Positions 1 through 64,000 of a stretch of DNA of 64,000 nucleotides are shown one piece after another. The position numbers were made by a program, and so were the translations under genes. The stretch is taken from NCBI RefSeq assembly GCF_022436675.1, contig NZ_JAKUJZ010000005.1, positions 248,001 through 312,000 of the forward strand, given 5' to 3'. The stretch's first letter is position 1; each line of letters starts with the position of its first letter. This DNA is from Rheinheimera hassiensis. GTDB taxonomy: Bacteria; Pseudomonadota; Gammaproteobacteria; Enterobacterales; Alteromonadaceae. Under the pieces are notes generated by a model, which worked only from the letters and a program-made list of their open reading frames with translations, ran no database searches and had not been told where the DNA came from.

Positions 1-1010
1 GGCGGCATCTGCAGCTCAAATGAGCGCATCAGATTACTTTCTGCCACCATCCGATATGCCTGCAAAGGCGTATGTTTGCAGCTCTCTACCGCCGTTAAGG
101 TGATATCCTCTGCACCAAGCTGCCATTGCTGCAAATAGGCTGAAACGTCTGCATTAGCCGATTCTGTAACAATAATATTAGGGTAAAATTTTCCGCTTCT
201 ACACAGCTGCTGTGCTGTGGCTTCAGGCAGCTGATATTCGTCGATAAAACCGAGTATATGCATAAATTCATGACGCAACAGCGCCAGACTGGCGTTATCC
301 GGCAGTTGCAAAATACCGTTGTTATAACTGGCTTTACCCCGCCCGGCCACCACCACTAACTGGCTGAAATCGCCATTAGCGACCAGTTGTTCCAGCGCCT
401 GATAACGGCATTGCAGCAGGCTGTTGCTGTCTTCTGAGCACTGCAGTGAGGTGCTATTGATGGTATGCAGGGGTAAAAAACATACTGCTAATTGCGACAA
501 CTGGGCGTCATTTTGCCATTGCTGCAACAGTTGCTGCCAGGTATCCACCCCAGCTTGCTGGCTGGCAACAGGTTGCAAGGTTAGCTGACAGCCTTGTGGG
601 TGCTGATAACCAGCAGAGCTTGCGTTATTACCCTGCCATAGCCCCAGCTCTGCGCGCTGGGCAGCCGAAACAGCGCTTACTGCCATAGTGTTGCTATCAA
701 GCTGCTGTTGTAACCACTGTGCAGTGGCCAGCCGCCCCTGCTGGCGCTGTTGTAATTGCAGCGCATGCTGCAAGGCCTGGCTATCACCTAAATGCGCAGC
801 CTGGCGCATCCAGTGCAGTGCTGCGTCATATTCAGCGCTGGCAAGCCGCTGGCGGGCTAATGTCATAGCTGCGCCAGCGTCTGTCTGTGCCTGCTGCATC
901 AGCACTGCCTCGCTATCAGGTGTGGGCTGGCAGGCACTGAGTAATATAAATGCAAAAAAGCCAGCAAGCTGGCTTTTAATTCGCGTACTGACAAACCACT
1001 TAAGGTTCAT
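1..1010 (-). CDS. Lipoprotein with Sel1-like repeat and HExxH metalloprotease motif (3' end outside window)
   Basis: The reading frame starts with ATG at 1010 (AAGG six bases upstream), overlaps the end of the preceding lipoprotein gene by 11 bp, and runs open off the left edge, giving about 336 residues. The N-terminus is a lipoprotein signal (hydrophobic stretch ending LLSAC, Cys at about residue 27). A Sel1/TPR-like segment follows (AEYDAALHWMRQAAHLGDSQ, about residues 54-73). Further on is HEFMHILGFIDEY, a HExxHxxGxxDEY zinc-protease motif. I infer a periplasmic, membrane-anchored metallopeptidase, possibly acting with the NlpI-like protein next door. I do not recognise a named family, and the C-terminus is not visible. 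Confidence 0.8.
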   Translation of the reverse strand, partial: MNLKWFVSTRIKSQLAGFFAFILLSACQPTPDSEAVLMQQAQTDAGAAMTLARQRLASAEYDAALHWMRQAAHLGDSQALQHALQLQQRQQGRLATAQWLQQQLDSNTMAVSAVSAAQRAELGLWQGNNASSAGYQHPQGCQLTLQPVASQQAGVDTWQQLLQQWQNDAQLSQLAVCFLPLHTINSTSLQCSEDSNSLLQCRYQALEQLVANGDFSQLVVVAGRGKASYNNGILQLPDNASLALLRHEFMHILGFIDEYQLPEATAQQLCRSGKFYPNIIVTESANADVSAYLQQWQLGAEDITLTAVESCKHTPLQAYRMVAESNLMRSFELQMP

Positions 1011-1911
1011 CGAAACCTTCAGGGCTGGTGTTTTCACCACGCAACCTTGCCATTTCTAACCGGGCATAACGATGTTCAACAAACTCGAATACATTGGTTG
1101 CCAGTACTTTTTTATAGTACTCCAGCGCCTGCTCGGGTTGTTGCTTGCTTTCATGCCACTTGGCCAGATAGAAATACGCTTCACATAAACGCTCTGCCAG
1201 TAATTGCGGGCCAGATAAATCCTGCATTACCGAGTCCAGTAAAGCGCTTTCTGTCATCTCCCCGGCCAGAAACTGCACAATATTAGTAGACCATTCGGCC
1301 TGATCCAATATCAGTGCACGCTGCTGCAATTGCTGCTGCGCCTGCTCTGCGGACAGTTCGCTTTGCGCCAGGTATAGCCATATTACACGGTATGCATCTG
1401 TCGGTTTTAACGCCAGAAACCGTTCAAAATCGCCTACGGCTAACTCTGTTTTACCGGCATAATACAGTGCAATACCACGGTTTAAATAAGCAAACTCGTG
1501 CTCAGGGGCCAGCTCCAGCGCAGAATCAAAAGCTTCGTATGCCGAGTCAAAATCACCGCTAACGGTATGATGAATGCCAACAAAGTTGTATGCATCTGCC
1601 ATATCGGGTTTTAACCGCAACGCTCTTAAAAAATCCAGCCGGGCCAGCGAGCGCAGGCCAACACTGTCATACATTACACCGCGATCATAATACAGCTGAG
1701 CAGATTGCTCTTCTGATAGCTCGGCGCGGTACAGAATTTCAGTTAAGCGAGCGATAGCCAGTTCAGTACGGTAAGATACCGCCAGAGGCTCTGGCGTTAG
1801 CCAGCCTCCGGTGGTAGCCGACTGAGTAGTTGCACAACCACCCAGTAATGTTACCAGCAGCGCCAGAGGCGCTGCACGGCGTAACAGCCTATCAGGCATT
1901 TTCTTCAACAT
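1000..1911 (-). CDS. nlpI: TPR lipoprotein NlpI
   Basis: 303 residues, close to the usual ~294. A signal peptide ends in the lipobox LLGGC (Cys about residue 26), so the product is an outer-membrane lipoprotein. The body holds TPR units (for example [22 protein letters not shown] and [22 protein letters not shown]). NlpI is an adaptor for envelope proteases and peptidoglycan hydrolases in E. coli. It lies directly after pnp, as in enteric bacteria, overlapping its end by 20 bp. An ATG four codons inside (1899) is an equally possible start. The downstream lipoprotein gene overlaps its stop codon, so the three genes probably form one transcript. Confidence 0.92.
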
Positions 1912-4021
1912 TCGTAGACTCAGTAGAAGGTTTAGCGTTGGCTTCCTTGATACTCAGGCGTACGCGACCTTGCTTGTCAACTTCAAGTACCTTAACCGCC
2001 ACTTTCTGGCCTACGGTTAAATGCTCAGATACATTATTTACGCGCTCATCAGAGATTTGCGAAATATGTACCAAACCATCTTTGCCAGGCAGTACGTTAA
2101 CAAAAGCACCGAAGTCAACGATACGTACTACTTCACCTTCATAAATGGTACCCACTTCAATCTCGGCCGTGATAGCGTTGATCTTGTCGATAGCAATTTG
2201 TGCAGCTTTAGCAGTGGTCGCAGCAATTTTAATGCTGCCGTCATCTTCCAACTCGATAGTTGTGCCGGATTCTTCTGTGATTTGACGAATTACCGCACCA
2301 CCTTTACCGATAACTTCGCGGATTTTCTCCGGGTTAATCTTCATGGTGTAAATACGCGGAGCGTATTCAGACATCTCTTCGCGGTGACCACTGATGGCCT
2401 GGTCCATTACGTTCAGAATATGCAAACGGGCAGCTTTAGCTTGCTTCAGTGCAATTTGCATAATTTCTTTGGTAATGCCGTCGATCTTAATGTCCATTTG
2501 CAGTGCCGTAATACCATCGGTAGTACCGGCTACTTTAAAGTCCATATCGCCTAAGTGATCTTCATCACCTAAGATGTCAGACAGTACAACGAAATCATCG
2601 CCTTCTTTAACCAGGCCCATGGCAATACCGGCGACAGAGGCTTTAATAGGTACGCCTGCGTCCATCAGTGCTAAAGAAGAGCCACATACTGATGCCATAG
2701 AGCTTGAACCGTTAGATTCAGTGATTTCTGACACGATACGTACTGTGTACGGGAAGTCATTGAAATCAGGCATTACTGCTAATACACCACGCTTGGCTAA
2801 ACGGCCGTGGCCGATTTCGCGACGCTTTGGTGAGCCTACCATGCCGGTTTCACCTACGCAGTACGGCGGGAAGTTGTAATGCAGCATAAAGGTGTCGGTT
2901 TTAGCACTTAACAAATCGTCGATGTTTTGTGCATCACGCGCAGTACCTAAAGTCGCTGTTACCAGCGCCTGAGTTTCACCGCGGGTAAACAGCGCTGAAC
3001 CGTGGGTACGTGGTAATACGCCGGTCATTACGCTTAAACCACGGATCATTTCCGGGTCACGGCCGTCGATACGTGGTTCACCTTTGGTGATACGGCCACG
3101 TACTACTTTAGATTCCAGATCGTGGAAAATCTCGCCTACTTCGTTTTTGTTCAGCTCTTCGCCTTCGGCCAGCTGTGCAGTCAGTTTTTCTACTAACGCA
3201 GTTTTGATCTCACCGATACGCTCATAGCGCTTGGCTTTTTCAGTGATCTGATAAGCTTCGCCCAGTTGCGCGCGCGCCAGACCGTCAATTTTTTCAATTA
3301 ACGGCAGGTTTTTCGCCGGTGATTGCCAGTTCCACTTTGGCTTAGCGCCTTCAGCAGCAAATTCGTTAATGGCATTGATAGCAATTTGCATCTGCTCATG
3401 GCCATACATTACTGCACCGAGCATTACGTCTTCAGACAGAATACCGGCTTCAGATTCAACCATTAATACTGCACTGGCAGTACCGGCTACTACTAAGTCT
3501 AATTTAGAGGTTTTCAGCTCTTCTTCTGACGGGTTCAGTACATACTGGTTATTGATATAACCCACGCGGGCGGCACCAATAGGGCCGGCAAACGGAATAC
3601 CCGATAGCGCCAGCGCTGCAGAAGCACCGATTAACGCTACGATGTCCGGCTGAATTTCAGGCTGTACTGATACTACCGTAGCAATAACCTGCACTTCATT
3701 AATAAAGCCTTCAGGGAACAGCGGGCGAATTGGACGGTCGATTAAACGTGAAGTTAAAGTTTCGCCTTCTGACGGGCGACCTTCACGTTTAAAGAAACCA
3801 CCAGGGATACGGCCGGCAGCATACATTTTTTCTTGATAATTTACCGTTAACGGGAAGAAATCCTGACCTGGCTTAGGTTCTCTCTTACCCACTACCGTTA
3901 CTAAAACTGATGTATCACCCAGGCTGGCCAGTACTGCGGCATCTGCCTGACGGGCGATAACGCCGGTTTCTAAGGTGAAAGTATGTTGGCCGAACGGGAA
4001 TGATTTTACGATGGGAGTCAC
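1892..4021 (-). CDS. pnp: Polyribonucleotide nucleotidyltransferase (PNPase)
   Basis: 709 residues, normal length. Phosphorolytic 3'-5' exoribonuclease of the RNA degradosome. Two RNase PH-like domains are joined by a helical linker; [16 protein letters not shown] (about residues 71-86) is typical of the first and [14 protein letters not shown] of the second. These are followed by a KH domain ([15 protein letters not shown], about residue 560) and an S1 domain ([20 protein letters not shown], about residue 625). The gene sits after rpsO with an intrinsic terminator between them, the standard arrangement. The 150-bp leader between that terminator and the start is where PNPase autoregulation through RNase III would be expected; I did not fold it. 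Confidence 0.98.
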
Positions 4022-4171
4022 GTGTTTGTTTCCTTTACTTAATCGCCTAATTGCGATGTCATTTTTGTCGTTTAATTCTTACTTAGTATACTCTGTAACC
4101 AAAGCGGAAAGATAGTTCAGTCAATCGTTAACTTTAGTGAAAAATAGTCTGCACCCTGACAAGCTGAATTA

Positions 4172-4200
4172 AAAAAAGGGGCTTAAAAGCCCCTTTTTTA
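4172..4200 (-). terminator. Intrinsic terminator between rpsO and pnp
   Basis: On the minus strand a GGGGC/GCCCC core (4178-4182 with 4189-4193), extended by A/T pairs, is followed by a run of seven T. It lies 11 bp beyond the rpsO stop. Read-through past this hairpin would feed pnp. Confidence 0.85.
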
Positions 4201-4210
4201 CTTAAACCGA

Positions 4211-4480
4211 TTAACGGCGTAAGCCTAAACGCTCAATCAGTGTGGCGTAACGGCTCTGGTCTTTACCTTTTAAGTAATCCAGTAACTTACGACGCTGGCT
4301 AACCATACGCAGCAAACCACGACGTGAGTGGAAGTCATGCTTGTGCTGGGCGAAGTGGCCTTGCAGGTGGTTAATAGAAGCAGTTAACAGGGCTACCTGT
4401 ACTTCTGGTGAACCTGTGTCGCCTTGCTTAACAGCGTAGTCAGCAACGATTTTTGCTTTATCAGCAGCGCTTAAAGACAT
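4211..4480 (-). CDS. rpsO: 30S ribosomal protein S15
   Basis: 89 residues from the ATG at 4480, the exact family length. GGAG lies eight bases upstream. A longer in-frame start at 4528 would add 16 residues not found in S15, so I rejected it. Family signatures include [20 protein letters not shown] and [18 protein letters not shown]15 binds 16S rRNA early in assembly of the small-subunit platform. The gene has its own promoter upstream and a terminator downstream, so it can be expressed independently of the truB operon. Confidence 0.98.
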
Positions 4481-4559
4481 ATTTAACTCCAAATGTGAGT
4501 GAACTACAGTCAGGGAATCGCCGATCACTCATCCAGCAGACCCCAAAAAAATCCGCCGT

Positions 4560-4588
4560 ATAATAGCATTTTACTGCTTTTTTTACAA
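4560..4588 (-). promoter_or_regulatory. Sigma-70 promoter of rpsO
   Basis: On the minus strand TTGTAA (4583-4588) and TATTAT (4560-4565) are separated by exactly 17 bp, in the 129-bp gap between truB and rpsO. An independent rpsO promoter at this place is also known in E. coli. Confidence 0.7.
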
Positions 4589-4609
4589 GGCGTTTCTGCT
4601 ACACAACCC

Positions 4610-5536
4610 TTAGGATAATGTGGCGGTATTTAATAAGCGCCGCGAGCTCAGCACGCCTTGTTCAACCTGGCCAATACCAAAGAAGTTATCGCCTGCGCCA
4701 TGTAACTTAATGGCTGCAATATCAGCCATTGTTACCTGACAGTTCTGGCCATGCTGTAACCGGTGTTGCTCCTGCTCTGTCAGGACCAGCTTCGGCATAT
4801 TTACAATACCGGCGTCCAGCGGTAACAGCAGTGCGTCCATATTGTTAAAATCACCACTGGCATGGCATTGTTCTGCCAAAACATCCAGCTGCGGCGGCGT
4901 AACCATTTGCGCAGCACTAAAAGGCCCAACCTGAGTACGGTGCAAGGCACCCACATGGGCGCCACAACCGAGCGCTTCGCCCAGGTCATCTATCAGGGTG
5001 CGGATATAAGTACCTTTAGAGCAATGCACAATAAAATCGGCCGTGCTGCCGCTGAACTTCAGCAACTCAAAGCGGAAAATACTAATTGGCCTGGCTTCAC
5101 GTGGTACGGTAATACCCTGACGGGCATAGCGGTATAACGGCTGGCCCTGGTATTTAAGTGCTGAAAACATCGTAGGCACCTGTAAGATGTCACCACGAAA
5201 CGCCGTTAGCGCCTGCTCCAGTTCCGCCTGGCTAAATTGCACCGGTTTTTCACTGATCACTTCGCCTTCAACATCACTGGTGTTGGTACGAATGCCAAAG
5301 TTAGCCGTAACCAGATAGGTTTTATCGGTATCGAGCAAAAACTGGCTGAACTTGGTAGCTTCACCAAAGCAGATTGGCAGCAAACCGGAAGCCATAGGAT
5401 CCAGTGCACCGGTATGGCCGGCTTTTTGTGCCTGAAACAGCCAGCGTACCCGCTGCAGAATACCGTTGCTGCTAACTTCCAGCGGCTTGTCTAACAATAA
5501 AATGCCGTTAACGGCCCGGGCATTTTTCCGTGCCAT
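4610..5536 (-). CDS. truB: tRNA pseudouridine-55 synthase TruB
   Basis: 308 residues. Makes pseudouridine 55 in the T-loop of tRNAs. The N-terminus NGILLLDKPLEVSSNGILQ and the catalytic-Asp motif GHTGALDPMASGLLP (Asp at about residue 47) are diagnostic; a PUA-like C-terminal part follows. Its ATG overlaps the rbfA stop by one base (TAATG), which indicates translational coupling. Confidence 0.97.
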   Translation of the reverse strand: MARKNARAVNGILLLDKPLEVSSNGILQRVRWLFQAQKAGHTGALDPMASGLLPICFGEATKFSQFLLDTDKTYLVTANFGIRTNTSDVEGEVISEKPVQFSQAELEQALTAFRGDILQVPTMFSALKYQGQPLYRYARQGITVPREARPISIFRFELLKFSGSTADFIVHCSKGTYIRTLIDDLGEALGCGAHVGALHRTQVGPFSAAQMVTPPQLDVLAEQCHASGDFNNMDALLLPLDAGIVNMPKLVLTEQEQHRLQHGQNCQVTMADIAAIKLHGAGDNFFGIGQVEQGVLSSRRLLNTATLS

Positions 5537-5982
5537 TAGTTTGCCGGCTCGTCACTGCTATTATCGGTGCTGTCAGCTGCATCCGCCACATCATCCAGTG
5601 CCTGGCCTGACTGCAGCCGGCGCCGGTCATCTTCAGCCCGCGCCGTACTCACTAAAGTAGCCATGCGGATACCTTCGTTTAATGACTCATCAAAGGCAAA
5701 ACGGATATGCGGCACAATCCGCGCCTGAATACGTTTACCAATTAAGCTGCGGACAAAACCCGAGGCATCGTTGAGGATTTTAAGATTGTCTTCAACCTTC
5801 TCGTCAGCGAGGCCTAAAAAGGTTACAAACACTTTGGCGTGAGATAAGTCGCGAGATACCTCAACGTCTGACACCGTAATCATACTGTGCAGGCGCGGAT
5901 CTTTAATTTCGCGTTGCAGGATCACCGCCATTTCTTTTTTCATTTGCTGCGACAGTCTGTCGACCCGCGAGAATTCTTTCAT
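5536..5982 (-). CDS. rbfA: Ribosome-binding factor A
   Basis: 148 residues from ATG 5982. The protein begins [19 protein letters not shown], matching the family N-terminus, and contains [20 protein letters not shown] (KH-like fold). RbfA helps mature 16S rRNA in the 30S subunit, especially in the cold. A TTG start at 6024 would add 14 residues encoded inside a terminator hairpin, so I chose the ATG. The C-terminal 30 residues are acidic and of low complexity. Confidence 0.95.
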
Positions 5983-6010
5983 AACTGTATTTCCACTGTC
6001 TGTTGCAGAC

Positions 6011-6037
6011 AAAACAGGGGCCAAAGGCCCCTGTTTT
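6011..6037 (-). terminator. Hairpin between infB and rbfA
   Basis: A perfect 12-bp inverted repeat (6011-6022 with 6026-6037, 3-base loop) begins 17 bp after the infB stop. The downstream U-tract is short (TTTTG), so it is probably a partial terminator or processing stem that lowers rbfA-truB expression relative to infB. Confidence 0.65.
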
Positions 6038-6053
6038 ATTGCTGCGTTGCCTG

Positions 6054-8738
6054 TTACAGGGTGCGTTCAACCTGTATTACTTCAAACACTTCGATCTGAT
6101 CGCCTTCGCGCACATCGTTGTAGTTCTTCACGCCGATACCACATTCAAAGCCGTTACGTACTTCACTAACGTCATCTTTAAAGCGACGCAGCGATTCCAG
6201 TTCGCCTTCGAAAATAACCACGTTGTCACGCAGTACACGGATAGGCGCATTACGTTTGATCACACCTTCCGTTACCATACAGCCGGCTATAGCGCCAAAC
6301 TTAGGTGAACGGAACACATCACGTACCTGTGCCAGGCCGATAATTTGTTGTTTAAACTCAGGTGCTAACATGCCGGTCATCGCCGCACGCACTTCATCTA
6401 ACAACTCATAAATGATGCCGTAGTAACGTAAGTCGAGACCTTCATCTTCTACCAGTTTACGCGCTGTGCCATCGGCACGGACGTTAAAGCCGATAACAAT
6501 CGCAGATGAAGCAGCTGCCAGCGTAACGTCGGTTTCAGTAATTCCACCCACGCCGCTACCAACAATTTTCACTTTAACTTCGTCGGTAGACAACTTCATC
6601 AATGATTCAATGATAGCTTCAACAGAACCTTGTACGTCTGCTTTAAGTACAATGTTCAGCTCTGACACATCGCCTTCAGTCATATTAGCGAACATGTTTT
6701 CCAGCTTAGACTTCTGCTGACGCGCCAGTTTCACATCGCGGAATTTACCCTGACGGTACAGTGCCACTTCACGTGCTTTACGCTCGTCTTTTACTACGGT
6801 TACTTCGTCACCGGCTTGTGGTACACCGGATAAACCTAAGATTTCCACCGGAATAGACGGGCCGGCAGTTTTGATTTCTTTACCGTTTTCGTCACGCATC
6901 GCACGAACCCGGCCGTATTCAAAACCACACAGTACGATTTCGCCCTGCTTCAGTGTACCTTCCTGTACCAGGATAGACGCTACCGGGCCGCGGCCTTTGT
7001 CCAGACGTGATTCAATAACCACACCGCGGGCCAAACCTTCTTTAACCGCTTTTAATTCCAGCAGCTCAGATTGGTTTAGAATGGCTTCAAGTAAATCATC
7101 AATACCCATGCCCGATTTTGCCGACACCGGTACAAACTGCGTGTCACCGCCCCACTCTTCAGAAATAACATCGAATTGCGACAGTTCATTACGTACCCGA
7201 TCCGGATCAGCTTCTGGCTTATCCATTTTGTTCACAGCAACCACGATTGGCACACCGGCGGCTTTTGCATGCTGGATAGCTTCTTTGGTTTGTGGCATTA
7301 CGCCATCATCGGCTGCAACAACCAGAATAACGATATCGGTTGCCTTGGCACCACGGGCACGCATTGACGTAAACGCCGCGTGGCCTGGCGTATCAAGGAA
7401 AGTAACCATACCGCGGTCAGTTTCAACATGATAAGCACCGATATGCTGCGTAATACCACCGGCTTCACCGGCTGCTACTTTAGCTTTACGGATATAATCC
7501 AGTAATGAGGTTTTACCGTGGTCAACGTGGCCCATAACAGTAACTACCGGCGCACGAGGCTCCAGAGCACCCTCACCCTGGCGGTCAGACATTACCGCTT
7601 CTTCCAGCTCGTTTTCTTTGGTCAGGGTAAACTTGTGGCCCATTTCTTCACAGACAATAGCCGCAGTTTCCTGATCAATGACCTGGTTAATGGTCGCCAT
7701 AGCGCCCATTTTCATCATCACTTTAATCACTTCAGACGCTTTAACGGCCATTTTAGCAGCCAGCTCAGCTACAGTGATGGTTTCGCCAATTTTTACTTCG
7801 CGCTCAACCGGCTGGGCTGGTTTATTAAAACCATGCTGCATACTGGTCGGGGTTTTCTTTTTCTTTGAATGACGGTTAGCACGGTTAAAGGCTTCTTTGT
7901 CATTGGCATCGTCTTTTTTCTTGCCTTTAACAACAGGCGCTTTTTTACCGGCGCCACGACGGCCAGCACGCTCTTCTTTAGCGTCAACTTCGTCTTCTGC
8001 CTGTTTGGCAAATTCGTTGCTGGTCAGGTGGTAATCATCGGTATCCGCTGGTTTGGCTTTTTCTTCCTGTGCCCAACGTTCGCCATTTTCCTCTGCCAAC
8101 TTACGCGCAGCTTCCGCCTGCTTAGCGGCTTCTTCTTCCAATTTACGCAGTGCTTCAGCTTCCTGTTGCTGACGAATACGATCAGCTTCTTTACGCGCTT
8201 CTTCTTTCGCGGCACGACGCGCCGCTTCTTCCGGATCGTCTTTTAACAGCTGGGCCTGCTTAGCATCTTCGCGACGTTTAGCTTCGGCAGCTTTGCGCTC
8301 GGCTTCTTCCTTTGCTTTAGCTGCAGCAATTTCTTTCGCTTTGCGATCTGCTTCAGCACGGGCATGATCAGCTTCGGCACGGGCTTTTTCTTCAGCCAAG
8401 CGCGCTTCTTCCTGCGCTTTTAATGTCGCTTCGTCAATTATCGGCTTTTTCACGTAAGTTTTTTGCTTACGCACTTCAACCTGAATCTCACGGTTACGAC
8501 CTGCGCCACCCGCTACACTTAGTGTCGTTTTTTCTTTGCGTTTTAATGTTAAACGCGCAGGTTCTGCCGACTTACCACCATGCTGAGCACTTAAATGTTC
8601 CAGCAGGGATTTTTTCTCATCTTCGCTGACTACCTGACCGGCTGCTTTACTGATACCGGCATCAGCGAATTGCTGCACTAACCGCTCAACAGTAGTACCG
8701 ACATCACTGGCTAGCTTTTCTATAGTGACTTCTGCCAT
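6054..8738 (-). CDS. infB: Translation initiation factor IF-2
   Basis: 894 residues. GTPase that brings fMet-tRNA to the 30S subunit. An N-terminal IF2-N helix domain comes first, then a long charged Ala/Glu/Lys/Arg-rich linker (about residues 120-270), a second IF2-N domain, and the G domain with [11 protein letters not shown] (about residue 401), DTPGHAAF and NKMDKP. Domains II-IV follow. It lies in the nusA-infB order with a 21-bp gap. Confidence 0.98.
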
Positions 8739-8759
8739 TTGTGTTGTTACCTCCGTTGA

Positions 8760-10259
8760 CTACTTATTTTCTTCGCTAAACCAAACGATATTACGGGCTG
8801 CCATAATCAGGTCGGCGGCTTGTTGTTCCGACATGGGGGCAATTTCCAGTAAATCGTCTACACCCAGCTCTGCCAGGTCGTCTAACGTTGTTACCCCTTT
8901 ACTGGCCAGAACATAGGCTGTATGGGTATCTAATTCTTTCAGCGCTAACAGCGCTTCAGTGGGTTGCGCATCTTCCAGTGATTCCTCACTGGCCAGAGCG
9001 CGGGTGGTTAATACTGCTTTGGCACGACCACGCAGCTCTTCCACTGTCGCTTCGTCCAGACCATCGATGCTTAACAGCTCGCTGATTGGTACATAAGCAA
9101 TTTCTTCCAGTGTGGAGAAACCTTCATCTACCAGCACATCGGCAAAGTCTTCGTCAATTTCAAGTGCATCAACAAATACCTGACGTACCTTGGCGGTTTC
9201 TTCCTGGTGTTTTTGCTTCATGGCGCTAACCGACATAACGTTCAGTTCCCAGCCGGTAAGCTGGCTGGCTAAACGTACGTTCTGGCCGTTACGGCCAATA
9301 GCCATTGCCAGGTTGGCGTCTTCTACCGCGATATCCATTGAATGCGTGTCTTCATCAACGATGATAGAGGCAACTTCAGCCGGAGCCATGGCATTGATAA
9401 CAAACTGCGCATCGTTATCGTCATACAGCACAATATCAACCCGCTCACCGGCCAGCTCGTTAGAGACAGCCTGCACGCGTGAACCACGCATACCTACACA
9501 AGCACCAACCGGGTCAATACGACGGTCGTTACTCTTAACGGCGATTTTGGCACGGGCACCTGGATCACGGGCAGCGCCACGCAGTTCAATCATCTCTTCG
9601 CCGATTTCAGGCACTTCAATGCGGAATAATTCCAGTAGCATTTCCGGGCGTGACCGGCTTAAAAACAACTGAGCACCACGCGCTTCCGGTTTTACTTCAA
9701 ACAACAACGCACGAATACGATCGCCTGGGCGATAGGTTTCACGCGGGAGCATTTCATCACGGCCTAACATCGCCTCGGCGTTGTTACCTAAATCAACAAT
9801 GATGCTGTCACGGTTTACTTTTTTCACCACGCCGGTAACTAATTCACCCACCTGGTCAATATAAGCTTCTACCACCTGTGAACGCTCGGCTTCACGTACT
9901 TTCTGTACGATTACCTGCTTGGCCATCTGGGTAGTAATACGGTCAAATTCGATAGAGTCAATTTGCTCTTCGTAGTAATCGCCAATCTTTACCGAAGGGT
10001 CGTCGTACTGCGCCGCAGATAACGTCATTTCGCGGTATGGGTGCTCTTGCACCTGATCGTCAGGAATAACCTGCCAGCGACGGAAGGTCTCATAAGAGCC
10101 TGTCTTACGGTCTATATTAACGCGAACTTCAATATCGCCTTCATTCTTTTTCTTGGTGGCCGCTGCCAGTGCAAACTCCAGTGCCTGGAAGATCTTTTCC
10201 CGTGGCACAGATTTTTCGTTTGAAACTGCATCAACAACTAATAATATTTCTTTTGCCAT
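8760..10259 (-). CDS. nusA: Transcription termination/antitermination protein NusA
   Basis: 499 residues, as in E. coli. The order is an N-terminal RNA-polymerase-binding domain, an S1 domain ([20 protein letters not shown]), KH1/KH2 ([37 protein letters not shown]) and two C-terminal acidic repeats with helix-hairpin-helix character. It modulates pausing, Rho and antitermination. It is encoded between rimP and infB. Confidence 0.98.
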
Positions 10260-10288
10260 TGTTTGTTGCCTCGCTTTGCCCCGATACC

Positions 10289-10744
10289 TTAAAACACCGG
10301 TACCACGTTTGCTTTATCTACGTTATCCATCAGCAAACGATAGGGTTTGCCATCTACTTCCACTATCAACATATCGTCTTCAATAGCTGTTAGTACGCCT
10401 TTAAACTTACGCCGGCCATCCTGTGGAATAGCCAGTTTTACTTCAATTTTTTGCCCTACCACCGCCAGAAAATGGGCAGGTGTAAACAATGGCCGATCCA
10501 GACCTGGTGACGATACCTCAAGCAGGTATTCATTGGTGATTGGATCTTCCACATCTAAAATGGCACTCACTTCGCGGCTAACCAGCGCACAATCGTCAAC
10601 ATTGATACCATCCACGTGTTCAATATACAGCCGTAGAGTTGAGTGACGACCAGCCTGTACCAGTTCAAGCCCCAACAACTCAAAGCCTGCGGCTTCAACG
10701 GTTGGCAGCAATAACTCTGTCAGTGTCTGTTCTTGCTTAGTCAA
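10289..10744 (-). CDS. rimP: Ribosome maturation factor RimP
   Basis: 151 residues. Small-subunit assembly factor. The family pattern [20 protein letters not shown] and [16 protein letters not shown] is present. It is the first protein gene of the rimP-nusA-infB operon. The promoter is inferred to lie upstream of tRNAfMet, with two terminator-like hairpins in between. Confidence 0.96.
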
Positions 10745-10809
10745 CGAGACCTCCGGAAATTCTGCTGTAACCTGCTACTTTGTCAGTAACAGCGGCAACA
10801 ACAGTAAAT

Positions 10810-10830
10810 AAAAAAAGGGCGTTTAGCCCA
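10810..10830 (-). terminator. Terminator between tRNAfMet and rimP (distal)
   Basis: On the minus strand GGGC and GCCC (10826-10829 and 10817-10820) form a short stem followed by seven T. It lies 65 bp before rimP and probably attenuates read-through from the tRNA promoter. Confidence 0.6.
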
Positions 10831-10860
10831 TTACTGCGTAAAACTGAGTCTGCAGATACG

Positions 10861-10884
10861 AAAACGCCCCGAACTAGCGGGGCG
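10861..10884 (-). terminator. Terminator between tRNAfMet and rimP (proximal)
   Basis: A GC-rich 6-bp stem (CGCCCC/GGGGCG, 10865-10870 with 10879-10884) is followed on the minus strand by TTTT. This is consistent with partial termination after tRNAfMet. Confidence 0.6.
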
Positions 10885-10950
10885 AATGGGCATCCAATCA
10901 ACTAACATATCGCCAATGTTAATTGAAAATCTAATCACTTCATAAGAAGT

Positions 10951-10995
10951 TGGTTGCGGGAGCCCCAAGATTTAAGAGCGAACCGACAACCTTCA
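10951..10995 (-). pseudogene. Degenerate 3' fragment of tRNAfMet
   Basis: On the minus strand this stretch repeats the 3' part of the adjacent tRNAfMet: GAAGGTtGTCGGTTC and GGCTCCCGCAACCA are both present. They are separated by about 9 extra bases in the T-loop region, and the 5' half and anticodon are missing. A 17-bp exact match to the intact gene (ending at the CCA) starts at 10949. It cannot make a normal tRNA and looks like a decayed tandem duplicate or the scar of recombination at the tRNA 3' end. Confidence 0.7.
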
Positions 10996-11033
10996 GTACT
11001 AAAATACAATTAAACTATTTTGTACTGCAAAGT

Positions 11034-11110
<77 letters not shown>

Positions 11111-11126
11111 TCCGTAATTGGCGCTT

Positions 11127-11155
11127 ATTATATAGCGCTGACTGGCTTATCGCAA
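11127..11155 (-). promoter_or_regulatory. Sigma-70 promoter of the tRNAfMet-rimP-nusA-infB operon
   Basis: Minus-strand TTGCGA (11150-11155), 17 bp, TATAAT (11127-11132). The initiator tRNA starts 16 bp downstream of the -10. This is the best-scoring promoter I can see between the two tRNAs. Confidence 0.75.
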
Positions 11156-11184
11156 GCATTGCCTTGGCAAACTGTCGATAAATT

Positions 11185-11269
11185 TGGTGCCGAGAGCGGG
11201 ACTTGAACCCGCACGTCCGAAGACACTACCCCCTCAAGATAGCGTGTCTACCAATTTCACCACCTCGGC
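11185..11269 (-). tRNA. tRNA-Leu (GAG)
   Basis: 85 nt with CCA. Class II tRNA with a variable arm (about GTGTCTTCGGACGT) and anticodon loop TTGAGGG between CTATC and GGTAG (one U-G pair). It sits 13 bp after secG, the same place as leuU in E. coli, and is probably co-transcribed with secG. Confidence 0.96.
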
Positions 11270-11282
11270 TAAATTAAGAGGA

Positions 11283-11609
11283 TTAGTTACCTACAGGAAT
11301 ATCGCTGGTATCGTCTTTTTTCGGTTCAACTTGCTCAGTAACGGGTACTGACAAATCGTCCCAGGCATCTACCTTTTTGCTGCCCGTGCTGTAGTTACCC
11401 AGCACTATGCTTAATACAAAAAAGATAGTGGCCAGTACAGTAGTGGTTTTGGTAAGAAAATTACCTGTACCTGACGAACCGAACACGGTAGCAGAAGCAC
11501 CTGCTCCAAAAGCCGCGCCCATGTCCGCGCCTTTACCATGCTGAATTAACACTAAACCAATTAAAGCTATGGCAACTAACAAATAAACTACTATCAATAC
11601 TTCGTACAT
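11283..11609 (-). CDS. secG: Protein-export membrane protein SecG
   Basis: 108 residues from ATG 11609 (AGGAA nine bases upstream); the longer start at 11645 lies inside tpiA and was rejected. Two membrane segments (about residues 3-23 and 52-72) flank the conserved cytoplasmic stretch LIQHGKGADMGAAFGAGASA. It is a subunit of the SecYEG translocon. The acidic/basic tail after residue 80 is longer than in the shortest homologues. Confidence 0.95.
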   Translation of the reverse strand: MYEVLIVVYLLVAIALIGLVLIQHGKGADMGAAFGAGASATVFGSSGTGNFLTKTTTVLATIFFVLSIVLGNYSTGSKKVDAWDDLSVPVTEQVEPKKDDTSDIPVGN

Positions 11610-11611
11610 GC

Positions 11612-12364
11612 TTATTCCTTTGCACCTTTTGTAACTGCAAGGCAAATTTGCGCAAATTCTGCTGGCTTTAGGCTTGCACCGCCAATCAGAGCACCGTCTA
11701 TGTCGGCTTGGCGAAATAATGCAGCAAAATTGTCTGCATTAACACTGCCGCCATACAATAATTTTACCCTTACTGCTGACTGCGCATTGTACCTGGCCAG
11801 ATGTTGCCTGATAAAAGCATGTGTCGTTTGCGCCTGTTCTGGCGTTGCCGACTCACCTGTGCCGATCGCCCATATGGGTTCATACGCAATCACTGATTTC
11901 GCCAGTAATTCGGGCTGCGAAGCATACACCGCATCAAGTTGCCGTGCAAGAACCTGCTGCGTTTTTTCTTGTTGCCGCTCGGCTGCTGATTCACCAATAC
12001 AAAGTATCGGTGTTAAACCCGCAGCAACAGCACGATAAAATTTAGCCGCGATAAGTTCATTGCCTTCGCCATTTAACGCACGCCGCTCTGAATGTCCGAC
12101 AATTACATAGCTGGCTCCGGCTTCCTGCAGCAAATCAGCACTGAGTTCACCGGTAAAAGCACCGCTTATTTCATGGCTTAATGTCTGCCCGCCAAGAGCA
12201 AAATTACACAGTGCAGGGAAGCGTGTTAACAACGTGGCTGGTGGACATACCACAACAGCTTGCTCTACTAACGGCAGCGCCGTTAACACCTCGACCATTT
12301 CCTCAACCAGTGCGGCTGAACCGTTCATTTTCCAGTTCGCTGCGATCAGTGGTGTGCGTTGCAT
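11612..12364 (-). CDS. tpiA: Triose-phosphate isomerase
   Basis: 250 residues. Interconverts dihydroxyacetone phosphate and glyceraldehyde 3-phosphate. NWKMNG (Lys near residue 12), VGHSERR (catalytic His) and AYEPIWAIGTG (catalytic Glu) are all present, with a C-terminal phosphate-binding GGSVN and GGASL. Placed between glmM and secG, with 2 bp to secG. Confidence 0.97.
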   Translation of the reverse strand: MQRTPLIAANWKMNGSAALVEEMVEVLTALPLVEQAVVVCPPATLLTRFPALCNFALGGQTLSHEISGAFTGELSADLLQEAGASYVIVGHSERRALNGEGNELIAAKFYRAVAAGLTPILCIGESAAERQQEKTQQVLARQLDAVYASQPELLAKSVIAYEPIWAIGTGESATPEQAQTTHAFIRQHLARYNAQSAVRVKLLYGGSVNADNFAALFRQADIDGALIGGASLKPAEFAQICLAVTKGAKE

Positions 12365-12447
12365 GGTACTGTTTCCCTGTAATTAGACGGGCGCGATATT
12401 AACCAACCACGCCGGTGCAAACAAGCTTTAATGGCGCATTCAGACAA

Positions 12448-13782
12448 TCAACTGGCGATTTTTACTGCAGCAGCAATCTGCTCGGCATACTGTCGTACTT
12501 CAGTGGCATCTTCGCCTTCTACCATTACCCGGATCAATGGTTCGGTGCCACTCTTACGGATCAATACCCTGCCTGAACCATTCAGCTTGGCCTCAACATC
12601 GGCAATCACTTGCTTCACATGTTGTTTTTCCAACGGGGCAGTGCCTTTTTCAAATTTTACGTTCACCAGCACTTGTGGCAGCTTATGCATACCCTGGCTA
12701 AATTCAGCCAGCGTCATTCCCGCCTCAATCATTGCCGTAAGCACCTGCAGTGACGCAATAATGCCGTCACCGGTGCAGGTATGGTCTAAATTCAATACAT
12801 GGCCTGAGTTTTCACCGCCAATACGCCAGTTGTTTTCGCGTAGTAGCTCCATTACGTAGCGATCGCCTACTGCACTGCGGGCAAACGGGATACCTAACTC
12901 TTTAAGTGCCAGCTCCAGGCCCAGGTTACTCATTAAAGTACCTACTACGCCACCTTGCAGTTTATTCTGCTCTTTGGCAGCACGGACAATAATATAAACA
13001 ATTTCATCGCCATCAATAACCCGGCCGGTATGATCAACCATCATGACACGGTCACCATCGCCGTCATAAGCAATACCGAGATCGGCTTTACATTCCACCA
13101 CAGTTTTCTGCAGCAATTCAGTATGGGTGGCACCACAATGATCGTTAATATTTAATCCATCCGGGCTGGCACCAATTACAATAACTTCAGCACCCAGTTC
13201 TTTAAACACTGCAGGTGCTATGTGATAAGTGGCACCGTGCGCGCAGTCGATAACAATTGTCATGCCACTTAATGATAAATGGTTAGGTAAGTGGCTTTTA
13301 CAAAACTCGATATAGCGCCCGGCAGCATCATCGATACGCTGAGCTTTACCCAGTTTTTCCGATGACTCGCACACCATCGGCTGTTCCAGCTCGTATTCAA
13401 TCGCCAGTTCAACTTCATCCGGTAATTTTGTGCCATCAGCGGAGAAAAACTTAATGCCGTTGTCATAATAGGGATTGTGCGAAGCACTGATCACAATACC
13501 GGCCTCAGCGCGGAATGTACGGGTTAAATAAGCTACCGCAGGTGTAGGCATCGGCCCCAGCAAACGCACGTTGATACCAGCTGCAATTAAACCGGCTTCC
13601 AATGCTGTTTCTAATAAATAACCAGAGATACGCGTATCTTTGCCAATTAATACTTTACGGGTGCCACGCTGTGACAACACACGGCCGGCGGCCCAGCCTA
13701 ACTTCATCGCAAACTCTGGCGTAATAGGAAACTCGCCGACACGGCCACGCACGCCATCAGTTCCAAAATATTTTCTGCTCAT
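12448..13782 (-). CDS. glmM: Phosphoglucosamine mutase
   Basis: 444 residues. Converts glucosamine 6-phosphate to glucosamine 1-phosphate for UDP-GlcNAc synthesis. Active-site Ser in [15 protein letters not shown] (about residue 101), metal-binding DGDGDR, sugar loop GGENSGH and phosphate loop [12 protein letters not shown] are seen. Three bases separate it from folP, the usual partner. Confidence 0.97.
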
Positions 13783-13785
13783 CCT

Positions 13786-14619
13786 TTATGCTCCATACTG
13801 CATTGCTGTCACGACCCTGACCGCCTGCACGGTTTCTTTAACATCATGCACCCGGATTATCCGGGCCCCTTGTAATGCTGCAATAGTAGCGCAGGCTACA
13901 CTAGCTGCCAAACGCTCATTCACCGGTATGTTCAGTAATTGACCAATCATTGATTTACGCGACATACCTGCCAGTACCGGATAGCCAGAATCGGTAAATT
14001 GTGTCAGTTGCTGCAACAGTAAATAGTTATGGCTCAGGCTTTTGCCAAAACCAAAACCGGGATCCAAAATAATATGCTGCCTTGGCATGCCTGCCAGTTC
14101 ACAGACAGTGGCGCGCTCTAATAAGAACTGCTTAACCTCTGCCACCACCTGCTGATATTGTGGTAAATGCTGCATACTGCGCGGTGCCCCCTGCATATGC
14201 ATCAGGCATACCGGCACATCAGCTGCAATAGCGACTTCTAAAGCACCAGGTTCCAGCAAAGCCCTGACATCATTGATAATATCGGCACCAGCCTGAACCG
14301 CAGCTGACATAACTGCAGCTTTGCTGGTGTCAACCGAGATGGCACAATCAAAGCGTTGGCGGATGGCTTCAATAACAGGTATTACGCGGTTTAACTCGTC
14401 CTGCTCTGCTACATCAGCAGCGCCGGGGCGGGTAGATTCACCGCCAATATCTAAAATTGCTGCGCCGTCTGACAGCATCTGCCCGGCCTGACGCAGAGCA
14501 GCATCCAACTGCTGGTGTTTACCGCCATCTGAGAAAGAGTCCGGCGTAACATTTAAAATACCCATAACCAATGGGCGGCTTAAATCCAGCGTGCGCTGAC
14601 GCGGTAAGGACAACAACAT
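13786..14619 (-). CDS. folP: Dihydropteroate synthase
   Basis: 277 residues from ATG 14619, preceded by a strong AGGAGG. An ATG 54 bp further out lies within the ftsH terminator and was rejected. Family signatures: MGILNVTPDSFSDGG, DIGGESTRPGA, and LDPGFGFGKSLSHN. Joins pterin pyrophosphate with p-aminobenzoate in folate synthesis; sulfonamide target. Lies between ftsH and glmM as in enteric bacteria. Confidence 0.96.
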   Translation of the reverse strand: MLLSLPRQRTLDLSRPLVMGILNVTPDSFSDGGKHQQLDAALRQAGQMLSDGAAILDIGGESTRPGAADVAEQDELNRVIPVIEAIRQRFDCAISVDTSKAAVMSAAVQAGADIINDVRALLEPGALEVAIAADVPVCLMHMQGAPRSMQHLPQYQQVVAEVKQFLLERATVCELAGMPRQHIILDPGFGFGKSLSHNYLLLQQLTQFTDSGYPVLAGMSRKSMIGQLLNIPVNERLAASVACATIAALQGARIIRVHDVKETVQAVRVVTAMQYGA

Positions 14620-14651
14620 AATGCCTCCTGAAGCAGATATTTTGGCGTTGA

Positions 14652-14682
14652 CAATAAAAATAAACCCCGGCATAACCGGGGC
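14652..14682 (-). terminator. Intrinsic terminator after ftsH
   Basis: CCCCGG and CCGGGG (14665-14670 with 14676-14681), followed on the minus strand by TTTATTTTTATT. It separates ftsH from folP. Confidence 0.8.
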
Positions 14683-14707
14683 TTTAGTTTAATTAAATGC
14701 AGCAGAT

Positions 14708-16639
14708 TTAGTGCAGATTACCTTCTGATGGCTTACCGGGTGCGGCAGCATCATCATCCTGGCTAACTTTGCTATCCGGCTTGTCATCTGAGCCTGGCTT
14801 ATCACGAGGTTCCCAGTTCTCTGGCTGGCGAACTTCGCGACGGGCCATCAGGTCATCAATCTGTTTAGCGTCTATGGTTTCATACTTCATCAATGCATCT
14901 TTCATTGCATGCAGGATGTCCATATTTTCTTCAATCAGCTTTTTCGCACGGTCATAATTACGGTCAATAAAGTCACGAATTTCTGCATCAATGGCTTTAA
15001 CGGTATCTTCCGACATATGCTTGTTTTTGCTGACAGAGCGGCCAAGGAACACTTCACCTTCTTCATCGGCATACAGCAACGGGCCCAGCTTCTCTGAGAA
15101 ACCCCACTGGGTAACCATCTTACGCGCCAAATCTGTAGCCCGCTCAATATCGTTCGACGCACCGGTAGTGACATATTCAAAACCGTAGATCACCTCTTCG
15201 GCAATACGGCCACCGAACAACGAGCTGATCATACTCTCCAGTAAACGTTTGCTGTGCGATACACGGTCACGCTCTGGTAAGTACATGGTGACACCTAATG
15301 CCCGGCCACGTGGAATAATACTGACTTTATACACCGGATCATGATCAGGCACCAAGCGGCCAACAATGGCATGGCCAGCTTCGTGATAGGCTGTCATTTC
15401 TTTTTCTTTCTCTGTCATCACCATAGAGCGGCGTTCTGCGCCCATCATGATTTTGTCTTTGGCTTTTTCAAATTCGTCCATTGACACCACGCGGCGATTA
15501 CCACGGGCAGCGAACAGTGCAGCTTCGTTAACCAGGTTGGCTAAGTCGGCACCAGAAAAGCCCGGCGTACCGCGTGCAATAACTGACGGCTCTACACCTT
15601 CAGCCAGTGGCACTTTACGCATATGCACTTTTAAGATTTGCTCGCGGCCTTTTACATCCGGCAAACCTACCACTACCTGGCGGTCAAAACGGCCGGGGCG
15701 TAATAGCGCAGGATCAAGTACGTCAGGACGGTTAGTTGCTGCAATAACAATAATACCCTCGTTACCGTCAAAGCCGTCCATTTCAACCAGCATCTGGTTT
15801 AAGGTTTGCTCACGTTCATCATGGCCACCGCCTAAACCGGCGCCACGCTGACGGCCTACCGCATCAATCTCATCGATAAAGATAATACAAGGTGCGGCTT
15901 TTTTGGCTTGTTCAAACATATCGCGCACGCGGGATGCACCCACACCGACAAACATTTCGACGAAGTCTGAACCGGAAATAGTAAAGAATGGCACTTTGGC
16001 TTCACCGGCAATCGCTTTAGCTAACAGCGTTTTACCTGTACCTGGTGGGCCTACCATTAAAATACCGGTTGGAATTTTGCCACCCAATTTTTGGAAACGG
16101 GATGGGTCGCGCAGGTAATCAACCAGTTCAGATACTTCTTCTTTAGCTTCGTCGCAACCTGCAACATCGGCAAAAGTGGTTTTGATCTGATCTTCGCCCA
16201 TCAGGCGCGCTTTGCTTTTGCCAAACGACATGGCACCTTTGCCACCGCCGCCCTGCATCTGGCGCATAAAGAAAATCCACACGCCGATAAGCAATAACAT
16301 CGGGCCCCAAGACAGCAGAATAGTGCCCAGCAAGCTGCTTTCTTCCGGCTTACTACCTAAAGTTCTGACGTCATTTTTGATCAAGTCATCCAGCAGCTTT
16401 TCATCATAGCCCCCCGGAATAACTGTTTCGAAGCGGTCACCGCTACGTTTTACGCCTGTAATCACACCAGAGCGCTCAACTTTCACCTCGCGGATCTGGC
16501 CCTGATTTACCTCGTTGATAAACTGAGTATAGCTGGTTTGCCGGTCGGTACTGTCGCCGGGGCCAAAGCTGTTAAACACCGACATTAATACGACGGCGAT
16601 CACTAACCAGACAATCAGATTCTTTGCCATGTCACTCAA
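14708..16639 (-). CDS. ftsH: ATP-dependent zinc metalloprotease FtsH
   Basis: About 643 residues. Membrane-bound AAA+ protease for quality control and turnover of short-lived proteins. Two N-terminal membrane segments (about 7-27 and 100-120), Walker A GPPGTGKT (about 195), [13 protein letters not shown], and zinc site HEAGH (about 415). The start is TTG (16639, with AAGAGG eight bases upstream) or the ATG three codons inside (16630, the common family start). Follows rlmE, its usual partner. Confidence 0.97.
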
Positions 16640-16688
16640 GGTTATAACCTCTTCTTACCGATAAATAGATAATTACCCGGCTACTTTA

Positions 16689-17318
16689 CTAGACTTTGAA
16701 GCCGGTCGCCACGATATATGTCTCACGCGAACGCGCACGGGACGAATCGGGCTTACGAATTTTTACAGTGGTAAAGGCGGCGCGCACATCTTTTAAAAAT
16801 TGCTCGAAACCATCACCCTGAAATACTTTGACCACAAAACTGCCATTTTGCTTCAGTACTTTGTGACACATGTCCAACGCCAGCTCTACCAGATAAACCG
16901 ACCTTGCCTGGTCAGTAGTATCATTGCCACTCATATTCGGCGCCATATCAGACAATACCACATCTACGTTCTGACCACCTATCCGGCTCAGTAATGCATC
17001 TAATACTGCTTCATCACGAAAGTCTCCCTGCAGGAAACTCACACCGTTAATCGGGTCCATTGGCAGAATGTCGCAGGCTATCACGGTACCTTTGTCACCG
17101 ACAAGCCCCACACAGAACTGCGACCAACTACCCGGCGCAGAGCCTAAATCAACCACAGTCATCGCTGGTTTTATCAGTTTGTCCTGCTGGTTTATCTCTT
17201 CCAGTTTAAACGCTGCGCGTGAACGCAGGCCTAATTTTTGTGCTTTTTGTACGAATTGATCATCGAAATGCTCTTTCAACCAGCGGGTGGAACTGGCGGA
17301 GCGTTTTTTCTTGGTCAT
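16689..17318 (-). CDS. rlmE: 23S rRNA (uridine-2552-2'-O)-methyltransferase
   Basis: 209 residues. SAM-dependent Rossmann methyltransferase: [13 protein letters not shown] (SAM loop), [16 protein letters not shown] and [11 protein letters not shown] supply the K-D-K-E type site. Methylates the A-loop in the 50S subunit. Divergent from yhbY across 83 bp. Confidence 0.96.
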
Positions 17319-17401
17319 GCTTTCACTCTTGATTAGTGTTATGCGTTAGATGGCGCTACAATAACGCAAATTCAAGCGTTATCTGCGGAAATAGTCATTT
17401 T

Positions 17402-17698
17402 ATGAGTTTAACCAACAAACAGAAACAATTTTTAAAAGCAAAAGCCCATGATCTTAAGCCAGTAATTTTACTCGGCGGCAATGGCCTGACCGAAGGTGTG
17501 GTAGCCGAGATTGAAGTAGCACTAAGCTTTCACGAACTGATTAAAGTAAAAGTACCAACGGAAGACCGTGAGCAAAAAGTACTGATTATGGATGCCATCA
17601 TCCGTGAAACCAAAGCAGATAAAGTTCAGGTAATAGGTAAAACCCTGGTGTTGTTCCGTCAAAGTGAAGCGAAAAAAATCCAGCTGCCACGCGGCTAA
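17402..17698 (+). CDS. yhbY: CRM-domain RNA-binding protein YhbY
   Basis: 98 residues from ATG 17402; a start 66 bp upstream would add non-homologous residues. The CRM core LLGGNGLTEGVVAEIEVALS with HELIKVKV is complete. YhbY associates with pre-50S particles. It is the only plus-strand gene in the housekeeping block. Confidence 0.93.
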   Translation: MSLTNKQKQFLKAKAHDLKPVILLGGNGLTEGVVAEIEVALSFHELIKVKVPTEDREQKVLIMDAIIRETKADKVQVIGKTLVLFRQSEAKKIQLPRG

Positions 17699-17713
17699 AT
17701 ATTTATTAAACAT

Positions 17714-17741
17714 AAAAAAAGCGCCGTTCGGCGCTTTTTTT
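17714..17741. terminator. Bidirectional terminator between yhbY and greA
   Basis: Stem GCGCC/GGCGC (17721-17725 with 17730-17734) flanked by seven A on the left and seven T on the right. It serves the convergent genes yhbY and greA. Confidence 0.88.
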
Positions 17742-17754
17742 GTTGGGCTAAAAC

Positions 17755-18231
17755 TCAGATATATTGCACTGCGGTAATTTCGAACTCAACTACACCTTTG
17801 GGCGTAGTGATATTTACCACATCATCCGCAACTTTGCCGATTAAGCCACGCGCAATCGGCGAATTAACTGAAATCAGGTTATTTTTGATGTCCGCTTCAT
17901 CATCACCAACGATACGGTAAGTCACTTCTTCGTCGCTATCCAGATTCAGAATAGTAACAGTACTGCCAAAGATAACCTTGCCGGTATTGGGTAATTTGCT
18001 GATATCAATGATCTGCGCATTAGACAGCTTGGCTTCAATATCCTGAATGCGGCCTTCGCAAAAGCCCTGTTGCTCACGGGCAGCGTGATATTCAGCATTT
18101 TCTTTTAAATCGCCGTGCTCACGCGCCGTAGCAATGGCCTGGATAATCGCAGGCCGTTTTACTGATTTAAGTTCATGCAGCTCAGCGCGCAGTCGTTCTG
18201 CGCCCTGCACTGTCATCGGGATTGCACTCAT
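17755..18231 (-). CDS. greA: Transcription elongation factor GreA
   Basis: 158 residues. N-terminal coiled coil with the acidic tip ([18 protein letters not shown]) that stimulates RNA cleavage by backtracked RNA polymerase, and the C-terminal FKBP-like domain ([10 protein letters not shown]). Its start overlaps the carB stop by 4 bp, so it is translated with carAB. Confidence 0.97.
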
Positions 18232-21200
18232 CCGTTAACTCTCTTATGTAGTTCCTGCACTGAGGCTACGTTTTCAAACGCACTGGCGGCGTTTGATTTT
18301 ACCGTAGCAAAGGCAGCATTTAATGTCGTGGTGTAGTTGGCTTTATACTGCAAGGCCCCACGGCGTATTACTTTAGAATCCTCAATCGCCTGGCGACCAT
18401 CGGTCGTATTGACGATATAGCTGTATTCACCGTTTTTAATGCGATCCAGAATATGTGGACGGCCTTCAGACACCTTATTTACCGTGCGGCATGTAATACC
18501 TGCGGCCTGTAATGCCTTGGCGGTACCGCCGGTAGCGTCCAGCTCAAAGCCTTTTTCAACCATACGTTTTGCCAGTTCAACAACGCGCACTTTATCGCTG
18601 TCGCGCACGGAAAGCAAGGCGCGGCCACCGGTTGGAATTAACGTGCTGGCACCCAGCTGGCCTTTAGCGAAAGCTTCTTCAAAGGTATCACCCACGCCCA
18701 TCACTTCGCCGGTAGAACGCATTTCAGGGCCTAAAATAGGATCAACACCCGGGAATTTGTTAAACGGAATAACCACTTCTTTTACCGAAAAGAACGGTGG
18801 AATAATTTCTTTGGTAATACCTTGTGCAGCCAAAGATATACCAGCCATACAACGGGCGCCGACTTTTGCCACAGCCACACCGGTAGCTTTTGACACAAAG
18901 GGTACGGTACGGGCGGCACGCGGGTTAACTTCAATTAAGTACACTTCGTTATCTTTTACTGCAAACTGCGTGTTCATCAGACCAACTACACCTAACTCCA
19001 TCGCCAGCTTACGTACCTGCTCACGCATCACGTCCTGGATTTCTTTGCTCAGGCTGTACGGTGGTAAAGAACAGGCTGAGTCACCGGAGTGCACACCGGC
19101 TTGCTCGATGTGTTCCATAATGCCGCCAATCACCACTTCTTTGCCATCGCAGATGGCGTCGATGTCGACTTCAATCGCATCATCAAGGAAGTTATCCAGC
19201 AGTACCGGTGAGTCATTCGATACGCTAACCGCATCGGTCATATAACGGCGCAGGTCTTGCTCGTCATAGACGATTTCCATCGCGCGGCCACCCAGTACGT
19301 AAGATGGGCGGACTACCATCGGGAAACCAATTTCCGGCGCCTTGGCAATTGCTTCTTCCATGCTGGTAACAGTCGCGTTTTTCGGCTGCTTTAAGCCTAA
19401 ACGCTCTACCGCTTGCTGGAAACGTTCGCGGTCTTCAGCACGGTCAATCGCATCCGGCGACGTACCAATAATTGGCACTCCGTTGGCTTCCAGTGCACGG
19501 GCTAATTTCAGTGGCGTTTGACCACCGTACTGCACGATCACGCCTTTAGGCTGCTCTTTACGCACAATTTCCAGTACGTCTTCCAGCGTTATGGGTTCGA
19601 AGTATAACCGGTCTGAAGTGTCGTAATCGGTAGACACCGTTTCCGGGTTACAGTTAACCATGATGGTTTCAAAGCCGTCTTCGCGCAGTGCCAGTGAGGC
19701 ATGCACACAGCAGTAGTCGAACTCGATACCCTGGCCGATACGGTTCGGCCCGCCGCCGATAATCATAATTTTATCGCGGTTGGTTGGCGCAGCTTCACAC
19801 TCTTCATCATAAGTGCTGTACATATAAGCGGTGTTAGAGGCAAATTCTGCCGCACAGGTATCTACCCGCTTGTACACCGGGTGCAACTTATAACCGTAAC
19901 GCTTTTTGCGTACTTCGTTTTCGCTGACACCTAACACGTCGGCAATACGCTTATCGGCAAAGCCTTTGCGTTTTAAGCGTTTTAACCGGGCTTCGTCCAG
20001 CGCAGCAAAGCCATCTTTACCCAATGCCAGCTCTTCTTTTACTAAATCTTCAATTTGCACCAGGAACCAGCGGTCGATATTGGTTAAGGTGAAAATGTCA
20101 TCCATGCTCATGCCAAAACGGAACGCATCGGCGATATACCAAATGCGGTGCGAGCCAGGCTCTTTTAATTCACGGACAATTTTATCTTTGGCTTCTGGCA
20201 GCGTTATATCGATAACAGGGTCTAAACCGCAAACGCCAATTTCAAGACTGCGCAGTGCTTTTTGCAACGATTCCTGCTGGTTGCGGCCAATGGACATTAC
20301 CTCCCCGACTGACTTCATCTGGGTAGTAAGGCGGTCATTCGCACCGGCAAATTTTTCAAAGTTAAAACGTGGTACCTTGGTAACCACGTAGTCGATACTC
20401 GGCTCAAACGACGCCGGGGTTTTACCGCCGGTAATATCGTTTGCCAGCTCGTCCAGTGTATAACCAATGGCCAGTTTGGCCGCCACTTTGGCAATAGGGA
20501 AGCCGGTCGCTTTAGAAGCCAGTGCAGATGAGCGCGACACGCGCGGGTTCATCTCAATAATAACCATGCGGCCATCTACCGGGTTAATACCAAACTGTAC
20601 GTTTGAACCACCGGTTTCAACGCCAATTTCACGCAGCACTGCCAACGAGGCATTGCGCATGATTTGGTATTCTTTGTCGGTCAGGGTTTGCGCCGGAGCT
20701 ACAGTGATAGAGTCACCGGTGTGCACACCCATAGGGTCGAAGTTTTCAATGGCACAAACAATAATGCAGTTATCGTTTTTATCGCGTACCACTTCCATTT
20801 CGTATTCTTTCCAGCCGATTAACGACTCGTCAATCAGCAACTCTTTGGTAGGTGATAAGTCCAGGCCGCGGGTACAAATTTCTTCAAACTCTTCGCGGTT
20901 GTAAGCAATACCACCACCTGAGCCGCCCATAGTGAACGACGGCCGGATAATGCACGGAAAGCCAATATCTTCCAGTACCTGGTAAGCTTCATCCATAGAA
21001 TGCGCAAAACCGGCACGTGGGCAAGCCAGGCCGATAGAGCGCATGGCCTTGTCAAAGCGACCACGATCTTCCGCCTTATCAATGGCATCGGCAGTAGCGC
21101 CAATCATCTCAACATTATATTTAGCCAGCACACCCTGACGTTCTAATTCCAGTGCACAGTTCAGTGCAGTCTGGCCGCCCATGGTAGGCAGAACGGCGCA

Positions 21201-21449
21201 AGGGCGCTCTTTTTCAATAATTTTTTCCACTACCTGCCAGTGAATTGGCTCAATGTAGGTGGCATCGGCCATTTCCGGGTCGGTCATAATGGTGGCCGGG
21301 TTCGAGTTCACCAGAATAACGCGGTAGCCTTCTTCTTTTAATGCTTTACAGGCCTGAGCGCCTGAATAGTCAAATTCACAGGCCTGGCCAATCACGATTG
21401 GGCCGGCGCCTAAAATCAGAATGCTTTTTAAATCTGTACGTTTTGGCAT
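18228..21449 (-). CDS. carB: Carbamoyl-phosphate synthase large subunit
   Basis: 1073 residues. Two tandem ATP-grasp halves ([19 protein letters not shown] near the N-terminus; [18 protein letters not shown] near 565), an oligomerisation region and a C-terminal MGS-like allosteric domain. Makes carbamoyl phosphate from bicarbonate, ATP and ammonia supplied by CarA. Operon carA-carB-greA, 30 bp after carA. Confidence 0.98.
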
Positions 21450-21479
21450 TGCTGCAAAATCTCCGTAATTCGTGTCTGC

Positions 21480-22610
21480 CTAGGCGTTATGCTGTTGCAT
21501 CAGCGCAATAAAATGGTCGAACAGCTCAGAGGCTTCGTGCGGACCAGGGCTGGCTTCAGGGTGGCCCTGAAAGCTGAACGCCGGTTTGTCGGTACGATGG
21601 ATGCCCTGTAAGGTGCCGTCAAACAACGATTTATGGGTGGCGCGTAAATTCGGCGGTAAACTGACTTCATCGACAGCGAAACCGTGGTTTTGCGCCGTAA
21701 TAAGTACCCGTTTTGTATCCAGATTTTGCACCGGGTGGTTACCACCATGATGACCAACGGTCATCTTCACCGTTTGCGCGCCACTGGCCAGAGCCAGCAA
21801 CTGATGGCCTAAACAGATACCAAACACCGGAATGTCGGTTTCAAGGAAGGCTTTAATCGCTTCAATGGCATAGGTACAAGGAGCCGGGTCGCCCGGGCCA
21901 TTGGATAAGAAAATCCCGTCCGGATTCATTGCCAGTACGTCACTGGCCGGCGTTTGTGCCGGTACTACCGTCAGCTTACAGCCACGATCTGCCAGCATGC
22001 GCAGAATATTGCGCTTTACACCAAAGTCATAGGCTACCACATGAAACTGTTGTGGCGCTGCCGCGCGATGGCCTTCGCCCAACTGCCAGCTACCTTCAGT
22101 CCACTGATAAGCTTTTTTAACGCTAACTTCTTTGGCTAAATCCATACCTGACAAGCCAGGGAAGCCTTTAGCCAACTCGAGTGCTTTGGTTTCATCCAGA
22201 TTATCGCCTGCCATTAAGCAGCCATTCTGGGCGCCTTTCTCGCGTAAAATACGGGTTAACTTGCGGGTATCGATATCGGCGATGCCGAGAATATTGTGTT
22301 GTGTTAAATACTGACTAAGAGAGAGTTGGTTACGGAAATTACTGGCAAGAAGCGGAAGGTCACGGATTATCAGGCCCCTGGCCCAAATTTGTCCGGATTC
22401 TTCATCCTCAGAGTTAGTACCGGTATTGCCAATGTGTGGATAAGTGAGAGTAACGATTTGTTCTGCGTATGAGGGATCAGTTAATATTTCCTGATACCCG
22501 GTCATGGAAGTGTTAAACACCACTTCACCTACAGAAACTCCTTCAGCGCCAATGGCTGTACCGCGAAATACGGTGCCGTCTTCCAGTACGAGCAGGGCGG
22601 ACTTAGTCAA
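21480..22610 (-). CDS. carA: Carbamoyl-phosphate synthase small subunit
   Basis: 376 residues from a TTG start at 22610, with GGAGG five bases upstream; the product then begins [15 protein letters not shown] like family members. An in-frame TTG at 22622 overlaps that ribosome site and is unlikely. Class I glutaminase: nucleophile Cys in [15 protein letters not shown] (about residue 267), His in [13 protein letters not shown]. Delivers ammonia to CarB. Confidence 0.96.
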
Positions 22611-22626
22611 GATAACCTCCAAACAG

Positions 22627-22670
22627 CAAAAAACGGGCGAAAACCTGACACTGTTTTACAACCCGTTTTG
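22627..22670 (-). promoter_or_regulatory. Terminator-like hairpin in the carA leader (possible attenuator)
   Basis: On the minus strand AAAACGGG (22662-22669) pairs with CCCGTTTT (22630-22637), with an inner AAAAC/GTTTT pair in the loop, followed by six T and then the carA ribosome site. It could be the dapB terminator or an attenuator; its position just before the start favours regulation. Confidence 0.5.
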
Positions 22671-22690
22671 ACCCAAAATGTGATACCCGA

Positions 22691-22705
22691 TTTGCCTTAG
22701 GCAAA
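22691..22705. repeat. 15-bp palindrome upstream of carA
   Basis: TTTGCCTTAGGCAAA, a perfect dyad with one central base, between dapB and carA. It might be an operator or the first stem of a carA leader structure. No second copy was noticed. Confidence 0.4.
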
Positions 22706-22807
22706 CCTGACTATTTTAGGCGATCAGCGCTGGATAAGCTATGCTTTTTTTGATTTTTATTACAAATGACAACTTTAGCCTGTTTTTAACCTTAATAGCG
22801 CAAAAAT

Positions 22808-23617
22808 CTAGCTTAAATCAGCTAAACCTAACACTTGTTGCATAGAATAAAGTCCGCTCTGTTTATTTTGCAACCACAGAGCAGCGCGCAGCGCGCCTTG
22901 GGCAAAGGTGTTACGGCTGGAGGCTTTGTGGCTTATTTCCAGCCTTTCGCCTAAATCAGCGAATAAGGCGGTATGGTCGCCAATAATGTCGCCGCCACGC
23001 ACGGTGGCGAAGCCTATAGTTTGCTGCTGCCGCTCGCCGGTAATACCCTCACGGCCATATACTGCAACCTTAGCTAAATCGCGATCCAGCGCTTTGGCAA
23101 TGCTGGCGCCGATAGCCATAGCCGTGCCCGACGGCGCATCTTTTTTAAAGCGGTGATGCGCTTCAATAATTTCAATATCGGCCGTTTGCCCCATCACTTT
23201 GGCAGCGGTTTGTACCAGATGCAGCAGCAGATTTACGCCAACGCTCATATTCGGCGCCCAGACAATTGGAATATGCTCGCCGGCCTGCTGCACCTGCTGG
23301 TATTGCGCATCGGTTAAACCGGTAACACCTATTACCATGGCTTTTTTTGCTGCTACCGCCAGTTGTAGATGCGCCAGCATCGCCTCGGGCATCGTAAAGT
23401 CGACCCAGATATCGGCGTTTTTAATACTATCAGTACCGGTTGCGCTAAGTAGCAAGCCAAGCTTACCCACACCAGCCAGCTCGCCAGCATCGACACCGAT
23501 AAGATCTGATCCGCTGCGTACTGTGGCAGCCGTAAGATTTAGCTGTTGCTCTTTAGCAACGGTGATTAACGCCCGGCCCATACGGCCGTTAGCACCAAAG
23601 ATCCCGATAGATGGCAT
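22808..23617 (-). CDS. dapB: 4-hydroxy-tetrahydrodipicolinate reductase
   Basis: 269 residues. NAD(P)-binding [13 protein letters not shown] at the N-terminus, and [15 protein letters not shown] with the catalytic His and Lys (about residue 155). Acts in lysine and diaminopimelate synthesis. Upstream of carA, a common order in this class. Confidence 0.97.
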
Positions 23618-23682
23618 AATCTGGCTCTGTGTAAAAGTAATAATGGCGGCTATTAGAGCAAAAGCCGCCAGCAGGGGGAAGT

Positions 23683-23711
23683 AAAATAGCCATTAAGATG
23701 GCTATTTTTTA
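23683..23711. terminator. Terminator downstream of the yqhD-like gene
   Basis: Stem AAAATAGCCAT/ATGGCTATTTT (23683-23693 with 23697-23707) with T or A runs on either side, so it could act in both directions. Confidence 0.75.
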
Positions 23712-23730
23712 CTACGACGCCCGACGTTAC

Positions 23731-23836
23731 AGTTAAAGGTCGTGGCAACTGATGGGGCGACACAGAGTGTCTGAGCGAACGCGCCAGCGGTAGCGAGTTG
23801 CTGTGGCGAGCCCAGCAGATGTTACGACCTTTGCTG
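23731..23836. repeat. Inverted-repeat-bounded intergenic element, single copy here
   Basis: AAAGGTCGT (23735-23743) pairs with ACGACCTTT (23824-23832). The pairing continues outward (ACAG/CTGT) and GCAACT pairs with AGTTGC inside. GACAC/GTGTC makes an internal hairpin. The layout (outer stem, then nested hairpins) resembles the 47-55 kb repeats, but the sequence differs. It could be another repeat family or a structured RNA. Confidence 0.5.
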
Positions 23837-23855
23837 TCCGGCTCCATACCTGAAT

Positions 23856-25010
23856 CTAAACCGCCCGTTGTAGGATCTGCCGCGACACGTCCGGGGTAAT
23901 ATCACCGTGCTCACCCAGCTTTACCATACCGTTAGCTTGCAGCGCTGCTACCAGCTTATCGACTGCATCGGCTTTAATACCATAATCGGCTAACCGGGTC
24001 GGCACACCCATTTGCTCGAAAAAGGCGCGTGTGTGATTAATTGCATCGTCAATTAAGCGCTCTTCATCCTGATGCTGTAATTGCCAAACACGGCGGCCAT
24101 ATTGCAGCAACTTGTCGCGCTTTTGTCCGCGTTGTTGTTGCAACAGCGACGGCAATACTATTGCCAGTGTTTGCGCATGATCCAGGCCATACAGCGCAGT
24201 GATCTCGTGGCCAATCATATGGGTGGCCCAATCCTGTGGTACGCCCTGGCCAATAAGGCCGTTTAGTGCCATAGTTGCCGCCCACATTACATTGGCACGT
24301 ACATCATAGTTGTCCGGCTGGCTCAGCGCTTTGGGGCCTTCTTCTATCAGGGTTTGCAGTAAGCCCTCAGCAAAGCGGTCCTGCACCGGCGCATTGACCG
24401 GATAGGTCATATACTGCTCCATTACATGCACGAAGGCATCCACCACGCCATTGGCCACTTGTTTTGGCGGCAGGCTATAGGTGACAGTGGGGTCTAAAAT
24501 AGCAAACTGCGGATAAACCAGCGCACTGGAGAACGATAGTTTCTGCTGCGTTTCATAACGGGTAACAACTGAGTTGCCATTACTTTCAGTGCCTGTAGCG
24601 GGTAAGGTGAGCACGCAGCCCAATGGTATAGCAGCGGTTACCTTAGCGCCCTTAGCCAGGATATCCCAGGCATCGCCAGCAAAGACTGCGGCAGCGGCAA
24701 TAAACTTGGTACCATCAATTACACTGCCGCCACCGACCGGTAGCAAAAAATCAATTTTCTCACGGCGCACTACGTCAGCAGCACGCATCAGAGTTTCAAA
24801 GCTTGGGTTAGGCTCTATGCCACTGAACTCCTGCCAGTCAAACCCTTCCAACGCTTCAACCACCTGGTCGTAAACACCGTTCTTTTTAATAGAGCCGCCG
24901 CCATAGGTCAGCAGTACTTTACTGCCCGGTGGAATAAGTTTGGCTAACTGTGCCAGCTGATCTTTACCAAATACAATACGGGTAGGGTTTTCAAATGAAA
25001 AATTAAACAT
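23856..25010 (-). CDS. yqhD: Iron/zinc-containing alcohol dehydrogenase, YqhD type (NADPH aldehyde reductase)
   Basis: 384 residues. GGGSVIDGTKFIAAA (nucleotide loop), GVVDAFVHVMEQY (Asp and His metal ligands) and GHEITALYGLDHAQT (two His ligands) match E. coli YqhD closely through most of the length, including the family phrase NYDVRANVMWAATMALNGLIG. YqhD reduces short-chain aldehydes, including lipid-peroxidation products, with NADPH. It has a good ribosome site (GGAGG) and stands alone. Confidence 0.9.
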   Translation of the reverse strand: MFNFSFENPTRIVFGKDQLAQLAKLIPPGSKVLLTYGGGSIKKNGVYDQVVEALEGFDWQEFSGIEPNPSFETLMRAADVVRREKIDFLLPVGGGSVIDGTKFIAAAAVFAGDAWDILAKGAKVTAAIPLGCVLTLPATGTESNGNSVVTRYETQQKLSFSSALVYPQFAILDPTVTYSLPPKQVANGVVDAFVHVMEQYMTYPVNAPVQDRFAEGLLQTLIEEGPKALSQPDNYDVRANVMWAATMALNGLIGQGVPQDWATHMIGHEITALYGLDHAQTLAIVLPSLLQQQRGQKRDKLLQYGRRVWQLQHQDEERLIDDAINHTRAFFEQMGVPTRLADYGIKADAVDKLVAALQANGMVKLGEHGDITPDVSRQILQRAV

Positions 25011-25061
25011 TTTGCCTCCGGGTCTTTGGCATTCGCCAACGCTAGACAGCAGTTATGCGGT

Positions 25062-25089
25062 CCGCCAGCCTTGAGTTCAAGGCTGGCGG
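25062..25089. repeat. Perfect 13-bp-stem hairpin
   Basis: CCGCCAGCCTTGA and its complement are separated by 2 bases; a second small stem GGCGC/GCGCC follows. It lies between the LplT-PlsC gene and yqhD. There is no T-run, so it is not a classical terminator. Confidence 0.6.
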
Positions 25090-25136
25090 CGCCCGTTGCG
25101 CCAAACGTTACTATGTTTCAGTTAAGTTGCCGCCTT

Positions 25137-27008
25137 TTAAGCTAAATCGCCGCGTAACAGCTGTACCTGCCGCTGCAGCTCAGTTGCACTAGCTTGCTCT
25201 GCAGGTACAGGGGCGCTGGCTGTCAGCATAATTTTAGACCAGAAGCGGCCTTTAAACTTAAAAGCGCCATTGCCATGATGGCTGAAAAACGATCCCCATA
25301 AGCCCTGCAACGCCATTGGCACCACAGGTACCGGCGTTTCAGCTAAAATCCGCTCGATGCCAGGGCGGAAGTTGTCGATATCACCGCTTTTGGTTAAACG
25401 GCCTTCCGGGAAAATGCATACCAGATTGCCCTGCTCCAGCTCACGTTTTATTGCAGCAAAAGCAGCTTCGTATACCGCCTCATTTTTCTGCTTTGAGCAA
25501 ATAGGAATAGTGCGGGCGGCTTTAAACAGCCAGTTGGCCACCGGCAAATCATAAATGCCTTTTTCCATTACAAAGCGCACCGGCCGGCGCACTGCACCGC
25601 CAATCAGCAAGGCATCAACATAGCTGACATGGTTAGCTACCAGAACAGCTGCACCTTCGGCCGGAATATGTTCCAGCCCGCGACTTCTGACCCGGTACAT
25701 GGTGTGGCTAAGCAGATAAATAACAAAACGCAGCACAAACTCCGGTACCGTGCTGTACACATACAGCGCTACCACCGCGTTCATAATAGCCAGAACTAAA
25801 AAATACTCCGGGATAGCTAACTCCAGCACAGTTAAAAATACGATACCGGCAATGGCGCTGACAACCATAAACAGCGCATTAAAGATATTGTTAGCGGCTA
25901 TCACCCGCGCCCGTTGTTGTGGCTCGGCGCGCTGCTGCAACAGTGCATACAGCGGCACAATAAACAAACCACCAAATACACCTATTAATGTTAAGTCTAT
26001 CAACACCCACCAACCAAAGGCCGTAGCCAGAAACTGCGACAGGCTCAGCAGCTCAGCGGGTAACTGGGCCGGGCTGCTAAAAAATAAACTGATACCAAAC
26101 ACGGTTAAACCGATAGAACCAATAGGCACTATGCCAAGCTCTACCCTGTCACCGGATAAACGTTCGCACAGCATTGACCCTATCCCCACACCAACTGAGA
26201 ACGCCACCAGCAAAGCTGTGACGACAGTGTTATCACCACCGAGCACCGTTTTGGTAAAATTGGGAAACTGCGTTAAATAGCTGGCGCCTAAAAACCAGAA
26301 CCAACTAATCGCCATAATAGAAAGATATAAAGTACGGTTCTGATAACTGATACTGATAGTGGCCTTGGTTTGCTGCCAGGGAGCAAAGCGAAATTTTTCA
26401 GCTTTATGCACCTCACCCACAGCAGGAATGTATCGGCTTACCAGATAACCCAGTACAGAAAATACCACAACAACCAGTGCAACCCACAGCGGCGCATCGG
26501 CAAACCCCACCAACAAGCCACCGGTGATGGTGCCCAGCAAAATAGCAACAAAAGTGCCCATTTCTACCCAGGCGTTGCCGGCTAATAACTCCTTCTCACT
26601 AAGTAACTGCGGCAAAATAGCGTATTTTACCGGGCCAAAAAATGCTGATTGACTACCCATTAGAAACAGCAGCCCCAGCAACATCAAATATTGTTGAAAA
26701 TAAAATGCTATGGCAGCCAGCAACATCAGGCCGATTTCCAGCAACTTTAACGCACGAATCAGTTTAGTTTTGCACACGGCATCAGCCAAAGTACCGGCAG
26801 TGGCAGAAAACAACAGAAATGGCAGAATAAATAACCCTGCAGCCAGATTCATGGTTAAATCGGTATCCCATGGCAACGCATTGGCGGCAGTAAAGGCCAG
26901 CATTAACATCAACGCATTTTTAAACACATTATCATTAAATGCGCCACTGGCCTGAGTGAGAAAAAATGGCAAAAAGCGTTTGCTGCTGATTAAGCGGTTT
27001 TGCGACAT
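25137..27008 (-). CDS. MFS transporter fused to 1-acylglycerol-3-phosphate acyltransferase (LplT-PlsC type)
   Basis: 623 residues from ATG 27008 (GGAG five bases upstream). Residues about 10-405 carry roughly 12 membrane segments and look like the lysophospholipid transporter LplT (FLTQASGAFNDNVFKNAL). Residues about 425-620 are a PlsC acyltransferase: VANHVSYVDALL holds the NHxxxxD site, and FPEGRLTKSG is the substrate-binding motif. In E. coli LplT works with the separate Aas protein; here the acyltransferase is attached and no acyl-ACP synthetase domain is present. I infer a role in membrane phospholipid re-acylation. Confidence 0.88.
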   Translation of the reverse strand: MSQNRLISSKRFLPFFLTQASGAFNDNVFKNALMLMLAFTAANALPWDTDLTMNLAAGLFILPFLLFSATAGTLADAVCKTKLIRALKLLEIGLMLLAAIAFYFQQYLMLLGLLFLMGSQSAFFGPVKYAILPQLLSEKELLAGNAWVEMGTFVAILLGTITGGLLVGFADAPLWVALVVVVFSVLGYLVSRYIPAVGEVHKAEKFRFAPWQQTKATISISYQNRTLYLSIMAISWFWFLGASYLTQFPNFTKTVLGGDNTVVTALLVAFSVGVGIGSMLCERLSGDRVELGIVPIGSIGLTVFGISLFFSSPAQLPAELLSLSQFLATAFGWWVLIDLTLIGVFGGLFIVPLYALLQQRAEPQQRARVIAANNIFNALFMVVSAIAGIVFLTVLELAIPEYFLVLAIMNAVVALYVYSTVPEFVLRFVIYLLSHTMYRVRSRGLEHIPAEGAAVLVANHVSYVDALLIGGAVRRPVRFVMEKGIYDLPVANWLFKAARTIPICSKQKNEAVYEAAFAAIKRELEQGNLVCIFPEGRLTKSGDIDNFRPGIERILAETPVPVVPMALQGLWGSFFSHHGNGAFKFKGRFWSKIMLTASAPVPAEQASATELQRQVQLLRGDLA

Positions 27009-27102
27009 ATCCACTCCATCGGAAAAAGAGATAGTAATAAATAAGTTGCCAGCATAATCAACTCAGGTAGCTTATACCAGTAGATAAAAATACCTGCCGA
27101 AA

Positions 27103-27131
27103 TTGACAGGACGTCTAGCCATCTATATATT
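27103..27131 (+). promoter_or_regulatory. Sigma-70 promoter with tandem MetJ-like boxes in the spacer
   Basis: TTGACA (27103-27108), a 17-bp spacer, TATATT (27126-27131). The spacer is almost filled by GGACGTCT and AGCCATCT (27109-27124). Against the MetJ unit AGACGTCT these match 7 of 8 and 6 of 8. MetJ binds tandem 8-bp units, so binding here would block RNA polymerase directly. Confidence 0.72.
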
Positions 27132-27143
27132 GCGCAACCAATA

Positions 27144-27160
27144 AGACTGTTACACAGTCT
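27144..27160. repeat. Short dyad in the metT leader
   Basis: AGACTGT and ACAGTCT are separated by TAC, lying 20 bp before the metT start. It could be a stem in the mRNA leader or an operator. Confidence 0.45.
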
Positions 27161-27180
27161 GCGTATTAAAAGGTAAACCT

Positions 27181-28515
27181 ATGAACGATACTACGCTGGT
27201 ACCAGCGGGTGCTAAACGCTCACTGCTGCCACTACTGTTTTTTGTTGCGCTATTTCTTGGCACTGGTCTGTACCTGCAAAGTCAGGAGGTGGCTTATGCG
27301 TTCTATCAATTACCCGGCCATGTCGCTATTATTCCGGCCCTTATCCTGGCTATCTGGCTGCATAAAGCGCCGTTGCAACAATCTATCGATGTGATGATCA
27401 AAGGCGCAGGTAACAGCAATATTATTACCATGTGTATTATTTATTTGCTGGCTGGCGCTTTTGCCAGTGTAGCCACTGCAACCGGCGGTGTTGACGCTGC
27501 TGTTAACGCTGGCCTCAGTTTAGTGCCGGCGCCCTGGTTACTGCCTGGTTTATTTGTGATAGCAGCACTGATATCTACTGCAATGGGTACCTCCATGGGC
27601 ACTATAGGTGCTCTGGCTCCTATTGCAGTGGGTTTGGCTAATCAGGCCGGGTTGGATCAGGCGTTAGTAGCGGGTGTACTGCTTAGCGGTGCTATGTTTG
27701 GTGACAACCTGTCGATTATTTCCGATACCACTATTGCCTCTACCCGTACTCAGGGCGCAAAAATGGCAGATAAATTTCGCGAAAATATAAAAATTGTTCT
27801 GCCGGCAGCTGCAATAACACTGCTGTTGTACATCGTACTGGCCACAGATGGAGCTCCGGTACAGATTGACGCAGTGAACTGGAGTGGCGTAGTACCTTAT
27901 GCGGCAATACTGGTGCTGGCCGTAATGGGACTGAATGTCTTTGTCGTGCTGCTGCTGGGCATAGTGCTGGCGGCACTGCAAGGCGCCTTCTTTGCCGATT
28001 ACGCTATGGCTAACCTCGGTAAAGATATCGCCAGCGGTTTTGCCAGCGTGCAGGAAATTTTCCTGCTGGCAATGCTGGTAAGTGCACTAAGCGAGTTTAT
28101 AAAGCAGCAAGGTGGCTTACAGTGGATCGCCGGTAAAATCCAGCAAGCGGCAAACCGGCTTAAGCTGGCAGGCAACAAAGCCCAGCAATTGGCAATCGCA
28201 GCATTAGCGTTTAGCAGCAACCTGTGTATCGCCAATAATACCGTGGCGATAGTGCTTACCGGCGAGATCAGTAAAACGCTGGCGCAACAACATCAAATAA
28301 CCGCCAAACGCAGCGCCAGCCTGCTGGATATTTTTGCCTGTATTAGTCAGGGGTTAGTACCTTATGGTGCTCAGGCATTGTTGCTGGGGGCCAGCTTTGG
28401 TATATCGCCATGGCAGGTAGTAACACAAAGCTACTATTGCCTGATTTTGCTACTGGTGGCTGTGCTTACCATTTTACTAAGGCCGGTAAAGCCGCTAACA
28501 GCAGCAGCGGTTTAA
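27181..28515 (+). CDS. metT: NhaC-family sodium-coupled transporter, probable methionine transporter MetT
   Basis: 444 residues with about 11 membrane segments. The NhaC-family core ISTAMGTSMGTIGALAPIAVGL and GAMFGDNLSIISDTTIAS is clear. NhaC-like proteins regulated by methionine (MetT) are known in Shewanella and Vibrio, and the MetJ-like promoter here supports that role over Na+/H+ exchange. Function from regulation is inference; the family assignment is firm. The stop overlaps that of the convergent gene by 4 bp. Confidence 0.82.
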   Translation: MNDTTLVPAGAKRSLLPLLFFVALFLGTGLYLQSQEVAYAFYQLPGHVAIIPALILAIWLHKAPLQQSIDVMIKGAGNSNIITMCIIYLLAGAFASVATATGGVDAAVNAGLSLVPAPWLLPGLFVIAALISTAMGTSMGTIGALAPIAVGLANQAGLDQALVAGVLLSGAMFGDNLSIISDTTIASTRTQGAKMADKFRENIKIVLPAAAITLLLYIVLATDGAPVQIDAVNWSGVVPYAAILVLAVMGLNVFVVLLLGIVLAALQGAFFADYAMANLGKDIASGFASVQEIFLLAMLVSALSEFIKQQGGLQWIAGKIQQAANRLKLAGNKAQQLAIAALAFSSNLCIANNTVAIVLTGEISKTLAQQHQITAKRSASLLDIFACISQGLVPYGAQALLLGASFGISPWQVVTQSYYCLILLLVAVLTILLRPVKPLTAAAV

Positions 28516-29585
28516 GATTTATGCCCCGGTAGCCAGCGCCGTAACCAGCGCTGCATGCCGCTGGCAGGCTTAGCCAGACTATGATAAACCAGCACCTGCC
28601 AACGCATTTTCAGGCTGTGGCCGCGTACAAACCAGAGCTGGCGGGCAAACCAGGCCCGGGCTGGCTGGCCCTGTAACATAGTCAGCAACAAATTACACAC
28701 CAGCGGCTGGTGCCGGGGCAACGCAAAGCTGTGCAATGCAGCCTGCGCAGCGCCATTCTTAAACAATTTGCTTAGTATCCAGCACGCATTGATCACAGCA
28801 GATTGCACCGACATCCTGGCAGCTTGTTCAAGCATAAAATCCAGTTGTTTTTGGTGTTGCACTTCCAGCAGTAAGTCATTTAAATCAATCACATCTTTAG
28901 TGAGTTTATGTGTTTCTTCCTGATAAAACAGGTGCACAGCCGCATGAATAAACAAATGCGCGCTAGCTGGCACTTTAAACGCTGAGCCAGGCACATTAAC
29001 GGCGTAGGTAAACAACGGCGTGATATCTATAGTTCTGGCGGATGCTGTCGGGTAAATATGGTGGTGTAAATCGATCACTGTGCCGCGCTGATAATGCTGT
29101 AATGGCGGGTTTTGATGTGACCAGTTCAGATAATAATCACGATCGTAATCGGTCATCTGCGCTTCGCGAAAGCCATAAAAAAACAATCTGTCACGTACAT
29201 GCCGCAGTTGCGCAGCAGGTACCAGAATATCAATATCGGAAAACAACCGGCCAAAACTCACGGCTAAAGCTTGTGTTCTGTAAGCTGCGCCTTTTAACAA
29301 CAAGCACGGGTAATCGGCAACAGCAAATAACGACTCTAACTGCTGTAACTCAGCGTATAAACTGTGTTGTTGCTTCTGGGCGTAGCGCGCACCCGACTCA
29401 CCATGCAGCTTAACCTGCAGCGGCACTTGGTCAAGTAATTGCTTTGTTTGCAGTACATAGTAAAACCGGGCAGTAAGGCCTTGTTGGCGGGCTTGCTGTA
29501 AAAATGTGGTCCATTGCTGCGGCGTAGCCTGCTGCACAAATTCGGCCGGAGAGGCAAAAAAAGCCAGCAATTGCGAACTTAACAT
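28512..29585 (-). CDS. Nucleotidyltransferase-fold protein (PF14907 type)
   Basis: 357 residues. CLLLKGAAYRTQALAV followed by FGRLFSDIDILVPAAQL (about residues 95-128) is the GS-x-DxD-like core of the uncharacterised nucleotidyltransferase family; YDRDYYLNWSHQNP and VIDLHHHIYP follow. Members often accompany HPr-kinase-related proteins and PqqD-like peptide chaperones. Its start overlaps the kinase gene by 7 bp, so they are co-translated. Substrate unknown. Confidence 0.82.
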   Translation of the reverse strand: MLSSQLLAFFASPAEFVQQATPQQWTTFLQQARQQGLTARFYYVLQTKQLLDQVPLQVKLHGESGARYAQKQQHSLYAELQQLESLFAVADYPCLLLKGAAYRTQALAVSFGRLFSDIDILVPAAQLRHVRDRLFFYGFREAQMTDYDRDYYLNWSHQNPPLQHYQRGTVIDLHHHIYPTASARTIDITPLFTYAVNVPGSAFKVPASAHLFIHAAVHLFYQEETHKLTKDVIDLNDLLLEVQHQKQLDFMLEQAARMSVQSAVINACWILSKLFKNGAAQAALHSFALPRHQPLVCNLLLTMLQGQPARAWFARQLWFVRGHSLKMRWQVLVYHSLAKPASGMQRWLRRWLPGHKS

Positions 29586-30517
29586 AACTTATTTAACTCG
29601 CTTAAGGCTTGTTCAATGCAGGCATATTCCAGCCGATACGCATCAATTTGTTCAGTCAGTCTACTCAGGCTGATAAAGCCCTGCTCTGCCAATACCGCGT
29701 AATTAAATGAATTATTGGCCAAATGCATAAATGCATCCGCCTGGCTCACCTTCGACAGCGTAAGTTGTTGCTGCGCGGCATTATACTGCGGGAAAATAAC
29801 CCAGGCTGCCGTTGCCGTTTGTTGCATACCGGCCCAACTGTGTTTTGATGGCAACATATAGCCAACAGTGCCTTTGGTCGTGCCAGCGGTAATCTGCCGG
29901 ATCTGCGCCTGCGGATACCAGCTTTGTAATAACGTTAGTGATTGATTTTTAAGGCTAACCGGCCGGACATAAGGCACGATTGCGCCGCTGACTAAATCGA
30001 CCAGACACATTTCGTCTGACAATAAACGCCAGCCTTCCTGCATTAATACCGCACACAAGGTGCTTTTGCCCGAGCCTGGTGGTGCAGGCATAATGAGTGC
30101 TTTGCCATCACGCTCAAGCACTGCTGCATGAATGGCCAGAAACTGGTGCTGATAAGAAGCCACACACCAGTTAACGCCCCACTCAAAAACCGGTACCAGC
30201 TGAGCAGAGTCCGTCATTCTGAAATGCTGATCTCCGGATGACACGTGAAACGGCCGCCCCCAACCCGCCCATTTACGCTGAACTTGCAGACAAAAATCGT
30301 AGATAAGTTGTGGATTCGGGCGTGTTATTAGTTCTGCCGGATATAACTCAGCAAGCGCAGCAGTAAGCTTGTTACTGTGATTGGCAACAAGTACAGAAAA
30401 AGGTGCGGTATGAATAGCAAAATCAGTCAACGTCAGGCTCTTTTGCCTCAGTTGCAGTGCCAACCAGATGCGTTTCGTGGTCTTGTTTTGAAAACAACAC
30501 ACTGCTAGCATCGTCAA
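29579..30517 (-). CDS. HprK-related kinase A
   Basis: About 312 residues. LALQLRQKSLTLTDFAIHTA near the N-terminus and the P-loop IMPAPPGSGKSTLC (about residues 153-166) with the downstream SDEMCLVDL segment resemble the C-terminal kinase domain of HPr kinase/phosphorylase. The set known as HprK-related kinase A occurs beside PqqD-like and nucleotidyltransferase genes; a relative phosphorylates the C-terminus of a lasso peptide. No PTS genes are near, so HPr is not the likely target. The start is uncertain: TTG 30517, ATG 30511 or TTG 30463, none with a good ribosome site. Confidence 0.82.
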   Translation of the reverse strand: MTMLAVCCFQNKTTKRIWLALQLRQKSLTLTDFAIHTAPFSVLVANHSNKLTAALAELYPAELITRPNPQLIYDFCLQVQRKWAGWGRPFHVSSGDQHFRMTDSAQLVPVFEWGVNWCVASYQHQFLAIHAAVLERDGKALIMPAPPGSGKSTLCAVLMQEGWRLLSDEMCLVDLVSGAIVPYVRPVSLKNQSLTLLQSWYPQAQIRQITAGTTKGTVGYMLPSKHSWAGMQQTATAAWVIFPQYNAAQQQLTLSKVSQADAFMHLANNSFNYAVLAEQGFISLSRLTEQIDAYRLEYACIEQALSELNKLC

Positions 30518-30590
30518 ATAATGCCGTCAATGTGTTGTCATCTGTAGCTTGCTGAGATAGCCAGGCAGCATAACTCAGGGTTACGTCCAT
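30423..30590 (-). CDS. Small acidic ORF between the Tat protein and the kinase
   Basis: 55 residues, starting MDVTLSYAAWLSQQATDDNT. ATG 30590 has GGGG eight bases upstream, 4 bp after the stop of the Tat-protein gene. It overlaps the kinase N-terminus by 40-95 bp in another frame. The position is where a PqqD-like peptide chaperone would be expected in an HprK-A cluster, but I cannot match it to PqqD, which is longer. It may be a precursor, a shortened chaperone or non-coding. Confidence 0.4.
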   Translation of the reverse strand: MDVTLSYAAWLSQQATDDNTLTALFDDASSVLFSKQDHETHLVGTATEAKEPDVD

Positions 30591-30594
30591 CAGG

Positions 30595-31197
30595 TTACCC
30601 CATGTAACCGTCTATATAGTAAACCAGTAAAGTCGATAGTTGATCTTTCTGCTCCTGAGTAACAGCGCCCTGATAGGCATTTACTATTTCGTCAGGCGTA
30701 GGAACACTGGTGCTGACACCTTCTAACTGATAGTACAACGCATGCAGGAAAATTGCGGCAATATTACGGATCAGCGCATTGCTGCCACCAAGGTTAACTG
30801 CTTCGCGCAGCGTGCCACTGTAGCCATACTGAAAAATGGTATTAAACTTAGTGTTTTGGTTAATATCGATACCGCGCCACTTTTTATACCACTTACTACC
30901 CGATTTATAGAAGTAACCGCCTTTACCGCCGCCAATACCAGGCTTTTTAGTCTGAAAATACAGTTTGGCACTACCGTGGGAGTCAAAACTCTTACTGCAC
31001 TGTTCAAACTTATCGGGCTGCACCGACTGCATCTGTGATGCATTTTCACTTAACGAACAGTTAAGCGTGCTGGTACCCCAGGCGGATTTACTTTTTAGTG
31101 TCAGCAACACCGGCAAACTACCCAAGCCTGCGCGCATTAAAAACTTTCTGCGACCAGACTGCGTTGCCTTCATTTCCTTGTCATTAACAGGTTCCAT
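30595..31197 (-). CDS. Tat-exported protein of unknown function
   Basis: 200 residues. GRRKFLMRAGLGSLPVLLTL is a twin-arginine signal, with cleavage expected near SAWG (about residue 41). The mature part has two Cys (CSLSENASQM..QCSKSF), a Gly/Lys/Tyr-rich stretch (KPGIGGGKGGYFYKSGSKW), and a helical C-terminal half with an Ala/Leu-rich segment. I do not recognise the family. ATG 31197 has GGAA upstream; ATG 31173 is an alternative. It heads the cluster with the 55-residue ORF, kinase and nucleotidyltransferase and might be the modified substrate. Confidence 0.75.
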   Translation of the reverse strand: MEPVNDKEMKATQSGRRKFLMRAGLGSLPVLLTLKSKSAWGTSTLNCSLSENASQMQSVQPDKFEQCSKSFDSHGSAKLYFQTKKPGIGGGKGGYFYKSGSKWYKKWRGIDINQNTKFNTIFQYGYSGTLREAVNLGGSNALIRNIAAIFLHALYYQLEGVSTSVPTPDEIVNAYQGAVTQEQKDQLSTLLVYYIDGYMG

Positions 31198-31345
31198 AGC
31201 TACATTCCATAAAGCAAACTGCGTAAAGTGTAATGCCAGTTACATGCAAGATCAAATCCAACAATATAACTTCATATCAGGCATAAGAAAATTCTTAAAC
31301 CTGAACTTACAGCATCATAAGTTGTAAAACAAGCTGACGCTAAAA

Positions 31346-32146
31346 TCAGGCTTTACAGTTAGGCAAAGCGGCAGTGGCTTTGCGGTCGTTATACGTTTTC
31401 ATTGCTTGCGGCATATTATCACGCAAAGCCGTGATGCGATTTTCCGGCAACGGGTGGGTAGACAGAATTTGTGGTGTGCCACCACCGCCCTGAGCCGCCA
31501 TATTCTGCCATAAATTAACCGCCTGACGTGGCTCAAAACCCGCCTTTGCCATTAAATCCAGGCCCATAATATCGGCTTCACTTTCATGTGCCCGGCTAAA
31601 TGGCAGTGCAACGCCCACCTGAGCACCTAAGCCAAAAGCTGTCATCAGTTGCTGCTGATACTGCACGTTATAGGCTTTCATGGCCGCATCGCCCAATGTC
31701 ATCGCTGTTTGAATAAACTGGTTGGTAGACAGACGCTCATTGCTATGGCCCGCCATTACGTGCGCAATTTCGTGACCGACAACTGCTGCCAGCTGATTCT
31801 GGTTCTCAGCTACTTTTAATAAACCGGTATAAACACCTATCTTGCCACCTGGCAGTGCAAAAGCATTCACCTGCTCTGAATCGAATACCACGATTTCCCA
31901 GGTATTGCCCATAAACTCCTGTGGCGTAACCTTAAGTAAAGCACCCGCTACACATTGTACATACTCATTTGTGCGCCGATCTTTGGAAATGGGCGTTTCC
32001 GCTTTCATCGTCTCAAAAGTTTGTACGCCCATTTTGCTCAGTTCAGCATCATTAAACAGCATAATCTGGCGACGCCCGGTGGGCGATTGCGCGCAGGCCA
32101 CAATCAGTAAAGAACAGGTGGTAAGCAGTAATAACTTTTTCAACAT
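31346..32146 (-). CDS. loiP: M48-family lipoprotein metalloprotease, LoiP-like
   Basis: 266 residues from ATG 32146 (AAGGA seven bases upstream; the GTG at 32167 is less likely). Lipobox LIVACAQ (Cys about residue 18), zinc site VVGHEIAHVMAGHS (about residue 135) and a third ligand Glu in HESEADIMGLDLM. Family members such as LoiP (YggG) cleave outer-membrane or periplasmic proteins. It stands alone between dnaJ and the Tat-protein cluster. Confidence 0.88.
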   Translation of the reverse strand: MLKKLLLLTTCSLLIVACAQSPTGRRQIMLFNDAELSKMGVQTFETMKAETPISKDRRTNEYVQCVAGALLKVTPQEFMGNTWEIVVFDSEQVNAFALPGGKIGVYTGLLKVAENQNQLAAVVGHEIAHVMAGHSNERLSTNQFIQTAMTLGDAAMKAYNVQYQQQLMTAFGLGAQVGVALPFSRAHESEADIMGLDLMAKAGFEPRQAVNLWQNMAAQGGGGTPQILSTHPLPENRITALRDNMPQAMKTYNDRKATAALPNCKA

Positions 32147-32219
32147 GAGCATATCCTTATTTGACACTTTTACCGCAGCTGGCGCCGCAATGTCTTGTTA
32201 TTGTATCTGTTGAGCAATA

Positions 32220-32243
32220 AAAAACCACCCGCAGGTGGTTTTT
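32220..32243. terminator. Terminator downstream of dnaJ
   Basis: AAAACCACC pairs with GGTGGTTTTT around a short CGCA loop, with T-runs in both directions; 10 bp beyond the dnaJ stop. Confidence 0.8.
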
Positions 32244-32252
32244 CATTACAAC

Positions 32253-33383
32253 TTAACTGGTTAAATCATCAAAGAACTTCTTCACACCATCAAAGAAGCC
32301 TTTCGATTTAGGCCGGTGTTTAGCCTCGCCATCACCCGCCATGCTGTCATCCAGCTGACGCAGTAAGTCTTTTTGCTTATCACTCAGGTTAACCGGAGTT
32401 TCGATCACAACCTTACAGACCAGATCACCTACGCCGCCACCACGTACCGATTGCACGCCTTTACCACGCAGGCGGAACATTTTTTCGGTTTGTGTTTCTG
32501 CCGGAATTTTCAGCTTAACGCGGCCATCCAGCGTTGGCACATCAATTTCACCACCCAGCGCAGCAATAGTAAAACTCAGTGGTACATCGCAGTACAGGTT
32601 GTTGCCATCACGCACGAAAATCGGGTGCTCTTTAACATGCACCTGCACGTACAGGTCCCCTGCCGGTGCGCCATGCATGCCAGCTTCACCTTCGCCGGTT
32701 AAACGGATGCGATCACCAGTGTCTACGCCGGCCGGAATTTTCACCGACAGCGTTTTGGTTTTCTCTACGCGGCCTTCGCCATGACACTTAGTGCACGGTT
32801 CAGGAATAATCTTGCCACGGCCATTACAGGTTGGGCAGGTTTGCTGCACAGCAAAAAAGCCCTGACGCATAGTAACCTGACCAGCACCATGACAGGTTGG
32901 GCAGCTCTTGGCTGAGGTGCCTTTTTTCGCACCCGAGCCATCACAGCTATCGCAGCCCACCATTGTCGGTACTTTAATATCGACCGATTTGCCGCGCACT
33001 GCTTCTTCCAGGCTCAGTTCGAGGTTATAGCGTAAATCTGAACCGCGTTGTGCCCGTGACTGGCCCCGACGGCCACCGCCACCGAAGATATCACCGAATA
33101 CATCACCAAAAATATCGCCAAAATCAGCATTGCCTGCACCAGCGCCACCGCGGTTTGGATCTACTCCGGCATGGCCATAACGGTCATAGGCTGCGCGTTT
33201 TTGTTCATCCGACAACACCTCATAGGCTTCCTGGACTTCTTTAAACTTCTCTTCCATGGCTTTGTCACCCTGAGTTCTGTCCGGGTGAAATTTCATGGCG
33301 AGGCGTTTATAAGCCTTTTTGATGTCTTTATCGTCGGCGCCTTTAGCGACACCTAGTACTTCATAATAGTCACGCTTCGACAT
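32253..33383 (-). CDS. dnaJ: Chaperone DnaJ
   Basis: 376 residues. J domain with HPD at 33-35, a Gly-rich linker (about 75-110), four zinc repeats ([32 protein letters not shown]; about 145-210) and the C-terminal substrate-binding domains. Stimulates DnaK ATPase. 63 bp after dnaK. Confidence 0.98.
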
Positions 33384-33446
33384 AGCTTAGTGCTAACTTC
33401 TCATGTTAAAGGGGCTGCAGTTTACTACAGCCCGGTTAAACCTTAA

Positions 33447-35357
33447 TTATTTTTTGTCGTCTTTCACTTCTTCAAACTCAGCATCAACCACGTCGTCGTT
33501 GCCGCCAGCCTGCTGGCCTGCATCGCTGCCGCCTTGCTGGGCTTTGGCCTGAGCCGCTTCCATCAGCTTTTGTGATGCCTGAATAAGTGCCTGAGACTTC
33601 TCATCAATTGCCGCTTTGTCGCTGCCTTTTAACACAGCTTCCAGCTCTTTGATTGCCGTTTCAATGGCTTCTTTATCATTTTCTGCCAGTGTTGTGCCTA
33701 CTTCTTCCAGTTGTTTGCGGGTAGCATGCACCATCGCATCGGCCTGGTTACGGGTTTGCACTAACTCTTCAAACTTTTTATCGTCTTCAGCGTGCGCTTC
33801 AGCATCGCGTACCATGGCCTGAATTTCTTCATCACTCAAACCAGAGTTAGCCTTGATGGTGATTTTTTGCTCTTTACCGGTATCTTTATCTTTAGCAGAT
33901 ACATGCAGAATACCGTCGGCGTCTAAATCGAATACGACTTCGATTTGTGGCTCGCCACGACGACCGCCGCGAATACCTTCTAAGTTAAACTGACCCAGTG
34001 ACTTATTGTCAGAAGCGCGCTTACGCTCGCCCTGCAGCACGTGAATAGTTACCGCAGACTGGTTGTCTTCAGCTGTAGAGAACACCTGCGATTTCTTCGT
34101 TGGGATCGTGGTATTTTTCTCAATCAACGCTGTCATTACGCTGCCCATGGTTTCAATACCCAGTGACAGTGGCGTAACGTCAAGCAGCAATACGTCTTTA
34201 ACATCACCTGACAGTACCGCGCCCTGAATAGCCGCACCCACCGCTACCGCTTCATCCGGGTTTACGTCTTTACGTGGCTCTTTGCCAAAGAAAGCTGTTA
34301 CTGCTTCCTGAACTTTTGGCATCCGTGTTTGACCGCCCACCAGGATGATGTCGTTAATTTCACCCACGCTTAAATCGGCATCTTTCAGTGCTTGTTTCAG
34401 CGGCTCAATAGTGCGCTGAATTAAGTCTTCTACTAAAGATTCCAGCTTGGCACGGGTTACTTTGATGTTCAGGTGTTTCGGGCCTGAGGCATCAGCAGTA
34501 ATGTACGGCAGGTTCACTTCTGTTTGTGACGCTGACGACAGCTCAATCTTGGCTTTTTCAGCAGACTCTTTTAAGCGCTGCATGGCCAGTGGATCGTTAC
34601 GCAGGTCAATGCCCTGCTCTTTTTTGAATTCTTCAACTAAGTAATTGATTAAACGGTTATCGAAGTCTTCACCACCTAAGTGGGTATCACCGTTAGTGGC
34701 CAGTACTTCAAAAGTTTGCTCGCCGTCTACATCGTCAATTTCAATGATAGAGATATCAAAAGTACCGCCACCTAAGTCATATACCGCAACCTTGGTGTCG
34801 CCTTTCTTCTTATCCATACCATAAGCCAGCGCGGCTGCGGTTGGCTCGTTAATAATACGCTTAACATCTAAGCCCGCGATACGGCCGGCATCTTTGGTTG
34901 CCTGGCGCTGCGCATCGTTAAAGTATGCTGGTACCGTAATTACTGCTGCAGTTACCGCTTCACCTAAGAAGTCTTCTGCAGTTTTCTTCATTTTTTTCAG
35001 CACTTCAGCTGAAATTTGCGGTGCGGCTAACTTTTTGCCTTTAACTTCAACCCAGGCATCGCCATTATCTGCTTTTACGATAGCGTAAGGCATAATTTTG
35101 ATGTCGCGTTGTACTTCTTCGTCTTCAAAGCGACGGCCAATTAAACGCTTAATCGCGAATAAGGTGTTTTTCGGGTTGGTCACTGCCTGACGTTTTGCCG
35201 GCTGGCCAACTAATACTTCGCCATCTTCAGCGTAAGCAATAATAGAGGGCGTGGTACGGGTACCTTCAGCGTTTTCTAATACGCGTGGTTTGTCGCCATC
35301 TAAAACTGCAACACAAGAGTTGGTTGTACCTAAGTCAATACCGATAATTCTGCCCAT
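33447..35357 (-). CDS. dnaK: Chaperone DnaK (Hsp70)
   Basis: 636 residues from ATG 35357 (GGAG eight bases upstream); a start 30 bp upstream would add non-homologous residues. ATPase domain begins [20 protein letters not shown]; substrate domain follows the linker [15 protein letters not shown]; the C-terminal tail ends [13 protein letters not shown] sigma-32 promoter precedes it. Confidence 0.98.
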
Positions 35358-35408
35358 AACTACACTCCACTTATATATTCTGAACAATCACAAATTGCGT
35401 TGAGCGAT

Positions 35409-35437
35409 TAATGGGGATTAGCCCTGATCCATTCAAG
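35409..35437 (-). promoter_or_regulatory. Sigma-32 (heat-shock) promoter of dnaK
   Basis: Minus-strand CTTGAAT (35431-35437), 14 bp, CCCCATTA (35409-35416). This is an almost exact match to the RpoH consensus CTTGAAA/CCCCATnT, 52 bp before the dnaK start. Confidence 0.88.
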
Positions 35438-35518
35438 GTTATTAGATTAAAAATTTTGCCATCTGCGCAGTTAATCCGGTTTTAGCGCCGGTTTAACGCT
35501 GTTATCTGCCGATAACGG

Positions 35519-35548
35519 TTAACTTATCGGCCTTTACCTGCCTATAAT
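35519..35548 (+). promoter_or_regulatory. Candidate luxS promoter
   Basis: TTAACT (35519-35524), 18 bp, TATAAT (35543-35548), 38 bp before the luxS start. The -10 is perfect and the -35 weak. Confidence 0.55.
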
Positions 35549-35585
35549 AGCCACCATCTGTAGCATTTATTTTGAAGGTGTTGTT

Positions 35586-36095
35586 ATGCCATTACTCGAC
35601 AGTTTCACCGTAGACCATACCATTATGAAAGCCCCCGCGGTGCGCGTGGCAAAGAAAATGAATACGCCTAAGGGCGATGCCATTACGGTATTTGATTTGC
35701 GTTTTTGCGTACCAAATGAAGAAATTTTGTCGGAAAAAGGTATTCATACACTGGAGCATTTATTTGCCGGTTTTATGCGCGACCATTTAAATGGCAACGA
35801 CGTAGAAATTATCGACATTTCGCCGATGGGCTGTCGCACCGGCTTTTATATGAGCTTAATTGGCACCCCGGACGAGCAACGTGTCGCCAAAGCCTGGCAA
35901 GCGGCAATGGACAATGTGTTGCATGTTGCCAGCCAAAGCGATATTCCTGAGCTGAATATTTACCAGTGCGGCACTGCACAAATGCACTCACTGGATGAAG
36001 CCAAGCAAATTGCAAAGAATATTCTTGAGCGTGGTGTCGGTGTTAACCGCAATGATGATCTGGCACTGCCGGATAGCATCCTGAAAAATCTATAA
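35586..36095 (+). CDS. luxS: S-ribosylhomocysteine lyase LuxS
   Basis: 169 residues. The metal-binding HTLEH motif (His54, Glu57, His58) and a third ligand Cys in [11 protein letters not shown] are present. Splits S-ribosylhomocysteine to homocysteine and the AI-2 precursor DPD in the activated-methyl cycle. GAAGG lies eight bases before the ATG. Divergent from dnaK. Confidence 0.97.
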
Positions 36096-36109
36096 CCTTC
36101 AGTTACAAA

Positions 36110-36136
36110 GCGGCGTAACTAATTATGTTGCGCCGC
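36110..36136. terminator. Hairpin between the convergent genes luxS and the GGDEF gene
   Basis: GCGGCG (36110-36115) pairs with CGCCGC (36131-36136), with further pairs inside. It overlaps the last codons of the GGDEF gene. T-runs are short, so efficiency is uncertain. Confidence 0.5.
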
Positions 36137-37757
36137 ATTTAACCTGATTACGCCCGGCATCTTTAGCCTGATACAACGCTTTATCCGCAGCAGCAATCAT
36201 TTGCGCAGCGCCATCAAAATTTTGATCGTGGGTTGATACCACCCCGGCAGAAAAAGTACAGCTGAACTGTTGTTCCTGCACATTAAAATGCAAGGCGGCA
36301 AAAGACTCCAGAATTTGCACCGCCAACTGCTGTGCCTGCTCTGTCGGACAATCTGGCAACACCAACAAAAACTCCTCGCCGCCATAGCGACCAGCCCGGT
36401 CTGTTTTGCGGATCCTTTTACGCAGCAGCGTTGCTAATGCAGTAATCACTGTGTCGCCGGTCGCATGGCCGTAGCTGTCGTTTACCCGCTTAAAATGGTC
36501 AATATCCAGCATCACAATACTCAGTGGATTTTTACTGCGCTGTGCCCGCATAAACTCCATGTTAGCAGCATCTTTAATTGCACCATGTTTTATCAGTGAT
36601 GTCAGACTATCTTTTTCAATCAGGTTTTTCAGCTGCAAACTGCGAGCCAGACGGACTTTCAGGGCCTGAGCCAGTTGCACATCATCGATCGGTTTAGTGA
36701 TAAAGTCATCAGCACCATGAGACATAGCGCTGATTTGCAAAGACTTGTTTTGCTCTGATGATAAAAATACTATAGGTATGCGTTTTAAACTGCGATACTG
36801 GCGCAACACACCAGCAATTTCAGCACCGGAATACTCCGGCATATAGATATCCATCAGGATCAGATCCGGCTGAAACTGCATCACTTCATCAATAATATTT
36901 TCAATTTTGCTGCTAATCCTGGTTTCAATACCCACCTGTGTAAGCACCAATGCATAATGCTCTGCCAGCAGCTTGTCGTCATCAACGATATAGACTCTGC
37001 CACTGCTGTTGCAGTAATCAAGTAACTCACTGACTTGCATGATTAATTCAGGTACATTTACCGGTGCAAAGAACATCCCCTCTGCACGTAACTGAGCCAC
37101 GCGAACCCGCATCGCGAAACTGTCATTATCAGCCAGCACGATTAACCGGCTCTGCTGTTTTGCCAGCTCGTTTAACAGCCAGCTTTGCTTAAATAACGAC
37201 TCACCGTACTGTAATGTTGTGGCGCTAAACACAATTGCTGGCGTCTGTTCCCGGAGCCGGGCACCAAGCTGTGAAAACTCATCAAACATCTGCACCTGAA
37301 GGCCAAACCCCTGTAACTGCACGCTGATCTCTTCCGCCAGCGGTTTGTTATCCAGTAACAGCCAGACGCTGTCTTTTGCGACAGACACAACCTGAGCCTG
37401 TTTCCCGTCCAGATCAGTTGTCTGCATCGTTTGCATTACTGCACGTTCAAACTGTCGGACCAGATTAATCAACTCAGGAATAGCTTGCTCCTGTTCGGCT
37501 ACAGCTCTTTGCTGCACTACGCGCGCCAGTTGCTCTATCTGCCTGGCCATAGCACCCAGCATACTGTAACCAAAAGTACCGCAGGCACCCGCCAGTTTAT
37601 GTGATTCAACGATCACAGTGCGCAGCATTCCAGCTGCGTTGTGCTGCTGCACTGCCTCAGACATCGCTGACGCGCGCTGTGGCAAACTGTCTGCAAAGCG
37701 TTGCCGTATCTGACTAAATGCTGCAGTTAAGTCCGTTTTATTGTTTTGTGTTTTCAT
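36123..37757 (-). CDS. Hpt-receiver-GGDEF protein (probable diguanylate cyclase)
   Basis: 544 residues. Residues about 15-110 form an Hpt domain (ESHKLAGACGTFGY, phospho-acceptor His about residue 53). About 130-240 is receiver-like but lacks the acceptor Asp (AIVFSATTL), so probably a pseudo-receiver. About 253-370 is an intact receiver (VYIVDDDK, LILMDIYMP, KPIDD). The C-terminus is a GGDEF domain with YGGEEF, an active form, making c-di-GMP. It lies 24 bp after the histidine kinase gene, which likely phosphorylates it. Confidence 0.9.
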   Translation of the reverse strand: MKTQNNKTDLTAAFSQIRQRFADSLPQRASAMSEAVQQHNAAGMLRTVIVESHKLAGACGTFGYSMLGAMARQIEQLARVVQQRAVAEQEQAIPELINLVRQFERAVMQTMQTTDLDGKQAQVVSVAKDSVWLLLDNKPLAEEISVQLQGFGLQVQMFDEFSQLGARLREQTPAIVFSATTLQYGESLFKQSWLLNELAKQQSRLIVLADNDSFAMRVRVAQLRAEGMFFAPVNVPELIMQVSELLDYCNSSGRVYIVDDDKLLAEHYALVLTQVGIETRISSKIENIIDEVMQFQPDLILMDIYMPEYSGAEIAGVLRQYRSLKRIPIVFLSSEQNKSLQISAMSHGADDFITKPIDDVQLAQALKVRLARSLQLKNLIEKDSLTSLIKHGAIKDAANMEFMRAQRSKNPLSIVMLDIDHFKRVNDSYGHATGDTVITALATLLRKRIRKTDRAGRYGGEEFLLVLPDCPTEQAQQLAVQILESFAALHFNVQEQQFSCTFSAGVVSTHDQNFDGAAQMIAAADKALYQAKDAGRNQVKCGAT

Positions 37758-37781
37758 TAATTAACTGCCTGCCATGCTACT

Positions 37782-40139
37782 TCATATGCTTTCCGGGTGT
37801 ATCGGCAACATAAAAAAGAATACCGATCCCTGATGCAATACCGAGCTAAAACCAATAATGCCGCCCATTTGCTCTACTAACTCTTTGCAGATAGCCAGCC
37901 CTAACCCAGTGCCACCACTCTGCCTGCTGCTGGAACCATCAGCCTGAGCAAAACGCTCAAATATTCTCGGCTGAAACTCACTGGCTATACCGATACCGGA
38001 GTCCTGAATCTCTATCCGGATCTGATCTGCCTGTCGTGTTGCCGCTACTTTGACGATGCTGTTTTTACCAGAAAACTTAATCGCATTCGATACCAGATTG
38101 GTAATAACCTGCTGCAGACGAAATTTGTCAGCAGTAATGCTCAGCTCTGGTGTAATCGGCTGTAACTGCAGTTCGACACTATACTGATTGGCATAAGGTT
38201 GCAGATTGTGCAGCGCATATTCCAGCTCTGCATTTACCTCTACCGCATGCAAGTCGAACCGCATTTTCCCCGCCACCAGTTTTTCAATATCCAGCAAATC
38301 ATTGATAAGCTGAGACAATCTTTCGCTGTTACTGTGGGCTACCTGTAATAACTGGCTCATGCTTTGTGGCGCTTCACCCAGTGTGCCTGAATTGAGTAAT
38401 CCCAACGCACCTTTTATCGATGTCAAAGGTGTTCTCAGCTCATGACTTACCGTCGAGATAAACTCATCTTTTAACTGTTGCAGCTGCACGCGCTCAGTAA
38501 CATCCTGCACTGAGCCGATAAAAACATGTTGTTTATTCTCCGCCGGTGACATACGAGCTAATTCATGTACCCAGCGAATAGAGCCATCCGGGCGGATAAT
38601 ACGATGCACCACATCGTGAATTCCGGTTTCCAGTGCCATTTTTTCACTTTGTTTAATCAGGCGCCAGTCATCCGGATGTACGGTGCTTTTAAACAAGGCT
38701 GCACTAGGCTGGGTGTTAGCTTCATCAAAGCCAAATATCTGATAAATAACAGGGGACCACCATAAATCTCCAGTTTCAAGGTTTGCCTGCCAAAAGCCAA
38801 TCAGCGCATTTTCACTGGCCGTATTTAACCTCTCCCTTACCAGTTCCAACTCCCGGTTTGCTAACTCTAACTGCAGGTAATACTGTTTTGTCTCAGTAAT
38901 ATCCTGAATATAACCATGCCATAAAATACTGCCATCAGGCATTTTCTCCGGCAAAGCGCGACCCGATAACCACGCCAGAGTGCCCCCCTCACGATACACC
39001 CGGTATTCATGCTGCCAGATCGTTAAGTCACGACCGGATTGCTCAATGCTCGCAATCAGCGCTGGTAAATCTTCCGCATAAAGTTTTGAGAACACCAAAC
39101 TAGCGTCCTCTTTTACCTGCTCAGGCGTAACACCATAAATTTTTTGTATCGCCGGACTGGCATAAGGAAAAGCGGTACGGCCATCAGGCCAATGCTGATA
39201 CTGATATACCACACCAGGCAATTGTGATGTCAGCGTAATCAGCTGCCGCTTCAGCCTTTTTTCCTCGCTGATATCCAGAATTAAACCATCGAGAAAACTC
39301 AGCTGGCCTTGGTCATCAAATTCCGCCCTGCCACGTTCCTCTACCCAACAAATATGCCCATCTTTGTGCAGCATACGGTATTGCAACAGCCAGCTTTGTT
39401 TAAGAGCTATGGCCTCTGCGACAGCCAGTGACACCCGCTCTCTGTCATCAGGATATATTACACTGGCATAGCTACGTAGCTGATTATCGATGAAATCACT
39501 GGCAGGATAACCTGATAAAGAATCAATGCCGCTGCTCATATATAGCATGGTCCAGTCAGCGTCAGCTTTGCAGCGGTAGGTTATACCAGGAATATTAGCC
39601 ACCAAACGTTGAAACTGGTCCCGGCTGGTAGCCAGTTCCTGTTTAGCGTGTTCCTGCTGTCGATCTTTAATTTCCTGCTCAACCGCATCCGCAAATTCGC
39701 GTAAGATTAGCCTTTCTTTAGCCGTCAACTTGCGGGGTACGCTGCTGATAAGGCATAAAGTACCTATTCGCTGCCCGGCGAATAGCAGTGGCGCTCCGGC
39801 ATAAAACCGGATAAAAGGCGCCTCGGTGACTAACGGATTATCAGCAAAGCGACTATCCGCCCGGGCATCGCTGACCTCAAAAATATCGTCGTCAAGAATT
39901 GCATGGCCACAGAAAGAAATATTGCGGCAGGTTTCACAAGCATCCAAGCCCTGACGTGATTTAAACCATTGCCGTTCTTTATCGACCAATGAAATCAGTA
40001 CAATTCCTGCATCCATACATTGCTGCACCAGATGGGTTAAACGATCAAACCGGGCTTCACAAGCAGTATCCAGCAATTCAGTTGCCTGAAGTGCCGCCAA
40101 ACGATCTGCTTCGTTCTGTGGTATTGGCGCCTGCAGCAT
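37782..40139 (-). CDS. Soluble GAF/PAS histidine kinase
   Basis: 785 residues with no membrane segment. N-terminal GAF domain (about 20-165, with CETCRNISFCGHAI), three PAS/PAC units (about 175-300, 300-420, 435-555), HisKA with FISTVSHELRTPLTSIKG (about 570) and a HATPase domain with GIGIASEFQPRIFERF and GGTGLGLAICKELVE. It lacks a receiver domain; the downstream Hpt-REC-GGDEF protein can complete a phosphorelay. The ligand is not evident; the Cys and His in the GAF may bind metal or sense redox. Confidence 0.9.
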   Translation of the reverse strand: MLQAPIPQNEADRLAALQATELLDTACEARFDRLTHLVQQCMDAGIVLISLVDKERQWFKSRQGLDACETCRNISFCGHAILDDDIFEVSDARADSRFADNPLVTEAPFIRFYAGAPLLFAGQRIGTLCLISSVPRKLTAKERLILREFADAVEQEIKDRQQEHAKQELATSRDQFQRLVANIPGITYRCKADADWTMLYMSSGIDSLSGYPASDFIDNQLRSYASVIYPDDRERVSLAVAEAIALKQSWLLQYRMLHKDGHICWVEERGRAEFDDQGQLSFLDGLILDISEEKRLKRQLITLTSQLPGVVYQYQHWPDGRTAFPYASPAIQKIYGVTPEQVKEDASLVFSKLYAEDLPALIASIEQSGRDLTIWQHEYRVYREGGTLAWLSGRALPEKMPDGSILWHGYIQDITETKQYYLQLELANRELELVRERLNTASENALIGFWQANLETGDLWWSPVIYQIFGFDEANTQPSAALFKSTVHPDDWRLIKQSEKMALETGIHDVVHRIIRPDGSIRWVHELARMSPAENKQHVFIGSVQDVTERVQLQQLKDEFISTVSHELRTPLTSIKGALGLLNSGTLGEAPQSMSQLLQVAHSNSERLSQLINDLLDIEKLVAGKMRFDLHAVEVNAELEYALHNLQPYANQYSVELQLQPITPELSITADKFRLQQVITNLVSNAIKFSGKNSIVKVAATRQADQIRIEIQDSGIGIASEFQPRIFERFAQADGSSSRQSGGTGLGLAICKELVEQMGGIIGFSSVLHQGSVFFFMLPIHPESI

Positions 40140-40260
40140 AAACTCCCCGCTCTCTTTTACCCGCTGAAAACGTTAGTAAACGGTGATACTACGCCAGCAG
40201 GATCTCATCAAGTCAGTTAAGCTTATCAGTAATTTGCACTGGTATTTAAATTATTGCAGT

Positions 40261-43014
40261 TTAGTTGCTGCAACGATCAAGCAGGTAAACAATGTGCTGA
40301 TATTCAATACCAGCGTGACGGGATAAACCAATCTCACAGGTGCGGCTGGTTGACACACCTTGTGAGCACCCACTTACCTGCTGTTTTAAGCTAGACAACG
40401 CCGAAGCATTTAACTCTGGCAAGACAAAGCCTTTATCGCCGGCAAAACCACAGCAACTGATACCCTCGGGGATCACGACAGTATTGCTGCAAGCTTTAAG
40501 CAACTGTTTTAGTTTATCTGCCTGGCCCAACTGGCTGGCGCTGCAGGTAATATGCAGTGCTACCGGCTCTGACAGTGGCTTAATATTTAGCTTAGGCAGC
40601 ACTTTATCATGCAAAAAATCGACGCTGTCGAAAATACTGAGCCTGTCATCAAGTTTGCCCTGCAGGGTTAAACTGCACGGGCTGGTATCAGACAAAATAG
40701 GGATTTCACCATTATTACTTACGTCGAGTAGCCACTGCTCCAGCTCACGCTGTTTTTGCGTGGCAACAGCAAACTGGCCCTTCGATTGAAACGGCATACC
40801 GCAGCACTGGCTGCCAAGACCCTCTGGCATTATCAGCTGATAACCAGCTTTAGCAAGTAAGTGAGCGCTTACCTGTTGCAGACTGCGTTTGTCTTTACTG
40901 CCTGCCTGAGGTGACATTACCCGGCCAGAGCAGCTGGCTAAATAGATAACAGGTTTCAGCTGGGTATCTGCATGAGCTACTGGCAGCACATTGTTATAGT
41001 TCGCTGTTGGCATAGCGCTATGCCACAACGCACGCAGTGGCAACAGTTTGGCAAACATAGTGCCCATAGCCAGGCCGGCACGGGCCATAGCCGATACTGC
41101 TGTAAAATGCCGGGCAATAAAAGCTGCCAGCCCCTGCCAGGGGCGGTTATGTTCTGCCCGCAACTGCCGGGTAAGGTCGCCGGTATTAATGCCCACCGGG
41201 CAGGCGGTACTGCACATACCACAGGCGGCACAGGTGTCGTTACCGGCATACTGATAAGCTTTATTAAGGTCAGCCAGCCGCTCTGGCTCGTCGCCACTGC
41301 GTTGTAAACGCGAAATTTCGCGCTGGGTAACGATACGCTGGCGTGGCGTCAGCGTTAGTTTGCGTGACGGGCACACCGGCTCACAAAAGCCGCATTCAAT
41401 ACATTTATCTACCAGCGGGTTAGTAGCAGGTAAGGGTTTAAGGTTTTGCAAATGCAACTGGCTGTTGTAACTTAGCACGACGTCCGGGTTCAGAATATGC
41501 TGCGGATCCAGCAGCTTTTTAATCTGCCACATCAGTGTATAGGCCTCTGTGCCCCACTCCAGCTCAACAAAAGGTGCCATATTACGGCCGGTGCCGTGTT
41601 CAGCTTTAAGTGAGCCACCAAACTCTACCGCTACCAGCTGCGCTACTTCCTGCATAAACGCATCGTAACGTGCAACCTGTGTTGTATCATCAAAGCCCTG
41701 AGTAAAAACAAAATGCAGGTTGCCCTCTAAGGCGTGGCCAAAAATAATCGCTTCATGGTAGTAGTACTTATCAAACAACTGCTGTAGACGCGATACCCCT
41801 TCAGCCAGTTGCTCAACCGGAAAAGTAACATCTTCAATAATCACCGTAGTGCCGGTTTTACGCACCGCTCCTACCGCCGGGAAAGTACCTTTGCGTATGG
41901 CCCATAGCTGGTTGTATACGGCTGCGTCAGTACTAAAATCGACCTGCTGCTCCAGCGTAAAACCAGCTAAAGCACTGCGTACCTGTGTCAGTTGCTGCTG
42001 CAATAGGGTGGCGTTTATCGCCGTACTTTCTATCAGCAAAGCACAGGCATTATCAGACAAGCCCCTTACCCAGGCGGGCATACCAGGCTTATGCTCTACA
42101 GAGCGCAGGCTGCGCCTATCCAGTAGCTCTACCGCCGATACCGGCTGCTGCTTTAATACCGTAACAGCACGGCAGCAGCTTTCCACTGACGGAAACACCA
42201 GCAACGCACTTGCCCGGTGCGGATAATCCGGCACGGTGTTGTAGGTTACGGCGCTGATAAAACCGAGGCAGCCTTCAGAGCCGACCATTAAATGGGTCAG
42301 GATATCGATAGGATCGGTAAATTCGGTTAGCGCATTGAGCGAAAAGCCGGTGGTATTTTTTAAGCGGTACTTATGGCGAATTCTTGCGTTAAGCTCGGGG
42401 TTATCCCGGGTTTGTTTGCCCAGCAAAGCCAGCTCGGCTAAAAGTTTGGCATGTGTCTGGCGAAACGCCGCTACGCTTTGCGCATCTTCAGTATCCAGTA
42501 CAGTGCCGTCAAACAACACCAATCGCATCGCTGAGAGCGTATTAAAACTGTTATGCGCGGTACCGCAGCACATACCGCTGGCATTATTGGCTACGATACC
42601 GCCAATTTTGCAGCTGTTAATTGACGCCGGATCAGGGCCGATTTTGCGCTGAAATTTTGTCAGTACGCTGTTAGCCGCAGCGCCGATAACACCGGGCTGC
42701 AGCCGTATTTGCTCGCCTAAGCCACGCACTTCACGCTGCTGCCAGTTTTCGCCCAGCACCAGCAACACAGAATCGGTTACCGCCTGGCCGGATAAACTGG
42801 TGCCGGCGGCGCGAAAGGTTAGCGCAACCTTAAAGTCGTTTGCCAGTTTTAGCAGCGCCACCACTTCAGCTTCGCTTTCAATGCGCAGCACTAATTTAGG
42901 CAGCATACGGTAAAAGCTGGCATCGGTGCCAAAGGCAAGCGTAGCGATGGGGTCGTCAAAATAACGTTCAGCCGGAATAAGCTGTTTAACGGCCTGAATA
43001 AACTGCGGTTGCAT
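40261..43014 (-). CDS. FAD- and Fe-S-containing D-lactate dehydrogenase type (Dld-II)
   Basis: 917 residues. Residues about 35-260 form the FAD-binding domain (FRAAGTSLSGQA; GGIVANNASGMCCGTAHN), followed by an FAD-oxidase C-terminal domain (EHGTGRNMAPFVE), two 4Fe-4S clusters (CIECGFCEPVCPS and CAACGMCSTACPVG, about 540 and 600), and Cys-rich CCG motifs (GSQCCGMPF, GISCCGFAGD). This architecture matches the respiratory D-lactate dehydrogenase described in Shewanella. A different 2-hydroxy acid cannot be excluded. It stands next to, but probably outside, the pectin locus. Confidence 0.85.
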   Translation of the reverse strand: MQPQFIQAVKQLIPAERYFDDPIATLAFGTDASFYRMLPKLVLRIESEAEVVALLKLANDFKVALTFRAAGTSLSGQAVTDSVLLVLGENWQQREVRGLGEQIRLQPGVIGAAANSVLTKFQRKIGPDPASINSCKIGGIVANNASGMCCGTAHNSFNTLSAMRLVLFDGTVLDTEDAQSVAAFRQTHAKLLAELALLGKQTRDNPELNARIRHKYRLKNTTGFSLNALTEFTDPIDILTHLMVGSEGCLGFISAVTYNTVPDYPHRASALLVFPSVESCCRAVTVLKQQPVSAVELLDRRSLRSVEHKPGMPAWVRGLSDNACALLIESTAINATLLQQQLTQVRSALAGFTLEQQVDFSTDAAVYNQLWAIRKGTFPAVGAVRKTGTTVIIEDVTFPVEQLAEGVSRLQQLFDKYYYHEAIIFGHALEGNLHFVFTQGFDDTTQVARYDAFMQEVAQLVAVEFGGSLKAEHGTGRNMAPFVELEWGTEAYTLMWQIKKLLDPQHILNPDVVLSYNSQLHLQNLKPLPATNPLVDKCIECGFCEPVCPSRKLTLTPRQRIVTQREISRLQRSGDEPERLADLNKAYQYAGNDTCAACGMCSTACPVGINTGDLTRQLRAEHNRPWQGLAAFIARHFTAVSAMARAGLAMGTMFAKLLPLRALWHSAMPTANYNNVLPVAHADTQLKPVIYLASCSGRVMSPQAGSKDKRSLQQVSAHLLAKAGYQLIMPEGLGSQCCGMPFQSKGQFAVATQKQRELEQWLLDVSNNGEIPILSDTSPCSLTLQGKLDDRLSIFDSVDFLHDKVLPKLNIKPLSEPVALHITCSASQLGQADKLKQLLKACSNTVVIPEGISCCGFAGDKGFVLPELNASALSSLKQQVSGCSQGVSTSRTCEIGLSRHAGIEYQHIVYLLDRCSN

Positions 43015-43161
43015 GCAAACCTCTGGCGCTGAGAAACTAAACCTAGATTAACCGATAATACGGTATTCACGCGTAGCTTGCATAAATTTTTTACTATATA
43101 AATTTGTAAGTGAATAATTTATTCATAACTAATGTAGTTTCAACTGCTATAACACGCTGTT

Positions 43162-43542
43162 TTACCTGCCACCACCGCGCCGGCACAGTTGCAGTGCTAA
43201 GCCCCAAGGATCGCGTAACATGGCCAGGTGCGAGCCGTCGTTCAGATGCACGTCGGTAACATGGCTGGCGCCGGCGGCGATTAAGCGGGCACTGTCGGCG
43301 GCCGGATCGGCAGATACCAGCGCCAGATGCAAAATCAGCGGGTCCATAGCGGTGTAATCGGGTACCTGATCGGCCGGGTTGCAATAAATTTCTATCATCA
43401 TGACGCCGCTGTCGTCGGCGAGAAAATGCGTTTGTGCTGCATCATCTAATGCCCGTTTTAAGCTAAAGCCCAGATGCTGCCTATACCAGTTGGCCATCAG
43501 TGTCGGCTCAACAACATTAAAAGCGACATGTTCGATACGCAT
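43162..43542 (-). CDS. VOC (glyoxalase/dioxygenase fold) protein
   Basis: 126 residues, starting MRIEHVAFNVVEPTLMANWY. One paired beta-alpha-beta-beta-beta module; possible metal ligands His5, a Glu in MIEIY and His in HLALVS. It begins 3 bp after the pectate lyase stop, so it is co-translated with it. Substrate unknown; a role in sugar-acid metabolism is inferred only from position. Confidence 0.8.
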   Translation of the reverse strand: MRIEHVAFNVVEPTLMANWYRQHLGFSLKRALDDAAQTHFLADDSGVMMIEIYCNPADQVPDYTAMDPLILHLALVSADPAADSARLIAAGASHVTDVHLNDGSHLAMLRDPWGLALQLCRRGGGR

Positions 43543-43545
43543 AAC

Positions 43546-45882
43546 TTAAGGTTCCTGTTTTTTGTTACCGGCCGGAATAAAGCTGTCCAGCCAGGCGTTG
43601 ATATTGTCTGTTGGCACCTGCAGAGGCCGGTACAGCGGCTTAATTTGCGGATAGCCACCCACTTGCTGTTGGCTGTCGATAATACGGCCATTACGGTCAA
43701 CATAACTTTGCACGATACGCTGGTCGGTTATGTCACGCTGCCAGTATCGTGCTCCAACAACAGGTAACAGCTGGTGTTCGACCTCTTTTGCTGCCATAAC
43801 GCGAACGCCTTTCGGCCACACCGGTGCAGCAACTAAAGGTGTGATAACCCCGGCAGTGTCGTACATAGCTTTGTCATCAAGGTTAAAGGTCAGATTATCT
43901 TGCAGGTAAGCATCGCCATGATAAGACACCAGGGCTAAATCCGAATATGAATCACGGCCATAGCGCAGCACATTACCTATCACCGCTACCTGCGGGTTCT
44001 TCGGATTAAAGGCAGTATGCGCCCATTCAGTATCAATAAAACCCAGCTTCACGGCATTGGCATCGGCGTTATAAATGATGTTATTCAGCACCACACCCGT
44101 AGTATGAGCTTTAAAATACGGGTTACGCCGTGCATTGTGGGCAAACAGGTTACCGATAAAAGCAACGTGCTGGCTAAAATCGTGCACCAATGCACCTTTA
44201 CTGTGTTTGCCTTTAACGTGAGTAGCATAGTCCAGCGCTTCGGCCAGAATATTATACCGAAAGGTAATGTGCTTCGACGTTGCCTGCGGCCCTTTATCAC
44301 GCGGACCGGAAGCCGACACCAGCTCGTCAGTGGCCCAGCTGATAGAGTTATGCTCGACCAACACATTGCAGGCATTGCTGCCGGTTACCGCTATACCGTC
44401 GGTGTCCCAACCGGCGCGCTTTGGCAAACCGGCATCGCCCGGACGGATATGTAAATGCCGCACTATCACATCATGGCTGATAATGCGCAGGCCGCCTTTA
44501 ATCAATGTAATACCGGGAGCAGGTGCTGTTTCACCGGCGATGGTCAGGTACGGCTGGTTTATTTCCAGATTAGTGCGTTCAAGGTCAATCACACCCGCTA
44601 CTTCAAACACCACGATGCGCGGCCCGCTGTGTGCCAGGGCTGCGGCCAGAGAGCCAGGCCCGTTGCGGTTCAGGTTGATTACTTTAAGCACCACACCATC
44701 CCTGCCGCCTGGTGTATCGAGGCCAAAGTTACGACAATGTGCGTCTGCGCCAGTCTGGTCATATTCTGTCAAAAACTCTGCCGCAACGCTTTGATACCAG
44801 CCATAACCGCGCTGGCGTTCCAGCGATACCTGGCTGATATCGCTGTAGGTTTTGCCGTCACGGTCAAAAAATACCGGCAAACCGGTCTTCAGATCATAGA
44901 ACCGCGCCCAAATCACCTTGCCCGGGCTGTCTATTAATGACAAGCGGCCATCAACGTCACGATGGCGATCTTTGTCGCTGATCTGCTTATCCCTCAACCA
45001 GTTGGCGGCTTCCGCCAGGCTTTGCGCTACGCCGGGGTAATCTGGCGCATAACGCAGCAACAACTGCAGAATTTTTGCACTTTCGCTGCTAACCAGAGCA
45101 GCTTTCTCATACTTGCGCGCCGTTACCGGCTCACCCGTTAATGGGTGGTGCTGTGCGCCCCATGCAGTGCGCTTGCCGTCGACGACGACCTGATTAGCCA
45201 GCAGCCAGTTCACCGCATGATAAAAAGCAGCTGCGGCCTCTGTTTTAGTATTGTCGGCCAGCATGGCAAAGCGTGGCTCGTGTGCTACCTGCCACAACAA
45301 CTGCATTAACTGATACAGGGCATGGTCGTTCAGCGTTATGGCGTCATGATAACCACCACGCAGCGGGTAAGACTGCGGAAAACCGCCATTGGGATACTGC
45401 GCTTTTAACACCAGCGCCACTCCCCGCTCTATCGCCTGCATCATATGTTGTTGCAGTTGCGGTGTTGCTTGCGGGTAAAAATCAGCCAGCCAGTGCAACT
45501 GCGTGCTGGTGGCATCATTATCAAAGGTAGGCACATAATTAGGTTCCGAGCCAAACTGCTGGCCCCGTTGCCTGGCAATACGCATATCGGTGCGTTTGCT
45601 CCAGCCGCCTGAAGGTGTTTGAAAGCTTAGTACTGCTTGCGCTTGAGCCGCATTGCGAATGCCGGTTAAACCAAACTGGTTGTGCTTGGTTGCCGCAGTT
45701 AGCGCTCCACCCTGTTGCTCAGCCGCCAGCGCCGCAGTATCCTGTTGTAGCAGCTGTGCTGAATCCGCTACATACTGCTGCCACTGTGCCGGTAGCTGCA
45801 GATCCTGCCAGTAACTTGCGCTGGCAACACAGGGCAACAACAAACCAACCAATAGCAGCAGATGACGCAGCCGGTAATACAT
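43546..45882 (-). CDS. pelA: Two-domain pectate lyase (PelA/PL10 fused to a PL1-like beta-helix)
   Basis: 778 residues. Sec signal peptide (residues 1 to about 22, cleavage after ASA). Residues about 60-395 match the PelA/Pel-15E (PL10) alpha/alpha barrel: TPSGGWSKRTDM, FDNDATSTQLHWLA, YPNGGFPQSYPLRGGYHDAI. Residues about 400-770 match a right-handed beta-helix pectate lyase: GPRIVVFEVAGVIDLE, DGIAVTGSNACNVLVEHNSI. Both should cleave polygalacturonate by beta-elimination in the periplasm or outside. Its ATG overlaps the gapN stop by one base. Confidence 0.88.
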   Translation of the reverse strand: MYYRLRHLLLLVGLLLPCVASASYWQDLQLPAQWQQYVADSAQLLQQDTAALAAEQQGGALTAATKHNQFGLTGIRNAAQAQAVLSFQTPSGGWSKRTDMRIARQRGQQFGSEPNYVPTFDNDATSTQLHWLADFYPQATPQLQQHMMQAIERGVALVLKAQYPNGGFPQSYPLRGGYHDAITLNDHALYQLMQLLWQVAHEPRFAMLADNTKTEAAAAFYHAVNWLLANQVVVDGKRTAWGAQHHPLTGEPVTARKYEKAALVSSESAKILQLLLRYAPDYPGVAQSLAEAANWLRDKQISDKDRHRDVDGRLSLIDSPGKVIWARFYDLKTGLPVFFDRDGKTYSDISQVSLERQRGYGWYQSVAAEFLTEYDQTGADAHCRNFGLDTPGGRDGVVLKVINLNRNGPGSLAAALAHSGPRIVVFEVAGVIDLERTNLEINQPYLTIAGETAPAPGITLIKGGLRIISHDVIVRHLHIRPGDAGLPKRAGWDTDGIAVTGSNACNVLVEHNSISWATDELVSASGPRDKGPQATSKHITFRYNILAEALDYATHVKGKHSKGALVHDFSQHVAFIGNLFAHNARRNPYFKAHTTGVVLNNIIYNADANAVKLGFIDTEWAHTAFNPKNPQVAVIGNVLRYGRDSYSDLALVSYHGDAYLQDNLTFNLDDKAMYDTAGVITPLVAAPVWPKGVRVMAAKEVEHQLLPVVGARYWQRDITDQRIVQSYVDRNGRIIDSQQQVGGYPQIKPLYRPLQVPTDNINAWLDSFIPAGNKKQEP

Positions 45883-47501
45883 CAGAACAAAAAGTCCGTC
45901 GATAAAAAGCGGGAATGCCGCTCTTTCACCATCTGTTTCACAAAGTCGACATCACTATCCTGATATTTAGCGGCCACCAAGGTTGGTGTAGAGAATTGCC
46001 GCAGTGCATCCACCACCGACAGCGTACCTTCGGCGGAGTCTTTGCGGCCGTTAAACGGAAAACTGTCCGGCCCGCGCTGACACTGGCTGTTGATATTAAT
46101 GCGGCCGACCTGGTTAGCAAAAATATCTACCAACTCCCCCACTTGCTGCGGGTTCTGGCCGAAGATACTCAGCTGCTGGCCAAAGTTAGAATTAACTACA
46201 TAATCAATTACTTCGTTGATATCGTTATAAGGCACTACCGGCACCAGCGGGCCGAATTGTTCCTCGTTGTACAGCCGCATACTGCTGTTTACCGGATATA
46301 ACAGCGCCGGGATAAATAGCGAGGCAGTCGTTTGGCCACCACCGGGGTTTTGCAGTGCAGCGCCTTTGTTTAACGCATCTTCTAACAACTCTGTGAGAAA
46401 TTGTGTTTTGCCAGGCTCCGGCAGCGGGGTTATTGCCACGCCTTGCTGCCACGGCATACCGGCTTTTAGCTCACCGATGGCATGTGAGAGTTTATCCACC
46501 AGCTCCGCCGCGCGGCTGTTATGGACAAACAAAATTTTCAGCGCCGTACAGCGCTGGCCGTTAAATGACAGACTACCGGCCAAGCACTCTTTTACCGTGC
46601 GGCTCATATCAGCGTCGGGCAAAATAATCGCCGGGTTCTTGGCATCAAGCCCTAGCACAGCGCGCAGCCGGTGTGGCTTGGGGTGCATACGCTTTAAATC
46701 ACTGGCGCCTTTATTGGTGCCGATAAAAGCAAACAGGTCAATTTTGCCGCTTTCCATCAACACACCGACGGTTTCGCGGCCGCGACCATAAATAATGTTG
46801 ATCACGCCGGCAGGGAAACTTTGTAAAAACGCCTGTAACAGCGGCTGTATAAGCAGTACACCGTATTTGGCCGGTTTAAAAATCACCGTATTGCCCATAA
46901 TCAGCGCCGGGATCAGTGTGGTAAAGGTTTCATTTAACGGATAATTGAACGGCCCCATACACAGCGCCACGCCTACCGGCACACGGCGGATTTTGCCTAA
47001 ACTGCCCTGCTCAATAATAAAGTGGCTGGCGTCTCTGTCCTGCTGTTTTAATGCTTCGATAGTATCGCGGATATAGTCACAGGTGCGGTCAAATTCTTTT
47101 GCTGCATCGGGGTAGGTTTTGCCTATTTCCCACATTAGCAGGCGGATAACTTCAGCGCGCTGTAATTGCATTAGCCCAAGGAATTTTTCCACATGCTGAA
47201 TACGCTCCAGTACCGCCATCGTCGGCCAGGCGCCACGGCCTAAGTCGTAGGCTTTTACTGCACTGTCGAGGGCTTTTAGTGCCGTGTCAGCGTCCAGTAA
47301 CGGCGTATGGCCCAGTACCACTTGCTGTAGCTCATCATCATGCTCGTTGCGCAGATATACGGGGCTAACGACAGGGCTAAGTTCGCCCTGCCACTGCACC
47401 AACTCGCCGTTTAATAAATACTCGCGCTGGGTTATTTCGCCTGTATGGGCAAACTCTGCCGGTATATCAGCCGCTTGCGGAAAAACTGTTGCTAAACTCA
47501 T
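45882..47501 (-). CDS. gapN: NADP-dependent glyceraldehyde-3-phosphate dehydrogenase, GapN-like
   Basis: 539 residues, aldehyde dehydrogenase fold. Cofactor region PFNYPLNETFTTLIPALIMG, catalytic Cys in SFNGQRCTALK (about residue 305), and a GapN-type N-terminal extension. Oxidises glyceraldehyde 3-phosphate to 3-phosphoglycerate without ATP, giving NADPH. In this locus it would use the GAP made by Eda. Other semialdehyde substrates are possible. First gene of gapN-pelA-VOC. Confidence 0.82.
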   Translation of the reverse strand: MSLATVFPQAADIPAEFAHTGEITQREYLLNGELVQWQGELSPVVSPVYLRNEHDDELQQVVLGHTPLLDADTALKALDSAVKAYDLGRGAWPTMAVLERIQHVEKFLGLMQLQRAEVIRLLMWEIGKTYPDAAKEFDRTCDYIRDTIEALKQQDRDASHFIIEQGSLGKIRRVPVGVALCMGPFNYPLNETFTTLIPALIMGNTVIFKPAKYGVLLIQPLLQAFLQSFPAGVINIIYGRGRETVGVLMESGKIDLFAFIGTNKGASDLKRMHPKPHRLRAVLGLDAKNPAIILPDADMSRTVKECLAGSLSFNGQRCTALKILFVHNSRAAELVDKLSHAIGELKAGMPWQQGVAITPLPEPGKTQFLTELLEDALNKGAALQNPGGGQTTASLFIPALLYPVNSSMRLYNEEQFGPLVPVVPYNDINEVIDYVVNSNFGQQLSIFGQNPQQVGELVDIFANQVGRININSQCQRGPDSFPFNGRKDSAEGTLSVVDALRQFSTPTLVAAKYQDSDVDFVKQMVKERHSRFLSTDFLF

Positions 47502-47617
47502 GCCTTGCTCCTTCTAACAAAATTGACTTGGTTGTTAGTCAGGGTCAGATGCGACGCTTGCCCGGCTTGGGCCGGATCTTCTTATGTTGCTTTGTTCTGT
47601 TACCGTTGCTGGCTTCA

Positions 47618-47709
47618 CAGTTAAGGGAACGCAAAGACGTCGTAAATACCTCCCTGTAGACTCTTCTGCCGCATCCTTGCGGCAGAGGCTTTGCTATACC
47701 CTTAACTGT
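47618..47709 (-). repeat. Modular stem-loop repeat, copy A (short form)
   Basis: Outer stem ACAGTTAAGGG/CCCTTAACTGT (perfect 11 bp), inner stem GCAAAG/CTTTGC, the conserved tail (minus strand AGTCTACAGGGAGGTATTTA, then CGACGT) and one hairpin CTGCCGCA/TGCGGCAG. 92 bp. Confidence 0.85.
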
Positions 47710-47793
47710 TTCGCTTTGTTATTTCGGTGATACATCAATCGTTAGCTGTGCGCTTCGGGGTTCCAACCTGCTTTTGACGTTTTGCTACAGCGA

Positions 47794-47960
47794 GAATCGG
47801 TTTGCTGTAAGCTGACCGTTGAAGGCATGGATGCCTGACAAATTCGTCCGGAACGAATTTGAACAGCTCCGCTGGTCCAACGGACAAACTTCACGGATGA
47901 AGTTTGTAATCGAGCCTACAGGGACGTATTCACGGCGTGTCAGCGTGAGCAAACCGGTTC
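47794..47960 (+). repeat. Modular stem-loop repeat, copy B (long form)
   Basis: Outer stem GAATCGGTTTGCT/AGCAAACCGGTTC (one T-G pair), inner stem GCTGAC/GTCAGC (47811-47816 with 47939-47944), five consecutive hairpins (GGCAT, AAATTCGT, CAGC, GTCC and CAAACTTCA stems) and the conserved tail GCCTACAGGGACGTATTCAC. 167 bp, opposite orientation to copy A. Confidence 0.85.
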
Positions 47961-47984
47961 GTGCCGAAGCCACTGAACCCTTGG

Positions 47985-48941
47985 CTACTTCACAAACAGC
48001 GAAGGCCGGTTCTGCGCCCAAAAGCCGTTAAAGTGATCCTTGCTGACAATAGCGCCGGTGTGTTCAACGACAAAGCCCGCTAAACGAGCAGCAAACTTCA
48101 CTGCATGCTGCGGCGCTATACCACCTAAACGCGCTGCCAGATAACCGCCGTTAAATGAATCGCCGGCTGCCGTGGTATCTACTACCTTCTTAACCGGATG
48201 CGCCAGCGCCGTAAAACCCTGTTGCTGATAGCGGCCGTTAATACCGTTTTTGCCATCTTTAACAATAATTTCGGCCACACCCAGCTCTGTTAACTGCTCA
48301 ACCACATCATTGGTGGTTTGTGCATCAAATAACACGCGATGATCGTCCAGCCCCGGCAGCGCCATATCAGCCAGGCTGTAAGCCTGAATAAAGGCCGCTT
48401 TGGCTGCATCAGCGTTTTGCCAAAGCGCCGGGCGGTAATTCGGATCAAAGATAATCTGGCTGCCATCGGCTTTTAACCGGCTAACCAGCTCGAACAATTG
48501 GACTCTGTCGGCATCAGATAAAATCGCCAGCGTAATGCCGGAGAAATAAAACATATCGCAGCCTTTAATAGCATCGTAATTTAACTGGGCGTTAAAACAC
48601 TGCAATACCTGTTTAGCGGCAGAGCTGTCGCGCCAGTAAACAAAACTGCGCTCGCCAAACGCATCGGTATTAATCATATACAGGCCGGGCCGGGCAGTTT
48701 TGGTGCGCAGCATCAGGCTGGTGTCTATTTTTTCCCGCTCAACGGCGCGTACCAGCTTGTCACTGATAAGATCAGTACCGACTGCAGTAAAAAACTGCAC
48801 ATCGACCGGGTTTTCGCAGGTACGCTTTAAGTACACGGCGGTATTAAACACATCTCCGGCAAAATTCTGGTGATAGACATTGTCGACCAACTGATAAAGC
48901 TCGACCATGCACTCGCCCATAATGACAATACGTTTGCTCAT
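47985..48941 (-). CDS. kdgK: 2-dehydro-3-deoxygluconokinase
   Basis: 318 residues, PfkB family. N-terminal MGECMVELYQL and the C-terminal ATP/catalytic motif DTTAAGDSFNGGYLAARLGG (Asp base). Phosphorylates KDG to KDPG. AAGGAG precedes its ATG; 11 bp after eda. Copy B of the repeat begins 25 bp beyond its stop. Confidence 0.95.
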   Translation of the reverse strand: MSKRIVIMGECMVELYQLVDNVYHQNFAGDVFNTAVYLKRTCENPVDVQFFTAVGTDLISDKLVRAVEREKIDTSLMLRTKTARPGLYMINTDAFGERSFVYWRDSSAAKQVLQCFNAQLNYDAIKGCDMFYFSGITLAILSDADRVQLFELVSRLKADGSQIIFDPNYRPALWQNADAAKAAFIQAYSLADMALPGLDDHRVLFDAQTTNDVVEQLTELGVAEIIVKDGKNGINGRYQQQGFTALAHPVKKVVDTTAAGDSFNGGYLAARLGGIAPQHAVKFAARLAGFVVEHTGAIVSKDHFNGFWAQNRPSLFVK

Positions 48942-48952
48942 GCCGATGCTCC

Positions 48953-49621
48953 TTAAGCTGCGGTTTTAATCTGTCTGGCAATGGCGGTCGCTTCAGCGGC
49001 CAGTGTCGTAATTTGGCTCCACTGCTGTGCTTTTACCAGATTAGCCGGGGTTAACCAGGAGCCGCCAACCACAAACACATTTTTCAGCGCCAAAAACTCA
49101 GCCAGATTATGCTGGCCAATACCGCCGGTGGGGCAAAATTTTACTTGCTGGAATACACCGCTAAGGGCTTTTAGCATTTCAATGCCGCCGGATAAATGCG
49201 CCGGGAAAAACTTTACTTCGCGCAAACCATATTCGTACGCCATAGCAATTTCCGACGGTGTCGCCACACCCGGTGCCAGTGGCAAACCGGTATCGATCAT
49301 CGCTTCAAGCAACTTTGGCGTGCTGGCAGGGCTAACCAGAAACTGCGCACCAGCGTCTTTACACGCATTGGCATCAGCTGCCGATAATATAGTGCCGGCA
49401 CCGACCAATAAATCTGGCAAGGCAGTGCGAATAGCGGTAATGGCGGCTAACGCCTGGCGTGTACGCAGCACTACTTCTACTGAACCGACGCCGCCATCCT
49501 GCAAAGCTTTGGCAATCAGTACCGCTTCGTGCGGCGTCTCTGCCTGAATAATGGGTAATAATGCCGGACCTTTCACCAAAGACGACAGCTGAGACGATAA
49601 CAATGGAGGTAAAGATGACAT
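48953..49621 (-). CDS. eda: KDPG aldolase
   Basis: 222 residues. GAGTILSAADANACKDAGAQFLVSP and the Schiff-base Lys in LREVKFFPAHLSGG are diagnostic; Glu in VEVVLRT. Splits KDPG to pyruvate and glyceraldehyde 3-phosphate. Start overlaps the uxuB stop by one base (TAATG) with AGGAG upstream. Confidence 0.96.
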   Translation of the reverse strand: MSSLPPLLSSQLSSLVKGPALLPIIQAETPHEAVLIAKALQDGGVGSVEVVLRTRQALAAITAIRTALPDLLVGAGTILSAADANACKDAGAQFLVSPASTPKLLEAMIDTGLPLAPGVATPSEIAMAYEYGLREVKFFPAHLSGGIEMLKALSGVFQQVKFCPTGGIGQHNLAEFLALKNVFVVGGSWLTPANLVKAQQWSQITTLAAEATAIARQIKTAA

Positions 49622-51090
49622 TAAATATCTCCTGCATAGGCCACCAGCGCTGCGGCTGGACGGGAAACTAATTGCTGATAAGCAGTATGCACTGCGCTAA
49701 AGAAGGTTTTGTTTAAACTCAGTTCTGCCGGGAACACGGCATCAACGGCTAAAAACAGCGCCACATCGGTATCGGCATTACCGGCACACTGAGCCGCAAC
49801 GGCCAGTAGCTGTTCTGCTAACGGGTCGACTAATTTTTCGTTGTCGCTATGGCGCTTAACAATAAAACAGCACCAGGCAGCGATGGCAAACGCCAGTTTG
49901 TCGATCGGTTTACCTGCGGCTAAGTTATCGCTAATGGCAGGCAGAATTCGCATCGGCAGCTTTTGCGAACCGTCCCAGGCAATTTGTGCCAGCAAATGGC
50001 GGATGGCCGGGTTACGAAACCGCGCTAATATATCCTCACTGTACTGCTTAACATCCAGCTCGGCCGGTGCTTTGAATGATGGCATAATTTCAGCAGTAAT
50101 CATCTGCTGAATAAACTGCGTTAGCACTTCATCCTGCATGGCATCGAATACGGTTTCATAGCCAAGCAAACAGCCAACATAGGCCAGGGTGGAATGCGGT
50201 GCATTGAGTAAACGCAGTTTGGCTTTTTCAAAGGCGGTGACGTCCTGAGCGTAAATCACCCCGGCTTGCTGCCACGCTGGCCGGTCTGCAGGTAAGATAT
50301 CTTCAATCACCCACTGCACAAAAGCTTCGCGTTTAATGGGCCAGTTATCCTGTACACCCAGCACGTCTGCCACCTGGGCTTTAATGGCATCGTCGGTAGC
50401 CGGTGTAATGCTGTCGACCATAGTGCAGGGGCTGATCAACTGCTGGCTTAACCAGTTGGCGATATTGGGGTCTTTTTGTTCAGCAAAGGCAATGAGTGCG
50501 TTACGCAGCTTATGGCCGTTGTCGGTCAGGTTGTCACAGCTAATGACGCAAAACGGCGCGATATTGGCTTGATAACGCGCCGCCAGAGCGGTAAACAATA
50601 AGCCAATGGCTGTGTTAGGTTGACCGCTACCGCTTAAGTCTTGCTGAATTTGGCTATGGCTTAAATCCAGCTTGCCGCTGCCGTTTAAGCAGTAACCTTT
50701 TTCGGTAATGGTCATGGTAACGTATTTGGTGCTGGCGGCAGTTAAGCGCGCTAATACTTGTGGGTATTGCTCGCTGGCGATCAGTACTTCCTGCACCGAG
50801 CCGATAACCTGATAGCTTTGTACGGCATCAAGCACGGCCAGGGTATATAAACCATCTTGCGGTGATAATGCCTGGCTGACATCGGGTGATCGCATTGATA
50901 CGGCGCTGATGGCCCAATCGCCGCCAAATTGCAGTGCCTGTTCGGTATACCAGGCTTGATGGCCGCGGAAAAAGGCGCCGGGGCCTAAATGCACTATGCC
51001 AATTTGTGGCTTGTGTTCGTCCAGCCGGTAAGCCGGAATTGGCAGTTTGCCGTTTAGGCTTGCCAGAGTCTGATTGTTTAGTTGTGTCAT
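49621..51090 (-). CDS. uxuB: Mannitol-dehydrogenase-family uronate reductase, UxuB-like
   Basis: 489 residues from ATG 51090; a longer open frame runs back through the repeats C and D but is not protein-like. IGIVHLGPGAFFRGHQAWYT is the NAD-binding N-terminus, VTMTITEKGYC and RQWVIED-type VQWVIEDILPADRPAW follow, and DGSQKLPMRI is typical of fructuronate reductases (UxuB) rather than UxaB. Nearby UxaA needs altronate, so this enzyme may reduce tagaturonate here. The ribosome site is weak. Confidence 0.88.
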   Translation of the reverse strand: MTQLNNQTLASLNGKLPIPAYRLDEHKPQIGIVHLGPGAFFRGHQAWYTEQALQFGGDWAISAVSMRSPDVSQALSPQDGLYTLAVLDAVQSYQVIGSVQEVLIASEQYPQVLARLTAASTKYVTMTITEKGYCLNGSGKLDLSHSQIQQDLSGSGQPNTAIGLLFTALAARYQANIAPFCVISCDNLTDNGHKLRNALIAFAEQKDPNIANWLSQQLISPCTMVDSITPATDDAIKAQVADVLGVQDNWPIKREAFVQWVIEDILPADRPAWQQAGVIYAQDVTAFEKAKLRLLNAPHSTLAYVGCLLGYETVFDAMQDEVLTQFIQQMITAEIMPSFKAPAELDVKQYSEDILARFRNPAIRHLLAQIAWDGSQKLPMRILPAISDNLAAGKPIDKLAFAIAAWCCFIVKRHSDNEKLVDPLAEQLLAVAAQCAGNADTDVALFLAVDAVFPAELSLNKTFFSAVHTAYQQLVSRPAAALVAYAGDI

Positions 51091-51120
51091 CAGTTTTTTG
51101 CCATTTGATTTAGGCTCCGC

Positions 51121-51210
51121 GGTCAGACAGCACACAAAGACGTCGTAAATACGTCCCTGTAGACTCCTCTGCCGCATCCATGCGGCAGACGCTTTGTTTA
51201 GCTGTCTGCC
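51121..51210 (-). repeat. Modular stem-loop repeat, copy C (short form)
   Basis: Outer stem CAGACAGC/GCTGTCTG (51124-51131 with 51201-51208), inner stem ACAAAG/CTTTGT, the conserved tail and one hairpin CTGCCGCA/TGCGGCAG. Same orientation and layout as copy A. Confidence 0.85.
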
Positions 51211-51237
51211 CGCTGCGCTTTTCTGCAATGTAGGCTT

Positions 51238-51402
51238 GGGCAGTTTGTTACACGCAGAGACGTCGTGAATACATCCTTGTAGACTTACAAACTGCTTCCT
51301 GCAGTTTGCCCTTCGGGTGGCTATGCCATTCAAATTCATTCCCGAAGAATTTGTCTCTCCAGCATCCCTGCTGGAGACGCTCTGCTTAGTAACAATCTGC
51401 CC
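51238..51402 (-). repeat. Modular stem-loop repeat, copy D (long form)
   Basis: Outer stem GGGCAGTTTGTTAC/GTAACAATCTGCCC (13 of 14 paired), inner stem GCAGAG/CTCTGC (51254-51259 with 51380-51385), conserved tail, then five hairpins including CAAACTGC/GCAGTTTG, AAATTC/GAATTT and CTCCAGCA/TGCTGGAG. It is the mirror orientation of copies B and E. Confidence 0.85.
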
Positions 51403-51424
51403 CGCTATAACGTTCTGTTTATTG

Positions 51425-52849
51425 TTACTTCAACTGATACGCTTTCTTTACCAGGCCATAGGTCAGCTCGTAGGCTAACTCACCGGCTTCTTCTTCGGTT
51501 AAGCGATGCTCGGCCACTAAGCCTGCCAGGAAGCGGCAGTCTATGCGCCTTGCTACGTCGTGCCGTGCCGGAATAGATAAAAACGCCCGCGTATCATCGT
51601 TAAAACCCACAGTATTATAAAAACCGGCAGTTTCGGTTACCTGATGGCGGAAACGCAGCATACCTTCCGGGCTGTCATGGAACCACCAGGCCGGGCCGAG
51701 TTTTAGCGCAGGGTAATGGCCTGCCAGTGGCGCCAGTTCGCGGGCATAGGTGGTTTCGTCCAGTGTAAACAAAATAATGTTTAAGCTGGCTTCGTTACCG
51801 TATTTCTGTAGCAAAGGTTTCAGGTTTTGTACGTACTCGGTTGGGCTCGGAATATCCGCGCCTTTGTCGGCACCAAAACGCTCGAAAATCACCTGGTTGT
51901 GGTTACGGTGTGCGCCGGGGTGAATTTGCATTGTCATGCCATCTTCCAGGCTCATGCCGGCCATTTCGGTCAGCATCTGGCCGCGAAACAGCTCTGTTTC
52001 TGCTGCTGTGGCTTTACCGCTTAAACAGCGTTGAAATAATGCCGCGGCATCTTTCATGGCTAAGTCTGCCGTAATGGCGGTAGGGTGGCCGTGATCTGTT
52101 GCCGTAGCGCCGTGCTCACGAAACACCTTACGGCGCTTACGCAATGCTGTCAGATAACCCTGCCAGCTCTTGGTATCTTCGCCGGTAATTTCGCCCAGTT
52201 TAGCCACGTTGGCGGCAAAATCAGCGCGGTCGGCGTCAACAACATCGTCGGGGCGAAAGGTGGTGATAACCCGGGTTTCAAAGCCGGTGCCTTTTAGTTT
52301 GGCGTGGTGTTTTAAATCGTTCAGTGCGCCTTCGGTGGTGGCAATCAGCTCGATATTAAAACGCTCTAACAAAGCACGCGGTTTAAACTCAGGCTTGGCC
52401 AGCTGAGCGTTAATGCTGTCGTAGTAATGATCAGCAGTTTCTTCACACAAAGTTTCGGTTAAACCAAATACATCGTGAAATACCGTGTCGAGCCAAATGC
52501 GCGAAGGTGTGCCGCGAAACAGGTAATAGTGCTTGGCAAAAATATGGAAGATTTTGCGATAGTCACTCTCAACTACTGCGCCGTCCTTACGGCGGATACC
52601 TAACTCTTCGAGCTTAATGCCCTGGCTGTACAACATACGAAACACATAGTGATCCGGCAGCAGCAATAACGCAGTGGCATTGTCCCAGTTGGCGTCTTCA
52701 GCAAACCAACGTGGATCGGTATGGCCGTGCGGGCTAACGATCGGCAAGTCTTTAATTTGCTGATATAAACGCCGGGCGATATCACGCACCACCGGATCTG
52801 ACGGAAATAAGCGGTCTGGGTGCAATTCTAAGCGACGACTCTGTGCCAT
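51425..52849 (-). CDS. uxaC: Uronate isomerase
   Basis: 474 residues from ATG 52849 (AGGA seven bases upstream; the in-frame TTG at 52855 is less likely). LPIVSPHGHTDPRWF carries the metal-binding HxH of the amidohydrolase-like fold. Converts galacturonate to tagaturonate and glucuronate to fructuronate. 55 bp after uxaA. Confidence 0.96.
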   Translation of the reverse strand: MAQSRRLELHPDRLFPSDPVVRDIARRLYQQIKDLPIVSPHGHTDPRWFAEDANWDNATALLLLPDHYVFRMLYSQGIKLEELGIRRKDGAVVESDYRKIFHIFAKHYYLFRGTPSRIWLDTVFHDVFGLTETLCEETADHYYDSINAQLAKPEFKPRALLERFNIELIATTEGALNDLKHHAKLKGTGFETRVITTFRPDDVVDADRADFAANVAKLGEITGEDTKSWQGYLTALRKRRKVFREHGATATDHGHPTAITADLAMKDAAALFQRCLSGKATAAETELFRGQMLTEMAGMSLEDGMTMQIHPGAHRNHNQVIFERFGADKGADIPSPTEYVQNLKPLLQKYGNEASLNIILFTLDETTYARELAPLAGHYPALKLGPAWWFHDSPEGMLRFRHQVTETAGFYNTVGFNDDTRAFLSIPARHDVARRIDCRFLAGLVAEHRLTEEEAGELAYELTYGLVKKAYQLK

Positions 52850-52904
52850 TTTCAAGTCCTGTTATAAAAAGTGTTTAAATTCAATATTTCATTAATTTCA
52901 CGCA

Positions 52905-54461
52905 TCAGAGCGTCACGCCATTTTTCCAGATGGCTATCTCGCGGTTATCTGATTGCTCATTGCGTGTGGCTTTGCCGGAGGCAACATCGATCAGATAACG
53001 GAAAAAGTCATGGCTAAACTGCTCGGCGTCCTGGCCTTTTTTCAGCAGGCCGCCGGCGTCAAAATCAATCCACTGTGGCTTGCGTGAGGCCAGCGAAGAA
53101 TTGGACGAAATTTTAACTGTCGGTGCCGGAAACCCCAGCGGCGTGCCACGGCCGGTGGTAAACAACAATAAAGTTGCGCCGGCAGCGGTTAAAGCAGTGG
53201 ATGACACCGCATCATTGCCCGGCCCTTCCAGCAGGGTTAAGCCACTTTGGCTGGCCATATCGCCGTAGCGGATCACCTGGTTGACTACCGCCGAACCGCC
53301 TTTTTGAATGGCGCCAAGCGATTTTTCTTCCAGCGTGGTTAAGCCGCCATCTTTATTGCCCGGGCTCGGGTTTTCATACACCGGCTGTTTGTTGTCGATA
53401 AAGTACTGCTTAAAGTCATTTACCAGGGTCACAATATCGCCAAACACCTGCTCATTCTGCGCGCGGGCCATAAACACTTGCTCGGCACCAAACATTTCCG
53501 GCGTTTCGGTCAGTACTACCTTGCCTTTACCGGCAGCGACTAAATCGGCTATGCGGCCAACCAGCGGGTTCGCAGTTAAACCGCTTAAGCCATCCGAGCC
53601 ACCGCATTTCATCCCCATCACTAAATCAGATACCGGGCACGGCGTGCGCTTATCATCGCGCATTCTGGCTACGAGCTCTTCAACTGCAGCTAAGCCCTGC
53701 TCTATTTCATCTTCCACCTGTTGGGCGTTAAAAGAGCGGATACGGCTTAAATCAACGCCTTCGCTTGCTGCCAGTAATTTGCTTAGCTGATTGTTTTCAC
53801 AGCCTAAACCCATCACCAGCACACCACCGGCATTGGGGTGTTGAATAAGCCCGGCCAGTAAGCGGCGGGTGTGGTCTAAATCATCACCGAGCTGCGAACA
53901 GCCAAACGGATGGGTAAAAGCATAAATACCGTCGATATCATCGCTGTATAGCTTACGCGCCTGCTCGGCCACCCGCATCGCGGCGCGGTTAACGCAGCCT
54001 ACAGTATTGATGATCCACAACTCGTTACGGGTACCTACTTTGCCATTGCCGCGGCGATAACCCATAAATTCGGTGGGTAAACCGGCCGGAAACGCCAACG
54101 GTTGCGCCTGACAGCCGCTATAGCGGTAGTCGACCTGGCCGCTTAACAGCGTAGCAAGATTATGCGAGTGAATATGCTCACCGGCTTTAATATCAGTAGT
54201 AGCGGCACCGATGGCAAAGCCGTATTTAATCACCGGCTCGCCTTTGGCTATGTTTGCCAATGCCACTTTATGCCCGGCCGGTACGGCCTGCTGTGCAGTT
54301 AACTGCGCAAACGGTTCTGGCAGTGCCACGCCCTGCGCTAGTGGTTGCAATGCAACCACTACGTTGTCGCGCGGGTGTACCTGCAACACCTGTAATTGCT
54401 CGCCGATATCTGCCGGTGTACTTAGCTTGGTACTGCAACCGGGTTTTAATTCTGTGCTCAT
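52905..54461 (-). CDS. uxaA: Altronate dehydratase
   Basis: 518 residues, slightly longer than the E. coli form (495) through an N-terminal extension. N-terminal SAF-like part (about 20-110), then NELWIINTVGCVN, GCSQLGDDLDHTRRLL, GLGCENNQ and KCGGSDGLSGLTANPL. Fe-dependent; converts D-altronate to KDG. Confidence 0.95.
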   Translation of the reverse strand: MSTELKPGCSTKLSTPADIGEQLQVLQVHPRDNVVVALQPLAQGVALPEPFAQLTAQQAVPAGHKVALANIAKGEPVIKYGFAIGAATTDIKAGEHIHSHNLATLLSGQVDYRYSGCQAQPLAFPAGLPTEFMGYRRGNGKVGTRNELWIINTVGCVNRAAMRVAEQARKLYSDDIDGIYAFTHPFGCSQLGDDLDHTRRLLAGLIQHPNAGGVLVMGLGCENNQLSKLLAASEGVDLSRIRSFNAQQVEDEIEQGLAAVEELVARMRDDKRTPCPVSDLVMGMKCGGSDGLSGLTANPLVGRIADLVAAGKGKVVLTETPEMFGAEQVFMARAQNEQVFGDIVTLVNDFKQYFIDNKQPVYENPSPGNKDGGLTTLEEKSLGAIQKGGSAVVNQVIRYGDMASQSGLTLLEGPGNDAVSSTALTAAGATLLLFTTGRGTPLGFPAPTVKISSNSSLASRKPQWIDFDAGGLLKKGQDAEQFSHDFFRYLIDVASGKATRNEQSDNREIAIWKNGVTL

Positions 54462-54536
54462 GTTCAGCCTTCCTGCACCTTGTCTAGCGGTGGCAAACTG
54501 GGTTTAAAAAACGTTGTTCGGGACTGTAGCAGGTGG

Positions 54537-54702
54537 AAACCGGCTTGCCCTAAACCAACCGTTGAAGCTCTGGGGCCGGACAAATTCGCCTGGAGCGAAT
54601 TTGAACAGCTCCGCTGGCCCATCGGGCAAACTTCACGGATGAAGTTTGTAATCGAGCCTACAGGGACGTATTCACGGCGTGTTGGTGTGGGCAAACCGGT
54701 TT
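54537..54702 (+). repeat. Modular stem-loop repeat, copy E (long form)
   Basis: Outer stem AAACCGGCTTGCCC/GGGCAAACCGGTTT (one C-A mismatch), inner stem ACCAAC/GTTGGT (54554-54559 with 54681-54686), hairpins AAATTCGC/GCGAATTT, CAGC/GCTG, GCCC/GGGC and AACTTCA/TGAAGTT, and the conserved tail. Lies in the 274-bp gap between the GH28 gene and uxaA; closely related to copy B. Confidence 0.85.
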
Positions 54703-54735
54703 GCGCCCCCGCGGCTGCAACCACACTCATACCAG

Positions 54736-56181
54736 TCACAATGTTAATGCTTCACCATTTAAGGTCAGATCGAACTGATCAATCTGCGCCACATTCTCCA
54801 GCACGCCAATGCTGGCGGTCTGGTTAAACTGCACATGGTGCAAACTGACACCACTAATCGGCGCCCGCTCAAAACCGCGCAGTTCAAAGGCACGCTGCGC
54901 TTTTTGTACGCGTAAATTGCTGATATGCAAATTCTTTACCTGTGGCAGGTGCTGGCCAGCATCGCCCTCTTCATAGAAGAAGTTAATCACGATAGCGTCT
55001 TTTACTTCGCCAATATCAATATCGCGGATATAGATATTTTCAATTAAGCCGCCACGTACCGAGTTGGTTTTAATACGAATACCGCGCTCTAAATCCGGGC
55101 TGCTCATACGGCAACGGCGGGCGAAAATATTACGTGCGCCACCGGAAATTTCACTGCCCAACACCACACCACCGTGGCCGGCGCGCATCATACAATCCTG
55201 GATCACCACATTTTGTACCGGCGTTGCCAAACGGCGGCCGTCATTATTGCGGCCGGATTTCAGCGCAATACAATCATCGCCGGTATCAAACAAACAGTTT
55301 TCAATTAACACCCGGTTACTGGATTCCGGGTTGCAGCCATCAGAATTTGGCCCGTGGCTGACACAGTTTACACCGCGCACTATCACATCTTCTGACAGCA
55401 CCGGGTTAATCAACCAAAATGGCGAGTTACGAATGGTAATGCCTTCAATCAGTACCCGCTTACAGCGATACGGTTGAATAAATGGTGGCCGTAAGTAGTT
55501 TTTGGCAAACACACGCTCTGCCACAGGTACACCGGCTTCAGCCATATCAAACAATGGCGTGCGGGTGTTTGCCTGATCAGTTTTCGCGTCCAACTGCCAC
55601 GGGGTATGTTTCCATTTACCTTTCCATGGCCACCATTGGGTGTTGCTGCCGTTGCCTTCAACGATACCTTCACCGGTAACAGCGATGTTTTCCTGCTCAA
55701 AAGCGTAAATCAGCGGCGAGTAGCCCATCAACTCTACACCTTCCCAACGGGTGAATACCGCTGGCAGGTAGCGCTCTGGTTCAGCGTAAAACGATAATAC
55801 GGCATCTTTTTGCAGGTGCAGGTTAACGTTAGATTTTAAATGTACCGGGCCGGTGTTAAAGCGCCCGGCAGGCACCACTACGCGGCCACCGCCTGCAGAA
55901 GCACAAGCCGCAATAGCTGCGTTAATGGCAGCGCTGCTGTCAAAATCTGCTACGGCTTTGGCACCAAACGTTGTAATAACAAAATCGCGTTTGGCAAAAG
56001 ACGTCGGGGCAATGCTGGCAATAATGGCATCAGCCTGCTGCCATAACACATTGTCGGCAGCATCACTGGATGAGGTTGCTACAGCAGAGACAGACGAACA
56101 GCCGTTTAATGACCATAAAGATAAGCCTGCACCAGCCAGGCCTAAGGTTTTTAAATGTTGTCGCTTCTGCTTATCTGTCAT
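54736..56181 (-). CDS. Glycoside hydrolase family 28 (polygalacturonase-type) lipoprotein
   Basis: 481 residues. The signal ends WSLNGCSS, a lipobox with Cys about residue 28; KRQHLK before it is Tat-like but lacks the Arg pair. A beta-helix GH28 domain carries PNSDGCNPESS, FDTGDDCIALKSG, GHGGVVLGSE and RGIRIKT, which hold the three catalytic Asp and the GHG His. Hydrolyses oligogalacturonides, probably at the outer membrane face. GAGG precedes the ATG. Paired LacI-type operators lie 100-150 bp upstream. Confidence 0.9.
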   Translation of the reverse strand: MTDKQKRQHLKTLGLAGAGLSLWSLNGCSSVSAVATSSSDAADNVLWQQADAIIASIAPTSFAKRDFVITTFGAKAVADFDSSAAINAAIAACASAGGGRVVVPAGRFNTGPVHLKSNVNLHLQKDAVLSFYAEPERYLPAVFTRWEGVELMGYSPLIYAFEQENIAVTGEGIVEGNGSNTQWWPWKGKWKHTPWQLDAKTDQANTRTPLFDMAEAGVPVAERVFAKNYLRPPFIQPYRCKRVLIEGITIRNSPFWLINPVLSEDVIVRGVNCVSHGPNSDGCNPESSNRVLIENCLFDTGDDCIALKSGRNNDGRRLATPVQNVVIQDCMMRAGHGGVVLGSEISGGARNIFARRCRMSSPDLERGIRIKTNSVRGGLIENIYIRDIDIGEVKDAIVINFFYEEGDAGQHLPQVKNLHISNLRVQKAQRAFELRGFERAPISGVSLHHVQFNQTASIGVLENVAQIDQFDLTLNGEALTL

Positions 56182-56267
56182 TAGTCACCTCTTTTTATGG
56201 CCGCAGTTATTATTTTCAGCGGCGCCTTTACCCTGTTTACAGCTTAATTACGTTAGCTATTGATACT

Positions 56268-56327
56268 ATAATAACCAATCTGCCACCGGTGGCAAGTAAA
56301 TCGGCAAACTTTTTGCCAGCGGTAGCA
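56268..56327 (-). promoter_or_regulatory. GH28-gene promoter with paired LacI-type operators
   Basis: TGCCACCGGTGGCA (56281-56294, perfect) and TGCCAGCGGTAGCA (56314-56327) are palindromes with a central CpG, the LacI-family form, starting 33 bp apart. Minus-strand TTGCCA (56290-56295) and TATTAT (56268-56273), 16 bp apart, form a candidate promoter whose -35 overlaps the proximal operator. Confidence 0.72.
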
Positions 56328-56364
56328 AAAAAGTGTGCTTTAGTTAAAACACAATTTAAACAGC

Positions 56365-57399
56365 TTAGTTGCTGCTTTCAATTACACGGGCGGTAGACTC
56401 GCGCACTACCAGGGTTGGTGCTACTTTGGCAGCCACGTTAGATGCAGCTTTATCGTTATTTTCTATCGACATAATCAGCTTACTGGTGGCCAGCAATGCC
56501 ATTTGCCGCACCGGCCGTTTTATAGTGGTTAACGCTGGAATCACCCGCGAGGCCAGCATATTGTCATCAAAACCTGCTACCGAGAGCTGGTCAGGCACTT
56601 TAATACCCAGGCTGTGCGCTACCTTTAATACGCCGGCGGCCATCTGGTCATTATTGGCAAAAATGGCTGTCGGCCTTTCCTCTGCCTGCAGCAACTGGCG
56701 CGCACATTCGATACCGGTTTCGTAGGTATTATTACCTTCAATAATCCAGTCTGGCCGCAGTTTAATACCATAGGCCGATAGTCCCAACTGAAAACCTTCC
56801 ATCCGCTCGGTTGACGATTTATAACGCTGGGGCCCGCTGATAAAGGCAATATGTTCATGCCCCAACTGAGCAAAATAACGCGCCATTTCGGCAGCTGCAG
56901 CTCTGTCGTCTGACACGACGATGTGTTTGGCGTCATCCAGCGCTACTGAGCTTAAGCGCACATAAGCACTGCCGGATTCTTTTAGCGCCTGCGCCAGAGT
57001 TTCAGATTCCGACACCGGTGGCAGCACGATAACGCCATCCAGCTTAGAGCGCTGCATAAAGCGCAGGCAGTCCTGTACCAGAGTTTCACTGCGATAGCGG
57101 CATGGGTGCACTACCAGCTCATAGCCCAGGTTCGAGCACACTTCCAATACACCACGCTGTACATCATCCAGATAGAGCGCATCGGGGTTGTCATAAATCA
57201 GGCCGAGCAAGTACGAGCGGCTGGATGCCAAACCTCGCGCCTGGGCATTAGGCGAATACTTTAATTCGCTGATCACCTTTTCTACCCGGGTACGGGTGGT
57301 ATCACCGACACTAAGCGAACCATTAATAACTCTGGACACCGTGCGTTTAGATACACCGGCAATACGGGCAACATCATTTATCGTGGCTTGTTTTTGCAT
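56365..57399 (-). CDS. LacI-family transcriptional regulator of the pectin locus
   Basis: 344 residues from ATG 57399, starting MQKQATINDVARIAGVSKRT; ATG 57408 is an alternative. N-terminal helix-turn-helix (INDVARIAGVSKRTVSRVIN), hinge helix (NAQARGLASSRS) and a periplasmic-binding-protein-like effector domain ending with VAGFDDNMLASRVIPALTTI. Starts about 10 bp after the iclR stop. The palindromes at 56281 and 62961 are its likely sites; the inducer is unknown. Confidence 0.9.
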   Translation of the reverse strand: MQKQATINDVARIAGVSKRTVSRVINGSLSVGDTTRTRVEKVISELKYSPNAQARGLASSRSYLLGLIYDNPDALYLDDVQRGVLEVCSNLGYELVVHPCRYRSETLVQDCLRFMQRSKLDGVIVLPPVSESETLAQALKESGSAYVRLSSVALDDAKHIVVSDDRAAAAEMARYFAQLGHEHIAFISGPQRYKSSTERMEGFQLGLSAYGIKLRPDWIIEGNNTYETGIECARQLLQAEERPTAIFANNDQMAAGVLKVAHSLGIKVPDQLSVAGFDDNMLASRVIPALTTIKRPVRQMALLATSKLIMSIENNDKAASNVAAKVAPTLVVRESTARVIESSN

Positions 57400-57409
57400 A
57401 AGTCTCATC

Positions 57410-58195
57410 TTATTGACCACGCGCACTGTTAGCGACCAGCTGCGGCCTGTAGGTACAAAGTGCGATATCGATCGCCGTTTGTTTTACGCTGGCGATAAGA
57501 TCGGTTTGGGCTTTTTTAGCGAATAGCACCAGCGGCCCGGTAACACCGACAGCGGCCACTACAGCACCCTGGCTGTCGCGAATTGGCACCGCCAGACAGC
57601 GCACATCGTCATGGTATTCCATATCGTCGCTAGCATAACCGCGTGCCAGTATCCGCTGCAACTCTGTTGTTAACTCATTTGGCTGCACCAGGCTGTGCGA
57701 AGTGCGCCGCTTAAACAAATCTGCTTCGGCTAACACCGTTAACCTGTCAAAATGATGAAATGCCAAAAACACCTTGCCCGCAGCAGAGCAGTTAAAATCG
57801 GCTATGGTGCCCGGCCTGGCCGCTAAACGTTGTGGATTAGGGCTGTCGCATACTTCTACCAGCAAAGCGCCTTTGGCATGTGGCAATGCCAGATGGCAAC
57901 TTAAGCCGGTAGTCAGCGCCAGTTGCTGCAGCATTGGCAAAGCCTGCTGCTGCAAACGCTGCGAACTTAATAAACTCAGACCCATTTTAAACAGCTGCGC
58001 CCCTACCAGGTAGCGCTTGCCGTGTTTTTCCAGCACCTGCTCCTGGCACAGGGTTTGTAAAATGCGAAACGCTGTAGTGCGCGGCACCGCTAAACGCTGT
58101 TCCAACTCGGTTAAACTCAGGCCCTGATCCGACTCTGTCACCAGCGACAGAATACGGCAGGCATTGGCCAGATTGGGGATCACGTAGCTTACCAT
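57410..58195 (-). CDS. IclR-family transcriptional regulator (KdgR-like)
   Basis: 261 residues. Winged helix LSLTELEQRLAVPRTTAFRILQ (about residues 23-44) and an IclR effector domain (YHDDVRCLAVPIRDSQGAVV, about residue 190). KdgR, the KDG-responsive pectin regulator of enterobacteria, belongs here, and the context agrees, but effector and targets are inferred. AGGAG precedes ATG 58195. Confidence 0.88.
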   Translation of the reverse strand: MVSYVIPNLANACRILSLVTESDQGLSLTELEQRLAVPRTTAFRILQTLCQEQVLEKHGKRYLVGAQLFKMGLSLLSSQRLQQQALPMLQQLALTTGLSCHLALPHAKGALLVEVCDSPNPQRLAARPGTIADFNCSAAGKVFLAFHHFDRLTVLAEADLFKRRTSHSLVQPNELTTELQRILARGYASDDMEYHDDVRCLAVPIRDSQGAVVAAVGVTGPLVLFAKKAQTDLIASVKQTAIDIALCTYRPQLVANSARGQ

Positions 58196-58226
58196 GGGTT
58201 AACTCCTGAGTTTACGATCTGTTGAA

Positions 58227-58239
58227 AACCAAGTTGGTT
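58227..58239. promoter_or_regulatory. 13-bp palindrome upstream of the iclR gene
   Basis: AACCAAGTTGGTT, perfect around a central G, between the TRAP permease stop and the regulator start. Possible autoregulatory operator. An 8-base half (AACCAAGT) recurs before gapN at about 47526. Confidence 0.4.
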
Positions 58240-58253
58240 AAGTAACAAGCCAG

Positions 58254-59549
58254 TTAAAAGCCAAACTGCGCGGGTAACCATTCACTGATCGCCGGCACAT
58301 AGGTTACCAGCATCAGCACCAGAAACATGGCCAGATACAACGGCATTAGCGGCCGTAAAATGGCTTCAAGCTTGGTTTTGGCAATAGCACAGCTAACAAA
58401 CAGCACGCTGCCCACCGGCGGTGATACCAGGCCAATAGACAAATTCAGTACCATCATAATGCCAAAATGCAGCGGGCTCATGCCCAGCTCTACCGCTACC
58501 GGCAGGAAAATCGGCGTGAAAATCAGCACCGCCGGCGTCATGTCCATAAAGGCGCCTACCAGCAGTAAAATCAGGTTAATCATCAGCAGAATTAATAGCG
58601 GGTTTTCACTGATTGTCAGCATCCCGGTACTAATGGCTTGCGGAATTTGCTCATAAGATAAAATCCATGACATAGCCGATGAGGTAGCAATAAGCGCCAG
58701 CACGATAGCCGTGGTTTCTGCCGACTTCATTAAAATGCCCGGCAGTTCCGTGGTTTTTACTTCACGGTAAATACCTACCGCCAGGATCAGCGAATACACC
58801 ACAGCAATAGCGCCAGCCTCAGTGGCAGTAAATACGCCGCTGACAATACCGCCAATCACCAGAAATATCATAAACAAGCTGGGTAAGGCGGCCGCCACTT
58901 TTTGTACCACCAACTTTAATGGCAAGCGCGCGCCTACCGGGTAACCCTTTATTTTGGCGTAACCGGCACAGACAATCATTAACGACAGGCCAAGCAAAAT
59001 ACCTGGCAAATAACCGGCGATAAACAGTGCAGCAATCGATACGCCACCGCTGGCAATGGCGTACACAATAAGAATATTACTGGGCGGAATAAGCATACCG
59101 GTAGTTGCCGCCGCCGCTGTTACCGCTGCACTGTAGTTTACGTCGTAGCCCTGTTTTTTCATTTCCGGCAGCATAAAGCTGCCAATGGCTGAGGTTGCAG
59201 CAACGGCAGAGCCTGAGATCGCACCGAAAAACATACAGGACATCACATTAACCAGCGCCAAACCGCCCGGCAACATGCCCACCAGCGCCATCGCACACTC
59301 AATAAGCCGTTTGGCAATGCCGCCGCGGCCCATAATCAGCCCTGACAGTACAAAAAACGGAATAGCCAGCAGTGCAAAGCTGTTAATACCACCGGCCATA
59401 CGCTGCGCCATGGTAGTAACTGCAGGCATAAAATCTACGCTTAGCAGCATCGTGGCCAATGTTGCCAGGCCAATACAAAATGAAATAGGTACGTTAAGTA
59501 GCAATAAGCCGAAAAACACCAGCAGTAAAACCAGAATTGCCATTTCCAT
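58254..59549 (-). CDS. TRAP transporter large permease (DctM-like)
   Basis: 431 residues with about 12 membrane segments. DctM features: SFCIGLATLATMLL, GGINSFALLAIPFFVLSG, SAVAATSAIGSFMLPEM and the loop TTGMLIPPSNILIVYA. Forms the sodium-driven TRAP channel with the small permease. Overlaps dctQ by one base. Likely substrates are galacturonate or unsaturated uronates. Confidence 0.93.
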   Translation of the reverse strand: MEMAILVLLLVFFGLLLLNVPISFCIGLATLATMLLSVDFMPAVTTMAQRMAGGINSFALLAIPFFVLSGLIMGRGGIAKRLIECAMALVGMLPGGLALVNVMSCMFFGAISGSAVAATSAIGSFMLPEMKKQGYDVNYSAAVTAAAATTGMLIPPSNILIVYAIASGGVSIAALFIAGYLPGILLGLSLMIVCAGYAKIKGYPVGARLPLKLVVQKVAAALPSLFMIFLVIGGIVSGVFTATEAGAIAVVYSLILAVGIYREVKTTELPGILMKSAETTAIVLALIATSSAMSWILSYEQIPQAISTGMLTISENPLLILLMINLILLLVGAFMDMTPAVLIFTPIFLPVAVELGMSPLHFGIMMVLNLSIGLVSPPVGSVLFVSCAIAKTKLEAILRPLMPLYLAMFLVLMLVTYVPAISEWLPAQFGF

Positions 59550-60049
59550 TATTGCATCCCCTCTACTACCGGTGTCGGTTTGTTACAAGCCATAAAGTAC
59601 AACTGGCAAATACCATAAAACGCAATCAGCACACCGGATAACGGCACCGCAACGTAGATATAGGCCATTTTAATATCCAGTGCGGCTGACATCTGGTTCA
59701 GCTCATACGTCAGCGCAACCAGGTTACCGCCGCCAACCACCATTACGGCAATAGCAAAAATAACAACCGACGCGGTCAGCACCATTGCCAACTTACGTTG
59801 CAACGCAGCATTAAACCGGCGGGTAACAATGTCCAGCCCCAGATGCACACCGGTACGGTAGGCAAATGCAGCCCCTACCATACCAATCCAGATTAAGAAG
59901 GTACGGGACAACTCTTCAGTAATTGAGCTGGGCGCATTTAATATGTAACGCGACACAACCTGCCAGCACACCACCAGCACTATGCCGCCCATTAGCCCGG
60001 CCAGAAACCACTTAAGCAAGCTATCAACTACGTGGATTAACTTAGTCAT
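59549..60049 (-). CDS. TRAP transporter small permease (DctQ-like)
   Basis: 166 residues from ATG 60049 (GGAGG six bases upstream), four membrane segments. CWQVVSRYILNAPSSITEEL and FLIWIGMVGAAFAYRTGVHLGLD are typical. Overlaps the end of the receptor gene by 8 bp. Confidence 0.92.
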   Translation of the reverse strand: MTKLIHVVDSLLKWFLAGLMGGIVLVVCWQVVSRYILNAPSSITEELSRTFLIWIGMVGAAFAYRTGVHLGLDIVTRRFNAALQRKLAMVLTASVVIFAIAVMVVGGGNLVALTYELNQMSAALDIKMAYIYVAVPLSGVLIAFYGICQLYFMACNKPTPVVEGMQ

Positions 60050-61049
60050 TTTTTGCCTCCATTTGCGCACCTATATCTGCAATTTGCTGCAGTAAGGGGC
60101 CAATATCGGTTTGTTGCAGGCTTTGATGAAACGGCGCTACCGCATCGCGAAACGGCTGTTTATCGGGGTAAATAACTTTTACGCCGGCGGCTTTCACAGC
60201 AGCCAGTGCTTCATCAGAAGACTGCTGCCAGGCCTCGCGCTGGTAGGCGATAGAATCATTAGCGGCACGCTGCAGCCATTCCTGTTGCTGGGGAGTCAGA
60301 TCCTGCCACACCGGCAAGCTGACAATCAGCACATCCGGCACTGCGGTATGTTCGTCCAGGGTGTAGTATTTGCTTAATTCATAATGGCGCGACAAGTAAA
60401 AGCTTGGCGGGTTATTTTCTGCCCCATCTACCACGCCCTGCTGCAGGGCAGTATACAGCTCACCCCAATCTACCGGTGTGGCGGCGCCACCTAACTCCTC
60501 AACCATCCGCACGGCGGTTTGGCTGGCCAACACACGGAACTTTTTGCCACGTAAATCAGCCGGGGTATTAATTTCAGTATTGGTAGAGTAAAAACTGCGG
60601 CTACCAGCATCATAGTAGCCCAGGCCACGTAAGCGTGCCGGTTGCAATGCCATCAGCAATTCAGTGCCGGTTTTGCCGTTTAACACCTGCCATAAATGGG
60701 CGTTGTCATTAAAAATATAGGGCACACTAAATACACGCATTTGCGGTACAAAACTTTCTACTGAGCTAGCCGACACCTTTGTCATCGCCAGGCTGCCAAT
60801 TTGCAGCAGTTCAACTAATTCGCGTTCATTACCAAGCTGGCCGCCGCTGTAAATATCAACCTGCATAGTGCCGTTGGAGTAATACTCAAGGCGCTCGCCC
60901 ATTAATACCATGGCTTTGTGCACCACATGTTCCTGATCCAGCGCATGTGCCAGACGCAAGGTTGTAACGTCCTGCTGTGGCTTGCAGCCAAGCAAAAATG
61001 CAGCCGCTACCAACAGCAGGCCGCTGGCCCACCGGATAATAATTCTCAT
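60042..61049 (-). CDS. TRAP substrate-binding protein (DctP-like) lipoprotein
   Basis: 335 residues from ATG 61049 (AGGA seven bases upstream; a start 66 bp earlier is unlikely). The signal ends LLGC, a lipobox, so the receptor is membrane-anchored, unusual for TRAP receptors. Conserved HVVHKAMVLMGERLEYYSNG, GKKFRVLASQ with the carboxylate-binding Arg, and GVVDGAENNPPSFY. Operon dctP-dctQ-dctM, after kduI. Confidence 0.93.
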   Translation of the reverse strand: MRIIIRWASGLLLVAAAFLLGCKPQQDVTTLRLAHALDQEHVVHKAMVLMGERLEYYSNGTMQVDIYSGGQLGNERELVELLQIGSLAMTKVSASSVESFVPQMRVFSVPYIFNDNAHLWQVLNGKTGTELLMALQPARLRGLGYYDAGSRSFYSTNTEINTPADLRGKKFRVLASQTAVRMVEELGGAATPVDWGELYTALQQGVVDGAENNPPSFYLSRHYELSKYYTLDEHTAVPDVLIVSLPVWQDLTPQQQEWLQRAANDSIAYQREAWQQSSDEALAAVKAAGVKVIYPDKQPFRDAVAPFHQSLQQTDIGPLLQQIADIGAQMEAKND

Positions 61050-61135
61050 AACTCGTCCTACCCTGTTGGAGTGGCATATCTTGCTGCATGCCTTACTCGG
61101 TACGATTGCTGCCATTGGCAGCGAAAGGCCAGTTG

Positions 61136-61978
61136 CTACTTCATTGCACTGGCAGGAAATTTATCCATATCGTGGTAGTCCAGGTTTTCCCCGGCCATAC
61201 CCCAGATAAAGGCATAATTACTGGTGCCACAACCGCTGTGAATAGACCACGCCGGTGACACTACCGCCTGCTCATTAGCCACCCAAATATGCCGGGTTTC
61301 TTGCGGCTGGCCCATAAAGTGGCACACACGCTGATCATCACCGAGGTTGAAATAGAAATAGGCTTCCATGCGCCGGTCATGCTGGTGCGCCGGCATGGTG
61401 TTCCATACGCTGCCGGGTTTGAGCACCGTTAAGCCCATTTGCAACTGGCAGGTTTGCACCACATCGTTAATCATCAACTGGTGAATAGCGCGCTCGTTCG
61501 ATGTTTCCAGCGCACCCATTTGCAGTACAGTGCAGTTATCCATCGTCAGGTGCTTGGTGGGGTAAGCATGATGCGCCGGGGCCGAATTTAAATAGAATTT
61601 TGCCGGCGTTGCGCTGTCGCTACTGTGAAAGCTCACCTCGCGTGCGCCCATGCCAACATACAGCGCTTCCGTGTTCTTCAGCTCGTAATCGGTGCCATCG
61701 ACAGACACTTTGCCGGTACCGCCCACGTTGATAATACCCAGCTCACGGCGCTGCAGAAAAAACTGCGCTTTCAGCGGCTCTGGTGCGTCAAGCTTTACCG
61801 CGTTTTTTACCGGCACGGCGCTACCAACAATAACGCGCTCGTAATGGGTGTAACACAACACCAGCTTGTCGGCTTGCATCAGGTTATCTACCAGAAAATG
61901 CTGGCGCAGTTCGTCAGTGTCATAGTGCTTTACGTCATCCGGATGTGTCGGGTAACGGCTTTCAAATAAAACAGTCAT
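61136..61978 (-). CDS. kduI: 5-keto-4-deoxyuronate isomerase
   Basis: 280 residues from ATG 61978 (GAGG upstream; family length 278). Cupin with metal ligands in MPAHQHDRRMEAYFYF (two His and a Glu) and a later His. Converts the product of pectate lyases (DKI) to 2,5-diketo-3-deoxygluconate. 28 bp after kduD. Confidence 0.96.
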   Translation of the reverse strand: MTVLFESRYPTHPDDVKHYDTDELRQHFLVDNLMQADKLVLCYTHYERVIVGSAVPVKNAVKLDAPEPLKAQFFLQRRELGIINVGGTGKVSVDGTDYELKNTEALYVGMGAREVSFHSSDSATPAKFYLNSAPAHHAYPTKHLTMDNCTVLQMGALETSNERAIHQLMINDVVQTCQLQMGLTVLKPGSVWNTMPAHQHDRRMEAYFYFNLGDDQRVCHFMGQPQETRHIWVANEQAVVSPAWSIHSGCGTSNYAFIWGMAGENLDYHDMDKFPASAMK

Positions 61979-62006
61979 AAAAAACCTCAGTTGAAAAGTA
62001 AAGTGT

Positions 62007-62765
62007 TTAGCGCGCCAGCCAGCCGCCATCTACCGCCAGGACATGGCCATTAACATAATTACTGGCGTTTGAAGCCAGAAATACCGCGGCGCCGGCTAAA
62101 TCTTCCGGTTCGCCCCAGCGTGCTGCCGGAATACGCGCAGTAATAGCAGCGTTACGCTCGGTATCGGCTTGCAACGCAGCAGTGTTGTCGGTACGGAAAT
62201 AACCCGGCGCAATGGCATTAACCTGAATATTGTGCTGCGCCCATTCGTTAGCCAGCGCTTTAGTTACGCCGGCAATAGCATGTTTGCTGGCGGTGTACGC
62301 CGGCACGGTAATACCGCCGCTGTAGGATAACATTGAGGCGATATTAATAATTTTACCCTGCTGGCGTTTAATCATTTCGGCACCCAAACGCTGGCTTAGC
62401 AAAAATGCTGCATCTAGGTTTACTGCAATCACTTTGTGCCACTCGTTCATCGGGAACTGATGTGCCGGGGCCCGGAAAATAGTCCCGCCGCAGTTCACCA
62501 GAATATCAACTGCGCCTTGCGCCAGCGCCTGCTGCGCTAACTGCTCTACTGCAGCTTCATTACTTAAATCTGCCGCTAAACCAATGGCCTCGCCGCCCTG
62601 CTCGGTAATCATTGCTACTGTATCGCGGCTGCCTGCAATGGTTGAACTGGCACACAGCACTTTGGCACCGGCCTGTGCCAGCGCTACAGCAATAGCCTGG
62701 CCCAAACCCCGGCTGGCGCCAGTGACCAAAGCGGTCTGCCCGGCGAGAGAAAATAATGCTGCCAT
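62007..62765 (-). CDS. kduD: 2-dehydro-3-deoxy-D-gluconate 5-dehydrogenase
   Basis: 252 residues, short-chain dehydrogenase. TGASRGLGQAIA cofactor loop, NIASM Ser, and YTASKH (Tyr/Lys). Reduces the KduI product to KDG. AGGAGG precedes the ATG. First gene of the leftward run kduD-kduI-dctPQM-iclR-lacI. Confidence 0.95.
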   Translation of the reverse strand: MAALFSLAGQTALVTGASRGLGQAIAVALAQAGAKVLCASSTIAGSRDTVAMITEQGGEAIGLAADLSNEAAVEQLAQQALAQGAVDILVNCGGTIFRAPAHQFPMNEWHKVIAVNLDAAFLLSQRLGAEMIKRQQGKIINIASMLSYSGGITVPAYTASKHAIAGVTKALANEWAQHNIQVNAIAPGYFRTDNTAALQADTERNAAITARIPAARWGEPEDLAGAAVFLASNASNYVNGHVLAVDGGWLAR

Positions 62766-62809
62766 AATGGCCTCCTGTGTTTAAATAAACCTTGCCATCC
62801 CGATATTTC

Positions 62810-62824
62810 GTTCATATATGGAAC
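62810..62824. promoter_or_regulatory. IclR-like dyad upstream of kduD
   Basis: GTTCATATATGGAAC: imperfect palindrome (GTTC/GAAC arms around ATATAT) 45 bp before the kduD start. IclR-type regulators bind similar GTTC...GAAC dyads, and one is encoded in this locus. Assignment is inferred. Confidence 0.4.
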
Positions 62825-62960
62825 AAAATTAAAATTCGAAACAACTCTAAAATATCAAAAAATCAATCAGTTAAGCCATACTGGCGTGTTTTACTTACAA
62901 ATTAGGCTGATTTTATTCTCGCCAATAATTGACAGATTTTAGTTGATGGTGTTAGCTTTT

Positions 62961-63007
62961 TGCCATCGGTGGCACAAAATTGCAAGTTTTTTTTGCCACC
63001 GGTAGAC
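62961..63007 (+). promoter_or_regulatory. Paired LacI-type operators before the TonB receptor
   Basis: TGCCATCGGTGGCA (62961-62974) and TGCCACCGGTAGAC (62994-63007), starting 33 bp apart exactly as at 56281/56314, and flanked by T/A runs in the same manner. The second overlaps a TTGCCA that could be a -35. Confidence 0.72.
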
Positions 63008-63139
63008 AAAACATATAGGCTGAATACGAAACAAGCAAATCAACAGGGAGCAAAGTCACTTTGCTTCTGAAAAAACACAAAAAGCCGGGGCATGACTCAG
63101 GCTAAAACTACAAGTCAATTCAGGACGAGGTATATAAAA

Positions 63140-64000
63140 ATGGCTTATCGCAACACGCAATTCCGCCCTACTAAGCTGGTGCGCGCGCTTACGCTGGCCG
63201 GCTTAGCTACCGTGCTTGGCGTTGCTCCGGCACTGCAGGCACAACAGGCCGAAGAGCAACCAGCAGCACAGGTACAGGAAGAAGACATTGAAGTTATTAC
63301 CGTAACCGGTGGCTTTCGTGGCAGCCTGGCCAGTGCTTTAAACCAAAAGCGCTTTGAAACCGGATCTACTGACACCATTAAAGCTGAAGATATCGCCGAC
63401 TTCCCGGATCTTAACTTAGCAGAATCTTTACAGCGTATTCCTGGTGTAGCAATTAGCCGTGCCGCCGGTGAAGGCCGGCAAATTTCAGTACGCGGCCTTG
63501 GCCCAGATTTCACCCGCGTACGCATTAACGGCATGGAAGCGCAGTCTACCAGCGGCGGTACTGACCAGATTGGTGGTGCTAACCGTGGCCGGGGTTTTGA
63601 CTTTAACACCTTTTCATCTGATTTATTTAGCGAGCTGACGGTACGTAAAACCGCCTCTGCCAATATTGAAGAAGGCTCGTTAGGCGCCACAGTCGATCTG
63701 CGCACCGCACGCCCATTCGATTATGACGGTTTAACCTTTGCTGCTAACGTACAGGCCGGTTACAACGATTTATCTGAAGAAGTCGACCCTAAGGCCTCGT
63801 TTTTAGTCAGCAATATTTTTGCAGACGGTAAATTTGGTGCTTTATTCTCACTTGCGATGTCTGAACGTAATGTAAAAGACGAAGGTGCCAGTACCGTGCG
63901 CTGGGCTGACGCAAATGACTTTGGCCGCTACCAGGGTACAGCCCCCACAGAAGCAAACCCGGTTATCCCGGAACTAGACGCCATTAACGACGCGTTTCGT
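63140..64000 (+). CDS. TonB-dependent receptor, partial (C-terminus beyond window)
   Basis: 287 residues visible from ATG 63140 (GAGG nine bases upstream). Signal peptide (cleavage near LQAQQ), TonB-box-like EDIEVITVTGG, then a plug domain with FPDLNLAESLQRIPGVAISR and RQISVRGLGPDFTRVRING, matching the large TonB-receptor group common in Alteromonadales and Xanthomonadales. Probably imports oligogalacturonides, from its context and LacI operators. Confidence 0.93.
   Translation, partial: MAYRNTQFRPTKLVRALTLAGLATVLGVAPALQAQQAEEQPAAQVQEEDIEVITVTGGFRGSLASALNQKRFETGSTDTIKAEDIADFPDLNLAESLQRIPGVAISRAAGEGRQISVRGLGPDFTRVRINGMEAQSTSGGTDQIGGANRGRGFDFNTFSSDLFSELTVRKTASANIEEGSLGATVDLRTARPFDYDGLTFAANVQAGYNDLSEEVDPKASFLVSNIFADGKFGALFSLAMSERNVKDEGASTVRWADANDFGRYQGTAPTEANPVIPELDAINDAFR

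Follow-up and report, generated by a model that had tools for sequence, protein, structure and literature searches.

The window analysed here is a stretch of 64,000 nucleotides of the Rheinheimera hassiensis genome (contig NZ_JAKUJZ010000005.1, positions 248,001 to 312,000). Five intergenic elements, A to E, lie between 47.6 and 54.7 kb of it, in a neighbourhood of genes whose Pfam domains relate to uronate and pectin. A sequence-only reading had proposed five folded repeats at these positions, and all five were confirmed. The tail that they have in common lies on the minus strand in A, C and D and on the plus strand in B and E.

Element A, 47617..47709, minus strand: short form; outer stem 47617-47627/47699-47709, inner stem 47631-47636/47689-47694; CANGGANG in the apical loop (47672-47679) and the tail loop (47649-47656); covariance-model match G000:C51:295619-295707, 92.7 bits.
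Element B, 47798..47956, plus strand: long form; outer stem 47798-47806/47948-47956, inner stem 47811-47816/47939-47944; three CANGGANG (47826-47833, 47892-47899, 47919-47926); covariance-model match L118 1680-1838, 67.6 bits.
Element C, 51122..51210, minus strand: short form; outer stem 51122-51131/51201-51210, inner stem 51134-51139/51192-51197; CANGGANG at 51175-51182 and 51152-51159; the genome's top covariance-model match, 100.8 bits.
Element D, 51238..51402, minus strand: long form; outer stem 51238-51251/51389-51402, inner stem 51254-51259/51380-51385; CANGGANG at 51363-51370 and 51272-51279; further GGA at 51340-51342 and 51297-51299, where hairpin loops may form.
Element E, 54538..54701, plus strand: long form; outer stem 54538-54550/54689-54701, inner stem 54554-54559/54681-54686; CANGGANG at 54634-54641 and 54661-54668, GGA loop at 54592-54594; apical hairpin degenerate, without CANGGANG; site empty in relatives G026, G027 and G011.

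Each element is a long two-tier hairpin, built of an outer stem, a TAA/GT internal loop and an inner stem, that encloses two short hairpins, one apical and one in the tail; the long forms carry further hairpins. The tail hairpin is UAC-ANGGAN-GUA or a paired variant of it. The inner stems pair as first quoted (GCAAAG/CTTTGC, GCTGAC/GTCAGC, ACAAAG/CTTTGT, GCAGAG/CTCTGC and ACCAAC/GTTGGT), the outer stems of all five elements pair, and the compensatory hairpin changes reported between B and E are present. Within the genus, an alignment of 28 distinct copies has pairing in 93.3% of its 789 stem cells, compared with 67.8% when partners are shuffled. Its covariation is 0.625, whereas shuffled partners give 0.184 (the observed value was reached by none of 500 shuffles) and slid partners no more than 0.141. 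The contrast recurs in alignment A2, 29 copies from other genera of the order fitted to a covariance model: pairing is 95.1% versus 58.0% shuffled, covariation 0.975 versus 0.234 shuffled and at most 0.162 slid, and double changes occur at 24 of 28 pairs. One of five measures, the number of further pair types, did not exceed the shuffles (80 of 500 reached it in the genus set and 67 of 500 in the other-genera set). Pairing and covariation above both controls bear out the claim that a fold is maintained. The companion suggestion, that the elements copy their own flanks, is unsupported: partly conserved ends enclose the variable outer stem (as in the C-type arrangement GGCTYCRC-stem-GCACACAAAG), and the insert at site E, about 220 nt, is longer than the paired core of about 165 nt. 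The constant letters sit in the loops and not in the stems and match a CsrA/Rsm motif, two points that the sequence-only reading missed.

The covariance model finds 55 matches spread over the genome (E ≤ 0.1), as expected of the modular family that had been proposed; the claim had been staked on further copies and on compensatory change, and both were found. The 20-nt tail, at up to three mismatches, occurs at 23 places, compared with one for the reversed pattern. Matches were present in 71 of 369 genomes in a sample of the class and, at a stricter cut-off, in 16 of 299 in a sample of the phylum, all 16 of the same class; a locus of Xanthomonas arboricola (L204) carries an element scoring 55.5 bits. 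E. coli genomes gave no match to a 64-nt query. Plasmids were considered as a route of spread and set aside: one query returned only a 32-nt hairpin match on four Salmonella plasmids, a second returned 16 records, of which 15 were a 30-nt stretch and one a longer match on a Vibrio plasmid, and a third returned no match.

No family name had been attached to the repeats. The core and architecture now assign them to the YPAL/RU-2 kind, and we regard them as almost certainly mobile elements of that kind. YPAL, or RU-2, is described as a Yersinia palindromic sequence of about 168 bp (PMC2229807, PMC2759123). It shares with the window elements the core gagcctacatggatgtatttacggcgt, the long two-tier hairpin with apical and tail hairpins, and an intergenic, multi-copy, mobile habit. 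Y. pestis RU-2/YPAL (PMC2759123) aligned with scores of 69 to A and 67 to C, where the best of 300 shuffles reached 33 and 36; across all five copies the scores were 42-69 and the shuffled maxima 29-36. RU-2 folds into the same two hairpins and has two CANGGANG that start 24 nt apart. The elements here differ from YPAL in their many inner and outer stems, in long forms with extra hairpins, and in spanning many families of the class. YPAL is reported to target sites at or adjoining dyad symmetry and to make target-site duplications of 3-26 bp (PMC2229807, PMC2759123); by eye, site E has no clear duplication, and the flanks of the other sites diverge.

Rfam family RF02770, Ysr224 (Yersinia sRNA 224), gave 35.2 bits for A and 30.1 for C, and 26.1 and 28.4 bits at two of eight loci scanned (L018 and L019), against a cut-off of 70 that none of the 31 genomes of the genus passed. 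Because their scores are below this cut-off, the window copies are not filed as Ysr224. A locus from another family of the order (L151) reached 83.6 bits with Ysr224, above the cut-off, and 68.1 with our own model. Ysr224 is described as multi-copy and expressed in Y. ruckeri (PMC12112432). The Rfam model was built on the opposite (UCC) strand, which suggests that this multi-copy RNA is a repeat family modelled on the strand that lacks the CsrA-type sites. REP/BIME repeats are palindromic and intergenic and form inverted pairs and arrays, as the elements do, but sequence and size differ. ERIC is an intergenic hairpin element of enterobacteria, which the element tail may resemble.

Empty and filled sites show that the elements come and go. 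In addition to the empty E site, the region of A and B is empty in G027 and G005, the corresponding loci of relatives have only part of the set of copies or none of it, and at several sites that stay occupied the occupant changes. Inverted pairs and alternating arrays are seen, and most copies lie within tens of nucleotides 3' of a stop codon. In 22 site pairs, hand-picked mostly for looking discordant, 19 aligned better in reverse. Inversion in place was rejected as a general reading: flank homology stops before the element in most of 12 pairs examined and the sequence next to the element is different, which is better accounted for by replacement or independent insertion. For L176/L267, and for L185 compared with L347 and L299, where flanks are alignable nearly to the element, inversion in place may have occurred.

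Both loops keep A-N-GGA in all 29 copies of A2 while the stems change. In the apical loop the C, A, GG, A and closing G are invariant (29 each) around two free N positions; in the tail loop A, GG and A are invariant and the closing C and G are each kept in 28. The motif CANGGANG is a named Rsm motif (PMC6849547), and the tail, CUACANGGANGU, can be set beside the CsrA SELEX consensus RUACARGGAUGU (PMC7652899). In the predicted folds the GGA of CANGGANG lies in a hairpin loop. At least one CANGGANG is found on the tail strand of all 55 copies in the genome and all 49 distinct copies from elsewhere, and at least two in 38 and 43 of them; the reverse strand carries it in 0 of 55 and 5 of 49. Motifs were counted by letters because RNAfold often closes an A-U pair across the loop, which lowers hexaloop counts. 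Short forms with exactly two motifs have them 23 nt apart in 20 of 22 cases in this genome and in 35 of 43 from elsewhere. One CsrA dimer bridges sites 10-63 nt apart, with an optimum above 18.

Orthologous copies point the same way. In 37 pairs with identity of at least 0.84, A..GGA changed at 4 of 265 positions, N at 23 of 132 and other positions at 217 of 4242; with one relative per copy (19 copies) the counts were 2 of 126, 14 of 63 and 129 of 2077, and core and N differed at p = 5e-6. Species differ in the N letters of the tail loop at sites A and C but share A..GGA. Without the identity filter, in a set of 81 pairs that mixed true orthologues with different copies, the contrast was weak: changes numbered 60 of 459 in the core, 51 of 228 at N and 1187 of 8088 at other positions.

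From these patterns in the letters we infer that the tail-strand RNA of mobile YPAL-type elements probably carries paired CsrA/RsmA-type sites, mostly 23 nt apart; that the loops are kept because of CsrA/RsmA also appears probable. Since the loops, in the related bacteria examined, go on presenting a sequence of the kind that CsrA binds despite changing stems, the scattered repeats may be CsrA docking sites. A search of the literature for CsrA with YPAL returned no report of such sites in YPAL-type elements, and the parts of the YPAL literature available to us make no mention of a CsrA motif. Several observations run against this reading. A single CANGGANG is present in 17 of the 55 own copies, and window copy E lacks it in the apical hairpin; RNAfold often pairs A with U across the loop; Ysr224 is modelled on the UCC strand; antisense orthologous copies keep A..GGA as well; many apical stems are longer than four pairs, whereas SELEX favoured stems of at most four contiguous pairs (PMC7652899); and there is no sense-strand bias among co-directional genes in the genome, where 13 of 55 copies are sense to both neighbours and 17 antisense to both. 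A further 20 lie between convergent genes, 3 between divergent genes, and 2 have one neighbour not called. Many copies would therefore be read on the strand without GGA.

Most hosts have the protein that this reading calls for. The genome that holds the window has one CsrA match (E 6.6e-25), and among good-quality genomes csrA is found in 57 of 58 that carry the element and in 223 of 256 that do not (p = 0.006, kinship ignored); when all genomes are counted, the association weakens (66 of 71 versus 247 of 298; p = 0.02, kinship ignored). Of the five element-bearing genomes without a csrA match, four are 67-88% complete and one 98%. Sponges of the CsrB/RsmZ type hold repeated GGA motifs in the hairpin loops of one RNA (PMC7652899). 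The elements likewise hold repeated GGA motifs in hairpin loops but are dispersed and mobile, and the CsrB-like RNA here is a separate locus. CsrB-like sub-threshold matches occur in all 31 genomes of the genus, and the elements are unlikely to be the sole Csr sponge.

We propose that the elements are dispersed, non-coding, mobile palindromic copies of the YPAL/RU-2 kind that would turn over and switch between long and short forms at intergenic sites just 3' of stop codons. Transcription of the tail strand would typically yield an RNA with two C-ANGGAN-G loops whose motifs start about 23 nt apart, a spacing predicted to be within reach of one CsrA/RsmA dimer. Such an RNA would most likely bind CsrA/RsmA, marking the 3' end of its host mRNA or serving as one of many small sponges.

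REP hairpins are recognised by RAYT transposases on folded single-stranded DNA, and it is possible, though we think it doubtful, that the loops here are likewise recognised by a mobilising enzyme, that the conservation reflects active copies and that CsrA is irrelevant. Presence and absence, turnover, both orientations and the BIME-like inverted pairs and alternating arrays agree with this, as does the GGA of antisense orthologous copies (A..GGA changed at 2 of 138 positions, N at 6 of 68). However, constraint on donors alone does not require A..GGA to be kept in orthologues already inserted, and the motif is the CsrA motif down to its closing C-G and free N positions. RAYT (Y1 transposase) genes, the one transposase family searched, are not an obligate partner. 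An element match was found at one of 30 Y1 loci scanned, drawn from 58 Y1 matches in the genus, and a cognate RAYT flanked by the repeat, as in REP, is not the pattern here; the genome itself has only a partial Y1 match, and G003, G024 and G026 carry elements and have no Y1 match.

Outer-stem covariation might arise from template switching between quasi-palindrome arms in replication and not from selection. The outer stems are long, copy-specific and nearly perfect, and double changes separate even orthologues (G030 and G006 at the A site, G008 at the C site). We consider this unlikely, as covariation extends to the apical stems and to the tail stem of 3 bp (TAC/GTA, CCC/GGG, TAT/ATA). In addition, G-U outnumbers A-C on the tail strand of the outer stems by 11:7, 25:4 and 42:4 in alignments A1, A2 and A3 (A2 and A3 being chosen by the model, with related rows), as for a folded strand under selection.

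It is more improbable still that the copies are plain 3'-end hairpins that protect or terminate mRNAs and in which the stems alone matter. They lie mostly tens of nucleotides past a stop codon, rarely in divergent regions (3 of 55, a raw count without a baseline), are palindromic on both strands and occupy sites that stay filled as the occupant changes; yet the constant A..GGA with free N in two loops is unexplained, and by eye no U-run follows most outer stems. Although the five copies do lie among uronate and pectin-domain genes, a cis-regulatory RNA of those genes is largely refuted and very improbable: the setting is not locus-specific, with 50 further matches elsewhere in the genome, and in relatives some or all of the copies are missing from the orthologous loci.

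The YPAL/RU-2 kind was already known; no account of what its hairpins present turned up in the literature searched. In the accessible parts of the literature, the role of YPAL-type repeats is given only as RNA hairpins possibly affecting mRNAs. We suggest, tentatively, that a mobile family spreads paired CsrA/RsmA sites in gammaproteobacterial genomes, where dozens of dispersed copies would jointly form a distributed sponge or would serve as portable 3'-end handles, and that copy number and long or short form tune CsrA availability between species. If so, selection on the loops would explain why YPAL-type elements persist, and portable handles would plug neighbouring mRNAs into the Csr network. 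CsrA sites in loops might also explain the palindromic intergenic RNAs of Pseudomonas putida, where the intergenic RNA recovered in Rsm pull-downs included a "long palindromic region" (PMC7937890). Carbon use, motility and biofilm are under the global control of CsrA; if the loops bind it, its titration could depend on repeat load, and regulatory wiring would stem from a mobile repeat.

Five palindromic elements lie between genes at 47.6-54.7 kb of the window, and the Pfam domains of the genes around them are aldehyde dehydrogenase, PfkB kinase, KDPG/KHG aldolase, mannitol dehydrogenase, UxaC, galactarate/altronate dehydratase and GH28. We define the "tail strand" of an element as the strand that carries its shared tail motif.

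Within 47.6-54.7 kb, minus strand, the same as the genes: elements A and C (short forms) and D (long form).
Within 47.6-54.7 kb, plus strand: elements B and E (long forms).

A simple arm search placed 54 distinct copies from the genus, at least one of them (R3_G025) in the wrong register, and the anatomy was read from this set. Read on the tail strand, the 5' part consists of an outer stem, TAA, an inner stem of 6 bp, CGT and an apical hairpin, and the 3' part of GAGC or similar, a tail hairpin, TTYAC, GRCGT, the inner stem, GT and the outer stem. The outer stem, of about 10 bp or more, differs copy by copy, and the tail hairpin is TAC-ANGGAN-GTA, CCC-ANGGAN-GGG or TAT-ANGGAN-ATA. In long forms, extra hairpins separate the apical hairpin from the tail; in B, D and E one of these has GGA in its loop, and the apical hairpin of E is degenerate. 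A mechanically called ORF at 49621-51339 (-) extends through element C into element D; its first Pfam domain begins only at residue 114, and its real start is therefore probably near 51092.

The sequence-only reading had proposed that the stems differ between copies and still pair, and all the stems it named do pair in A to E. In an alignment of 28 of 34 short-form copies from the genus (the six left out were four near-duplicates and two whose stems are oddly spaced), 93.3% of the 789 cells of a 29-pair structure are paired. Double changes occur in 20 pairs, a number reached by 2 of 500 shuffles, and covariation is 0.625, where shuffles give 0.184 ± 0.013 and slid partners 0.081-0.141. A second alignment, made by the covariance model built from element copies, holds 29 matches at 25 loci in other genera; 95.1% of its cells are paired, 24 of 28 pairs show double changes, and covariation is 0.975 versus 0.234 ± 0.016 for shuffles. 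The count of further pair types showed no excess over shuffles in either alignment. Two-sided stem changes were also seen between species at the A site (CAGTTAAGGG/CCCTTAACTG versus CAGCTAAGGG/CCCTTAGCTG) and the C site (CAGTAACAGC/GCTGTTACTG versus CAGTAAAGGC/GCCTTTATTG, with apical stems CTGCCGC/GCGGCAG versus CTTTGGT/GCCAAAG).

The constant part of the element is its loops, not its stems. The apical loop in other genera reads CANGGANG and the tail loop ANGGAN, with every named letter present in 29 of 29 copies and the closing C and G of the tail loop in 28 each. Within the genus, GGA occupies both loops in 28/28 copies, and the loop A is found in 25/28 apical and 28/28 tail loops. The sequence CANGGANG, given as the Rsm motif in PMC6849547, is present one or more times on the tail strand of 55/55 copies of the R. 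hassiensis genome ("own copies") and 49/49 distinct other copies (drawn from 68 matches, array copies and weak matches excluded), and at least twice in 38/55 and 43/49; on the reverse strand it occurs in 0/55 and 5/49. Of the hairpin loops predicted by RNAfold on the tail strand, 89/119 in own and 82/95 in other copies contain GGA, versus 2/114 and 0/93 on the opposite strand. Short forms number 38 among own copies, and in short forms with exactly two motifs the motif starts are 23 nt apart in 20/22 own and 35/43 other copies.

The loops also appear constrained after insertion. Matching the flanks of own copies to relatives' loci gave 161 site pairs, 81 with alignable element-sized sequence, of which 37 were left once repeats were removed and an identity of at least 0.84 was required. 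Among these 37, letters changed at 4/265 positions of the A..GGA core, 23/132 N positions and 217/4242 other positions. Core versus N changes were 1/123 versus 17/62 in copies sense to the upstream gene, 2/138 versus 6/68 in antisense copies and 1/4 versus 0/2 where orientation was unassigned. When each of 19 own copies was represented by its most diverged relative alone, the changes were 2/126 (core), 14/63 (N) and 129/2077 (other); by Fisher's test core differs from N at p = 5e-6 and from other positions at p = 0.016. The contrast is much weaker in the 81 pairs before the identity filter (60/459, 51/228 and 1187/8088), because unfiltered pairs mix different and reversed copies.

The elements are of a known kind with a range much wider than Yersinia. 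The RU-2/YPAL sequence of Y. pestis printed in PMC2759123 shares their core and fold. The covariance model found 55 matches in the own genome (E ≤ 0.1) and 49, 41 and 44 in three relatives (E ≤ 0.01). Under stricter filters, the element was found in 37/148 genomes and 15/66 genera of the order sample (E ≤ 0.001), 71/369 genomes and 64/272 genera of the class sample (E ≤ 1e-4) and 16/299 genomes of the phylum sample (E ≤ 1e-7), all 16 of the same class, the share of the 299 outside that class not being given. Rfam Ysr224, listed among the most prevalent sRNAs in PMC9029176, matches A and C with scores under the Rfam cut-off, and exceeded it in 0/31 genomes of the genus. It does exceed it at L151 1517-1623, a locus from another genome, on the strand opposite to our model; apparently Ysr224 is itself a repeat family whose Rfam model was built on the strand lacking the GGA loops. 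One hairpin of element B has a 32-nt match just downstream of pduE on a Salmonella plasmid (L104, 1501-1532).

At a given locus, the insertion site stays and the occupying copy changes. Site E is empty in three genomes (G026, G027, G011); in four others (G021, G015, G014, G016) it is occupied by another copy in the opposite orientation. Inspection of 22 selected site pairs showed 19 that align better in reverse, and flank homology stops before the element in most of 12 pairs examined. Relatives with about 90% flank identity carry a different or reversed copy at the same intergenic site (for example L114/L276, L122/L332, L132/L315, L185/L347), and L176 and L185 may represent inversion in place. 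Site E has the long form in the own genome and the short form in G024; close relatives likewise differ in which form they carry at orthologous sites (L170 versus G024, L171, L169 and L174), and the extra hairpins are thus gained or lost as one block. For YPAL, PMC2229807 compares filled with empty sites and reports target duplications of 3-26 bp and targets that span or adjoin dyad symmetry. Elements stand in alternating orientation at regular spacing in genome G128, at L186 1472-2343 (about 150-160 nt from start to start), L187 1122-2104 and L188 1272-2267; these arrays resemble BIME arrays of REP sequences. A search of RAYT/Y1 transposase loci found no mobiliser.

The best single reading, based on motif and constraint, is that the elements would function through the regulator CsrA/RsmA. 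One CsrA dimer can span two sites separated by 10-63 nt, the optimum being above 18. The SELEX study PMC7652899 gives the consensus RUACARGGAUGU, with GGA in a hairpin loop in 51/55 ligands, 44 loops six nt long and stems mostly of four pairs or fewer. In PMC7937890, RsmA, RsmE and RsmI of P. putida pulled down intergenic RNA adjoining ISPpu8, including a "long palindromic region" that may belong to this family. The main result against a CsrA function is the missing sense-strand bias. By mechanical ORF calls, as raw counts without an intergenic-region baseline, 20 of the 55 own copies lie between convergent genes, 13 are sense and 17 antisense to both neighbours, 3 lie between divergent genes, and for 2 one neighbour was not called; 13 versus 17 shows no such bias. 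By inspection of the own genome, the nearest facing stop codon is mostly 10-60 nt from the element.

A csrA match (PF02599) is present in 313/369 class genomes: 66/71 with the element versus 247/298 without (p = 0.02, kinship ignored), or 57/58 versus 223/256 among genomes at least 90% complete and at most 5% contaminated (p = 0.006, kinship ignored). The element is present with no csrA match in G185, G246, G277, G372 and G518. Candidate CsrB-like sRNAs in the own genome lie on contig C11 at 180235-180535 (36.9 bits) and 473884-474176 (28.3 bits; Rfam cut-off 71), and each of 31 genus genomes searched has at least one such sub-threshold match. That CsrA-type loops are kept while the stems change is a regularity that we believe to be both new and well supported.
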